Shown: piece by piece, positions 1 through 64,000 of the stretch
How positions within the stretch are numbered: position 1 is the stretch's first letter
Layout: each line of letters starts with the position of its first letter
Origin: Paramecium tetraurelia
Taxonomy: Eukaryota; Ciliophora; Oligohymenophorea; Peniculida; Parameciidae
Assembly: GCF_000165425.1 (NCBI RefSeq)
Contig: NW_001798959.1
Coordinates: 78,033-142,032 of the forward strand
Length of the DNA: 64,000 nucleotides
Direction of reading: 5' to 3'
Position numbers and translations under genes: made by a program
Notes under the pieces: model-generated
What the model was told of the DNA's origin: nothing
Seen by the model: the letters and a program-made list of their open reading frames with translations, nothing else
The model's database searches: none

Positions 1-1
1 A

Positions 2-1480
2 TCATTTATCATTTTATTTCAATTCTCTTTTTGCTGCTGCCGTGTATAGCAATGCCTTCAAGAAATTATTTTACAAATTTATCACTTTCGACCCCTGGTA
101 GAGTATTTCTTAACTCTCCTCAGATAACTCGTAATTTACTGGGACACCAAAAATACTAGGATTCGTTTTTGGATTCCCATCAAAAAATTCATAAGAAGTA
201 TCATCAAGTGAATTGCTGATCTCAAACTACTCATTTAAAGTTTATTCATTCAATTCCTCATTTTAATTAATTTATTATAAGATTAGATTTAATTATTCTT
301 ATGATTAATCTTGTTATTATGCTTATTCTTATTATGATTATTTAGACAACTCTTATTATTATCCTGATGATTCTTTTTATTATTCTAACAATTGTTATTA
401 TTATTCTGATGATTCTTTTTATTATTATTCTGATGATTCTTTTTATTCTTATTATTAATTTAAATCTTAAGTAATCTCTATCTAAGTTTTCTCTGCTGCT
501 TATTCTTAATCTTATTATTACTTTATAAAGGCCTATTAATCTGAGTTTTGTAAATCTTAATTTTCATTTTAAGTTATATCTTACATACTATTACTTGCAT
601 CAGTTTTCTTAGCATCAGTATTAATTACTTTATCACTTTGATATTGTTCTTCATTTTTATCAATAAACTTTCTTAAACACTTCTCAAAATTTGTCACAAA
701 TTCATCTGTTAAAAAGTAAAACTCATAATGAATTTATGAATGTTTATTTTCTTCTGCTTTCAGATATACTTTTGATTCAGGGATAGATTTCAACAATTTT
801 TTATGGAAAAATATTCTATCAACTAAATTATTTGCTGGAGTATATAATCGTTATGCAAATAAAGGTCTGAATTCTATTTTTCCTTAATATTATTGTTTTA
901 ATTTTATAACATATTTTTCAATAGACTTATTAGTTTTCCCTAATTTTATCAATTTCTTCTCTTCTCCATTCCAAATTATTTTTGCTGTCGTTTCAACCAC
1001 ATAAAGTAACTACCACTTTTCATCTCGATATTTATAATTGTCAGAAACCGATTAATCAATATCTCTAATCTTATTCATTAATAATCGATCATTTTCTTTG
1101 ATGACCTTCTCATCAGAAAATTCAGGGTTGTTTGACAGCTTAAATAGATACACTAATCGTAAATTCAGATCCTCTTCAATAGTCTCGAAATCATCAATTA
1201 GTTAATTAATCACATCATCCGAAGCTCCCTTTATTGGATTCTTCTAAGCCTGATTCAATATCTAAATAAAAATTGCAGTTGTTATGTAACCACTCTCCTA
1301 ATATTCAATTCCAAAGTGTTTAAACGGAGTTTCCAATCTTAAATAGGATTACGAAAAATTAAGAAAATTGACTTGCTTAGACATTAGTTCGAATTACACT
1401 AAGCAGTCTACCTTATCTAATTTGTAGGTAATATAAATTGCCTACTTACTCTATTTTTCTTGAATCGAATGAATGCTCAT
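2..1480 (-). CDS. Asn-rich hypothetical protein
   Basis: One uninterrupted frame of 492 codons, from ATG at 1478-1480 to TGA at 2-4, with TAA/TAG read as Gln. I do not recognise the protein. The N-terminal 300 residues are of mixed composition and look globular. The stretch encoded around 290-560 is a low-complexity run dominated by Asn, Lys, Gln and His, built from a repeated 'NNKKNHQNN'-like unit (DNA repeat at about 365-450). The last 70 residues are ordinary again and include NPSIFGVPVNYELSEE. An alternative 33-nt GTAAG...TAG intron near the start would remove 11 residues without changing frame. No signal peptide or membrane segment is visible. The stop lies one base inside the window, so the gene is complete. 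Confidence 0.75.
365..450. repeat. Short tandem repeat coding Asn/Lys/His/Gln
   Basis: The plus strand repeats 'attattctgatgattctttt' several times with small variations. On the coding (minus) strand this becomes a run of Asn, Lys, Gln and His codons. It lies inside the Asn-rich ORF and keeps its frame, so it is a low-complexity coding repeat, not an intergenic satellite. Confidence 0.7.
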
Positions 1481-1562
1481 TTAATTATTTATTTGATTAT
1501 ATATTTATCATTTAAATTTTAGTACTAACTTTTTATTTTATAGAATACAAATTTATCATAAT

Positions 1563-3414
1563 TCAATTATCTAGATTTGAGATTTAAATATATTTTGTAT
1601 ATGATGGGTCCAATTAGGTTTAATCAGTATAGATCAAAAATTTCAAAGTTGTTTTATAATTTTATTAATTCTCTTAAAAAAATGATTCTGTTGAGATAAT
1701 ATTATATGGGCCAAGAATATTCAAAATGATTTAGTTTACAATACATTCTATTTCAAATGAATCCTAAGAATTTGGATTAATTTATTAATAAAATTAAGAC
1801 TCCATGTTATCAATTTGGTTTTTGTGCTCAAAAATATAAGAAAATGATATAAGGTTTAAGTCTGGAATAAAATTTAATTTTTTTTCTACTTTTTAATTTA
1901 TTTTCAATTAGATGACACTATGAGTTTCAGATATTTTTATAATCTTATTAAAACAATTAATTAATAGTTGAGTTAATAATCGAGCATTTAAATATAGTTT
2001 TTATTATTCGACACCACCTGGGCAATCTAATTCAAACTTTTTTGAATGCAATTAACAATAATGAATAAAGTAATTTGACAACGCCCTATTCAATTTATCA
2101 ATTGTCAATTATTCAATTTACTATTTTAAAAAAGACATCTTTCCTTTTTACAAATATATTAGATGATTCTTTATGAAATTTAATGAAAATTGAATATTGC
2201 AATATTATTTTCTCAATGTTTCATTATCAATGTCTAAACTCTTATCAAGTTCATTTAATTTTAGATAATTATCTTCTAATGCTTTTCCAATTAATATAAG
2301 TGCTTCTTGAAATTTTAACTTTAAGGCTTTTATGTTACTTTCATATTTTTATATCTGCAGCCTGACTTGGTTTTTACGTATAATTAATATTAAAATAGAC
2401 CTTTGATACTGAACTCTTGCAATTTCAATATTCAGTATCCCTTCATCCCCAATAGCTTATATGCATATATTATTTTGATCCTATCCTAATTTTTCGTTAT
2501 TAATTAAATCATATAAATATTCTTCTAAATTTAATTGCTTATGAAACTGTTTATTCTAACCTATGCTATTGGAATTATCACACATATTTGTTCCAATCGT
2601 ATAAGTTCTCAAAAACTCTTTAAATTAGTTCCCATTATGTTCCTTTTAAAATGATGATTCATAAGCTTTATTTACAAACTCAAGTTCAAAACTATTTATT
2701 TTCTTGTTGAAACTTACTGCAAATAATGGATCTTAAACAAATTCATAAATGATTGATCTAATAGTGATAAATTATTATACTATTAAGACTTGATTGTAAT
2801 TTATTATGAGAATTCTTATCTTAATGTATATATTCAAATAAATGTGTCATTATTCCTTATATAAAGGTCATCAATATGCTAAATACTATATATGGTAGTT
2901 AATCGACCGAAAATTCAACAAATAGCCCCAAACTTATGCAAGCACTTGAGAATATGAATAAAGGTTTATGTTTAAAATCGCAGTATTAGATGAGCGTCTA
3001 AAATAAGAGAGAACATGAATATCCGTAATTATATAGGGGTCTAAATTACATTATTATTTACATATTATCTTTGACATAAGTGATTAAAGCTCCACCAGCT
3101 ACATATGAAACAAACATTAAAGTTAATATATTCTTCAAATAGGGTTATAGTTATTTGCTAAAAAAGAGCAAGATTATCTAAGCAATCATGAGAATAGCAA
3201 TAAGGATAACGATATAGATTTAGGCATCTTAAATAATGAATACCAGCATAGAAATAAATAACACAAAAAAGCCAAGTGCAAGTGAGGATCTGAAGAAATA
3301 GAGCCTTTAAACATTAAATTTTTCTTAATATTGAGATTCATGAGAAGGGTCATAAAAGCTTAAAGTCCATTTTCTGAATAAATTAAACATCTTAAAATAA
3401 ATAACAAGAATCAT
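1563..3414 (-). CDS. Multi-pass membrane protein with degenerate histidine-kinase-like tail
   Basis: Removing two canonical introns (2758-2789, 32 nt; 2692-2717, 26 nt, GTAAG...TAG) gives 597 residues. The first 200 residues contain about six hydrophobic segments (for example SLALGFFVLFISMLVFII and LTLMFVSYVAGGALI). The C-terminal part has a helical region, then a piece resembling the start of a GHKL/HATPase domain, with an N-box-like LLINCFNKIIKIS. No phospho-accepting His box and no clear glycine-rich ATP lid are visible, so catalysis is doubtful. The architecture is like a membrane sensor histidine kinase, but the assignment is an inference from a weak motif. The start could also be the in-frame ATG at 3388-3390. 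Confidence 0.55.
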
Positions 3415-4218
3415 GAAATTATTATATTTGAATTCATTTTAATAAAATTTAGAATATATGGGTTATAATAAAATTATACTTTATCTATTTAAAAAGATGT
3501 ATAAATTATAATAGATGATAATGAAATCTCTATATAAATTTATTATTTCAATAAATTCACACATTTATTTGTATGCATTTAATTATTCCAATTGTAGCGA
3601 AATATTATCAACTTTAATAAGGATTGGAAGGTTGTGTCTGAAAATATTCAAGTTATACTAGAAAATTTTATATTTGAAATTTTATTCACAAATCAAAATC
3701 ACTAATCAGTATGTATTAATGAGGTAATCATTAGTCCTATGTTAGAAAGAAGAGATCTTGGTCTTACTTGAGTTTCAAATCTAAATGGTTTTGGTTTGGA
3801 AAATACTATTAAATAAATCAAGTTATTAAAGCTATTGATAATTAGGGGATGAGACTATGATTGGATGAATTTATAGCAATGTATTAATTATTTCAAAATG
3901 AAATAATTATCAAAGTAAAAATTTGACTTTTATTTTATTATTATGATTTGAAGATTTTGGAAATGTATAGTAAAAGTTCTGTTGAACGATTAAGTAAATA
4001 ATTTAACTTCTTATTTTATGGTTTAATTATTTTGTGAATTTGGAAATAAAATGCTGGAAGTTGTTTTTAAAAATAATAATTAAAAAATTATAATTAATCT
4101 CTAAAATTAATCCAAATTATTATTAAATTAGAATTTAGAAAATCTTCATTTATTGTACTTTCTTATATAATGCATAATTTATTGATGAATTTTGGCATGT
4201 TCTATGATTTAATTAATT
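3415..4218. other. Intergenic, AT-rich, no gene seen
   Basis: The stretch separates the 5' end of the membrane/HATPase gene from the 3' end of the EGF-like gene. I found no convincing reading frame or RNA gene. It contains a perfect 11-bp inverted repeat at 3885-3909 (see separate entry). Confidence 0.6.
3885..3909. repeat. Perfect 11-bp inverted repeat, 3-nt loop
   Basis: The arms 'taattatttca' and 'tgaaataatta' are exact reverse complements around 'aaa'. The hairpin sits in a long intergenic space, 300 bp beyond the stop codon of the downstream EGF-like gene. In DNA this AT-rich, palindromes occur by chance, so any function is speculative. Confidence 0.5.
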
Positions 4219-6144
4219 TCAAAAATTAAATAAAACTTATATAATCATGAAATGTAACAATATTTCAAAGGAGGGATTTTTAATTGATTCTACAATCGTT
4301 TGATAATCAAATGTTTTTTAAATAGGGGATCTTTCAATTACGTAGGGTCCAAAATAGGCATCAAAACTTGCTTCTGCATAATAGTCATATAATTTATGTA
4401 TCCTGCATAAATTAATAGTAGAATTGGATTTGCATCTTAATTGAGTCGGCCTTTGAATTTGACTAAGCAAAAAGTTTGTCACAATGGTGATGTTAGTATT
4501 GATGTTTAAAATAAGGTTGGTATTGATTGAAAAGACCTAACAGTTCATGTATTATGAATAAATGTTCTATCCAATAAAATAGCTAAGTTAAGGTGAGTAA
4601 AGTGTCATTTAGGCAAAGATAAAGCTGGAGCTCAAAAATATACATTTTGATGAATAGTCAACAAATGTATTTGAGGTGTACTCCAATTAGAATGTGTTAT
4701 TTTCAATTTTTTTTAATTAATTAATGGTTGATATATAAAAGATAAAATTAGTGTATGAAATTATTCCAGTCATTTCGAATAAATTTTTGATATTTGAAAC
4801 AGATTTGAATATATCTATGGTTATATTAGTCTTATTGTTAATAATGGATTTAATGGCTAGAGTATCATAAATTAAAAGCAATTGCTGGCTAAAATAGAAA
4901 GATTTAGAGTTGACTAAATCAAACAGCATTTAGTCGTATCCTTATGTTTCTTTGACCAATAAGTAGAGAATTCTTTGAAAAGTGGAGCTATGGTTATTGA
5001 GATAATATTACTTATCCAATGTTTGAGTTTGAAAATTGTCGATTAGGATTTGAAAATAGGATTGAGTCTAATTATAATAAGCTTCATCTATATAAGTTTA
5101 GCATTGATCTCCCGTATAATTATCTTTGCAAAGACAATACTATAAAGGTTGGTAGGATGATTGCACTTGTCCATTATTATTGCATTCTGAGTTTTAGAGG
5201 AAGTGCACATAATCGTATTGGGGGAGGAGTACTTTTAATTCTCCAGTGGACCATTCTAAGCAAGAATATCTCTATGTCCAATTCGTTAGATTATTATCAG
5301 ATAGAACAGTGATATTGCAATCAATCGTAGATTAGTAGGCCCATTGTTGTCCAATCTGATGAAACCAATCAGTTTAGTAATATTGAATGGCATCTGAATC
5401 AATAACAATGATTGTTATAATGTATAATTTATCAGTCCAAGTTGGAGTTAATGAAATGTTTATAAAGGAGGTTTTCTATTCAGAGATTGTCGACAAAATA
5501 GGACCAAATCTCGTGGGATCTTTGATGAAGATCTTCCAGTCATAGGTGGCAGCTGTAGATAGAATAATTTAGGTTTGCTCTGGATTCACTAATTTTTATA
5601 AGGAAATAATTTGTTTAGGAATTAGATCTCCTTTTAAAAGCATAATTCGAATTTATAACAGTTGAGAGAATATCTAAATTTTATTTTTAGTCGCTATAAC
5701 TCTAATGAAATAATCTGAATTGATCTAGAGTCTAGTCTAATTAATTTGAAATGTCGCTCCATTCATTACAAGTTTATTGCTATCATTTTAAATAGGCAGA
5801 TCTATTAAATTATAGAATCTGCGAGGTTCTTAAAGAGTAAAATTAAACTCTTGTCGTTCTGCCAGCAAAATTTAATTACCCAATCTAACAGCCCAATCAG
5901 TATAAGCTCGCTTTTGGTATTGTTAAGTTAGACAGCCATTGACAGTCATGGCAGGATCTGAGTTGATGTACAATAATTCCCATTAGATATCCATTTCTTC
6001 CTCTAATACATCCTCAACGACAATGATTAAATCCTTCTTGCTTTCGTGATTGACACAAAACTCATTAATCACTTATCTAGTGGAATTCAAGATAATCAGA
6101 TAGCAATCAAAGTGAAAGAGAAATAAAAGTAAGTACAAATTCAT
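4219..6144 (-). CDS. EGF-like surface protein, probably GPI-anchored
   Basis: A single exon of 641 residues. The N-terminus is a signal peptide (MNLYLLLFLFHFDCYLIIL). The ectodomain is mostly beta-like. Around residues 300-345 a Cys-rich segment ends in CLCKDNYTGDQC, a typical EGF-like C-x-C...Y-x-G-x-x-C ending. The protein finishes with a short hydrophobic stretch (FEILLHFMIIQVLFNF) and no cytoplasmic tail, as expected for a GPI-attachment signal. This suggests a secreted or GPI-anchored cell-surface protein; the ligand is unknown. No transmembrane segment is seen elsewhere. The antisense strand carries a 97-codon open frame (5019-5312) that is only a shadow of this gene. Confidence 0.7.
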
Positions 6145-6281
6145 TTATATTAATAATTACATGAATTACACATCCATTGATTATAATTTAATACAACAAT
6201 AAGACAATGATGTAAACTTCATTTGAACTTGATAAATAGATAGATCTGATATACATTTTTTGATCACAAAAAAAGTTAAAC

Positions 6282-7547
6282 TCATGATTGATGTAATGTT
6301 TATTAGGGTTAAAGTTATGATTGCTGTTATTCCGGGCCCTAATTTAAAAATAACATCTCATTAAAGGCAAGGAGAAAGTCTTTCAAATCTTCTTGTTTTA
6401 AAATAGTTGTCTTTTCTGGCTATTTAGAATTGGTATTATTCATTTTATTGACATCAAATTCCCGCAATTCATTTTCAACATGTTCCAACCACACTTTGTA
6501 TGCTTCTTCTTCATTCGTGATCTGTGCCATATTCAACTAAGGAGGCGGTGACATGTATGGTATGTATGAAAATTAGGAGGATGCTACTAAAAATGTACCC
6601 ACCAAAATCACCCACGAGTGAAACACTAAGGGTGCATATGTTCGATAGGAATCCAAGATCAAAATTTTGAGAGTGTGGAAGGTGGCTTCTTCAAATTTCT
6701 TAGGGACACATTTCTTGCATATTACTTCAATGTAATCATTGGGTAATTTAATATCGAATTCATATTCAATTACCTTCAGGATTCTGCTTTCAGCTATGCA
6801 GAGTTTGTTTTACAATGATTACATTAAAGCCTCGTTTGCCATTCTTGTTTGTTCAATTGATTGCATGATCCTGTGAAAGCTGATTAATAATTTTCTCATT
6901 CTTGGATCACCGTCTTTGATTTTTTAAGCCAATAGGAGAGATGCAGCTGCAACAATCTAAGTTAAATATGGTATTGTTTACAAATCTGTCATATTGTAGA
7001 TAACATTTGTGATGAAAGAAATAATTACATAAATGAATTGCTAAAGACACTGTTGAATAGGAGTTCAGTTCCAAATTGATGGCCAGATCAATAACGAATT
7101 AGGCATTTCCATTTAGTAATTTTCTTTAGACTTAAGCAGAGATTTCATATTCTGTGTTTATGTTTTGAAAAATGTCTTTCTTCTTAATTAATTTCATAAT
7201 ATAATTTTTATATTTATTAAAATCATATATTTTCAAGAATGTTGGATCGATAAGGAAGTCCTTTTTTGATTCGATCGAGTACTTAAAGGACCGGGACTTT
7301 TTTCAGCCAATTTAAATGTACTCTTTTCAATTACAATTTTCTTCGGTTTACTTATCCTCAATGTTCGTGTGGATTTTATTGATTGATTTTCTTCAGATGG
7401 TTCTGATTCCTATTTTAGTACAGTATCCTGTGGGGAATCTACTATCATTAACAAGTGTTCATGCACTTATTATTCATTAAATTATTTCAAATTTGTTAAT
7501 AAGGGACTCATACGATCATCAGTTGATATGAGCATATCTACAGTCAT
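6282..7547 (-). CDS. Cyclin-box protein
   Basis: About 400 residues. The cyclin fold is recognisable in the middle: a helix with YDRFIVAAASLLLAQKIKDG, then RKLLISFHRIMQ, AESRILKVIEYEFDIKLP, and a second-repeat-like helix FHTLKILILDSYRTYAP. The AAxxLLLAxKxxD pattern followed by the LxxEyexxxxLP motif is characteristic of cyclin N-terminal domains, most like the transcription and splicing cyclins (C/K/L/T). A 25-nt intron interrupts the first box (gtaaacaat...cttag). A second intron (about 38 nt) is needed near 7290 to join the N-terminal exon and is less certain. The partner CDK cannot be told from sequence. The Pro/Gln-rich C-terminus ends LHQS. Confidence 0.7.
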
Positions 7548-8444
7548 AAAAGTAGAAACCTTTTAATCTTCCTTTTCTTTCCTAACTAATAAGTTATCGT
7601 TTATGCAAAGTATAGATGCAATAAAATAATCTTCCAAATTCGGTATCGAATTGTTACATATGGAAATAATCAATAAATAAAATTATTTAACTATTTTGGA
7701 CTTTTTCTTATTTTATGAATCGATCAAATGATAATTTATAATTCTCGCAGCTTTAATCACACAAATAAGAGATACAATAACATAAAATCCATACACAAAG
7801 CAAAGACTATTGAGTCAAAGAGATTTAATTATTTGAATTACAAGATATATCAATATAAACCTAAATGATTATAACAGAATTATTTCCTAAATCAAACTTA
7901 CAAGTGTTCTTTGTAACATTGTTAGTAAAATAAATAAAGCCAAAGAATTGAAATCTATTTATGACAATAATTAATGTTTGCTTTTCTAAAAGACAAAATG
8001 AAAATATCAAATTTGAGATAGAATGTAGAGATGAACTATTTGAACCATAATACCTGGATGATCATAACAATTTTTAATGGAAAAGAAGAGAGTTATTACA
8101 TTAGAATTTTTTGATTTTTGAGGTTTAACTTGAATTTTAGTAATCGGATTTTATAAATATTAAGTGTTTTAATTTTACTAATTTTGGAGTAGATATGTAT
8201 GTTGGGTTTAGTTGATATATCTTGATATTTTGAATATACAGTTTAAAAAATTGAGTTGAGATAAGGAAATCAAATAGGTAGGTAGTTTTTTTGAGATAAG
8301 AGGATATCTTTAAATTGGCAATTTATTTAAGAGTGTGGGAGAAGTTTAAAGATGTGTTGAGAAAGAGTTGCTTAAAATTGTGAATAATGAGTACTAGAAA
8401 TTTATAATAATGTTAATTTTTAGAAGATTGTATAAATTCTCATC
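7548..8444. other. Intergenic, no gene seen
   Basis: An AT-rich spacer between two divergent genes (cyclin leftward, adenylosuccinate lyase rightward), so both promoters must lie here. A 37-codon frame starting near 8000 is too short and ordinary to support. I see no tRNA-like fold. Confidence 0.6.
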
Positions 8445-9927
<1,483 letters not shown>

Positions 9928-10152
9928 TTGGTTTTTTAAAATAATATATATGATGTATTTCAATGAAATTCCACAAGATATTTCATATTTCTAAGGAGTT
10001 TAGAGTATTTTGTGCTATACTTAACAAAATTTAATTTAATTGATTGAATTAGTAATAAACCCTGATTTATTTATAATATCATAAGAATATCTAGACAATT
10101 ATCATTTGAATCTAACTAAATTTAGAATTTATTATTATAATTAATTTGATCG

Positions 10153-11043
10153 ATGGATTAAAAAGATTTCAAGATCGAGACTTTAAGCGAATAATTCACA
10201 AAGAAATTTCAAGTGACTCTTACATTAAGGGAACCAATCAATCATGACTCCTATTTGTTCAGATTCGATTTCAAAAATCCAAAAGAGAGATTAGGAATGC
10301 AAGCTATCCAGCACATCAAAATCTCGTAAAATATCATTTTATATTGAGTGGCTTTAATATGAAAGGTGACGCAGTTGAAAGAGCTTACACACATGTGTTT
10401 GAATAAGATGGATATTTTTAGATACCTATCAAAATATATAGGCCAAATGTACATCCTCAATTTCCAAATGGAGGAGAATTGACTCCATGGCTAGAAAAAT
10501 TAAATGTAGTATATGGGATTTATTGATAGCTAAATTCAGAATTGACGATTAAAAGGTGCTTAGGAAAACTATTTTATCATAATAATCAATTTATTGTTAG
10601 GCCAAAATTGAATAATACTTGGTCATAATTTGATACCGTGCTATTTATTTGCGGAGGGAGTGGTATCACTCCAGCATATTAATTAATCCAATCGATATGC
10701 AATAATCCAAATGATAACACTAAAATGGTCATTTTGTATGCGAATAAAACTGAATAAGATATCTGGTTATAAAAAGAATTAAATCAATTCTAATCTAAGC
10801 ACAAGGATCAATTTACAGTCCATTTCACTGTAGACAAAGTAATTATATACAATACACTTTAAGTTTGATGAGAATTGGAAAGGTCTGAAAGGTCATGTGA
10901 ATTTCGAAATGATGGCTTCAACATTTCCAAAACCAACTGAAACTACATTAGGTGTATTATGCGGACCTAAAACCATGAACAAGTTAGTCATATAACTCTA
11001 TGAATAATTCGGAGTAAAGAAAGATAATATAGTAAAATTTTGA
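10153..11043 (+). CDS. NADH-cytochrome b5 reductase-like flavoprotein
   Basis: 272 residues after removing introns 10326-10348, 10506-10529 and 10839-10863. The protein has the two-domain FNR layout. The FAD domain carries a KIYRPNVHP segment (cf. R-x-Y-T/S-P in the family) and ends near the first third. The NAD domain contains the CGGSGITPAYQLIQSI motif (G-G-S/T-G-I-T-P) and the late LCGPKTMNK motif (C-G-P-x-x-M). These match cytochrome b5 reductase, which passes electrons from NADH to cytochrome b5 for lipid desaturation and related reactions. No N-terminal membrane anchor is visible, so it may be soluble or myristoyl-independent. The R-x-Y-S/T motif has diverged, so the exact electron acceptor is an inference. 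Confidence 0.85.
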
Positions 11044-11209
11044 GTAGGATATAGTATTATAAACTTTTAACAGTTTTTTCTACATTTACTTCAACACTCT
11101 AATCATCACATATCTTATACCCTTTAGATTATATTACATTTTACAATTTCAATACTAAATTAAGTAAATCATAAAAATAAAGACATTGGAAATTTGAATA
11201 TAAATATAA

Positions 11210-12239
11210 TCATTTATTTGTTTAGCATTTAATGGCTTTTTCAATTCTGTCTTTCAGATTTAAATCAATTAGACTATTCACCTATTTGTTTTAGCATATC
11301 TATTTCAATCTTTGATTCAATCTAATCATCTCTTCTTCCTCTGAAATTCGTTTTCTAAATAAATTGGTCATTGATACTTATGTTAATCTATTTTCTCTTT
11401 GATCAACAGTTGTTATTGTTATTTATACTCAGCTATTCTTTGATGACTTTCGTGCTTTGCATCTTATTTTTTTATCTACACATCTATTTTGGACTTAAAT
11501 TTTTCATTCATCTTAGCTTACTCTTTTTGTTTCTCCATTTCCTTAGTTTCTTGATTATATTTGACCTTCTAAAAATTGATTTCATTAATCTCATGCAGTC
11601 TTTTAACCTAGTCATCAATCATCTTTATTTATAAATATCGTATTTGATACTTTTTTCTTTCTCTCAGTTCTATCTTCAGTATTTGATCTAAAGGTTGGTT
11701 GTTTTATTTTTAATAAATTGCTAGTAGATTTTATTTTGGGAACATCTTTTATTTCCTTTTTGAAATGTGTTTGAGATTTTGATAGCCAATCTTCTTCATT
11801 CCAATTCAATCGTCTCATTTCTTCATCTTAAATAAAATAGGCTGGATCTTCTCCAATCTAATAAATTAGATTAAATGAGCTACTTCCAATAATTCCTAAT
11901 GGGTTAATTGTGCCTTCAGTTTTTATTGCATTTCCAAAGGAGTTGGAATGTTGATATTCATTCTTTAGCAATGGTGTTTTTCTTCTTAAGTAAATTTCAT
12001 AGGAGGATGAATAGGCAATAGTTATATGAAATTTTGATCTTCTAAATCAAATTCAGTCTTCCTAGTTTCAATTTCTGATTATAATCTCTCAATTTTTAAG
12101 AATTTGTGGCAATAATTCTAAAACTAACTGTTCAATATCTTTACGATCTTTGATCTCAATATACGTTTCTATAACCTTATAATGTGATTGAACTGTACTT
12201 TTCATTAATTGAAACCGAAGGAAATTTTGTATTAGACAT
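11210..12239 (-). CDS. Coiled-coil hypothetical protein
   Basis: 308 residues after removing four short introns (26, 26, 28 and 23 nt); the joined length is exactly divisible. The C-terminal 130 residues are rich in Lys, Glu and Gln with heptad-like spacing (for example EMEKQKEQAKMNEKFKSK) and should form coiled coil. The N-terminal half is mixed and carries an acidic-aromatic stretch, MRRLNWNEEDWLSKSQ. I recognise no catalytic domain. Highly charged coiled-coil proteins of this size are common in ciliary and basal-body proteomes, but nothing here proves that location. Confidence 0.7.
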
Positions 12240-12975
12240 ATTTTTTTAATAATAAATTTAATAAATAGAATTCTTCATGTAAATAAGCATACATATTTTA
12301 ATTTAAGTAAGTGCTTTTTGAAAACAATTTGTTTTTTGTCTGAAATGTTATTTTTTATGGTTAATTTTTAGATTCTTTAGAATTGGTATAAGCGAAGTCA
12401 AATATAGTAAGAAATTTATCATGGAAGGTATTCTCGCTGTTACCTTAAAACTAGATACTGGAATTTAATTGTCTTAACTTCATACATTAATGGTAAGATT
12501 ATTTTGGCAAAACTGGATTGAACTGCAAATTTTGATATTTATATCTTAATAATTTAATGGTATTTCCCCCAATTGAATTATATTCCCTTAAATTTTATTT
12601 ATATGCCGATATCTATTAGACATAATACAGTATTTAAATAGAATATCCTTCATTAAAATGGATAATTAAAGAATTACTTTGTTAATTTCAATACTATAAT
12701 GTACACTAAATGTATTATCAAGTTATTAATTAATAATTAATTTCCCATCTAAATAAGTCTGAAGATATTCATTATATAAATATCTTCAAACTTATTTTCA
12801 TATAAAAAGATATAACATTCTATTTTAACCACAATGATATCACTTTTATACTGTTATATTAATTGGAAATGATTATTAGAAACAAATTATAAGAAAAACT
12901 TAATTATTTAAACAAAATCTTTGCTTTTTAATCATTAATTTATTTACTTTTAAAATCTCTTCTTTACAAAAAGAA
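12240..12975. other. Intergenic, divergent promoters, no gene seen
   Basis: Spacer between two divergently transcribed genes. A 51-codon frame on the plus strand (starting near 12421, MEGILAVTLKLDTG...) is open, but it is short and followed by no further exon I can join. Confidence 0.55.
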
Positions 12976-14886
12976 ATGAATAAATTTATTCAAGATAAAA
13001 ACTACCAATCATCATAACTTGAAGAAATTACATCATTAATATATAAAATAACAGACAGACAGTCCAAATTTGCAGACCTTCATAATTAAGTTGAGGAGAG
13101 CATCTAGAAAATTATAAATGTGAGTTAGAATTAATTTGAAAAAGTGATGAAAAAAAAACATAAAGAAGATCGACAACTTGCATAGGAACATGATGAAAGA
13201 ATATCAATAATTCAATAGGAATACCTGATTTCTTAAAATAGCTTAATTTAATAGATATGTTAAAGGAAATCAGAATATTTATAGATTCTAGAATCTTTGT
13301 ATTACGAATATTCACAGTTTATATCATTTTTTGATCATGATGAACAGGCTGAAAATAATAATTATATTTTGATCATCTATGAAATATTAACAGATAGTTA
13401 AGTATTTAATGACGATTAAAGATTGAACGATACTCTATTAACCGAGTATATAAGTCAAAATAAAGTGAATAAAATACAATCTCTTCATGCTTCTCTTAAA
13501 TTGACAATTTCTTAATTACAAAAAATAGAAGAAAACTTTAAATTTTCAAAAAACAATAGCAAAAAAGAATAATATTTCCATTCTCTTAATTAAAGATTGA
13601 ATTCATTCATTGAAAATCTAAAATATGGTTAAAGCAAGTTGGATATACTTTTACAAGAAATGCAAGAATGCAATGGAGCTCAAAAAGAATAAGATGCAAG
13701 AATTTAAGCTAATCTCAGTCTCATCAATTAAATATTGAAGAGCCACTAAGATAAAAAAATGGCTGAATATGATGATTTCAAAAAATCAAATGAAAATCTC
13801 ATTAAAATCATCAATCGACTCTCAGAAATTAATTACAAACTTAAATTATAGCAAAAACAGAATTATGAAGATGTTTCATAATTGATGGAATTGTACTACA
13901 TTCAAAGTGATAAAGCACCATCTCTCCAACCATTATAGAGAAAAAGCACAATTAAAATAATTAAACCCATATCTTATCAAAGATCAAGAATTTACTCAGA
14001 GGCAAAAAAGGAAGTTCATTTTGATTTATCATCTCGAACTTCAATAAAAGAGACGAATCTTGAATCACAAATTCTTTATCAATCTCCACTTATAATTCAA
14101 CCTTCATTGATCACTTAACCTACAATATCCGATGTATCTCTCTTTACTTCTGGATAGAGTCTCAACAAATTGAAAACACAGAAACATTCTGATAGACAAT
14201 GGACTTCAAAATATCCAATTAATGTGGATAAAAAGACTGCCATCCCAATTAAATGCCAATGTCCACCCTAATGTTCATGTCAAGCTTTATTAATTATTTA
14301 GGTTCATTCATGCAATAAACAACTTTATATCAACTCAATAGGTTAGCTTCTATGCTAATAATGTTTTTTCACTTAAAACATCTAGGATTATAATTTCTAT
14401 TGTCCTCACACAAGAACAAAAAATAAATTCAAAAGTAGTAAGGATTTCTTAGAAGCCTTTTGGTAACACATAAAGACATTAACAATGAATCAATAGATTG
14501 TCGATTTTTGGAATAATTTATAATTAAGTTGCTAATAGATGTTTTAGATGAATCCTTTTTCTCATTCCGACAATCAAAATCAAATCAATTTTATTGGATT
14601 CTGTCCAGCTTAATGCAAATGCAATCACAACTAGAGTAGATAATAATATCACTTATGCTAAAACTAACTTTATATTTCATATGATGGACTTATTCATTGT
14701 AAAAAGTGTAATTTTTACGGGGATCCAAAATAACATTTTTACTATTGTCCAGAAACGACAACTTTCAATATTTACAGAAGTGGGGAAGAGTTTATATAGT
14801 CTTTGGATGTTATCTCTGATGCCAGAAGTTAACAATAGTTTCTTAGATAACTAAGATTAAACATTCCTTCTGTTTTGTGGGAATGA
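12976..14886 (+). CDS. Coiled-coil protein with Cys/His-rich C-terminus
   Basis: A single open frame of 636 residues. Residues 1-320 are a long Lys/Glu/Gln-rich coiled-coil region; residues 320-440 are polar and Ser-rich. The C-terminal 200 residues hold repeated Cys/His clusters: KCQCPPQCSCQ, CNKQLYINSIGQLLCQQC, FCPAQCKCNHN, HCKKCNFYG and YYCPE. The pattern (C-x-C, C-x-x-C, H-x9-C) suggests two or more structural zinc sites, perhaps diverged B-box or RING-like folds, but no spacing fits a named finger exactly. A 25-nt GTGAG...AAAG stretch at about 13120 could be an optional intron, though the frame reads through it. Confidence 0.7.
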
Positions 14887-15233
14887 GAATATATGAAAGA
14901 CTTGATTAAATGTAGAATCACAATTATTATTATATTAGTATTTAATTAGTTTTTAATATAATGTTTCTATAATAAAATTAATTCTTTAATGTAATCCATT
15001 ATTTTTGAGTGCAGTTAATTTTAGTTAAATAGATTGACTTTCTAAATATTCACTTTTTATTATTAATTTTAGCCATGCATTTTGGATCCTCGAAATTTAT
15101 GTCTTTATGTATGAGGTTCATGAATAACAAAATTTGGATCCTTGAATGGGATTAATTATGCTTCTTTTCACAAAGAATGTAGGAAAATAAATGTTAAATA
15201 TTTTGGGATAAATAAATAATCATAATTCTGTTG
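14887..15233. other. Convergent 3' spacer, no gene seen
   Basis: Between the stop codons of two converging genes. The sequence is AT-rich and shows no coding frame or obvious terminator. Confidence 0.6.
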
Positions 15234-17078
15234 TCATTTATCCTTTAGAAATTATTACAATGTTTGAGGATTGGAGCTTCCTTGAATTTGTTGAAAATTT
15301 TGTTTGACCTGTTGAATTTAATTATTTTAACCACTATTAACCATTTGGGGAGCCAAAAATTTGGTTACACAGGTGTTCTGATTTGGTTAATTCCGTTCTG
15401 ACAATTATCCTTGTTATTTGACCCAATTATTATTATTTGGAAAATTTGGTGCCTTAGTAACAGTCTGTGAATGCCTATCTGTGTGTATAATTTATGGGTT
15501 AAATTTCGGTTGTTGATTTTATGTAGGAATGCATTAAGATTAAGATAAAGGACTCTAGTATGACAATTAATTCTAATCCTATTCTTGTTTGAATTAACAA
15601 TTTGGTAATCCAACTTGCTACATAATTTTTTTTTCAATTTCGTCGTATAATTATTTCCATGTTTTTCTATTATTTGGATTATAAACAAGTAGATTATTCA
15701 AAATGTCTTCTAGAAATTTGTCAGTGTTTTCTAAACTAGGATTTGAATTATCTTTATTATTTTACATTTACTAGAAATTCTTAAACCACAATACAAACTC
15801 GTTTTTTTCTAAACACTAAACTAATTACCTTTTTAATCCTTCATTTAAACTCTATTTTATAATGATTTCCAAGAGTACTAAGCCAAACTTTAAATATATA
15901 TCTTGATTACTGAAAAAGCATCAGCTGCATAACTATAATTCGAATCTGTAATTTCTGGTGCTTTATAACATCGAGTTCCTTGCTACCCATTTGTTTAAAT
16001 TCTATCAATTTTAACCAACCCAAAGTCACAAATCTTAATAATAAGTTATATATTTTACTTTGTAAATCACTCTATTTTACCTCAAATCTAAATTTACTAA
16101 TATATTTTCAGGTTTTAAATCTCTATGAATAATTTCTTAATCTTATAAAGCTATGTACCCATTAGAGATTTAAGAAATAAAGTCCAGGATTTCATTGAGA
16201 TTTAATTTATTTGATTTTTTATTTATGTATTTTTAAAAATCCATTTCACAAAATTCTTAAATAACATAAATTTCAGTCTTATTTTACAACACTTTATAGA
16301 CTCTTAATATATTCTAATGAAATATTGTAGACATTTTTTCATGGTTTGTAATTTACTTCTGTCTTTCTGTTTCATCTTTAATTTCAATTTTTTTAGCGCA
16401 ACAATTCTAATTTGTATCATAATTATATGCGTAGTAAATTCCATCTGCACCAGGAACCTACTTATCATAAACAATGTAAGGTCCTTATTAAATTTTTATT
16501 TAATAGAGTTGACAAAATTTCGAGTTCATTTATAAAATGATTGATTTTCTATAAAGGTAATAAATTTATTTAATAATAATTTCAAAACTGATTTTTTTTC
16601 CTTTTTCAGAAATGCATTGTGCTAGCCACTTTAAAAAATTATAAATGTAAATTTATTTCTTTCTTAAGTTCATATAATCAATTCCACTATTTTTAACAAT
16701 TATATTATATTCTTAGTTTATTTCCTAATCTCTGAATATTATAATAAAGTATTTCTAATCTTTGATATTTTATGTAATTAATACTCTCTACAACTATTCT
16801 TCCACACTTCTAAGTTTTAGCTCTTTAATATTTTTGTTCACTAGGATAGACTAATTTTATATGTTCAATGAAGAATTTATTTATTTATTATATTAAAATT
16901 TTAAATCCACTTGTTAAATAAGATTCTCCAATATAATATTTATTTTTCTTGCAATCTTTACAGCAAATTTCTATTAATTATGTAGTGATATTGGGCGTCT
17001 TCTGAATAATTTGTCATAATTAAATTTAAGTCTCTAAGATGGTAGAATTCTATAAGATTTCTCGTAAGATAAAAACAT
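15234..17078 (-). CDS. Divergent serine/threonine protein kinase
   Basis: The kinase core reads from the ATG at 16527-16529 with two introns (25 and 23 nt) and gives 415 residues. Landmarks in order: a poor glycine loop GADGIYYA, the ATP-binding Lys in CCAKKIEI, catalytic loop IHRDLKPENIL, magnesium loop ICDFGLVK, and KAPEIT for APE. It ends in a 150-residue Asn/Gln-rich tail. All catalytic residues are present, so it should be active. The glycine loop is unusual, and I cannot place the family. The same frame stays open upstream to an ATG at 17076-17078, adding 183 residues of low-complexity sequence. The annotated end uses that longer version, but the shorter start is equally possible. Confidence 0.72.
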
Positions 17079-17708
17079 AGTGAGGTTGAGAATCAATATC
17101 TCATAATAAATTAATAATAAATTTGGAATAATTTATCTAATCTTATGGATAAATTCTTATTTTTGAATAACTAACAAAATTATTCTCTTACATAAGTTAA
17201 CCAAAATATTTTGAAACTATTTTGCAAGGCTTCTTGTTATGTATAATATCTTCAATTCAATTCGTGTAGAATAAGCTTTTTTCAAGTTTATATTATTATA
17301 TCATTAAAACCATAAATTAATACATCATAAACAAAATAGAAATAGTTCTTTTGATAATAATTTTATTTAATGTTCTAATATAATGATTGAAATAAATGCG
17401 ATCACTATGACAATACTTTTTTAAGTAAAATATTCTTAATCTTAATAATATATTTTCTTTAATTAAATTTAATTTTTAGACTGAATTTAACATCTGAAAT
17501 TTTCTATACCATTTTTATTATCTAAAGTAATTAAAACCTGTTTTTAGGTAAATCTCAGAATAATAGGTTTTCTACTTCAAAAAGTGTAAGGTTACCATAG
17601 ATTTTTAGCCTTTAGAGCAGAAAAACCGACATTAATTATTTAAAAAGTATGATGAGTGTGATTTAATTTCATTAATTCTTATAATTTTTTTAACAAAGAG
17701 CAATCAAT
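17079..17708. other. Intergenic, divergent promoters, no gene seen
   Basis: AT-rich spacer between the kinase gene and the RING gene. I see no reading frame or RNA fold that can be defended. Confidence 0.55.
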
Positions 17709-18114
17709 ATGAAGGAACAAGCTTAAAGGCAAACTAGATTTTAATCCAAGGCTGAATCATGTGGAATATGCTATAATGCGATTGAGAATTAAGTAAAAGA
17801 TGTTTGAAGGTTTAGGGAGTTCTGGATAGCTGCAATCACTCATTTTGTTCAGATTGCATTAAAAAATGGTCAAATGTATATAACCTTATTAATTTTAGAT
17901 TGAAAACACATGTCCTCTATGCAAATAGAAATTCACCTAAATTGAATCCAAGTGGAAGAGAGTATATTTTGAAATTAATTCAGGTTCATTACAAAAGCCA
18001 TAAGATATCAAAGCGAAAATGTAAATAAAACAAGTATTTGCCATAATATTGTAGGATTTATGTTAAAGATAAAAGTTAGTCACAAAAGGAAGATCAGTTT
18101 AATGTTTTACTTGA
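17709..18114 (+). CDS. Small RING-finger protein
   Basis: 119 residues after removing introns 17793-17815 and 17876-17898. The C3HC4 RING ligands are all visible: CGIC, then CNHSFCSDC, then CPLC, spaced as in E3 ubiquitin ligases of the RING type. Introns fall inside the domain, one after the first Cys pair and one just before the last. The remainder is a basic tail of about 60 residues with no other domain. A third possible 21-nt in-frame intron near 18032 cannot be excluded. The likely role is a ubiquitin ligase or assembly factor; the substrate is unknown. Confidence 0.82.
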
Positions 18115-18229
18115 AATCCTCATAGAGTTCATTCTTGCTGATAGTATAATTATACTTAACTAATTAGTAAATGATTGAAGATGATTAAAACCTTTAAATT
18201 TTGTATATTATATATATCTTTATTTAACA

Positions 18230-19681
18230 TCATACTGGATAATCATCATCAGCTTCAGGATCAATTATTTTGGCACTCTCTCCTTTCATAATGTGGTTGA
18301 TGACACTTTAATTGTTGGCTATTTTTTCTTCATAAGATTTCTTAAAATCGGGGTAATGATATAATAGTATCTCCTCATATATCATATCTATTTGTATATT
18401 ATTGAAATCTACCTTTAAGTTACTCATTTGTAAATTCATACATTTCAAATTCGAATTCCATATTGGAAACAGGAACTCTAGTGGGCTAAATCAGTTACTT
18501 TAACAGTGTACCTCATCACTTGGGTTGTGGAGCTCCTTCAAATAGGGGTGTTTAAGAGCTTCAGCTGCTGTGATTCTCTTTTTATAATCAATTTCTAAAA
18601 GCTTCTCTAATAAATCATATCCTTCGGGTGGTAATCCTTTCACCACTCTATCCCATGGTACTTTCTCTAAAGTTCCCAATTCTTAAATAAGTTCAACTAG
18701 TTTTTGTGATACAAATGTATCTTGAACTTACATTATTTTAGTCTTAGATGGTGTTCCAATGGTTTCAAATATCATTTTGATTTATTGCTTTGCTAGTGAT
18801 ATGAATCAAAAAGAGTTTACAATTCTAGCCTCTCCACAGTGTTTTTCCTCTAACAATTTCTGCAAAAATACATCCAACACTCCAAATATCAACTGCTTAA
18901 GTGTAGGTTTTAAGACCCAACAATAATTCAGGTGCTCTATAATACCTTGTTTCAACATAATCTGTCATGATATTAGGATTTTATTATTGTGTTTTTGTAG
19001 TCTATAGCAATGCTCTGGACAATCCAAAATCGCAGACCTTCAACATACAATCTTATTTATTTAACAATAGATTTGTTGGTTTCTAATTTTTAAGTCTCAT
19101 TATTATACCAAATCTCGATGTAAAATATTTGCAGAATGCATATATTTAAGTGCTCTAAGAATCTGGTATAAAAAGAGTTTAAAATGATCCTAATTCAATT
19201 TGGCATGTTCTTTATCAATAACACGCTTCAAATCTGTGTCTAATAGTTCTGTAACACAATATCTACATTGATTTAAGATCTATATTCTTACATATCATAA
19301 AAATTCTTCCTGGATTTCGGAAGTTATATTGTAATAAGATTAACTATCTAAAATGTTTGTTTTGATGCTTACATTTTCATGTTTTAAATTTCTTAAGATT
19401 TTTAACTCTCGAAGAGTTCTTTTAGCATAAAATCGATGTTCGAAAGTTCTCTCTATTTTTTTGATTGCTACCATTTTTTATTCTGGTATTGTAGCCTTTG
19501 TATCTTCACAACCAATAACAATACCGTATGCCCCGCTTCCCACTGGAAAATTAATAATTAATTTACATTATTATGTTGGCTTGTATCTCTTCTCAATAAT
19601 AAATTCTGATTCATCAACTTTGAAAACATTGGCAGAATATGCCTTCTATGCATATTGATCGTAATTATAATTTGAATCCAT
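18230..19681 (-). CDS. MAP kinase with TDY activation loop
   Basis: 422 residues after removing seven introns (24, 25, 29, 26, 28, 26 and 25 nt); the length closes exactly. Motifs in order: [16 protein letters not shown] (ATP Lys), [23 protein letters not shown], the activation loop [14 protein letters not shown], and the CMGC-type WSVGCIFAE. The dual-phosphorylation site is T-D-Y rather than the T-E-Y of classical ERKs. The C-terminal lobe continues through [25 protein letters not shown], followed by a 65-residue acidic tail. It is a MAP kinase by every landmark. Upstream kinase and substrates are not known from this window. Confidence 0.93.
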
Positions 19682-20079
19682 GAATTAATTTATTAATATA
19701 ATAAAATATATCTCAATCTCATAACTCTAATTGGAAATCCAACCTAAATCTATCACTGCCATCACTTATTTCTTTCTTTTTACATTTACCATTTTCAATT
19801 ACCTATTCTATAAATTTATTCTCTTAAATTCTAATAATTAATATATTTTAATTTTTATATGAGCTAATTAGCATCTAATTTCAATCCACCTTTTTTGATG
19901 AAATTGTAAATTAAAATTGTAAAATAGCATTTTGAAATTCAATTAATAAAATTTAGTTTCACTTACTTATAGTTTATTGTGTTTATTTCACCTATTTAGA
20001 TTTCTATGTTTATCAAAATAATAGAATTTTACAACCATTTATTTTTATTTATTCAAAACAACCTGTAATCATTAAAGTT

Positions 20080-20610
20080 ATGCTCAATATAGTTTCTAAT
20101 TTCAATAATTCTATTGCATATTTGGCTATTCTTACCATTCTCACTTTTAAATCTGGTCAAGCAGAGAATTTTCTAAGAATCTTTCAAGCATTCTATTAAT
20201 ATTTATTGCTCTCAAAAATTATTTTATTTATTCACATCTTTATGTTTTAGTTATTAGAATATTTATTTTATTACGTTTTAATCAGCTTAACAATATCTAC
20301 TACATTATTTAATTCTGCAATAATCTTTTATGATTACAATGACACCCCGCCTCATTTATTTTTTATTCTATTCAGTTTTTTACAATTGTGTGTTTTAATA
20401 AGATAAATGAGCACTTACAGATTTTCAGTCTGTAGAGGATTAATCATAGTATAAGTCTTTAAAATGAAAATTAATAAGAAAATTTATATTATAATAAATG
20501 CAAAGTAATTGTATTTTGAAGCCACTCTAATTGTAACCTTAGGTAAATGTAAATTTAATATTTTAGAAACCTCTTAAACCATTGGCTGGAATGCAATAAA
20601 ATTTAAATGA
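20080..20610 (+). pseudogene. Hydrophobic ORF, possible relic of a P5-type ATPase N-terminus
   Basis: An ATG-started frame of 176 codons, strongly hydrophobic for its first 110 residues, then MSTYRFSVCRGLII. The order (amphipathic FLRIFQAFYQYL, hydrophobic hairpin, polar DYND turn, second hydrophobic stretch, basic M-x-x-Y-x-x-x-V-x-R) resembles the region between TM2 and the actuator domain of P5 (ATP13A-like) ATPases. The frame then runs into the start of the U2SURP gene (20498), where it cannot be real coding. No phosphorylation (DKTGT) or other ATPase domain follows. I therefore read it as a decayed fragment, but a small unrelated membrane protein ending near 20450 is possible. Confidence 0.3.
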
Positions 20611-23022
20611 GCATTTGAATAACATCTAGAACATAATCCCTTATCAATTTGTTGATAAAAACAGTCCACATATCACTATTTGTAAGTTAAATGAATGAAT
20701 TTAAGCTGGATTGACTCCAAAGATAACAGAGTAATCTCTAAGGATAGTATGTGCAGAGTACGGAAATGTTGTGAGAATCTAATTACGAGCATACTATAAG
20801 GACGCTTAGGCTTAGATAGTAGCTAATGTTACATATGAAAATGCATAATCAGCATAGTATGCTTATATGGAGTTATAGAAGAAGGTGGAAAATGGATTTC
20901 ATTTTCAACTTTAGTACACTTTTTAATTTAGTATAGCTATGGAGGTCCATGTTATCAAAACACATCTAAAATAGTGAAAATAAAGTTACCAAATCCATAG
21001 ATAAGAGGGACAATTGATAAATTGGCTAGATAGGTAATTAAGGAAGGAGTGCAATTTGAGTAGACGATAAAGTAGAGAGAGATTAATAATAATAAATATG
21101 CATTTTTATTTTTGGTATGTGTTTAATGATTATGTTAGTAATCTGAAGAGAATGAGTATTATAAATGGAGGGTCTATTCATTTCAGAATGGAGATGATGA
21201 AAAATAGTGGAAGTAAGAGCCTTATTATTTCAATTTAAATGAATGCATTTACATTCCACCTTCAATAGAAGTAGAGGAGCCACCTTCATTTGCCAAGAAG
21301 GAATTGGAAAAAGCTTAAAGTAAATGTAATTTTATGATTACAGTCACAACCAAAAACAAGAAAATGCAATATTAAGTGTTAGAAGATTAGGATAGATTTA
21401 CATTTAGTCAAATGTTGAGGGAATTGAATACACAGAAGTAATGAAATAAAGTTGACATTAGACACACTATAGGGAAGGCAATGGTTTTTTGTATTGACCA
21501 TTAGGACTGTCCAGCAGATCTGATGTTGATTTTAGAGGAGTCTCTCTTAAATGATTCGACATGGTCAATGAAAGTATTTAGTATTTAATAATGTTAGCTT
21601 GCTCGTTTGTATTTGATTTCAGATATTTTGAATAACTGCAATCAGAATTTCAAGAGCTATATCTAGTGGTGTTTGCCTAAGATTTTTAGTAATTTGGATC
21701 AGTTGCTGCCTTATAAAGAGAAAGTAATGTGTTGTGTAAGATAAATAAAAGATTTTGAAATTGTTGTAATGTTGGAGAGAGTAGAATTTGTTTGACCAAA
21801 AGTACTTGAAGGGATTAGAGCTATCCTTTTTGATGAAAGAACAGTCAATCCAAATTGAGAGCATCTCCTCATAGCTTTATAAAGTCGATGGTTATTTTAT
21901 TGAAGGAAAAACTCGCTCATGTTGATGATGAGACACTTGATCGTATCTGCCGAATCAAGGGACTGTGTTCTTAGGGTCCTCGTGATACCCTAATCCAACG
22001 TTTAGTTCAGCATAAGTTCTACAACCGAGCCAACCCCGATGTCTCACTTGAACAGGTGTCCAAATTTGTTCAAGTTTATCGCTACATTGTTGATAAGGTA
22101 TTTATGATCTATACTATCATCTAATCAAAGGATCAATAAACTATAATTTCATCCTAGAAGTAATCATTTACCACATAAATTCAAATGCTGCAAGAGTTTC
22201 TCAAACTGATACAAAAGAGGTGAATATTATACAATTCTTAGATACAAGAACATCATAAGCAAAGAAGGAGAGGAAATAGACGCAGTTGACGAAAGAATCT
22301 ATGAGTTCAATAAACATATTGAAATCTAAAGAGCTGAGCGAAATCTCTATTTAAATATAGATGGCAGAGATCTTACTGAAGAAGATATCAAAACGATTGA
22401 AGATAAAAAGGTTCAAGTTGTAACCAATTATGAACTGACCTATCTACAACCTAAACCTCCTTTGCCTCCAGTTCCAACCGATCCCATTGAAGTAACACTA
22501 CCACTTATCTCTTAGATTGAAGTCTAATAATATAGAGATATTCTATTTTAAAGTGGCTTATATGATCCTTTTAAAATAGAGGAATTCGCTAAGTCAAAAA
22601 GAGCCTAATTGATCAAGGCTGATCTATTGAAAAAGGAGAGGGAGAAACAATTACTACTGAAATAACAATAAGAACAGAGAGAGAGGGAAAAGGAAAGACA
22701 ATGGGAGAGAGAAAAAGAGAAAGAGAGAGAGAGGGAACGAGAAAAAGAAAAGGAGCGAGAAAGAGAAAGAGAGAGAGAAAAAGAAAGATAGAGACATCAT
22801 AGTAATTTGGTTTAATTCTATAGCCTCCTAGATCGTGTTAATAAAAGAAGCAGTGCCAGTTCTGAATCAGATAAGAGGAATTAGAGGAAAAGATTTGATA
22901 CAAAACATGATCAAAAGTATGATCAAAAATATGACTAAAAACATGATTCTAAACATTATAAGAGGAGATCCAGATCAAGAAGCAATTCAAGAAAAAAGAA
23001 GACTCAAAATAAAAAGAGATGA
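20498..23022 (+). CDS. U2SURP: U2SURP/SR140-like splicing factor (RRM-SURP-CID-RS)
   Basis: 758 residues after removing ten introns (20543-20566, 20682-20705, 20914-20936, 21115-21138, 21438-21461, 21574-21597, 21724-21751, 21884-21905, 22098-22130, 22220-22241). Domain order: an RRM around residues 55-125 (LRIVCAEYGNVVRIQL), a SURP module (IDKLARQVIKEGVQFEQTI...YYKWRVYS), a CTD-interacting domain (AMVFCIDHQDCPADLM...ARLYLISDIL...ILKLLQCWRE), a SAP-like helix pair (LDRICRIKGLCSQGPRDTLI), a run of alternating Arg/Glu, and an RS-like tail (RRSRSRSNSRKK). This is the exact layout of the U2 snRNP-associated protein SR140. It should act at 3' splice-site recognition. The antisense ORFs here are shadows. 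Confidence 0.92.
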
Positions 23023-23069
23023 GTAAAATAAGTAAAGCATAAAAATATATTTATTCATCAAATTTATTA

Positions 23070-24043
23070 ATGAATTCTGAATTTGTTTTAGAGTAACTCG
23101 CCTTAGGCAAACGAATCGATGGTCGAGATCCATTACAATAAAGAATGATCTAATGTCATTTTGGGCCGTAGAGTACAGGGGCTGTTGAATTGAGTCTGGG
23201 GGAAACTAGAGTATCAAAAATCATTAAATTTAATTAAGGTATTCGCAACAACTAGTGCCTCAATAACAACACCTAATCCAATAAGACCATCAGAAGGATT
23301 CCTTAAATTTCATTTGGATTTATAAGTGTTAAGAGATACTGGTTATATGCACAACCCAATTAAATTGGGCATGGAAATTGAAAAATACATTGAAAAAGTA
23401 ATCAAGGGATCCAAGTATTAAATTTATTACATACAGAGCCCTTGATACTGAGTCATTATGTATATTGTCTGGCAAAAATGTGTGGTCAATAGATGTAAAT
23501 GTAGCCTTAATTAATAATGATGGGAATCTCTTAGATGCCATGTATTTATGTTGCATTTTCTCACTTCAACATTTCCGAAGACCATAAGTAAGTGTCTCCC
23601 TTTAAGGAGTAAAAGTTGAAGTTGAGAAACGATTGGTGCCATTAAGTATCCACCACATCCCTTTGAGTCTCACTTATGCTATATTGGAATTGAATGAATA
23701 AACCATTCTCTTATAAGACCCATGTGTAAGACTTTGCATTAATTCTTAGTTGGAAGAGGAAGCTGTTCAGAATGGAAGAATCACATACAGTGTCAACATT
23801 TATAATGATATTTGTCATGTCCACAAACCTGGAGGATCACCCATCAATATTTCAATATTACAATAATTGACAACGGTGACCTTGATGAAATCAAAGCCAT
23901 ATACAGAAGAAATCAGAAGTCTCTTAATCAACAATAAAGGTTTCCCAATGGAGAAGACAGTCACATTGTTCAAGTTTGAATTGCCTAAATAGGCCAACGA
24001 TGCCATTTAAGTTGAGTAATTAGAGTAATTGTATAATTAATGA
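23070..24043 (+). CDS. RRP45: Exosome core subunit RRP45 (EXOSC9-like)
   Basis: 299 residues after removing introns 23211-23238, 23415-23436 and 23726-23749. The RNase PH fold is clear: GKRIDGRDPLQQR at the start, STGAVELSLGETRVFATTSASI, LCILSGKNVWSIDVNVALIN, LLDAMYLCCIFSLQHFRRP, VPLSIHHIPLSLTYAI, and DPCLEEEA. These match the Rrp45/EXOSC9 branch of the ring subunits of the RNA exosome, which is a scaffold and not itself a catalyst. It lies 48 bp after U2SURP on the same strand. The ATG chosen is the only one giving the full N-terminal motif. Confidence 0.93.
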
Positions 24044-24079
24044 ATGATTAATAATTGTTATTTTGTTATTATATAATTA

Positions 24080-24744
24080 ATGATTAATTAAAATCGAATT
24101 CCAAAGGGAGATCTTAAAAAAGTAGTGGATTCTCAATTTCATTATGAAAGAAGAAAATATATATTTTGGGCATTCAATACTTCATATTTGGGGATAGCTT
24201 TCTTTTAAATATATTCAGATGTAGTGATTGAAGGTGGAGAGAATCCTGCTTTATGTGTGGATACTGCCCTCCTGAATCATGATTTACAATGTCCAATAGG
24301 TTTATATAAAACTTTGGTGGCCTTGATTGTTGCTCATTTGATTTAGATGCTATCAGCAACTATAGGATATTTTGGAATCGATTAGAAGTCAAGAAAGATT
24401 AATAAATCGTATTCAAGTATGATGCTTATCATATTTATTAGTATTATTGATTGGTTCATACATTTATGACTTGATAACATCGTTTATACTGTGGTTTTCA
24501 TATAATACTTGGGATGACACGCCTTTTAGAAATACAAAAAATGAATTCTTAATGTTATCCATATTCTTCCCAGCATTAATGGCAGTGGTTGGATATTTCT
24601 GCTTAAGTTAATTCAAAAAAGCTACCTTTGAAAATGCACGTAAATACTGATATATTTATACATATAGAAATGTAATAAGCAAAGGATGAATTATTAGAAA
24701 AGTATCCGTAAATCGCATCAGATGTAGTCAAATTGTTTTTATGA
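24080..24744 (+). CDS. Four-helix membrane protein, unknown
   Basis: 203 residues after removing a 25-nt and a 28-nt intron (the first, gtatgatgc...ttattag, near 24418; the second, gtaaatact...catatag, near 24640). Four hydrophobic segments are visible: YIFWAFNTSYLGIAFFQI, KTLVALIVAHLIQMLSATI, ILLIGSYIYDLITSFILWF and MLSIFFPALMAVVGYFCL. The first loop has two Cys (ALCVDTALLNHDLQCP) that could form a disulfide. The C-terminus is short and acidic. Topology recalls small tetraspan proteins, but I see no family signature. An alternative in-frame ATG lies at 24044, right after the RRP45 stop. The gene converges on the GPD2 gene with only 25 bp between stops. Confidence 0.65.
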
Positions 24745-24769
24745 TAAAAAAGATAACAAACAAAATTAA

Positions 24770-26540
24770 TCAAAACTCTAATTTTCTGATATACTCGAAA
24801 TTTTCCTTTAAAAATTCCTTTTAAAATTTTTCAGGCCACTTCAATTCTTTAGCCATGATCTAGAACACTTTCTCATACACATTAAAGATAGCATTCTAAT
24901 CTAAGAAACCCAATCTTGTTCTCCTAAACAAAATGTCCTCAGGTTTTCTAGCTTGCTCATATCTAATCTGGTACAATATTTCTCCAACAGTATGGGGAAA
25001 TTGTGGGTGCAAACTTTCCTTATTCTCTGGTTTTTCATGAACCAACTTTAAAACATCATATGCTCTGTCCCCATACGTTGTTAAGAAATAGGCTGCATAA
25101 GTTTAAGGTAAATTGAACATTTTCATCATATCTTAGATTTCCTTCTTATTATCAAATTATGTCCAATCACCAACCAATTTGGGTAGATTCTCTAACCTTT
25201 TTTAATTGTTTCCAATTAATCCTTGAACCTTATCTACTGCTTATTCACCCATCAATCTAAAGATAGTCCATTTACCACCCATAACTGATACTAAACCACT
25301 TTTTGATACTTCTATTTCATGAGTTCGTGAAACTTCTTTTGTACTGAGAGCATTGCTTTAATAAACTAAAGGTCTCACTCCACACCATTTGGATTTTACA
25401 TCTTTAGCTACTTCACTTGCATCAATTGCAAATTCATCACAAAATGATTACAATAACCATCTATATTCCTCTTTGCTTACTGTAGGATCACTAATTGCAT
25501 TATCTAATTTTCGTTCAGTTGTTCCCATTATTATATTTCCTAACCATGGTAGCAGATAGAGAACTCTGCCATCATTAGTTTTTGGTATCAAATATCCCCA
25601 CTAATGAGATCCATATTTTTGGGGCATGGTTAAGTGACTACCTGCTACTGAGACTATCCTCTTGCTAACAGTTGGATCATCCATTAAACGTAAATTATCA
25701 GCCCAACCACCAGTTGCATTAACAACACATTTGCCTTTGATTTGAAATTGTTTCTATCCAATCTTGTCAAATGCTTGAACTCCTGTGATTTTATTTTATT
25801 CATTTTTTAATAAACCTTTAACTTCAACATAATTTGCCATGTTCTACCCTTATCAAATAACTCATAATAATACCTTTTAGACTTGATGTAACTAGTAATT
25901 CTTAAACCATTCTGGCATCATTGAATTACCCATCATAATAAATGACCCCATAATTACATTTTGCAAATTTAAAATGTTATTAAATTTCTTCTTTGCCAAC
26001 TATTCTCGGAGGCTTAAAAGTATGTCCTCCTGTTTAGTAGTATAAGTAAACACAATGATAAATTAAAGACCCAAAATAATAGTAACCCAAATCAAATAAA
26101 TTTGTACAAGGTATCAAAGTAGGGAAATCTTATGTTAAATAAGAACACATTGATAAAAAGTTGGATCTCTCTCTTAATGCCTCTGCAACCAGTTACAACT
26201 TTTCCAATCTGTTTTTTTCCGACAATTGGAATACTTGTTACATGTACCTTACACCTCCATGAACTAATTTTGTCGATTTGCTTGATGCACCACTTGCATA
26301 ATCTTGCGACTCCAAAACTATTGATTTCAATCCTCTGTTAGCACAAGCAAGGGAAACACCTGCCCCAGTAGCTCCTCCCCCAACAATAATGACGTCGTAT
26401 TCATTTAATAGTGCGTCAGCTAAATGTTCCTCTCTACTCTTCAATTTATAATGGATGTGCCTTGAATCTCCAGTACTTTATAATTAGACTTTTCGCTAGG
26501 TTAAAATTGAGGCTATTGCAACAAAGGCCACTCTATTCAT
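24770..26540 (-). CDS. GPD2: FAD-dependent glycerol-3-phosphate dehydrogenase, mitochondrial
   Basis: 581 residues after removing one intron (25849-25873). The enzyme oxidises glycerol 3-phosphate to dihydroxyacetone phosphate and passes electrons to ubiquinone. Motifs: FAD-binding YDVIIVGGGATGAGVSLA, SKSTKLVHGGVRYM, YYDGQFNDARM, CVVNATGGWADNL, YLLPWLGNIIMGTTE, and GLVSVMGGKWTIFRLM. The C-terminal GlpD helical domain is present (TYAAYFLTTYGDRAYDVL, HTVGEILYQIRYEQA, LFRRTRLGFLD). About 45 residues precede the Rossmann fold, basic and hydrophobic, suiting a mitochondrial presequence. No EF-hand pair as in animal GPD2 is seen at the C-terminus, so it is not obviously calcium-regulated. Confidence 0.95.
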
Positions 26541-26972
26541 AAATAATATTTTAATAAATAGATTTTTAACTTAATAAAAACTAAAAATAGTCCAATTCAT
26601 TCTGAAAATTTAATTAATTTAATACTTAAGTATTCATCTATTATTTAAATTAATATATATAATCTTTATTTTATTAATCCTGCACTACTTTACTCTTCCA
26701 ATAACTTTTTCTAGGATTAATTATCTTATAAAATGAATTCTCATTTTTTATCAATTTTGGTTTTATAATATTATTAAAAATGATGGTTTAAGACCAACTA
26801 CTTTATAATTAACAAATTCTCCATTATAGATATAATCAAACAACTAATAATGAGGTTTCTAGCTTTTAAGCTATTATTTTCGAATGATGTATTTTTGGAT
26901 TTGTATGAGAATTAATGATTTTGGTAAAAATATATAAACTAATTTGATTTATTGAATTTTAATTAATATTTA
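26541..26972. other. Intergenic, divergent promoters, no gene seen
   Basis: AT-rich spacer between GPD2 (leftward) and selenoprotein T (rightward). I see no gene in it. Confidence 0.6.
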
Positions 26973-27542
26973 ATGGAAAAAACAATTACCATTATATTCT
27001 TGATTCTTCTAGCTATTGATTTTTTGAAACCTCAATAGAAGGAGGAATAATGGTAGGAGAGTTAAGAATAAGTTGTAAATCCTCCTACAAGGAAACATGT
27101 TAATAATGGTAAAGTTGAAATTCTCATCTAATATTGCACAAGTTGATCTTACAAAGGGGCTTTTCAATAAATGCAATAGGCAATATTTAGTTAGTTTGAC
27201 GAAAGAGTGGAAGTGATGGGAATGCCATATCCATTGGGATAAGGCAAAGAGATATTAGTGCAGCTTCTAACAATAATCCAATATGGATTTATTGCTGGTT
27301 TGATTTTCTTCGACAAATAAATTAGTGAGATGAGTAACTTTTGGAGAACTAATATAAGTCCAAGCAGATTAAAATATGGGTTTTTGGGTTATATTGCTCT
27401 TAATTTTGTTATTACCCAACTTTCATCATCAGGAGCATTTGAAATATTTGTAAATGATTAGTTAGTACATTCCAAAATCAGCAGTGGTTAGATGCCTACT
27501 ATGGATACATTATTCAGAATTGTTAGGGAAAGACTATAATGA
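26973..27542 (+). CDS. SELENOT: Selenoprotein T with in-frame TGA = selenocysteine
   Basis: 190 codons ending in TGA at 27540-27542. An internal in-frame TGA at 27144-27146 (codon 58) lies in YCTS-TGA-SYKGAF, aligning with the CxxU redox centre of the thioredoxin-like SelT family. After it the frame stays open and gives family-typical features: a membrane segment YGFIAGLIFFDKQI, a second hydrophobic helix LGYIALNFVITQLSSSGAFEI, and the conserved GAFEIFVNDQLVHSKISSGQMPT ending. The first 20 residues are a signal-like hydrophobic stretch. SelT is an ER oxidoreductase. Reading TGA as Sec needs a SECIS element, and one is present downstream (27561-27634). No intron is needed. Confidence 0.93.
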
Positions 27543-27560
27543 AAATGGTTTGAAGGATCG

Positions 27561-27634
27561 ATTATATATGAGAATGAGAGATTTTAAGTAAAGAAAGTTA
27601 AAACTTAAGATTTTGATAAATATTGTTATATAAT
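27561..27634 (+). promoter_or_regulatory. SECIS element of selenoprotein T (3' UTR)
   Basis: It begins 18 nt after the stop codon. Helix I pairs 'attatata' (27561-27568) with 'tatataat' (27627-27634). The SECIS core is ATGA (27574-27577) facing GAT (27615-27617), giving the tandem G.A/A.G pairs. Helix II is 12 bp with wobbles (27578-27589 with 27603-27614). The apical loop (27590-27602) is A-rich and supplies the unpaired AA. This matches the eukaryotic SECIS plan. It was folded by eye; no energy was computed. Confidence 0.82.
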
Positions 27635-27699
27635 TGATTCTTTTGTTATTAATTTATTAGTGATGGTCATAATAATATTGCAAATTATAAAAATTACAT

Positions 27700-29550
27700 T
27701 CATTTCTTGGTCCAGGCGTGATAGAAAGCTGAGGAGGAGGATAGGGTAAAAAAAACACAATAAAATATTGTCAGTAGTTTGGCTATGGACTTTGATATGA
27801 TATAATGGTTTCTGACTGCCATAATTAATGTAAATAACAAATTAAGAAAGGCTGCTAGAATAACCATCAATTTGAAAGCATTTTACTCAATGTCAATTAT
27901 ACTAAACAAATTGAATTTGATGGGACCTTGATTCACAAAGTTCTGTTTCAAGAAGGCAACACTAAATCCAATCAAGTTTGTAAACATTTGACCAACTACA
28001 AATAGTTTTATCATTTTTACAATAAATTCCATTCAAAGCCATTATTGCTATAAATAGTGTTATTTCTTACCATAACCTTCTTCAGCCAAAGAAACCAAGG
28101 TGATGCAATCTGGTAGTACATTCCCCATAGCAATCAAACTAAATCCCAAGTATGTTTTATTTAATTCTGTTATTATGCCCCAAAATTGAAGAAAATCTAT
28201 TAATAAACCAGATAAAAAGAATATCCACACCAATGAACCTAAAATACAATATAGCTAAAGGTAGAAGAAATATTTTGGAGGAGTTTTTTAAGATGGGATT
28301 GTAGTATTTAAGAAAATAGAAATTCCGAATCCAAACAATAATGCTAAAAAGTAAACCCACCAATGAGGGAAGCTAAAAACAACAGAAACAAAAAAAATGG
28401 ATCCTGGAATTGGAAAAACTAAAGCAATAATCAACTGATATTTACTTATTGCTTGATTTTTATCAAACTAATCTTCCTTAGGTCCAGGCAATGTGTATTT
28501 GAATACTTACATCAAAGGGTAGATGATGATTGCCCTTATCTTCTCATATAATGACAGTCTTTCCCATTTCTACTTTTAAGTTTCAATATTGGCCATTGTC
28601 AACTGCACAGCAAATCTGAACTTTTTAGCTAGCATCTTCACTCTTGCATCTCCTGTTACATAATTTAATCTAATTAGTGGAGTTGCCCATTTAACTGGCT
28701 TAGCAGCTAATTCCTATTCAGATTTCTTGTCCCAAAGATATAGCAATTTCATATCATCGAATTTCTAAGCAATCTCTAAATCATATTTAGCTTCATGAAC
28801 CGTCTGCATTCTCTCACCCAAACTATCTTTTCTACTTTTCAATATTTTGTCTCTTTCTTAATAATAGACCAAAGAAACTAGTAGCAAATATAAGACTGTT
28901 AATGAAATGCTAGAGAAGTAAGAGATTTAGCCAATAACTCCAAATACCATAATCACAAAAATAGAGATTATTTGAAATCCAACATTTCTCCAAAAATGCA
29001 CAGGATCCATTTTGATTTAAGATTTCGATGTTTTTGTTATTAGATACACGCCTATGCTGCATAAAAACTAAAAATAAATTGAACAATCTATATTTTACAA
29101 ATCCTGCTCCCATTGTGGCTCCAATATTATAATCAATCCCTCCTGGATAGGATGAAGCTACTAATGCAGTTAAAACGTCACCAGCCCCATTTCCAAATGC
29201 AAGTAATGTTACTCCTGCCATAATTTCTGAAACATCGAATTTCACTTTGACTGCTTCTAAAGATGGAATTAGAAACTCTTTTATAATCTCGCTTATTCCA
29301 TTATAGACCAAATAACCAACAAATCCAGACACAATTAAAGTGGTCTAAAAGTTAATGTTCTATTTACCATAATTGAACCATTTAGCCAACAATAACTTAA
29401 AATGCTATAATTGAAGTAGAGGAAATCATGTTAGCAATACTGTTAGGCAATGTAACATTGTTAACTATGCTCTGTTGCTGAAAGGAAATCAGCTTTTTGA
29501 CATGAAAGAACTTTCGGCTCATAAGGAGCTGCAGATAAATGTTCTAACAT
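27700..29550 (-). CDS. Na+/Ca2+ exchanger, NCLX/CCX type
   Basis: 582 residues after removing four introns (23, 31, 23 and 25 nt). It is a cation/Ca2+ antiporter with two inverted alpha repeats. Repeat 1 has GVTLLAFGNGAGDVLTALVAS near residue 109; repeat 2 has LIAMGNVLPDCITLVSLAEEG near residue 456. About ten hydrophobic helices flank a charged cytosolic loop. The GNGA-D form places it with NCLX and plant CCX rather than plasma-membrane NCX1. The second repeat has GN-x-x-x-D, so the acidic ion ligand is kept in both. The start at 29548-29550 leaves only 8 bp to the divergent MORN gene. The stop is 65 bp from the SelT SECIS. Confidence 0.88.
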
Positions 29551-29558
29551 TAAAATTA
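29551..29558. promoter_or_regulatory. 8-bp gap between two divergent start codons
   Basis: The minus-strand exchanger begins at 29550 and the plus-strand MORN gene at 29559. If both starts are right, the 5' UTRs and core promoters of each gene must overlap the other gene's coding sequence. The MORN start is supported by the acylation-type MGNNCTC terminus, and the exchanger start by an uninterrupted frame to conserved sequence. Confidence 0.55.
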
Positions 29559-30662
29559 ATGGGCAATAATTGTACCTGTTGGAAACATGATTTACAAAAT
29601 CAAATAGAACAAGATAAAAAATCTAAACCTAGATGGCAAAGCCTGGAGTTTTTGAAATCACAGGAGCATAAAATAGTTAAAATGCAGTCTTGGATTCGTG
29701 GATGGTAAGCTCGTTAACGAGTTTGGAAGATTCAATTGCAGAAATATAATGACAGTGTCAATGAATAGTTAAGAACGTAGCCTCACTTTTAACAGTAGAT
29801 ATTCCGTCAGCGTGATTAATGTAGGATCTAGACAGCTAGCTCCATTCGATTTTGGCATTGACGATATTAATGATTCTCTCGTTCATTAAAAAGTACTCAA
29901 AGCACCAATGAAATTAGAAAATGGGTCCACCTATTTTGGAGAATGGATCAACGATTTAAGACATGGCAAAGGAATTCTAATTTGCGATGTAATTCCATTT
30001 ATTTAAGAAAGGATGGTTCAAAATATGAAGGTTATTTTTACTAAGGAAACGCCCATGGGAGAGGAAGATTAATACATTCAAATGGAGAAATCTATGAGGG
30101 CTAATGGGAGAATGATGAAGCTCATGGTTAAGGTACCTACATTCATGAAGATGGTGCAACTTATGTAGGATAGTGGGAGCATGACTTATAACATGGAAAA
30201 GGAAGTGAGAAGTGGCCAGATGGAAGGTGAGATTCATTTTTAACTGTAGTTTTTTTGAAGGAGCCTATAAACAAGGCAAAAAGGAAGGATTAGGAAAATT
30301 TGTATGGGCAGATGGAGCAATTTATGATGGAGAATTTAGAAGCAATAATATAGATGGGTATGGTAAATACACTTGGCCAGATGGGAAGTAATATTTAGGC
30401 TATTGGTAAAATAACAAAAAGTAATCAAAAATAATAACTAATTAGAAATGGTAAAGGTAAGTACATATGGCCTGATGGAAAAGTCTATGAGGGGGATTTC
30501 GTATTTGATCAAAAACACGGTTAAGGAACCTTGAGATTCCCAGATGGTAGAGTATATGAAGGAGAATGGTAGTAAGATAAACAGCATGGTCGGGCAATAT
30601 TAAAATTACCTAATGGCAAAACTTCCTTTGGGGAATGGAAAAACGGAATTCGTATTAATTGA
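29559..30662 (+). CDS. Acylated IQ-motif and MORN-repeat protein
   Basis: 337 residues after removing four introns (19, 23, 23 and 25 nt). The N-terminus MGNNCTCW looks like an N-myristoylation plus palmitoylation site, which decides this start over the in-frame ATG at 29502. Residues about 38-55 (VKMQSWIRGWQARQRVW) form a calmodulin-binding IQ motif. Residues from about 100 onward carry some nine MORN repeats with the G-x-Y/F-x-G-x-W...G-x-G pattern (YEGYFYQGNAHGRGR, YEGQWENDEAHGQGTY, YEGDFVFDQKHGQGTL). MORN proteins bind phospholipid or act as scaffolds at membranes. Together this suggests a calmodulin-regulated cortex protein. The 19-nt intron is the shortest well-supported one in the gene. 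Confidence 0.88.
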
Positions 30663-31356
30663 CATACTATCAATCATTGGCTAAAATTATAATTCCAAAG
30701 TTTGTTTTTCTTCTCTATAAGATTTCTTTTCATTACATATTAATTCAGTTGAGTTAATTAAACTCCATGAATAAATTTAGTTATGCTGGTTCAACAATTT
30801 TCTTTCGTTTAATTGCGTTTCTTAAGTTAAAAGAGAGAATTAGTAACTGCTACTAAAGTAATTTGAAAATTGTTAATAAATTAACATTTGGTTTTATAAT
30901 ATATTTTTAGTTTTTTCATACTTTAACAGCTGGTTTCTTAATATAATTTAATAATTTATAAAGATCATATATCTTTAATTTACAAAGACATCAATCAAAT
31001 AATACTTAAGATAGAATCAATCTTACAAGTTATACACTAAAATTTTTAGAAATTAAATTTAACCTTATCTTATCAAAGATTCTACAAATTCTAATTATTG
31101 AAATGTCAAAGCTATATTAAATGATAAGGATTAGAATGTAAATTAGTTAATAAAAATTGTTTTTAATCATGGAGTATTCAAAATTTATTAGATTTCATCT
31201 AAAATGGTTCTTATTGAGAATGCGATTAAACATTTGCTGTCTTTTGAATAGAACATTAAAATTGATTATTCTTTTCAAAATATATTGTATGATGAATAAG
31301 AATATTTAAAAATATACAGTTATCAATAATGAAAACGGATTAATATAAATATAATA
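30663..31356. other. Intergenic, no gene seen
   Basis: AT-rich spacer upstream of the trichocyst matrix protein gene. It should include that gene's promoter. No frame longer than about 60 codons looks coding. Confidence 0.55.
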
Positions 31357-32569
31357 ATGAGAAAGCTTAGTCTTTTAATATTGGCACTCATCTATGTGAA
31401 TGCCATTGATCCAACCATGGTGTAATTAGGAACAGCCAAACTTGATGAATTGAACTAAAGCAATTTGGGGAAAATGATCTTAGAGTTGGCATAAACTCAT
31501 GCAGAAATGCGAGGACCATTAGGTAAGGTAAATTAAATTTAACAGGAGTCTAGATGATTTAGTGACTGCAATTGGGGATTTGGAAAATGAATTAACTGCT
31601 GAATTACAATAATTAGATGATGATTACACAAGATCAACTAATCAACATGCTGCTACACAAGAGAGTTTAGATATTCAAATAGGATAAACAGAAATTAATA
31701 TCTTCAATTAAAAAGACTTTATTGATGCCATTCTTTTACCAAGCATTGATCAAACCAATTCCAAGATTGATAGATTGAATGGATACATAAATGATAATAG
31801 AGATAATTTATCAAAGGAAACAGTAAATAGATAAAAATAACATCAATAATTTTTAGATAGAGGTAATAATTTATGATTATTTAAAAGTAAGTGAGCATCA
31901 AAGTGCTATAAGTGCAGTTGACGAAGCAATTCAATTGATTAATGCTTTAATAAATGGAAATATATCATTTGCTGAAAAGGGAACCATAAACTAAGCAATA
32001 GAAAGAATCAATACTAAAACACAAAAGACTAATACAGTTCATCCAATTGTTTAAGCCCTTATGTCCTTAACTTAAAACTTTTCAGATCAAGAATAAGCTA
32101 AGAAAATCAGAGACTTATTGTCAGATACAAGGAATTAATTGGTAGCAAGCTTAAACTAAGAAACAGCTGATGAAAATTAAATTGAATAGACTTGGGTTGA
32201 AAGATAAAAAACTTTAAATACAGAATATCAAGAATTCAAAAGGTCTGTTTTGGAGGCTACTTATGTTTTAGCTACTTATTAGAGTAAGAAATTAAGTTAT
32301 TTCAGGCAAATTAAAGTCAACAAGAGAAGCATTGGCTGAGAATGAGAATGATCTCTAAAGTTTTAAAGATTCATTATGTAAGTCATTTTGAGATAATTTT
32401 TATAGAATAAGATAAAGATGCTTAAGCGTAGGAAACTTAAATTTACAATGAATTAAAGAGCCAATACTAAATTTAATTGTAAACAACAAGAAATGCTAAG
32501 GAATTTGTAAACTCTGCTGAGTTCAGTAATGTTATAAGATAAAAATTAAACTAAGGCGGATTAATCTGA
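31357..32569 (+). CDS. Trichocyst matrix protein
   Basis: 368 residues after removing four introns (31, 25, 22 and 28 nt). A 16-residue signal peptide (MRKLSLLILALIYVNA) is followed by an acidic, Gln/Asp/Asn-rich, coiled-coil-forming secretory protein with no Cys in the mature part. It has the repeated L-x-x-L and Q-T/K-E pattern of Paramecium trichocyst matrix proteins (LDELNQSNLGKMILELAQTH; DDLVTAIGDLENELTAELQQL). These proteins are synthesised as precursors, cut, and packed as a crystalline matrix in trichocysts that expand on Ca2+-triggered exocytosis. The gene is one of a large family. This gene is the best single argument that the genome is Paramecium. Confidence 0.9.
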
Positions 32570-33215
32570 TACATTTAATATAATTATCTAATATTAAACA
32601 CAGATTTATATTATTACTTATTTATTATTATTGAAAGTTTTGAAGTTAAAAGTAATTAACTATCATTTATTTAATTTTTTGAGTAATTTAATCTTATAAG
32701 TAAATATATTCATTATGATTAAAGTTCTTAATTATAATAGATGCAACTGGTTAATAATTTGATTTCCATTAATCATCACAATTTCTATTTTCAAAAAGGA
32801 TTTTTTATTAAGGTGAAGGTAATTTTTCATTAAACGAATAAATGATATATCTAATCGCCTGGAATTTAGAGTATTAATTTACATAAATGACCTCTAAAAT
32901 ACAAGATAAAGTTTACAAAAATATAATTCTATTTGTTTTAATTTTTTACAACAATACTCTTTATATACATTTCACAATAATATATAAATCCATTAATAGA
33001 ATTTTTTGAACATGGATTTCTTGTTCTTTCTAATTTTCTTGAACCTTAATCCGTTTTGATAATGTATCTTTAGTCAATCTTAATTATTATTTAGTTTTTT
33101 AATCAATTCTTGGAGAACATATCAAATTTAATATCTTACTTATTTGTAATTTATTATCTTTTGATTCAAGAGTGATAGTTGAAATTTCGATCGCCAAAGG
33201 TTATTAAGATAACAT
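32523..33215 (-). CDS. Doubtful antisense ORF, perhaps a gene relic
   Basis: A frame of 231 codons without TGA, starting ATG at 33213-33215 (MLSQQPLAIEISTITLESKD...). It remains open further upstream. The first 90 residues have a charged, helical, protein-like composition (KDTLSKRIKVQENQKEQEIHVQKI). The rest is hydrophobic and AT-driven, and its end overlaps the last 47 bp of the trichocyst gene. I recognise nothing in it. It may be a real diverged gene ending earlier through an intron I cannot place, a decayed copy, or chance in AT-rich DNA. Confidence 0.25.
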
Positions 33216-33419
33216 ATTTGCAATTCTTATTTAAAAGTAGAGAGAAATTGTTGTTCTTTAGTTTTTGAATTAATTTTAATTCTTTTTGATTATTTTACAT
33301 TATCTATACGAAGTAAATATAATTAAATAAATTTTAAATTTATTAATTTGTGGATTTGGAACATCCCACGTATAAAAACTATTTTTTTAATGAATGCGAA
33401 AAATAATTTATAATATATT
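32570..33419. other. Spacer holding only the doubtful antisense ORF
   Basis: Between the trichocyst protein stop and the bZIP start codon. Apart from the antisense frame described separately, it holds AT-rich sequence with no feature I can support. Confidence 0.5.
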
Positions 33420-34651
33420 ATGTTAAATTAAATAAAAGACAAACCACTTTCTTAGCTAATACTTGAACTATAATAAAAATACCAAGAGGACAATGAATAA
33501 TCAGACATATTTTAATAGTTTTATTAGAAGAAATAGGAACAGGAGAGTTCAACAGATTCATCTCACTTTGTGCCTGCATTGCTTTCGGGGACTACTGGCT
33601 CTTAATCTTCAAATTCTCAAGAAAATAATAACAAAAATTAGGCATGCAAAAAAGGTATAAAAAAGGAAAAGAAATAGAAAAATACTGGAAAGGGAATCTA
33701 AGATAAGAAATAAGAATTACCTCAAACAAACGATAAAAAGACTGTATAAATGATCAAAAATAGAATATCAGCCTAAAATTCAAGAGATAGAAAGAAAGCT
33801 TATTTATAAAAATTGGAAGAAGACTTTGTCAATTAATCTGCTCAATTAAACGAAATGCATGAACAAGTCAATCAATTATAATAATAATTAGAGGAAGCTC
33901 ATAGAGTAAATTAACAGTTACAACAATAATACTCTGTTTTGACTTGCTTGAATTGTGGTAGTAGAAGTTTTGGATTTGATGATGAAGATCCAATTTTTGT
34001 CTCAAAGAATAAAAGTCTTGGAAAATTAGGATTATCATTTTTGTTTATCGTTGCACTCATTGCATGCATATCTATTGATTTATATCCTTAAACACAAAAT
34101 TTAAAGAGAATTGATTTTTAAGAAAACTAGAGTCGAAATTTAAATGCTAATGATAGTCATTTTCAGATCTTTGATCATGTTTCATAAAGTAGAATAAGAG
34201 GTATGACTGAAATTATGGAATATAATTCAGAATATAATTATAAGTTTTTTGATACCACATACAGAGCGATTTTACAAAGTGATGAAAGTTTAGTTAATGG
34301 ATTGATTAATTTTAACAAAGAAAGGGTTAAAAATAATAATGGGAAAGCTTTGGCTCCTCTTAATTATCATAAACCATTAGTTGATTCTCTCTATTGTCCT
34401 ACAATATATAAGTACTAAAATCAAACATAGGGGTAAGACCTAAATATTATTTTATTAGTATTTAAGTGCATTACCAAGATAAACAATGGCTTCATTTGAT
34501 TATTCCAAAGAATAGAGTTAAAATCTTTATTTAAAATACTGATAATTCAATCGTTTTAAAGGAAAGCTTTACTGAATCCAAAAATGAACATAGACAAATA
34601 TATTAAGAAATTTGGTGTTAAATAAAGAGCGTCAGTGATTTCTTTATTTGA
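33420..34651 (+). CDS. Membrane-anchored bZIP transcription factor
   Basis: 401 residues after removing one 26-nt intron near 34431. Residues 1-100 are acidic and Ser/Gln/Asn-rich, as expected of an activation region. Residues about 105-128 form a bZIP basic region, MIKNRISAQNSRDRKKAYL (N-x3-A/S-x2-S-R consensus), followed by a Leu zipper (YLQKLEEDFVNQSAQL, EMHEQVNQLQQQLEEA). Residues about 201-222 (KLGLSFLFIVALIACISIDL) are one transmembrane helix. The C-terminal 180 residues would be lumenal. This is the layout of ATF6, CREB3 and plant bZIP28: an ER-resident factor released by intramembrane proteolysis on stress. The release step is inferred, not visible. Confidence 0.85.
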
Positions 34652-34745
34652 TTATATCTTTTTCTTTAGATTATATTATAGAATGTTATATATAATTAAT
34701 GTGTTCAATAATTTAGAAAAATGAATGTATATAAAGTACTTTCAA

Positions 34746-37375
34746 TCAAATTTAAACTAATAATAATTATTGTTTGAGTTCTGATATAAGAGCATCTATT
34801 TCAAATTCATGTTGATTAATTTCGAAAATAGCCATAGATATTGAAGTTTAAAATTTTTACAGTAACTTAAAATTGGAATTCAAAGCTTAGATTTGTGTTC
34901 TTATTCGTTTTTCTTACTAAATACTTTCTAATTTCTATTTTTGTTTTTTGCGTTCTTCTAATTTTTCAGACTTGATTTCTTCATAAATTAATGAATGACA
35001 TTTTCCATAAAATAGATCAATCTTATTTTTGTCAACTTTTTCCTTCTTTTAAAATTTGGCAATGTTTCTAATAATATGAACCAACTTCTTTCTCATAATT
35101 CTATCGATGGATTCTTATTTACTCTTCAATATGAAAGACTTAATCATTTCTTCATCGTCGCAAACTTTAACAAAATTGCTCAAGAGTTTTTAGCCAAACT
35201 TTTTTGATTTTTATTTGCTCCAAGCACTATTAACAACTCTATTGTTTATTAAGCTTTGAATAATTCGATAATCAGGATCATCCACAGAAATATTTTAAAT
35301 TTTTTTAGATTTCTAGACATAATACTTAACTTTAGAAATAGCCTAATAATTAATTATAAAAAGTTACTTTTACAAACCTTTCTCTAATAATTTCAAATCT
35401 AGCTTATTTTTAGCCTACAATTTATAACATTAGATCTTGTTAAACACTTTAGTATGGACGATTATCAAACTTTTATTTCAAATTATCCAATTGTTAAGCA
35501 ATCGTATTTTTTCGGTTTAAATACTAATTCTCATTAATAGCATGTCCTCGTCTAATTTTGTTGAGTTTTTCTATTAAAATTAATAATATTTTTACAGCGC
35601 TTCAATTTGGCTTATTGAAATAGTATTATTTTTCTTCTCTTGTACATTTATTGCAATTCAAAAAATTAAGGTGATTCATTTTATAGTTATTCAGAAAAGA
35701 AATGAGCAGAACACATCAAAACAATGCTCTCCTGCAATGCCAAAGCACTCCAGCATCTTGGTGTATATTCAATTGATTCAATCTCACCAAAGCATGTTCC
35801 TTCCATTACGCTTATGATAGATTCTCCATGTGCATCACATAATCTCACATCTCCTTTGATAAGAAAATAGAAATCATTGGCACTTTATCCTATATGATAT
35901 ATAGTTTCAAATTGTTAATAGCAGGCTAAGGAACAATTGGGTAATATAGCTGCAGAGAAGTTAATGTCATTAGACATAAAAGGAATGGTTCTAAATATTT
36001 CTTTGTGGACAGCTGCCATCATATACAAAATTAATGGGTGTGGCAATTCAGAAAGTATCCTCTTAGCATCGTCAGCCCAGAAGGGATTGTACTGAATATT
36101 ATATTTTGTAAATCTAAACAGGTCATCTTGCATCCATTCAGGCATGTTTACACTTATGTCTTCCAAATTAAATAGTTAATCGTCAAATTCTTAGTTGGGA
36201 TTGGATTAAATCAAAATGAATGTGATGTTTCCGATAGTGAATGAATAATATCCAACTCCTATTAGCATCCAAATGTTTACAAGTAAGTATTCATCAGAAT
36301 TATGGGCCTCGATATCCCCATAGCCTATTACTGTTATAGTTTGATACGCCCAAAAGAAGGCTTAGACCAATTGAGTGAATTGATCCTTCTCATTAAAGTT
36401 ATAATAAGATAACCAGTTTGTATTCTCGTTGAATCTGCAAATCCACAACCACAAACAAGCAAATAAGTGATTGAGTACTATCATTTCCATAAATATCTTC
36501 ATCAACTTCTTGAGTCTCAAATCCAGATTATATTCACTTCTGATTACTAATTCATCTTTAATTGCTCTCTACTGTTTCAAAAGATCAAGGGATTAATTGT
36601 ATGCGACTCTTCTTTCAAATAGGAAAAATCGAAATAATCTAATTAGTTTTAATATTTTGAGTCCAGTTAAATTAAAATCAGGGAGTACTGAGATTAGGTC
36701 AAACATAAACCAACCACTTAAATAATGTTAAGCAATATCCTTAAAGTTGTAAATCAAATCAAGTTATTTATTGACGTGACAAATAAAAAAATTCATGATT
36801 AGATCCAACCAAAATATTATTTGTATTGCCAATGTTAGTTGACTGCCTACTCCCTCTATTATATTTTATATAATGTACTTCAAAGTCGAATGCAACTTGC
36901 AAGGGAAATAAAATTGCTGCAAAATCAGTGCATAAATTTATAATTAATCCCCATATAATATAAGGGATATCATCTGGAAATAGAGGTAATAGGCTTCTTC
37001 TTTTGTAGGCATAGCGTAAATTTTGAGTCCTCAACTGTTCAGCATAATTCCTTAGTTCTTCTATGAAGTGTTAGGCATTAATGATCTTCCTGATTAGCTT
37101 TTAAAATTATAGCTTCCTGTCTTGCCGCTGAGAATTAGTGGGGGAGATAGTAGCTGTTGTGGATAATTGTATGCTTACATATAAAACTGATTATCTTACA
37201 AATTTTTTACTGTTTTAGCTCTGTATTTTCTTATGTTATTATTTATGGGTTGTAGAAATCCACTATGAGTTTGTATCAGGCCAACTTAAGATCCCATTTC
37301 TGTAAATTGCCTCTGACTACTCCAGGTATGTAATGTCTCATTATCCTCCTTGTGTTTAAAGGGATGAATTTTCAT
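34746..37375 (-). CDS. Cyclic-nucleotide-domain voltage-gated K+ channel (copy B)
   Basis: 840 residues after removing four introns (26, 25, 25 and 31 nt). The channel core begins after about 130 residues. It has S1-S3, an S4 with basic residues (LKILKLIRLFRFFLFERR), S5 (MEMIVLNHLFACLWLWI), pore AFFWAYQTITVIGYGDIEAH with the GYGD filter near residue 333, and S6. A C-linker follows, then a CNBD (FETIYHIGQSANDFYFLIKGDVRL...GTCFGEIESI). The last 250 residues are basic coiled coil. It belongs to the EAG/HCN/CNG-like K+ channels greatly expanded in Paramecium. It is head-to-tail behind copy A with 176 bp between them. Ligand binding is uncertain because the PBC Arg region is diverged. Confidence 0.87.
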
Positions 37376-37551
37376 TAATTTATGTTCTTGGAAAAATACT
37401 TTTTAATATTTAACTGCGTACTAATTAAAAATACTTAATTTCTAAGATTACAGATCACTTAATGAGGTGAAATGGAAAAGTCGAGGATGATATGACCATT
37501 TTTACACTTAGTTAAAATCAAATTAATTTAGTTGGGGAATTATAAAATATT

Positions 37552-40399
37552 TCAATCAGTTAAAGGGGTATATTGACTTGGCTTTATTTTCGATTTTCTA
37601 ATAATGCTTTGTATGTGTTCAGATCTAATTGTTCTTCTGGGTTTTTGAAGTTTTTGGAGGATTTTATCTAAATTGAAGTGAGTAAAATAGTAGGTTGTAA
37701 TAAAATATCTATCTAATTCAAAATCCACTCTCTAAATTTAATTAGGAGAATCGCTTGGTCTTAAGGAAATAACTTCGTCCAACTAGTTAACCATGTTACT
37801 ACCAGTGACCTCAGATTTAGATAGAGATTTTGCAGGCATTTCAAGATCCATGTTTGAATACGAACTTGAATTATTTTTCCTTAGTTTTTAGACACTTTAT
37901 TAAGTTTATTGAGTTTATTACACTTATTATTACTACTATTACGGGACTTGATCTTATGAGATACAAGTAATGTTGGTAAATCTATTATTAGATATTTGAG
38001 TCAATCTCTAAAGAGTTTTATGTCTATTATCTGCTTTCCTTCTGAATGAGTTTTAAGCTCTGAGAACCTTAGGTTCTGGTTCAGGAGTTGGATGAAATTT
38101 AACCTTCTTCTGTTCCATACTTTGCAGATGAGAGTATTTCGATGATTTAGGAGTTTTAGTTTTATTAAATTAGGAACTGGATTCATTACTACTGGAGGAA
38201 TCACTGCTGAATTGTTCGAATCCTGTAAATCCTCTTAACATGGATTTATTAGACTTTTGACTTTTCAATGTTTTGATTATTCTTCCATTTTGATCATCCT
38301 CCATGTTGAAACCCAGCATATCTAGATATTAATCTGTTAAATCATCTATTGAAATGATGTTATCATTAACAATAATGGCCAAAGCGTGTTCTCTTATGAT
38401 GTTCCTCTGAAACATTCTCTTCATCTCCACTCTATTATGGGAGGCCCTTATCATATCTTCTGACATCATAAACTTCTTTCTGATTCTATCTTAGTTAAAA
38501 TGCACGAAAACTAAAGGACAACTAATTGAATTCAGAAGTATACTTCTTAAATTGATGTGTCCATTTGCAAATGCAACAAACCTCTCCATAATTTTACTTC
38601 TCCTCTGTAAACAACATTTGATCTCGAAGCATGCAGTAATTCTCTTCTTCTAAAGCATCTTCACGAACAACCCTAAGAAAATCCTCATAACTATATTTAG
38701 AATGAAATTAAACTTGATAAATGCAATCTAACAGAATTTGGTAGATCTAATAGAGTAATCATAACGTGCCTAAGTAATAAATTCTTTTTCACCCACAAAT
38801 TTGCCTTCCTCAATAGTGGCAACAATAGTTTCTCTCAACTTCTAATCACCTTAAAATTACTCAAAATAAGAAATTACAAATCAAACTCAATTATCCACTT
38901 TAGATAAATATAAGTTTATTAGCTTAATCATTTTGTGTTGCTATAATCTCTTCAGGGGCTACCTTAAGTTCATGTACATATGAACACAATTTTTGAACAC
39001 TTTTCAATGATAAGGTCTACTTGATTAATCTGGATTTCTTCAACATTTCACAATACATATCTATTGCAACCTACTCTTTTAACTTCTTATCTAGATTGAC
39101 CATCATTTTTTCGCCCAATTCATTGTAATCTTGTTCCATCCTTAAAAAGTATTCGAAGTATTTCCTAACCTACAACATTAATTATTTGTTAATATTTTTC
39201 TTCTTAAGGAAGTTGTTTATGTGCATCATTTACTACTTGAATTACTGTTCTTTCTCAGTCAGTTATCTTAAAATATTTCCAATACTCGATATTGTGTATC
39301 CGAATAGACCACATATCACCATAGCCATTAAAATCACATAGATTCTCTCTAAATCGGTCTGAGGTACTATATCACCATAACCAATAGTTAAAGTAGTAAT
39401 TGTACTGAAATAGAAAGCGTGTATGTATTTTGTGAGCCAACTTGCATCAGTGATATTCTTGGCTATCAACCATGAATTCTTCCCATTCTCCAATTGGTTT
39501 TCTCCTATCAAATTCCATAAGCATGCACAAAAATGAGACACAAAAAGTACCAAAAACATAGATTTGAAGAGTTCCAATATGGTTTGCACATTGATTGATG
39601 GGTTTGTGACTTCCTCAATTGCTTCAATCATCGATTTCACCTTCGTCACTCTCAATAACAAAATGTATTCTGTGTAAGGCACTGAATAAGATGACAAAAT
39701 AAATGGAATTACAATCATCAAGTCCCACCATAATTGAAGACTTGCATAATGTTTTAGAATTTCCTACTTATCTCTATGAATTTAACCTTGGCTATAAAAA
39801 GCAGTAAAGAATGTCAGTATTATATCGATCACAAAGGTCCAAGAGGGCAAGGTCTCTAAAAATATACTACTCAGAAAGTCTTCTCTTTCAAAACCAAATC
39901 CCAACTTCATCGGAATGTAGAATATGTTGATGATAATTTGGGTTAATACAAAAATGTCCCAAATTATTTTAATATTTGAGTCGGGATCCAAAACAGGCAA
40001 CTAATTCAAAATCCATTTCAAATTCTGCATTACTTATTCGACTTTATTCAATTTATGCAATAAATTATCTGCGTCGCTTGCTTAATCCTGAATCAAATCC
40101 ACTATCTCATTTGTTAATGATTTGAACTTGACCTCCATCGAATGAGTTTTCATTTACTTTACAAATTTAGTGATATAAAACATTATTCTCAGCCCTCCAT
40201 GGACCCACAAATTAGTTTTTTCCTTGATCTCTATTTGGAGCATGCTCTTACTATCCTCCTCCATATCAGGGTCGGGATCAGGACTCAAGATATCTCCTTT
40301 AAAAGCATTTTAGACAGGTTATTGTATTTCAATCTTTCTATTTGAACATACATTTGGCTCGAATGATGCATCCTCGCTATTGTTATCACAATGAGGCAT
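37552..40399 (-). CDS. Cyclic-nucleotide-domain voltage-gated K+ channel (copy A)
   Basis: 939 residues with one intron (38850-38877). After an N-terminal 110 residues come S1 (IKIIWDIFVLTQIIINIF), S2-S4 (EYILLLRVTKVKSMIEA has few charges, so S4 is weak), and S5 (FLVLFVSHFCACLWNLI). The pore is IHAFYFSTITTLTIGYGD near residue 336, then S6 and a C-linker. The CNBD begins LCSYVHELKVAPEEII and is split by the intron (IEEGKFVGEKEF). The C-terminal 250 residues are polar, with a run of Gln from TAG/TAA codons. A naive reading could start a second gene at 37851, but that ATG is internal and the frame runs on to TGA at 37552-37554. Confidence 0.88.
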
Positions 40400-41183
40400 G
40401 GTGAACCCTTAACGATACTTCAAAATTCCTTTGAATGTTTGACTCTTAATTACTAAATAGCTTACCTTCTTTATTTCTAAGTTCCCAAATCAGATTCAAA
40501 GAGTAATGACATTATTTTAATTTTACTTTAATTATATTGTTTTTCATATTTGTATGAATACTAATATTAGTTGGTAATAATAATGCTATTCATCTATTCA
40601 GCACTTAACAAAGAACGTATCCTCATATAATTTATTACAATTACAAGATTATCAATTAAAGATTTTATATATAAACTCTAAGATATTGAGCAACTACTTA
40701 ATTAAAATTGTATGAGCTTCTGAAATGAGAGTACAAAAGGAGGAGTTGGAAAAAGAACATTTAAAAACACTGTTAATATTAAAACTATAGAATCAGTAGT
40801 TTAGATAAATAATTAAGGTTATTGTGTATCTGATGCATCTTTAATATATTTACTGTCTCAAAATTATTGATTTATAGATAATTCTTAATTTACCATATAA
40901 ATAAACATCTTTTAAGCAATTTGAAATCTAATTAATGAAAAATTTAATCATTTTTAATTACTAATAGACTCTAGCCATCATTTTTACCCTTAAATTTGCT
41001 ATTGCATTGCTTTGCAACTGAGTATATAATAATTAATTATCAGATTCTATATTTTTAACTATTTAGAGATTGAAATAGGAAAACGAACATAGGTGAGTTG
41101 GATGACAGAAATGTTAAATCGCTAAATATTGAAGAGTGATTTAGTTTTATGTATTTAATCATTCAAATTCAATATTTAATTAA
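40400..41183. other. Intergenic with one doubtful 98-codon ORF
   Basis: Between the divergent K+ channel and the next plus-strand gene. A plus-strand frame from ATG 40725 to TGA 41021 (MRVQKEELEKEHLKTLLILK...) is open and begins with a charged helix. It soon becomes hydrophobic, AT-driven sequence with no recognisable domain. I do not count it as a gene. Confidence 0.45.
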
Positions 41184-41964
41184 ATGGATAATTATTTCAC
41201 AATCATAAGTTTACTTGGACTTAGAAATTAGAATCTACCTCCATTTAGGTGAGTATTAATTGTAAATACAATAGAGAAGCTCGTTTGAAGAGATACAGAT
41301 CGATCAAGAAGATGGTTGAATTGATTGAGACAGCTGGATGGACTTAGCCAAAAGTGCCATTCAATGCCTTTTGCTTGAGTTCTCAAGATCGTAAGAATAC
41401 TCATTTGAATATGTATTTTAGCCGAGTGGGAAGATGATATGACCTATCCCGTTATAGAGTATAATAAGTTTGGGTATTAGGCTATGGCTTTTGGAATGAA
41501 TTTGGTAAATAATATTTTCAAGATGTATTATATAGTTCCTGTATGCATACAATTATAATGTGATAACACAAAACATCAGATTCAGAACTTTTAGATACTT
41601 ATTCCCTGTTGTTTAGTGTTTTATATTTGGCAGAATATATTTCGAATACAAATCTGAATTAACAAAAGTCAATTTGTTCGATGAGTATGTTCAATTAAGA
41701 GCATAGGAGTTGGTGAAGGAGAACGAGTTTCTTTTGGAACACGAAGGTTAGTATGCATTCATGATTTGAATAGACATCAAGAGATTCGTGTGGTGGTATG
41801 AGGATTACAAGGAGACATTATGCAGAGTCCATAGACAAGCTAATGATCACGCAGCCACTGACTTCAAAGACTCTGAATTGATATTGCAAGACTTTATCCG
41901 CAGATACACAAATCCCAATTCAGCAAGACCACTCAATATTTAAGAGAAAGGAGTTTTATTCTGA
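41184..41964 (+). CDS. Conserved-looking hypothetical protein
   Basis: 221 residues after removing four introns (26, 31, 31 and 27 nt); the length closes exactly. The body is moderately basic with many aromatics (EWEDDMTYPVIEYNKFGYQA; RFRTFRYLFPVVQCFIFGRI, the last a possible single membrane helix), and the C-terminus is hydrophilic (RRYTNPNSARPLNIQEKG). Codon use is more GC-rich than flanking DNA, as in highly expressed genes of this window. The profile is like small ciliate mitochondrial inner-membrane subunits, but I recognise no family and offer that only as a guess. Confidence 0.7.
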
Positions 41965-42262
41965 AATTATTATTCCAAAATAAATAAATATTTTACACAC
42001 AATAACATCGTATATGTTGGCAATTTAGATTTTCGTTTTGATAGTCTCAACACTCTTTGGGTTATTATTTTAATCGCAAATATGCCCTAACATAATATAC
42101 GATTGCGTTAAATTGTTTATATTTAGCACCCTTTTGATAGAACACTATTGGATACTCATAGGTTTATTTCTATTTATTTGGTTAAGAGAATTAATAAAAA
42201 AGTTTGATCCTGAAAAAAAATTAGAACTACCTAATATGTAATAGCCATTATAATAAAACACC

Positions 42263-43072
42263 ATGCAGAGTTCAAAAGCAAAGTTATCATCTTTATCCGT
42301 AGAAGTTATAGAATCTGCAGTTGAGGCAGTCCAGATCTACGATCATTTCACTGGGGAAAGCTAGTATGCTATCATATAGAAGGCTGATAAGAGTTAATTG
42401 GCATAGTTAGGAATTACTTTGAAGAATACAGTATTATTGGAAAAGGGCAGGGTGCTGGATTCAAACTAGACTTCCAAATTACTGTCTTAAATAGATAACC
42501 AGAAAAAAGGGAGTGATGCTCAATAAATCTCAATTAAATACGAAGATAATAGTGAATATTTAAGAAATTAAAACAGAGTTCAGAAATCAATTCCATTTAA
42601 AATTGGTGACTTTGACCAATAAATGGGGGAAATCATTTAAGTTGAGATCTTGTCTAATGAATAATTGGATAATTAATAACAGGGGTATTAGCCCTAAGAG
42701 CAAAATCATGTTTAGTAACAAATCGTTTTTGAGTATATTCTCTTAGTAATTTTATATGGTATTAATAAATATTATATATTAGCTGGTGGAATATCTTAAG
42801 TGAAAAACATCTACCTATAATTATTTGATTCATTATTATTTGGAGTAGTAATACATAGTGGAGTTAAAAGATAGCAACTTTTTACTTTAACTCATCTGTT
42901 TATTAATCTAAGCATCATATTGGGATGCTGCCTGATATATACTTTAGGGATTTACTTAAGGTTTCAAATTTTCATAATTGGGGGACTGGTTTTATCATTT
43001 TAGAAAGTGAATCCCAATTTGTAAATGGTAATAATTCCATTGACTACTTTGCTGAATATATTTATAATCTGA
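42263..43072 (+). CDS. Tetraspanning membrane protein, unknown
   Basis: A single exon of 269 residues. Residues 1-150 are soluble and polar with many Gln (from TAA/TAG). Residues 150-269 hold four hydrophobic helices: VFEYILLVILYGINKYYIL, LQLFDSLLFGVVIHSGV, LTHLFINLSIILGCCLIYTLGIYL and FIIGGLVLSFQ...VIIPLTTLLNIFII. Transcription is convergent with the next gene. The hydrophobic half resembles small Paramecium membrane proteins in layout (compare 24080-24744) but not obviously in sequence. Confidence 0.65.
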
Positions 43073-43198
43073 TATAAATAATTCACCAAATATTAAATAA
43101 TGTTGACATGGTTGTGATTAATTCTTAAATTTAGTTTTAGATTGAAGACATTATTAAATTTAATCTTGAACTAAATATATATATATAGGAAAATGTTA

Positions 43199-43852
43199 TC
43201 AAATTAAATCTAGACCGTCTGAAGTACTACTGTTAAAAATATATTATGAAAATACCCATTCGCATTCGACTACTCTTTGTCAATCTTAGAGATGAGCTAT
43301 TTAATCCTTTCTTCGTTTTCCTATTTATAATTCAATCTTACTTTTTAACCCCTCAATAAATCTTAACGATTTTTTTAAGTTTCTTATAATAAAAACATAT
43401 TAACTGTATGCATTTCATCCTGTTGTATTTTCATTTATTCAATTTCTTGCTCTAAGTATTAAATCGTCTATTGCAAACTTTAACTAGTTTAGGTGTGCAT
43501 TCGAATAGGCGATTGAAGGCCTTAGTTACACAATTTGAGACTTGGATATTCAGCCGAATGAGTTGCTTTTTGATAAGGAGTATGTTTTACAACTACACTC
43601 CGAGATTTGACTGAGATTCAGATCGGCTTTTTCTTTGGATTGTTGTTTTCCAAAGTTGAATAAGTTATTATACATTCCTTGGGTGTTTACATCAAGTTTT
43701 TCTACAATTTGTTAAGTTTAAGTAGCCATTTATTGTATTTTCTGTATAATCAATTTGGTTTCATTATATTCGAAATCATCATCTTTAACTAAAAACTCAT
43801 GATTAATTTAGAAATAATTTCCACTCGATTTGGTTCTTCGATGCTTAGACAT
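43199..43852 (-). CDS. Coiled-coil hypothetical protein
   Basis: 202 residues after removing two introns (19 and 26 nt). The protein starts MSKHRRTKSSGNYFQIN. From residue 40 to 190 it is dominated by Lys/Glu/Gln heptads (LQQTIQYLEQEIEQMKIQQDEM; KQENEERIKQLISKIDKEQ). No other domain is visible. The 19-nt intron (gtcaaatctcggagtgtag) has an unusual GTC start. It is required to avoid an in-frame TGA. Confidence 0.65.
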
Positions 43853-43969
43853 ATAATAAAAAATTAAATAATTAAATTTTAATCACTTTGCCAATACTTT
43901 TTGATTCTCAAGATTACGATAAATATACATTAATATACTTGTTTTATATGTTGTACAGATAAAATACTC

Positions 43970-44386
43970 TCACAATCCTTTAATTTTATCTTCAATGAAT
44001 TGCTTTTCAGCCTCGCTGACTTCAATTGCGAAATCTTTAACTGCCACAGATGAACACTTTCTTGACTTGATTTTCTTTGTCTTTGTCAAAAACTTTGAAA
44101 TTCCGATCCATTCTCCCAACAAAGCACCCTTCTCGACTCTCCAAACTGGAATTTGGAATTGCTTAGCCAAAGCAACAACTAATTTTTTGTATGTCTCCTC
44201 TGAACAATCATCAGCCAACACAATAAACTTAGCCTATTCCAATATATATCAATAATCAACTTATTTGCTTTCAATTGCTTTGCAGACTTCATGTACACCC
44301 TTTGATAATTATCCTCTATGTAAAGAAGTTTAGACAACTCTTTTTAAGGTAGTGAGCTCTTCTGATAATTATTCAACCTCTGCCAT
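43970..44386 (-). CDS. RPS12: Ribosomal protein eS12
   Basis: 129 residues after removing one 27-nt intron near 44234. The L7Ae-like fold of eS12 is recognisable: the RGQLSKGVHEVCKAIESKQ helix, then AKFIVLADDCSEETYKKLV, ALAKQFQIPVW, and the long basic tail with SRKCSSVAVKDFA. eS12 is a component of the small ribosomal subunit. The coding sequence is more GC-rich and uses CAA/CAG-poor, AAG-rich codons, consistent with high expression. An antisense 86-codon frame here is a shadow. Confidence 0.95.
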
Positions 44387-44494
44387 AATGAAAAATATTT
44401 TAAATCTTTATTTTAAATTAAAAAACAAAAAGAAATATAAGTGAAATAATCCTACACAAAAATTATAATAAAGCTTTCATTGTTTTGAAAAATC

Positions 44495-45898
44495 TCATTG
44501 TAAAATGATCTAACAATTCTCCTATTTCTACTCAAAAGAACTTGAATCATGTTTCACCAATAAAAACTTCAAATCATCAGAATGTTTAATTTTTACAGTC
44601 TTTACTATTTTTGGTTCCTCCACATAATTCACCTTCAATCTAATTTTCAGTAATCTCCTCTACTCCTCCTTCTTCTATAGCATTTTCAACATCACCTCCT
44701 TTTTTGCTTACTCCTACCTCATCTTCTGGATTTCCTTCCTCTGTTACTCCATTGAGGCTTCAATGTTGTTCAATTGTCTCTGATAATGAGAGTAAAAATG
44801 TTCATAATCAGCTCTGACTCCATCAAAAACTGAAGCTCTGTTTCTATCGACCAACATCAATTTGACTTTCTTTTTATTTTTTTTGGTTCTATCTTAAATG
44901 AGGAGAGTTCTGTTAAAAGTAGAATAAACTAACTATTGATTAGATTAATAGACTCCAATTTTAGAATAGTTGTCGAGATTCCAATCTGAAAGTACAGTTG
45001 GTTGTTTGGGCCAGAGCACTTGCTTGTCCTTGATTGTTGAATATTGATCGTCCATAAATTCAATCAGTGTTTAGGAGATTAAGGGAGGAGTGAATTAATA
45101 GGCACACTCTGGATCCTGACATGAATCAAAAATCTTAGATCTATGATCCTTATTTTCTTAAGGTTCTTCTTCTTTGAGGGCTAGTCTTAGGTCTTTGAGT
45201 GTGTTGAATATTTCTTAGCAATTGTTAAACGTATTTGTAAATTCTTGCTCATCTTATTTAATTAGTTTTAATTTTAATAGTTCACGCTACTTAATTTAAG
45301 AAATAAGCTGGAGAGCAATCAGATTCTCATTGTAGATGATCTGTCTACCAACGTCAAATTCAGGAAGTTAGATATTGAGTCGTTTTAACCTTTTTTGTTT
45401 GTAGGATCTACGAGGACGAAATGCCATATTCATTCTGTAACTAGTGATGAATATAAAAATGATTTTTTTACTCATTCTCCTGAGCCCTCATGAACACTCG
45501 TAACAGAGGCCGTTGAAGACGATCAACCTTAGCATTATAATATTCTGGAGGGTAATTAATGGAATTCAGCAATTCATATTGGCAAACATAGTTCCGAGTG
45601 TTAGATAGGTTATTCCTGATGTCTAGTTATTGGATGGTGAGTGGATCTACTCCAGCTGCTTAATCTTCTTCGTCACAAGAATATTCGTTTTCGTCTGGAT
45701 ATGTAATATTTGTATGAATATAAGTAGGAGGAATTTTAAGGGTTAGTTGAGGTAAGCCTTCCACAGTCGTGAATTTAGGTATTTCTATCTGCTTGCACTC
45801 TCTTTCCTAACAAAAATTCTGAGATTTCTTACCTTCTGACTTTCTGCTTCCCAAACTTCACATTTCTAAAGTGGCACATTTGGATCGACCTGCCTCAT
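44495..45898 (-). CDS. EPL1: Enhancer-of-polycomb-like protein (Epl1/EPC)
   Basis: 448 residues after removing a 26-nt intron (near 45820) and a 31-nt intron (near 45453). Without the second intron the sequence looks like two separate genes. Joining them restores RAQENDYRMNMAFRPRR, which aligns with the EPc core AF-R-R-R...K...LI-x-I-K-R-E pattern (here MAFRPRRSYKQKRLK and QLISQIKQRELLKLKLI). Upstream is an acidic DEEDQAAGVDPLTIQQLD segment like the D-x-D-E-x-D stretch of Epl1. Epl1 is the scaffold of the NuA4/piccolo histone acetyltransferase. The C-terminus is Gln/Lys coiled coil. Family assignment is moderate, by pattern only. Confidence 0.72.
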
Positions 45899-46734
45899 TA
45901 AAATAAAGATTTAATATATGCAAATATTTTAACCAAAACTTTTTAAAATCAATTCACCTATCAACAAATGCTCAAAACTCCACTCAAAAACACAATATAT
46001 TTAAAGGAATTCACAACTTCATTTGATAAATTTTTTTATTTTATTTATTTTATTAATTATCCAATCATCATTATTTTTTTCAAAACTATCATCATCATCC
46101 ATGCTCCCTATCTCATTCGCCATCCCTAAATCCACCAATCTAATTTAACTTACGTTCTCCCCATCTCACGATTCCCTACTTCCTATTCTCAAAAGTTCTC
46201 ACAATCATATCTAAGATTTTGATCGTTTGTCCTCTCAACTACCTTATCAAAAATAGCGAACCAAAGAAATATCATTAATATTATCTCAATAACAATATCC
46301 TCACTCAAACAACCACAAGAAAATGAAAATAAACCCATTATAATACAATATTATTTCTTTTTATATAATTTCTCATATTTTTATATTTCATAATTAACAA
46401 TTATAATCACAACTTCATTTCACTGTTTTTCTATCTCCCCCCAATCTCCACAATTATTCCTAACAAACAACTCAAAAACTCATAGTTAGACATAATATTT
46501 AACTTTTCGCAATATATCATTTAATCAGTATAATGTCTAATCTAATTTATCTATTGGTATCTTAATAATTTTAGATTATTGCAAAAAGGTTTTTATTTAT
46601 CCTTTCCTCTCCAAAAGGACTTCTTAGTATGTTAGACAAGGTGTATATGAAAATAATTGCAAGGGTGTTGTATAATTATAAGAGTTTTGATTTAGGGTAT
46701 TAACCTGAGAATTAGGATTTTATTTGATAAATTA
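45899..46734. other. Spacer with strong G-poor, C-rich strand bias
   Basis: From about 45950 to 46500 the plus strand is notably poor in G and rich in C and pyrimidine runs, unlike the other spacers. The minus strand holds a 49-codon frame (46338 to 46189, MGLFSFSCGCLSED...) and some further open stretches. I could not join these into a gene with canonical introns. The bias may mark an unresolved, diverged minus-strand gene or a relic. Confidence 0.45.
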
Positions 46735-48190
46735 ATGTCCCAATAGAGAAGAAGAGAATAGTTAGAAAAAATATCCCATTTTTAGAAGGAAGAACAGGAT
46801 CGGAATAGGAGAGAAGAGTTGGAAAAGGAATTTTTGAAATGCTAAAAGAGAGGTTAAATGCACACAAATTCAATGATGAATTGGATAAACAAACATCAAA
46901 ATAAAGCAGATCCGAAGGCCAAGGAAATGTATCGCTATCTACCTGAAGAAAGAGTATATTAATTTAAATGAACCATCAGCGTAAACACATTGAGTTAACC
47001 CTGTTGTTTGAGAAGTTTGACAATGATGGTTCCAAAGCACTAGACTTCATTGAAGTATTCAGGATGTTCACTAAGTAATTGTGAATGATCAATCTAGATA
47101 TGGGATATTCATAACGAAAAAGGAGTTGCTTGACTTTTTTAAGGTGGTTGATCAAAATAAGGATTTCTCCTTAAATCTCTAAGAATTCAAGGCATGTTAT
47201 TTGGACTCGGCAGCAAGAGACATTTTTGCCAAGATTATGAAACAATTAATAGAGAGAACCTAATTGACCGAAGAGGAAATCAATGCAGCCTTAAATCAAA
47301 TGAATGAATTGAACAATCAGAATAGCAACAACCAAAATTAGAATCCCATTCCTGCCCTTCCCAAGTCCTTTCAGGGAGTGATCAGTCTACTCACTTATTT
47401 GAACACCAGAGATGAGATTAAAGATAAGTTGACCTCAAAATCAGTAAACATATATGAACAAATCAACAATCTAAAATAACTGATTGAATTGAGTAATAAA
47501 ATTGATGTTGTTTAGAAGGTGGAGATTGAGAAAAAGATTAAGATCAAGAAATCTTCCGAGGATAGATTAAATAAATTTAAGAATTAGTTAAAGTAAATTA
47601 AAGATAGAGCTATTCAGACTGGATAAATGATGGCTGAAGAGGAATTGAGACAAAAAAACTCTGCATTCTTGATAACTGTTTTACCATAACGCAAATATAA
47701 ATACAATTACAAAAGCGAAAATAAATTCAAAAGAATTATACCAAATAAATAAGAGGAGTTACACTTACCTCGCTACTCAGATTAAAAGGTAAATCAGTTT
47801 TATGAATATATGAATATTAATATACCCGATTAGTTGAAGAATATTAATAATAGAATATGGACAAAACTATTTGAAAATAATCAACAACTAGATATAATAC
47901 TTTAGAAGAACAGAAAAAATCAATTAGAATCTCAAAGAACTGATAGATTAAAGCAGAAGATCAAATAAACCTTAGATAATCTACAAGCCAATTTTGAAAC
48001 TGATTTCGATAGCGAAGCCAATAGAAAGCCCACTTTAGAATCTCCACAAGAAAAACAATCTACTCAATTTCCAAATTTCTTTACCTCAAGAAATTTAATG
48101 TCACAAACATCAGACGATTTTAGAACTGCCAAAAACATAGAGAATGCCTCCTGGATCCTCAAAGTTATCTTTTCATTGATGAAATAATGA
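46735..48190 (+). CDS. EF-hand calcium-binding protein with coiled-coil tail
   Basis: 468 residues after removing introns of 26 and 23 nt (near 46949 and 47077). Residues about 75-135 contain two EF-hand loops: FDNDGSKALDFIEV, with D-x-D-x-S-x-x-x-D-x-x-E ligands, and VDQNKDFSLNLQEF, with D-x-N-x-D...E. Both fit the 12-residue Ca2+ loop. The next 300 residues are Lys/Glu/Gln-rich helical sequence with Asn/Pro linkers (LNQMNELNNQNSNN). It is likely a Ca2+-responsive cytoskeletal or ciliary protein. The N-terminus MSQQRRREQLEKISHF is also helical. No catalytic domain follows, so it is not a CDPK. Confidence 0.82.
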
Positions 48191-48364
48191 GTAAAATTTA
48201 TCATTTCGTTTCTATATTAAATTTAGAACTCTATATAGCGAGACCTCGCCTTAAGCTTACAGTATTCGTTATTGCTCTCTATATATAAATTTGAATTATT
48301 TTGGAACATTTGATATTTTGAAAATGAAGGAAATTCATCTTACTGCAGGTGGTAATTATTATGT

Positions 48365-48390
48365 ATATGTATATATATATATATATATGT
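48365..48390. repeat. (AT)n microsatellite in 3' region
   Basis: A run of alternating AT/TA with an adjacent 'gtatatgtat' flank lies just beyond the stop of the downstream minus-strand paralogue (48398). It is simple-sequence DNA and may be polymorphic between strains. Confidence 0.8.
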
Positions 48391-48397
48391 AATGTGG

Positions 48398-49165
48398 TCA
48401 GAGTCCAGCCATTCTGCTTTACTCTCCTACTTTCTTCATGTAATGCTCCTTATATTTATGCTTTCCTATCGAAGTTAAAAAGAAGTACGTACTATTGAAA
48501 CTGGCCATATGCATGGTACGAGGGTCGTCTGGATGACTGTATCCAGCCATACATCTTTGTCTATTGTAATGAAAATCATGAGGAGCCCAACCGAATTCTG
48601 CAAATTGGTTACCGAATAATTCTTCTTAGACTGTTGAAGCTATGGCATCTTTCATTCTCAATCTCACGAATTCCTCATTCTTGACTGGGAAGAGGTTTCT
48701 ATTCGTTATTAATAAGACTCTTACGTCCAATAGTAGGGAATCATGTATGAATAAGTGAAATGTGCTATGTAGACACCACAAATTAAATACACCCACATGG
48801 CAAAGGCACCCTATTGTGTTAGTTGATCAATTATACATCTGAATTTAAGGTATGCTCTTGCCAATCTCTGTATGCTTCATAAGTGGCCCAATGAAGGAAT
48901 CCATGGGATGTGTCAACCTTAAAATCTCATGTGAAATCATTACCTTTGGGTAGATACCAATCATATTGGCCAAAGCAGGCCAATCGTAAAAGATATCAAA
49001 TAATATTTGCTGTCTTCCATAATAAAATTTGTTTCCATATACTCTTCTTGCCATTCTTAAGGCATCCCATCTTTCCTCTCCAACCACTCTAGCAGCTATT
49101 TTGGTAAACCACCAGATGCCATTCTTATAATAACTTGTTTTGGCACTGAATATGCTCAAACTCAT
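48398..49165 (-). CDS. Tandem paralogue 1, unknown aromatic-rich protein
   Basis: 220 residues after removing four introns (26, 26, 26 and 27 nt). It shares most of its sequence with the next gene (49816-50580): MSLSIFS-KTSYYKNG, WDALRMARRVYGNK, FDIFYDWPALANMIGIYPK, one hydrophobic helix (AFAMWVYLICGVYIAHFTYSYMI), and WAPHDFHYNRQRCMAGY. Introns lie at the same four positions in both. The second intron must be spliced to keep frame, because retention of gtataattg...acaatag gives an early TGA. No family is recognised. Basic and aromatic composition plus one helix would suit a mitochondrial inner-membrane subunit, but this is only a guess. Confidence 0.85.
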
Positions 49166-49815
49166 TTAAAAGATTTAATTTTAGCTATAATTGTGTATTA
49201 TAAAATGATATTTATCTAGAAGGAACAAAAATAAGATATTTTCCTATAAAAATTCCTTTATAAAAAGATACTGATTTCACATATTCTTATCAAGCACCCC
49301 ATATACTACCTGATTTTGTATCTTAAAGACAATAAAATAGTGTGTGTATCATTCTAAACAGTTAGATTCACAAAATATTCTGTAATTAATAAAAATCAAT
49401 TTTCAACTAAAATTGTATTTTTAAGAGTTAACAATTTTACAAATTTTTTGTTGTCAATCAACTTCTTCTCCATAAGGTTATTTCTCCATCTAATGAGCTA
49501 AATTTATATTAGTATCATTAAATTGAGACTTTTTTCATCAATCACAAAATTAACCTTATTGAGTAGATTTTGACATAAAATTAGTACCATTTTGCTTGAA
49601 ATCGATTGAACAGCTTATATGAAGGGTTTTTGAGTCGATTGCAAATAAGTAGACAATATCAATTGAACACCAGGTGTTGTAATTATAATATAAAAATATA
49701 AAAGATTTTAAAATTGTTAGATGACTTCTCAAATTAGGACTTAGACTAACTTCTTTTAAAAAATTTTTATAAAATTATGATTGGTGGCGTATATATATGA
49801 TGAAATATGATTATT
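49166..49815. other. Spacer between tandem paralogues, no gene seen
   Basis: AT-rich, with no coding sign and no similarity that I can see to the 5' flank of the second copy. Confidence 0.55.
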
Positions 49816-50580
49816 TCAAAGGACAGTTGTCATACGACTTGAATCTCCTATTCTCTTCAAATAATGCTCCTTGTATTTGTGTTTTCCTAAAATATTGTGA
49901 AAATATGTTACTATTGAAGGAAGCCATGTGCATGGTTCTTGGATCATCGGGATGGCCATATCCAGCCATGCATCTTTATCTATTATAGTGGAAATCATGG
50001 GGAGCCCAGGCAAATTCAGCATAGTTGTTAGCGAATAGTTCCTCCAAAACAGTGGTTGCCATGGCATCTTTCATTCTCAACCTCACAAACTCTTCGTTCT
50101 TGGCTGGGAACATGTTTCTAGAATTAAGATAAATCAACATACGTCCAATAATATGGAATCATGTAGGAGTAGAAACAGTGAGCAATATAGATACCACATA
50201 GCATATAGATCCAAATAGCAAAAGATCCCTAAGAGTTAGTATAAAAATATACATCTGAATTCAAAGTGTGTTCTTGCCAATCTCTGTATGCTTCGTAAGT
50301 GGCCCAATGCAAGAATCCATGCGAAGTATCAACCTTTATAATCAATTGATGATTGTACTTTAGGATAGATACCAATTAGGTTAGCCATGGCTGGCCAATC
50401 GTAAAAGATATCAAACAAAATTTATTATCTTCCATAATAGATTTTATTTCCGTAAACTCTCCTTGCCAATCTCATGGCATCCCATCGTTCTTCACCTATT
50501 ATACGAGCTGGAATCTTAGTAAACCACCAAAGCCCATTTTTATAATAACTCGTCTTAACACTAAATATACTAAGACTCAT
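49816..50580 (-). CDS. Tandem paralogue 2, unknown aromatic-rich protein
   Basis: 221 residues after removing four introns (25, 24, 25 and 25 nt) at positions matching the copy at 48398-49165. The protein is about three-quarters identical by eye. Differences are mostly conservative (WWFTKIPARIIGEERW versus WWFTKIAARVVGEERW), while introns and spacer differ freely. This shows both copies are under purifying selection. The C-terminus RKHKYKEHYLKRIGDSSRM is basic. Same orientation, 650 bp apart, so a local tandem duplication is likely. Function unknown. Confidence 0.85.
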
Positions 50581-50718
50581 AAATTAGATATTTTATTAAT
50601 TAATACAACCCCCTTAGAATATACAATTTTTATAAATCTATTTATATTATTCTAAAAATAGTATTTTAATAAATAAATCAACACATAAGATATACTAATA
50701 ATTTTATTATAAAAAATC

Positions 50719-51871
50719 TCAAATATCAAGCTCATCTTCATTCTCAAGGACTGCAAAATATTTGTCAACCTCGGATTATGGAATCGTCAATGCATCCTTG
50801 AATTACCAAGTCGGAACATGATTTTTGTCTACTAAGACCTACTTCACTCCCTCGAAGAAGTCAGTTCCTTACATAATTCTATTGATTCATAAATACATAA
50901 TATACCTTCTAACAATTCTATAATCCATCTTCAAATTCTCTCTAAGATCAAGTTTTTAACCTCTTTTAATCTATTCAAATATGATCCTCAAAGATAGTGG
51001 ACATTACTCCTTTAATAACTTTAAGTTATCTTGTCCAAACTTTTAATTTTGATGATTTTATAGATTTTTGAATAATTATTCCAAACTATCTCCTGAATAT
51101 CCTGGTTCAATGTTCTATAATTGTTGTTTGATAGTGAATTCTGGTATCTAATAGAAAATACAAATTTGTTAGTACTTGGTTTGGTTAGAATTGTTTGACA
51201 ATGTTCTTGACATCGTTGAGATTTTAGGTTTAGACAGTACCAATCTTGGAAATCAAATTTTGTAATTCGGATGATTATACGTAAAAGTCAGCCAATCCTG
51301 CATGCACTAAGTCAGCACCCTTCAATCTGAATCCACTCAAACCCAAATAATAGCCTAATCTGTGTGGTAATCTGGAGAGAAAGTATCCTCCTCCTACATC
51401 TGTGAATAATCCCAATTTGGCTTCTGGCATAGCAAACACGCTCTTTTCAGTAGCTATCCTAACAGGTGCATGGATTGACATTCCTACTCCTCCTCCCATT
51501 ACTATTCCGTCCATCAAGGCCACTAGTACTGGTTTGAGTGTTGCCAATCTGTAATCCAATTTGTATTCATCAAAAAAGAACTATTTTAATGCACTTGGGG
51601 GATTTTATTCAGAAGGTTGAGTCTTTGCAAAATATAATGTCTTGATGTCGCCACCAGCACAGAAGGCCTTGCCTCCTTCTCCACTCAAAATGATGCAGGA
51701 TGCTGAATTGGCTTGATCCAGGATCTAATTAAGTTCAGCAATCATTGGCAAATTGAGGGCATTCAATTGACTTGGTCTGTTGAGCTTAATGTTGAGTGCT
51801 GATCCCACTCTGCTCGTTAAGACCTAGGAGGGAGATGATGAAAACATAGCGCTTATTAGACGTAATCTCAT
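50719..51871 (-). CDS. HIBCH: 3-hydroxyisobutyryl-CoA hydrolase
   Basis: 365 residues after removing introns of 28 and 27 nt. It is a crotonase-fold hydrolase that releases 3-hydroxyisobutyrate from its CoA ester in mitochondrial valine breakdown. Motifs: LNRPSQLNALNLPMI, GEGGKAFCAGGDIKTLY (first oxyanion-hole strand), MDGIVMGGGVGMSIHAPVRI (second), FAMPEAKLGLFTDVGGGYFLS with the catalytic Glu and Asp of HIBCH rather than plain hydratases, and LKGADLVHAGLADFYV. The N-terminus MRLRLISAMFSSSPSQVL looks like a mitochondrial presequence. The C-terminal HIBCH-specific LRENLKMDYRIVRRIMQGTDFFEG...DAL region is present. Confidence 0.93.
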
Positions 51872-51991
51872 TATAATTATTTATGAAATGTGATAATTAC
51901 ACTACATGATTTTAGCTTAGTTGATAAGAGTATATATCAAATAAAGTTAATTTGAACTTCTAGAATATAATTAAATTAAATCCCATAGTGA

Positions 51992-53651
51992 ATGAACTCA
52001 CCAAAAAAGAACGCTTTTCCAACTCTGAACAACTTGAAAATTATACAGTCCTCATATGGTCAAAGAATCAGTAAATGTGTAAATATTTAATTAATAATTG
52101 TTAGACTCATCTTGTCATCAAGAAGGACACCAAAAAGATCATCGATACCAGATTACTCTCCCAAACATCCATTGAATAAGCCAAGCAGCGATTCATTGCT
52201 AATCAAGAGAGGTAGAGGCAAATGTAGAAAAGCCTACCTCCCATCATGAAAAGAAAGGAATTTCATCAAAGAAGTGTTTCAGTTTCAGCCCAAAAAACGC
52301 CCTATTCAAAATACTTTTATTTTGTCGGAGAAGGCAACAATCATCAACTAATTAAGAAATTATTGGATGACAGGTAGAATTGGGTCTAGGTCAAGGATCC
52401 AAAATCTAAGAAAATTAATTTTAAATGGCAAGAGACCGAGAAAGGCTATGAATATTAGACCATTAATTAAAAAGAACAACCCATTTAGATGCTCAACCAT
52501 TTTGAGTTTCATTCAGAAATTTCTGATAAGTTTAAGTTAGCTGTGAATTTCAAGGCGTATTGCGATGTATCTAAAATATTGTAATAAAGAAAAACAGACT
52601 AAACATATATGATTACACTCCCACAACCTTTGCCATCGAGTGTACCAATGAAAACCTCAAATCCGAATTGTTTTAGTTTATTTCCTTTTACCGATAAAAT
52701 TGCCCTTAACACAAATTGCCTGAATTGGACAAAACAATTAAATAGTAATTCTTCTCATATACGACTCTGTATGATACCAAAGTGAATCAATACCCAACTT
52801 TATTCGGCAACGAAAATTTGTGGATCTTCAAACCTTCCAATATGAATCAAGGAAGAGGGATCCATGTTGTACGCAGCTTATAAGAAGTATTGGATATTTA
52901 GAGTAAATACCAAGGGGGATACAAGGAGAAATTGTTGGAAGTGAAAAGAAATGAATAAAATGAAATAATCAATAAGGTGGTGTATTTAAATACATTGGTA
53001 ACAGAACAATTTGTAATATAAAAATATATTGAGAAACCAATGTTAATAGATGGAAGAAAATTCGATATTAGAGCTTATGTTCTATTGACATCTAATTTAT
53101 AAATATATTTTTACAGGGAAGGTCAATTGAGATTGGCTACTGAAAAGTTTGATACGAAAGTGCATTCTAATTATGTTCATCTCACCAATAATGCCATCTA
53201 ATATACTCATCCTGAATATGGCAAAACTGAAGAAGGGAATCAATACAACTTTGATTAAGCACAACATTTGTTTAAGAAGGATTTTCGATAAGAAGTAAGA
53301 ATTATTTAATTTTAGATCTTAGGAAGAATTAAAAATATATCTTATACAGCATTCTAAACAGTTAAGCATAAAATAAACAAGCAAAAACGAAAAAATTGCT
53401 TTGAAATTTTTGGAATGGACTTTATTATTGATGAACAATCTACTCCTTGGTTGATAGAGGTTAATACCAATCCAAGTTTGGAAGTGACAAGCAAGTTATT
53501 GGATCAACTATTCCCAAGGATGGTCAATGATGCATTTCGAATCACAGTTGATTTAGTTTTTCCATAAAATGAACCAAATTGCAATTATCCTTTTATGCAC
53601 TATAAAGATGACGAAAATCTATGGGACAATATGGGATATTTGCAATCATGA
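51992..53651 (+). CDS. Tubulin-tyrosine-ligase-like (TTLL) polyglutamylase/glycylase
   Basis: 529 residues after removing introns of 26 nt (52079-52104), 23 nt and 21 nt. The TTL domain is clear: NENLWIFKPSNMNQGRGIHVV (ATP-grasp Lys and Gly-rich loop), IQKYIEKPMLIDGRKFDIRAYVLL, YFYREGQLRLATEKFD, HLTNNAIQ, and FEIFGMDFIIDEQSTPWLIEVNTNPSLE with the metal-binding E-x-N. TTLL enzymes add glutamate or glycine to tubulin tails in axonemes and basal bodies. The N-terminal 200 residues are basic and carry an HFEFHSEIS segment. Which modification is made cannot be told by eye. It lies head-to-head with HIBCH, 120 bp apart. Confidence 0.92.
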
Positions 53652-53726
53652 ATAACATATTATTTATTATTCAATATTGATTGATTTATAACATTTTCCA
53701 TTGTTTTTTTATCTACATAGAATATA

Positions 53727-54807
53727 TCACTAAAAATTTTGGAGATGCTCTCTTAATTCATCACAATCACAAAGGTTTCTAATTATTATAGTTGCCCATT
53801 CCCTTTATTGATGCATGTTATGGACATTAGTAAAATGGATAATTGGTTTTAAATCATTTACTAAGGAATATGAGTAGTAAAAGATACCATTATTTTTAAG
53901 GTCTTCCCAAACAGTTTTATTGATATGAACCATGTTGGCAATAAATCTTAGGAAAACGGAGATGAGCTCATCGTCCTACTGTATACTCATTTGGTGTATG
54001 GCTTCTTTGTATTCCTTAGGATAAAATAAGGCTTGGATTTCTGAATTGTAACCACCCATAAAAGTGATGAGGGAGTAGAACTTAAACTTTTGTAAGGGAG
54101 GAAGTTCTAAATTCATCAAGAATTGCAGATCTTTGATACTGAGTTGTATGCCTATTCTATTGAATCAAATTGGGATGTTACTTATTTTGATTGGAATATA
54201 GTTCCTTAATATCATAGCTTTTGGGGATGCAATTGTGTATGAGAGATGGGTAGACTTTGTCATCTATAGTTTTTTGTAGTAATTGAAAGATGAAATCCAG
54301 GAGTTCTATATTGTTATCATAGAGCAATTGCAAATAGGATTGTTCATAGGAGTCATGGAAAATATTAGTAAAGGAATAGGTTACCCATTCTAGACAGTCT
54401 TGGGTTTAATTGGTGAGGGATTTTCTGATGATTTCAATGGTGAGATCTCTAAAAAAGGATTGAAATAGGAAATATTCTTTATTAATTTGGTTTTTGAGCA
54501 TGTTGTGCACGAAGATTAGGTAGGCTTTGTGGATTTTGAGGTCTTGAGAGTTTGAAAGGGTTAAGCGATAGGGTTGGATTTGGAAGTGGAGGAGGATGAA
54601 TTGGGCATTGACTTGATTGGCAGTGATGAAATTGGTAAGCCATTGTTGGAAGTAGAGGAAATTGATTTGGTCGAATTGGATGTTGAGAAGCCAATTGGGG
54701 TTGGATTGAATGAATTGATACATGTGATTTTATTTGGAGGGATATTGCATAAGGAGTCTGAGTTGATGGAAATTATAATCATATATATGTTTGTCGATTT
54801 CTTCCAT
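53727..54807 (-). CDS. Ataxin-10-domain protein
   Basis: 351 residues after removing one 25-nt intron near 54165. The protein is all helical, ARM/HEAT-like, rich in Gln/Asn (HMYQFIQSNPNWLLNIQFDQIN). The C-terminal 90 residues match the ataxin-10 pattern: a GIFYYSYSLVNDLKPI segment, then REWATIIIRNLCDCDELREHL (REWAxxxIRNLC, followed by R..I/L). Ataxin-10 proteins are implicated in cilia and cytokinesis. The antisense strand has a 79-codon frame (54574-54813) and there are two shorter shadows. The gene converges on TTLL and diverges from the NEK kinase with 25 bp between start codons. Confidence 0.82.
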
Positions 54808-54832
54808 AGTTAATAATATTTATATTAAATAC

Positions 54833-56959
54833 ATGAGTAAATATTTGGATAAATATGTTGAGTATGAGACAATAGGGAGAGGCAGCTATGGTAAGGTAAT
54901 CATCATATCCAGGGTCTGCACATTTGGTACGTTAAAAATCGGACTAGTAAGTATATGTGGCTAAGAAAATTCAATTATTCAATCTAAAACCAAAAGAACA
55001 AGATGATTCAAAACGAGAAGTTCATGAGTTCATTTAATTATTAGGTGATGCTTTTGTAGAAATTGAAACATCCTCACATCGTACAATATATCGAGAGCTT
55101 CAATGAGAATGATACGCTCATCATAATCATGGAATACTGTGAAGGTAAGTGCTTTTGAGTAATCTATTAGAGGGAGACCTATCATTTCACATCAACAGAA
55201 TGAGTCAAAGGAAGGAGTACTTCCCAGAACAAATAATATTGAACTGGTTTCTTTAATGCGCCTTGGCTTTGAAATATATCCATGAATAGAAGATCCTACA
55301 CAGAGACATCAAAAGCCAGAATATTTTCTTATCCTCCAATGGATTTGTCAAAATAGGTGATTTCGGTATCTCCAGGGTCTTGGAACACACCCAAGATCAA
55401 GCCAATACAGTAGTTGGAACTCCCTATTACATGAGGTGATCACTTGTATTTATCCCTAGTCCTGAAGTCTGTGAGAATAAGCCCTACACTTACAAGAGTG
55501 ATGTTTGGTCTCTTGGTTGCGTTCTCTATGAATTGTGCAATTTGTCTCATGCCTTCAAATCAAACAACCTTTTGGGTTTAGTGAATAGGATTGTCAAAGA
55601 ATAAGCCTCTGCTATTCCCTCACATTACTCCAAAGAATTAGCAGATCTCATCAACAAGCTCTTAATCAAAAATGCTGATCAACGTCCGCACACTTCTGAA
55701 ATCTTCAACTTCCCTCTAATCAGAAATACTATGCAATAATTTGTTGCAATGTAAGGCAAAGTACAATATCAAGCCCCAATCAAACGAACCAACACACATA
55801 ATTAAATTGGGAAGATGATCAAGTAAGAAGAAACTACTTAATAAAACACAACAAATCAATATGACAACACCATTGACACTGTCTAATCTATCGATTTTAG
55901 TTAATTAACACCATAGCAAAGGATGCAAATGAAGAAAGAGGAAAAAATACAAAGAGAATAAAGAGAATTAGCATAAGCAAGCAAACAAAGCTTTTTATAA
56001 CAATAAGCAAGTCAACAAAGAAAGATTCAAGATCTCCAGGGTGGCCAATCACTAGACTACAATCAAAAGAGAAAATAATAATAGCAATATCATGAAGAAC
56101 TACAAAGACAATAACAATGTAAGTAATAAGACTCTTAAGTAAATACTAAAAAGGCTCCATAACAAGTGCAACCAAGTAATAAATCAAACATGTACAACTA
56201 TGATGAAACCTTAGTTAGTCAATATGAGAAAACCTCATAAATGGTATGATTTCGACATATTCCTTTAGTTATAAAATGAATCTAAAAAATACAATGAAAC
56301 AATTTAAAACGAGTCCAAAAAATAAAATGAAACCTTCAAAAAAGAATTAGAATAATTCGATAAAACAGTAGATTCTGAAATGTGTCAATCTACTTTTGAT
56401 GATACTACTAGATAATAAGAAAAAACAGTCACTAAATCTCAATTAGATAGATTTACTACCAACTATCAAAAATAGGAACTTTCAGTCACTTAATAGTATT
56501 AAGATGAAGAATTTGAGGAATATAACAGTGATGAAGATGATGAAGTCATCAATCATAGACTCACCGTTAAATAAGGTGACAGTGAGATTGAAGAAGTCGT
56601 CAAATTATACCAAATATAAATGGATTAAACAGTGAAAAAGTCTTCAAGCAACAAACTTGAAGGTATTAATACTACGATTTTTAGATATTTAAGAAACCAG
56701 TTAAGAGAGTTGGAACTCATCTTCAGCTTCTCCATAAAAGGTTCCCATCAATAATGATGATCGAATCCAAATCTTAAGGAAAAAGGCAATATCTACCATG
56801 GGCTCAGACCTCTTTAATAAAGCTTATCAATTTATGAGTCATCATTTATCAAAAGGAACTCAAAGTTCAGAGGTAAACATTGAGTTTAATTTAGATTCGA
56901 AAAAATCTAGAAGACATAGTTGGTAAAAGCAGGATGGGAGATTGCATGTTGATAGATGA
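54833..56959 (+). CDS. NEK-family protein kinase
   Basis: 660 residues after removing six introns (22, 25, 26, 24, 25 and 22 nt). Kinase motifs: [23 protein letters not shown] (ATP Lys), [47 protein letters not shown], and [22 protein letters not shown] and DFGISRVL point to the NIMA/NEK1 group, which acts on cilia and the cell cycle and is expanded in ciliates. A tail of some 390 residues is Gln/Lys/Asn-rich, with acidic patches ([15 protein letters not shown]) and an internal repeat of the unit Q-N-E-S-K-K-x-N-E-T (near 56276-56330). All catalytic residues are kept. Confidence 0.92.
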
Positions 56960-57222
56960 AATATTATATTATGAGAATTATTCTAAATGACAATAATTAA
57001 AAATTTACATTATAAATTCAAATTGTGTTTTTGTGTATTATTATGTTATTAATCTATTGATAAATGGGTTTATTTGCATAATTCATTTTTGATGGAATAG
57101 TTCAGTAATACTGTAAATGAGAGAGGTTTGATGGTATGATCATCTCAACCACTTGTATTGCATTTTTAACTGATGGAAGAATGTCCTGATTTAAGTGAAT
57201 TGATTAGATACTAATCAGCTTA

Positions 57223-57294
57223 GGTCGTATGGTGTAGTGGTTAGCACCTTGGACTTTGAATCCAGTGACCCAGGTTCGAGTCCTGGTATGACCT
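57223..57294 (+). tRNA. tRNA-Gln, anticodon UUG
   Basis: A complete cloverleaf of 72 nt without intron: acceptor GGTCGTA pairing with TATGACC, D-arm GTGTAGTGGTTAGCAC, anticodon arm CTTGGACTTTGAATCCAG (loop CTTTGAA, anticodon TTG), and T-arm CCAGGTTCGAGTCCTGG. Box A and box B are intact. A T-run (57299-57304) follows and serves as Pol III terminator. It decodes the ordinary CAA glutamine codon. The reassigned UAA/UAG codons need separate tRNAs with UUA and CUA anticodons, which are not in this window. Confidence 0.97.
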
Positions 57295-57298
57295 AAAC

Positions 57299-57304
57299 TT
57301 TTTT
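57299..57304 (+). terminator. Pol III T-run terminator of tRNA-Gln
   Basis: Six T residues begin 5 nt after the tRNA's discriminator base, the usual Pol III stop signal. Confidence 0.75.
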
Positions 57305-57381
57305 AATTTATATTTTTTAAAAACTTGAAATTTAATGTGTTATAAAATATTGATAAAATATCAATAAAATATTTATAGAAA

Positions 57382-60300
57382 TCAAGGTTCTGGAGCCACT
57401 TATCCTAACTTCTTGATTGGCTTAAGTAAGACGGATTATTTTTTTTTTAATTTAAGACTATTTTTTAAGGTATTTAAACGACTATTCAATCGTTTCGAAG
57501 GATCCCTCTTAATTTTTTCTGTATTCTTTGAATTCCTCTTTTTGCTCATATATTTTGAAATAAAGAGAAATGGATAAAGCATGTACTTTTATAATTTATT
57601 AATGTATTGCGATTACCATACAAATGTATTTTTTTAAGCCAATTTGATAATCTCATTATAATTGAAATTCTTAAAGAAATAATCGTAAGTTGTCATCATT
57701 TCAAATTCAGACACATTTTGTTGATGAAATGACCAATAGATTGGTTCTATTTAAAGATAAGCTTTTTAAATAGTTTAATCATTTTCATTCAATTCTAATT
57801 CTCTTTATAATTGGTGATATAAATTAATGACATTCTCCATCATATTTTCATTGAATTCAGAAGCACTGAGCTAATTTTTTACCTCATGATTTTCATTACT
57901 ACTACTCCTACTATCATCACTAGAATTGCTTTCCTCATTTTCTTCATTTTCTTTAATAATGTCTACTTTAGGTATTATAAAATTCTTTGGACTTTTCCCT
58001 AAATTCGAAGGAATATTTAAATTAAAAACGGATTGCTTTCTGTTTTGCATTGCCTAATGAAGACTTTATTTAGTATCCTACAACTTAGAGTTAGAAGATG
58101 TCTGGTTTGGAGGATCACTGATAAGTCTTTTTGATTTCTGAACCGCAGCTTGAAATCCACCCTCATACTGAATCTTATTAGAGGGACTAGGATCTCCAGC
58201 CGAGCTAATAGAATCTTATTCATAAATCAATTAAACCTTTTATTATTATGAGATTAATTAGTGATTCTCAGATTAGAACACCTAAGCGAATTGTTAGATT
58301 AAATCTTTCTCTTATCTTGATCTACTGATGATTTGATCACTGTTGAATCGTTTTGTGAGATCTCTCTAATAGTATTTCCTATCTTGAACTTGTGGTAGTA
58401 AATATTTCTTTAATATTGCCTCTCTGTCTGGAATATATTGTATTTGAGGACATTTTGTCATAGAGTGTTTGAAACATAAGCAAGCAGGACAAAATACACC
58501 ATTTTCTAATTATGGAGGATTAAGACTTAAGGTCATAAGTTCTCGCATCTCACAAAACTTTTGGAAGTCTTCAGGATAATTTTTAATGGTTGTCATAAAA
58601 TCCAATTTGGATAAGATCAACAAACTGACATAACCATTCGATTTAAAGTAATCTTTATTAGTACTTTGAATGATAAAGTCTTAAACACAAAAAAACTGAC
58701 CTTATTTTATAGGAGCATTCATCTTGTATCTTTATTTTCTATCTAGATGTTGATAGAGTAGTACTCCTTGTTCTACATAACATAAATGTTGATAATCATC
58801 AAAGTCAATTGAGAAGGTGTTCTAAGGAAGAATGATTTTCCTTTTGATTGACTTGGATAAGGCATCCTTCAATTCATCACTGAAATGTTAAAGAAGTGCT
58901 GACTTTTATATAAAGATCTTATGAGCTTCTTTATCCAATTCTTCTTTCAATTCATCAGATAATTATTCAAGCAAAGTTTGTTCTATTTCCAAATCTACCT
59001 CATCATCTTCTTTCCATCTAAACGTTAAGTATTCTTTTACTCTATGATGTTATTATTTCAATTTCTTACTTGTGTTTCAAATTGAATGGAATCTTTCTTT
59101 GGTCCATGTACTTGTTTATAACTCTCATCTTTCTGTTTCTTTCCACCTGATTTTAAGTGATATCATTGATAATGCCTCCTATAAAATTTACACTATAAGA
59201 GAACCATAAACCTAAGAATCACATCATTATGATACATGCTCCCAATATAAAAACCATCGTTATTATCTTCTCTATTGAATTCTTGGGTACATTATCACCA
59301 TAACCTATTGTAAGCATTGTCACAACAGCGAAATACAATGCTTCTAAATATTGCAATTCCCAAGATTTCAGATCCAATCCGTTAAATTTAATCCAGGAAT
59401 CCTCAAGACTTAACTTACTAAACCAAAACCAAATGCAACTGAATAAATGAAGTATAAACAAGAGTGTAAGTATAAACTTAATCAAACCTATAATTCCTCT
59501 TAAGGGTCTTGTTAAATAGGATATCTAATCACTTTTTGCAAATGTTTCATGAATATACTTATACTATGCCAAAGTCAATAATAAAAATAAATTTAAATTG
59601 TTATCCATCTCTGGTATTATTATGAAGATTATTAATAGAAATGATGTCGAAAAATCTGTTAAGAATTCCTTTTTAAATTGATATACCAATAACTCCCATC
59701 TATTTTATATTGCTGCTCCATTTCTATAGGAAAGTGTATTTATTCTAATCAAGAAATCAATCTACAATACCAATAAAATCATTGCAGTAAGAACAATGAA
59801 GTCAGTAAATAAAATGCATGGTTAAAATGCTATTTCCAGAGGTATGAGGATGACTAAGAGAATTCTAAAAAATGAAGCAAAGAAGTCCCAGATCATTTTT
59901 AAACGAGACTCAGGTTGAATGATTGGAATTTTATTAACCATTACAGTAATAAAGTTCAGAAATGACTTCTTGATCTTTCTGATCTACTCTTTGATTTCCT
60001 CCTAAGTACTCAAATCTGTGATGACTGTTTCTTTTCTCAATAATGTTTTCATCTTACCCAAAGTAAACCCTTGTCTTTTGCATTCACTTTGATGATTGAA
60101 TAGGTTTTGCCTACCTATAGAATATAAAATACATGTCTGCTGCCTTATCTTCTATAAGATTGAAATGAATCTCGTTCATGCTAAGTAGTTTTTTCCTGCT
60201 CTGAGAAATCTTCTCTATAAATCTCCTAATGTAAAAACTGCACATAAGACTTGTTCCAGCATTAGGTATACTACCTCTTCTTTCGTGTTGGTTGAGATAT

Positions 60301-60548
60301 TTAAGACCGAATATATCAGAGCTTTGTGCTTAGGTCAGAATAAAGTTTTCATCGTACGGAGTCTCTGATATTTTATGCAGACATTCAGCTTCAATTGTTT
60401 TCTGACTTAAGGTTCTACTAATCTGCGGTATTGTTAGAGCTGGCTCTTTTCTGTATTCTCTCAAGCAATGCTCGAGGTATTATTATTCGAAATCTTCATT
60501 TTGCATAGCTCTTAATTCAACATCTTAATCAAATTCGATGTTAAACAT
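57382..60548 (-). CDS. Voltage-gated K+ channel with diverged CNBD (copy C)
   Basis: 1028 residues after removing three introns (28, 24 and 28 nt). Core: S1 (MIWDFFASFFRILLVILIPL), S2-S4 (S4 region weakly charged), S5 (FILTLLFILHLFSCIWFWF), and pore EALYFAVVTMLTIGYGDNVP with the GYG filter near residue 403. S6 and a C-linker follow. The CNBD is only vaguely recognisable (LPQNTFSIDFDDYQHLCYVEQGVLLYQ), after which comes an unusual Cys cluster, VFCPACLCFKHSMTKCP. The C-terminal 300 residues are polar and end in a strongly basic tail. It is a member of the same superfamily as copies A and B but not a recent duplicate. The last 55 codons could alternatively be a separate small basic protein. Confidence 0.85.
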
Positions 60549-61256
60549 ATTTTAAATATATTATATTCACCCAATATAATTAATAATTTAATGAATTTAG
60601 TCTTTGTTATAATCAAATCTTATGCAAGATTGTTAATAAATAATGATCTCTCCAGATATTCATTATCATGAGAATAGATAAACTTATATACATAAAAAAT
60701 ATACACATAATATAATATAATTTTATCAAAAATAATAATAATTAAAAATAGATTTCTTATTTACAAGTTACAATTCCTTTTCATTCTAATAAACTAATCC
60801 TTAATCTTTGCTATTACTAGTTAAATTTAAATTTATTTAAATTAATTTATCAAAGAAGAATAAATTTAATAATGCAATTGTAGATACTTTAGTTACATTT
60901 AATGATGTATTTAGTCCAGTTCTTCTTTTCAATATAATTATACTATAGTTATATGATAAGAATGGAAAATATTGAGGGTTAATATTAGATTTCCATATTC
61001 TTCCATAATGGAACTCTAAATCTATAGCTTTAGCTGTGATGAAAATTTAATTGATTGTAATGATAATTAAAATATTATAAATAAAACTCTTATCATAAAA
61101 TTGAATTAACAAAATTGAATTAACAAAGATGACATATCTGCACTTATTAGGAGACAACATTTTAATGAAATAAGAGACTCTCTTTGATCTTCTTAAATCA
61201 AAAGTGATGTCTTGAATTATATATTAATAATTAAGAAATTAATATATTAAAATATT
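60549..61256. other. Intergenic, divergent promoters, no gene seen
   Basis: AT-rich spacer between the divergent channel and the next gene. Short open frames near 60870-61030 on both strands are not convincing. Confidence 0.5.
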
Positions 61257-62963
61257 ATGAAACTCTCATTGTCAACTGAGTGGTTATTCTTTCATCTTTG
61301 GAAAAAGAACCCTGATACTAATTCTAGCTGTCCAGGGGTATTTGTGGCAGATACGATTATCTACAGATGGGCACAACCTTACTTCTGGTACTTTACAGCT
61401 AAAGATGGTTAAATATTAAGAAAAACAAAAGAACGCATATTTGTGGAGCAGATTGAGGAAATATTCCAAAAAAGTGGCGACATTTCAGCTTTATATTTAT
61501 AAAGCTAACAAAATAAAATAATATTTGAATACTTTGAGAAAAGTGAGTTTGTGCAATTTCTCCATTAAAGGGAGAAAGCCTTAAATGCATTACTTCAAAA
61601 GTTCGTTGAACCAAAATCTTCTAGAAACTCAATGATAAAGGTGTCCTGGAGTCCTCAATTTTGTTTATTATCCAGGAAAACAAATAATAATGATCTTAAA
61701 AATAATAAAATTCCTATTGAAGATAGATTAGTTACATTCGAAGGTCCAGAACATTTATCCACTACTGACTCTATAGCTTCACCAATATTATCATCCGATA
61801 TCGAACAAATTTGTCTAAATATAGTCAAACATATTTAAGATGTATCTGGAGGCAATATTCAGATATCCAGAATGGTTCTATTTTTTAAAATAGATGAAAA
61901 AAATAGATTATGGCTACTCTTTAGTAGTGGAGTCAAAGTTAGATAAAAAGTATAGATACTAGTTAATATAATAGTTTATCAATGAAGAAACCATATCAGA
62001 TTTTCCTAAATAAAAGGAGAGAATCTAATCTCCAATTATGCTATTATAAACTTAATTGAAAATTGGATAGACTTCAAAATTCTCAGTTGATACTCAAGGA
62101 TTTGTAAAACAAACTGGTAGCAGTTGCAATAATTGCTCACTGCAAGGAGAAATGTATGAACTAACAGTCTAATAATACATAGCATCTTATGATTAGGGAA
62201 TATTTGATGAAGAAACACTAATAATAAGATAAAAAGTATCAAAAAATCCAGTAAAGAAATCAGATAATGAGGAAGATTATTATGTTGAAGGTTCATTAAA
62301 TATTCCAGGTCTTCTGTTAAAAATATGGGGTAAGATGGATATAGAAAAGTATAAGCATTTAAGGAACAATATGAGTTTCATGAATCTAAAATTATAACTA
62401 TGCTTAGATTGCTACTTAAAATTTACCAGAATGTAATTCATTATTTCATAATTAGTCATGTTGAATCAAAAAGTGAAAGAGAAGCTAAATAAACAGTTGT
62501 ATCCATACCTCCATTATGGTAGCCTTCCAAAACGAAAATCTAAAACAATTAAGAGACTTTAACATTGGTTTCATCCACAAAGTAAAATAAAATATATCAG
62601 ACTCCTGCAAAATAAGTGCAATTACCTTCACATTCACAACAAAAATAGTAATCTTAGTAATAATCACAATAATAATAATCATAATTGACTCAATAACAGT
62701 AACCTCAATCACCGATTGTGATTCCAAAATTGAGTCTGCCCTCAAAAGACATAAGTGAACGAGTGATAGCCACAACCCATCACACAGACAGACAAAGTAA
62801 TTTCCCATCAAAAAGGGTTGCAAAGATATACAATAATCTATAAGGTGTTAGTCTGCCACATTCTTAATCATCTTTAAACACAACAAGATCTACCATGTAC
62901 ATTTATTATTTTAATCTTTTTTTAGTACTCATTCATAACGCCTTGTCAGTATTTAATAATTGA
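61257..62963 (+). CDS. Gln-rich hypothetical protein
   Basis: 552 residues after removing introns of 25 nt (near 61951) and 23 nt (near 62431). The first 60 residues are compact and aromatic (STEWLFFHLWKKNPDT; YRWAQPYFWYF). The middle has a repeated two-Cys motif (SSCNNCSLQGE) and two similar segments around DCYLKF. The C-terminal 150 residues carry a poly-Gln/Ser tract (QQKQQSQQQSQQQQSQ) made largely of TAA/TAG codons. I recognise no domain. The acidic and Gln-rich tail would suit a regulatory or structural protein. The end uses the first in-frame TGA, but an earlier end through an unseen intron is possible. Confidence 0.65.
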
Positions 62964-63046
62964 AAGAAATTTTGCAAACAGAATAACTTTGATTATCATT
63001 ATGTTAATGATATTTTAAGTGTAAAACTTATTAATAAAATTAAACA

Positions 63047-64000
63047 TCATATCTCTGAAAATAAAATGTTAAATGTTTTCTTATCCCAGGTATTCTATTT
63101 TTATTCAAAATATTCTCCAGGTCCAGGAAGATTATTTTTCTTTTGTTTGTATTGGAATCTTTTTTCCTATTAAATTAATTAAATCTATACTTACTTAACA
63201 ATTGAAAGGTGGATGTTCTTTCTTCTTTTTTTGAAATAATTCAGAAGCATTATGTTTCAATTAGGTCTCCTCTTCTTCATTTTCCTCATCTATATCTTTT
63301 TTCGGTTTCTCCTAAAATCTTTGTAAGGAAGAACCAAAACCTGGCTTATTGATGATAAGATCCTTATCTTCTTCTTTTTCTATCTTAGTTGAATTTTCTA
63401 TTGTATAATTCTTCACATCATATGATCCAGGAGCAGGTAAATTAGCTTTACCACCAATAATACTTCGTTTGGTTTAAGATTTGAAAACGCAAGCAGCACT
63501 CTTTGCAGGATCTTTAAAATTAGGTTCATAAGTTCCAGGTCCAGGTTATTCATTTTCAGGATTATCAAATCTTGGTTGATTTGATCCAAACTTTCCAACA
63601 GGTGCTCGTTCTAATTTCTTGATTAATTTATCTTCTAGCTTCTATAGAATGCATTTATTACAGTAATTTTAGGATTATAACTCTGAGGTCCTGGCTTTTT
63701 CTCAATTGGTCTACTTTCAAATCTTGTATTGGAGGATAAAAATGGAGTATTTTTCATAGCCATATTATTCTTTATCAGATTTGTTTCTATTCTATAATCA
63801 CCCGGCCCCATCTAAATCTATCTTTACTATTCATTAAATCTCTTCTATTTTGAACCAAAGCCACTTTAAGTCTTTGCCATTGATTAGGAGAATGTAGAAG
63901 CAGTGGAAAATGTTGTTTAATTTCCTAAATAAAATCCTGGTCCTGGAGTAGCATTCTAAATTTAAGTAATAGTTTTTACATCATAAAATTCAACATCTTC
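63047..64000 (-). CDS. STPGR (sperm-tail PG-rich repeat) protein, 5' truncated
   Basis: About 300 residues are visible, starting beyond the window edge. The introns are 20 nt (gtaataaatgcattctatag) and 28 nt. Repeated PG-x-G-x-Y motifs are seen: ATPGPGFYLG, MGPGDYRIE, KPGPQSYNPK, QPGPGTYEPN, APGSYDVKN and LPGPGEYFE. These are the STPGR/SHIPPO repeats of ODF3 and CIMAP proteins, which bind inside the lumen of axonemal doublet microtubules. A Glu-rich linker lies near residue 235 from the visible start. The first exon and true start are missing. It likely belongs to the cilium, together with TTLL, NEK and ataxin-10 genes nearby. Confidence 0.85.

Follow-up and report, generated by a model that had tools for sequence, protein, structure and literature searches.

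The 64 kb stretch of Paramecium tetraurelia DNA analysed here, hereafter the window, carries a SelT gene with an in-frame TGA at the CxxU position and a SECIS element 3' of the true stop; our analysis confirmed this sequence-only reading of the window. As judged by sequence comparison, the parts in place are the SelT gene, the TGA at CxxU in two paralogues, a 3' UTR SECIS with a covarying helix II, tRNA-Sec, SepSecS, eEFSec and selenophosphate synthetase. We consider it very probable that a eukaryotic SelT gene is decoded here through the standard SECIS, tRNA-Sec(UCA) and eEFSec pathway, in a ciliate using genetic code 6.

The SelT gene and its paralogue

The features of the window are:
26973..27542, + strand: SelT coding sequence, 189 residues with Sec at 58 (code 6, TAA/TAG read as Gln)
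27144..27146, + strand: in-frame TGA, read as selenocysteine (CTS-U-SYK); the same codon is TGA in the paralogue
27540..27542, + strand: terminator TGA of SelT, from frame analysis under code 6
27557..27638, + strand: SECIS element, from scanner, fold, covariance model, covariation and grammar
SECIS parts: helix I; 5' core AUGA, 27574-27577; 3' core UGA, 27614-27616
SECIS helix II: 27579-27589 paired with 27603-27613; apical loop AAAGAAAGUUAAA, 27590-27602
27700..28032, - strand: convergent neighbour, an open frame alone, without a family match

Under code 6, the frame 26919-27146 stops at the TGA at 27144-27146, and 27147-27542 is open in the identical frame. Translation from the ATG at 26973 with TGA as U gives 189 residues that include VEILIQYCTS-U-SYKGAF and, further on, LSSSGAFEIFVNDQLVHSKISSGQMPT, with Sec as residue 58. 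The terminator TGA lies 396 nt 3' of the Sec TGA, and the claim that one codon, UGA, serves as both Sec and stop in SelT held up. After the terminator, the first in-frame TGA comes 85 codons later, past the SECIS. The assignment to SelT with a TGA at CxxU was upheld, and both profile searches accepted the protein, with scores of 68.8 bits against Pfam Rdx PF10262 (cut-off 22.6) and 73.1 bits against NCBIfam SelT/SelW/SelH TIGR02174 (cut-off 34.2). In the Rdx match, residues 50-186 cover 74 profile positions and thus contain a long insert, which we take to be what sets SelT apart from SelW. With its CxxU and its profile match with a long insert, the protein shares the features of SelT within the SelT/SelW/SelH (Rdx) family, and it presumably resembles human SELENOT. 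The best PDB match was 2ljk (Protein C17orf37, E 2.3e-07), in which the Sec residue aligns with a Cys, a stretch that is weak by itself (i-Evalue 0.18). A single-sequence AlphaFold2 model (mean pLDDT 40.2) was too poor to judge the thioredoxin-like fold of the family.

A search of the genome (69 Mb, 231 contigs) returned two SelT matches, the window's own gene (SelT1) and a paralogue at C224:200565-200996 (SelT2). The two proteins share 43% identity across 150 ungapped residues, and both conserve CxxU-SYK. Both genes read AGT TGA TCT TAC at the Sec site and both terminate with TGA. Because the Sec-site TGA is kept in a paralogue only 43% identical, it is not a chance nonsense codon. Were the window gene a decaying copy, with the TGA a nonsense mutation and the hairpin behind it a chance structure, neither the 131 open codons that follow the TGA and keep the family residues, nor the same TGA in the paralogue, nor the covariation of SECIS helix II described below would be expected, and we find decay scarcely conceivable.

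Removal of the TGA by a tiny intron, of the kind common in this genome, would yield a protein without Sec. Introns of 23 and 24 nt are inferred in the TrxR gene on contig C24, the 24-nt one hiding a TGA, and one GTT..AG stretch of 33 nt in SelT2 lies across its TGA. Against this, no GT-AG stretch of 18-36 nt that would remove the TGA was found in the window gene; between 15 and 45 nt there are stretches of 15, 38 and 43 nt only, each beginning GTT. Such an intron would also delete the conserved CxxU-SYK and leave the SECIS purposeless, and we hold this explanation to be extremely unlikely.

The gap of 157 nt between the SelT stop and the convergent open frame contains the SECIS. Neighbouring genes on the - strand encode an FAD-dependent oxidoreductase (DAO, 63.2 bits; 25827-26633) and a sodium/calcium exchanger (30.1 bits; 28036-29241). 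The sole tRNA gene found by ARAGORN in the window is a tRNA-Gln with anticodon TTG (57222-57295, + strand).

The SECIS element and the selenocysteine machinery

A SECIS had been expected within 27543-27700 and was located at 27557-27638, with helix I beginning 14 nt past the SelT stop. The element shows the eukaryotic SECIS features of an AUGA/UGA core, a helix II and an AA opening the apical loop. The AA is placed 12 nt 3' of the core A, which is also its position in the SECIS of SelT2, TrxR C56 and Tetrahymena GPx1. The segment 27551-27638 folds into the SECIS at -16.8 kcal/mol (z -4.45), equalled by none of 200 shuffles. The 3' regions of SelT2 (z -1.06, 25/200) and SelW (z -0.46, 64/200) fold no better than shuffles.

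Our own SECIS scanner, which requires a core TGA, a helix II, AA in the loop and a 3' KGA, found a single match on the window's + strand, in the SelT 3' UTR, and five looser ones on the - strand. All three supplied elements of this genome were recovered, as against no more than 2 of the 6 Tetrahymena SECIS; the remaining four have a small stem within the apical loop, which the scanner disallows. With overlapping loci (L011, L014, L016 and L024) removed beforehand, the strict scanner gave 5 matches in 511,790 strand-bases, every one behind a gene with a candidate Sec TGA, and missed the SECIS of TrxR C200 (L019) within the searched set. The strict limit was reached by 0 of 2000 shuffles for each of three 3' UTRs, while any match at all occurred in 17, 2 and 4 of 2000.

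A covariance model was trained on SelT2, TrxR C14 and SelW only, three elements picked once all seven SECIS were known, with the window SECIS held out. Over both strands of the window, the SECIS was the top of 38 matches (27.4 bits, E 0.017; next 22.8). When 18 loci were ranked, the three trained elements were followed immediately by the held-out TrxR SECIS of C200 (rank 4), C24 (rank 5) and C56 (rank 6); the following match scored 19.2 bits. In an alignment of the seven SECIS, which was fitted to the structure and against which slid controls score far lower, each of the 10 helix II pairs has both of its bases changed in one or more sequences. In the same helix 97.1% of 70 cells are paired, and none of 500 shuffles reaches any of five measures. 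When mixed SECIS were aligned with MAFFT, the 3' arm was put in the wrong place, and the pair counts leave these alignments out. A plain grammar written after the elements were known (ATGA, a single base, 10 pairs of which no more than one is mismatched, AA, TGA) gave, as a descriptive count, 8 matches in 601,816 strand-bases, seven at the selenoprotein genes and a stray one in L049; overlapping loci L011, L014, L016, L024, L068 and L070 had been removed.

An Rfam cmscan of 26400-28400, with E values up to 10 allowed, reported no SECIS family, and a genome search with RF00031 (SECIS_1) gave no match among the 132 of 1,685 first-look candidates scored. RF00031 was also silent on the six other SECIS of this genome. 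An early motif guess used as a DNA pattern was dropped, as its two genome matches equalled the reversed control. Eleven ciliate GPx with Sec lack a detectable SECIS, as stated in PMC7409322, so finding these elements in ciliates is still an unsettled matter.

A tRNA-Sec, which the sequence-only reading had named as a check, was found in the genome: at C88:80276-80362, RF01852 scores 64.3 bits (cut-off 47) with anticodon UCA, and ARAGORN calls a tRNA-SeC (tca). Fifteen weaker matches fell below the cut-off, and all seven of those checked are tRNA-Ser. SepSecS was found at 362.2 bits with 15 in-frame TAA/TAG codons read through, which makes TAA and TAG sense codons. The eEFSec copy on contig C34 has human eEFSec as its best PDB match (244 bits), ahead of archaeal SelB (139) and the best EF-Tu (99); the bacterial selB model scores 153 bits, below its cut-off of 242. 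A second eEFSec copy on C55 scores nearly as well.

Selenophosphate synthetase (L013:883-2043, - strand) was matched in two exon pieces, one scoring 104.9 bits (E 1.2e-28) and the other 89.1 bits (E 6.8e-24), each below the 125-bit cut-off. It is a clear homologue with the Cys motif KGCGCKVP, the Cys of which we take to be the Sec position. With Cys present, the synthetase was rejected as a selenoprotein. At the same locus (L013:883-1616, - strand), a run of about 150 N bases is flanked by near-repeats of coding text, possibly an assembly duplication. PSTK is doubtful, its single match reaching 24.2 bits where the cut-off is 382. SBP2, which the sequence-only reading had also named as a check, was not recognised among the 26 of 31 L7Ae-domain matches translated and read by eye; these 26 resemble L7A, L30, S12, NHP2 or Snu13. 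The window itself holds an L7Ae-domain gene (44042-44347, - strand) that by eye is ribosomal protein S12-like, with an internal TGA that is probably intronic.

These genes bear on whether the UGA is decoded by ordinary readthrough or by a near-cognate tRNA (Trp or Cys) instead of Sec. UGA means Trp or Cys in other ciliates according to PMC4695839, and the next base differs between the two SelT codons, being T after the Sec TGA and A after the stop. However, tRNA-Sec, SepSecS and eEFSec are present, the TGA stands at the family's Sec site, and a SECIS lies downstream. We judge near-cognate reading very unlikely.

Separating Sec from stop in seven candidate selenoprotein genes

Seven candidate selenoprotein genes were found, comprising two SelT, one SelW and four TrxR, each with a SECIS and each terminating in TGA; the list is incomplete and its count a lower bound. 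The SelW gene on C195 (L072:1354-1758, - strand) contains CGG-U-GYK, has its own SECIS and scores 46.9 bits with NCBIfam (cut-off 34.2) and 41.7 with Pfam (cut-off 22.6). The genome search gave 25 TrxR matches, and a Sec tail was present in 4 of 9 TrxR-like loci examined. The tails of C24, C200 and C14, read by eye across a short intron, are GC-U-G-stop and that of C56 is GC-U-A-stop, which places the Sec and stop UGA one codon apart as UGA-GGU-UGA or UGA-GCU-UGA. The internal TGA of TrxR C24 was rejected as a Sec codon, as it sits in the inferred 24-nt intron. Nine GPx matches were found, six of which begin at profile position 1 and have no TGA. The other three (L034, L035 and L036) begin at position 28-48 and have 1, 2 and 1 in-frame TGAs, which are probably introns, and a Sec-GPx in this genome is unlikely.

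Because a 3' SECIS serves the entire mRNA, something local must spare the terminator. The distances from the Sec codon and from the stop to the SECIS core were as follows:
SelT1: Sec 427 nt, stop 31 nt
SelT2: Sec 418 nt, stop 25 nt
SelW: Sec 277 nt, stop 46 nt
TrxR C56: Sec 63 nt, stop 57 nt
TrxR C24: Sec 118 nt, stop 112 nt
TrxR C200: Sec 132 nt, stop 126 nt
TrxR C14: Sec 132 nt, stop 126 nt

In all three genes with an internal Sec (SelT1, SelT2 and SelW), the stop is less than 51 nt from the core, and in all seven genes the Sec codon is at least 63 nt from it. A minimum of 51-111 nt is needed according to Martin 1996, as cited in PMC4967479, which describes, as exceptions to this minimum, two ciliates whose Sec codon comes just ahead of the SECIS. 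At 27144, SECIS-bound eEFSec would bring Sec-tRNA and beat the release factor. At 27540, the leading edge of the ribosome would be near SECIS helix I, 14 nt past the stop with the core at 31 nt, and delivery would thereby fail, leaving eRF1 to terminate. Paramecium eRF1 is described as UGA-only in PMC4695839. We infer that SECIS position is a fair explanation of termination in SelT; a plain alternative for the short stop-SECIS gap is that 3' UTRs are short in a compact genome, with only 157 nt to the next open frame.

It had been claimed that the SECIS, or position, alone must decide between the two meanings. The positional part would fit SelT, but the statement is too blunt: position cannot account for TrxR, in which 57-126 nt separate the stop UGA from the core, and spacing was rejected as a general explanation on this ground. 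In three of the four TrxR genes, a hairpin was found directly 3' of the stop, with folding energies of -15.1, -23.4 and -23.2 kcal/mol for a 50-nt stretch and z scores of -4.27, -5.67 and -3.81; these were equalled by 0, 0 and 1 of 200 shuffles. The hairpins start 6-9 nt past the Sec UGA and 0-3 nt past the stop, and the combined features lie at:
L017:1371-1432, - strand: TrxR UGA(Sec)-GGU-UGA(stop) and hairpin
L019:2739-2800, + strand: TrxR UGA(Sec)-GGU-UGA(stop) and hairpin
L020:2745-2806, + strand: TrxR UGA(Sec)-GGU-UGA(stop) and hairpin

The hairpin after the stop is absent from TrxR C56 (L026:2083-2199, + strand; z -0.33, 65/200 shuffles). TrxR C200 and C14 are close copies. By eye, the C24 hairpin has a different loop, a double change from C-G to U-A in one pair, and another pair missing. 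The TrxR hairpin is thus seen in effectively two independent sequences, and we treat it as a lead, not a proof. An alignment of the TrxR tails misplaced the hairpin and was not used. By analogy, the hairpin may be an SRE-like element at the terminator. A speculative extension, which we put forward as rather improbable, is that each selenoprotein mRNA carries a local device separating its terminator from Sec. For an internal Sec, a close SECIS (25-46 nt) would be blocked at the terminator; in TrxR, a farther SECIS (Sec at 63-132 nt) would act with the hairpin present in three of four genes, which could favour Sec at the first UGA but melt at the second.

Relation to known systems

The combination is not new: the 2008 list in PMC2612030 gives six putative Tetrahymena thermophila selenoproteins (2 GPx, 3 TrxR and SPS2) with UGA as sole stop. 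PMC7409322 accepts five of the six and states that, as a result, every one of the 64 codons encodes an amino acid in T. thermophila. A UGA that is both Sec and the sole stop has thus already been published for Tetrahymena, and the SelT case predicted here is a further example. Shared with T. thermophila are UAA/UAG as Gln, UGA as sole stop and Sec, a tRNA-Sec and 3' UTR SECIS; the AUGA core occurs in all six listed Tetrahymena SECIS sequences. The list in PMC2612030 contains no SelT or SelW, whereas two SelT and a SelW are found here and join the UGA-only ciliate selenoproteins. It does include SPS2 as a putative selenoprotein, where the synthetase of this genome has Cys (KGCGCKVP). None of the titles and abstract openings of the literature searched describes a Paramecium SelT, and we make no claim that it is unpublished.

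In Condylostoma magnum and Parduczia, as reported in PMC4967479, UGA likewise has several meanings, including Sec via SECIS. There UGA is also Trp, and context-dependent termination is the subject of the paper; here UGA is stop and Sec only. New here are the positions of the stop, 31, 25 and 46 nt from the core in the internal-Sec genes with all seven Sec codons at least 63 nt away, and the four TrxR genes with Sec and stop UGA one codon apart, three of them with a hairpin after the stop. In these seven natural mRNAs a single codon has to serve for both Sec and stop. How a ribosome tells apart two UGA meanings at six nucleotides from each other is most sharply tested by the four TrxR genes, and the distances together with the TrxR hairpin make the Sec/stop question open to reporter experiment.

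Stem-loops (SRE) 3' of the Sec UGA are described for SELENON and SELENOT (PMC8704476) and for selenoprotein S (PMC5133445). A strong stem-loop was looked for 3' of the Sec codon of the window SelT and none was found, unlike in SELENOT (PMC8704476); a further difference from human SELENOT is that terminator and Sec codon here are both necessarily UGA. The three TrxR genes share with the SRE systems a hairpin a few nucleotides past the Sec UGA and, with selenoprotein S, a penultimate Sec UGA (PMC5133445). In contrast to those systems, the TrxR hairpin begins 0-3 nt past a UGA terminator.
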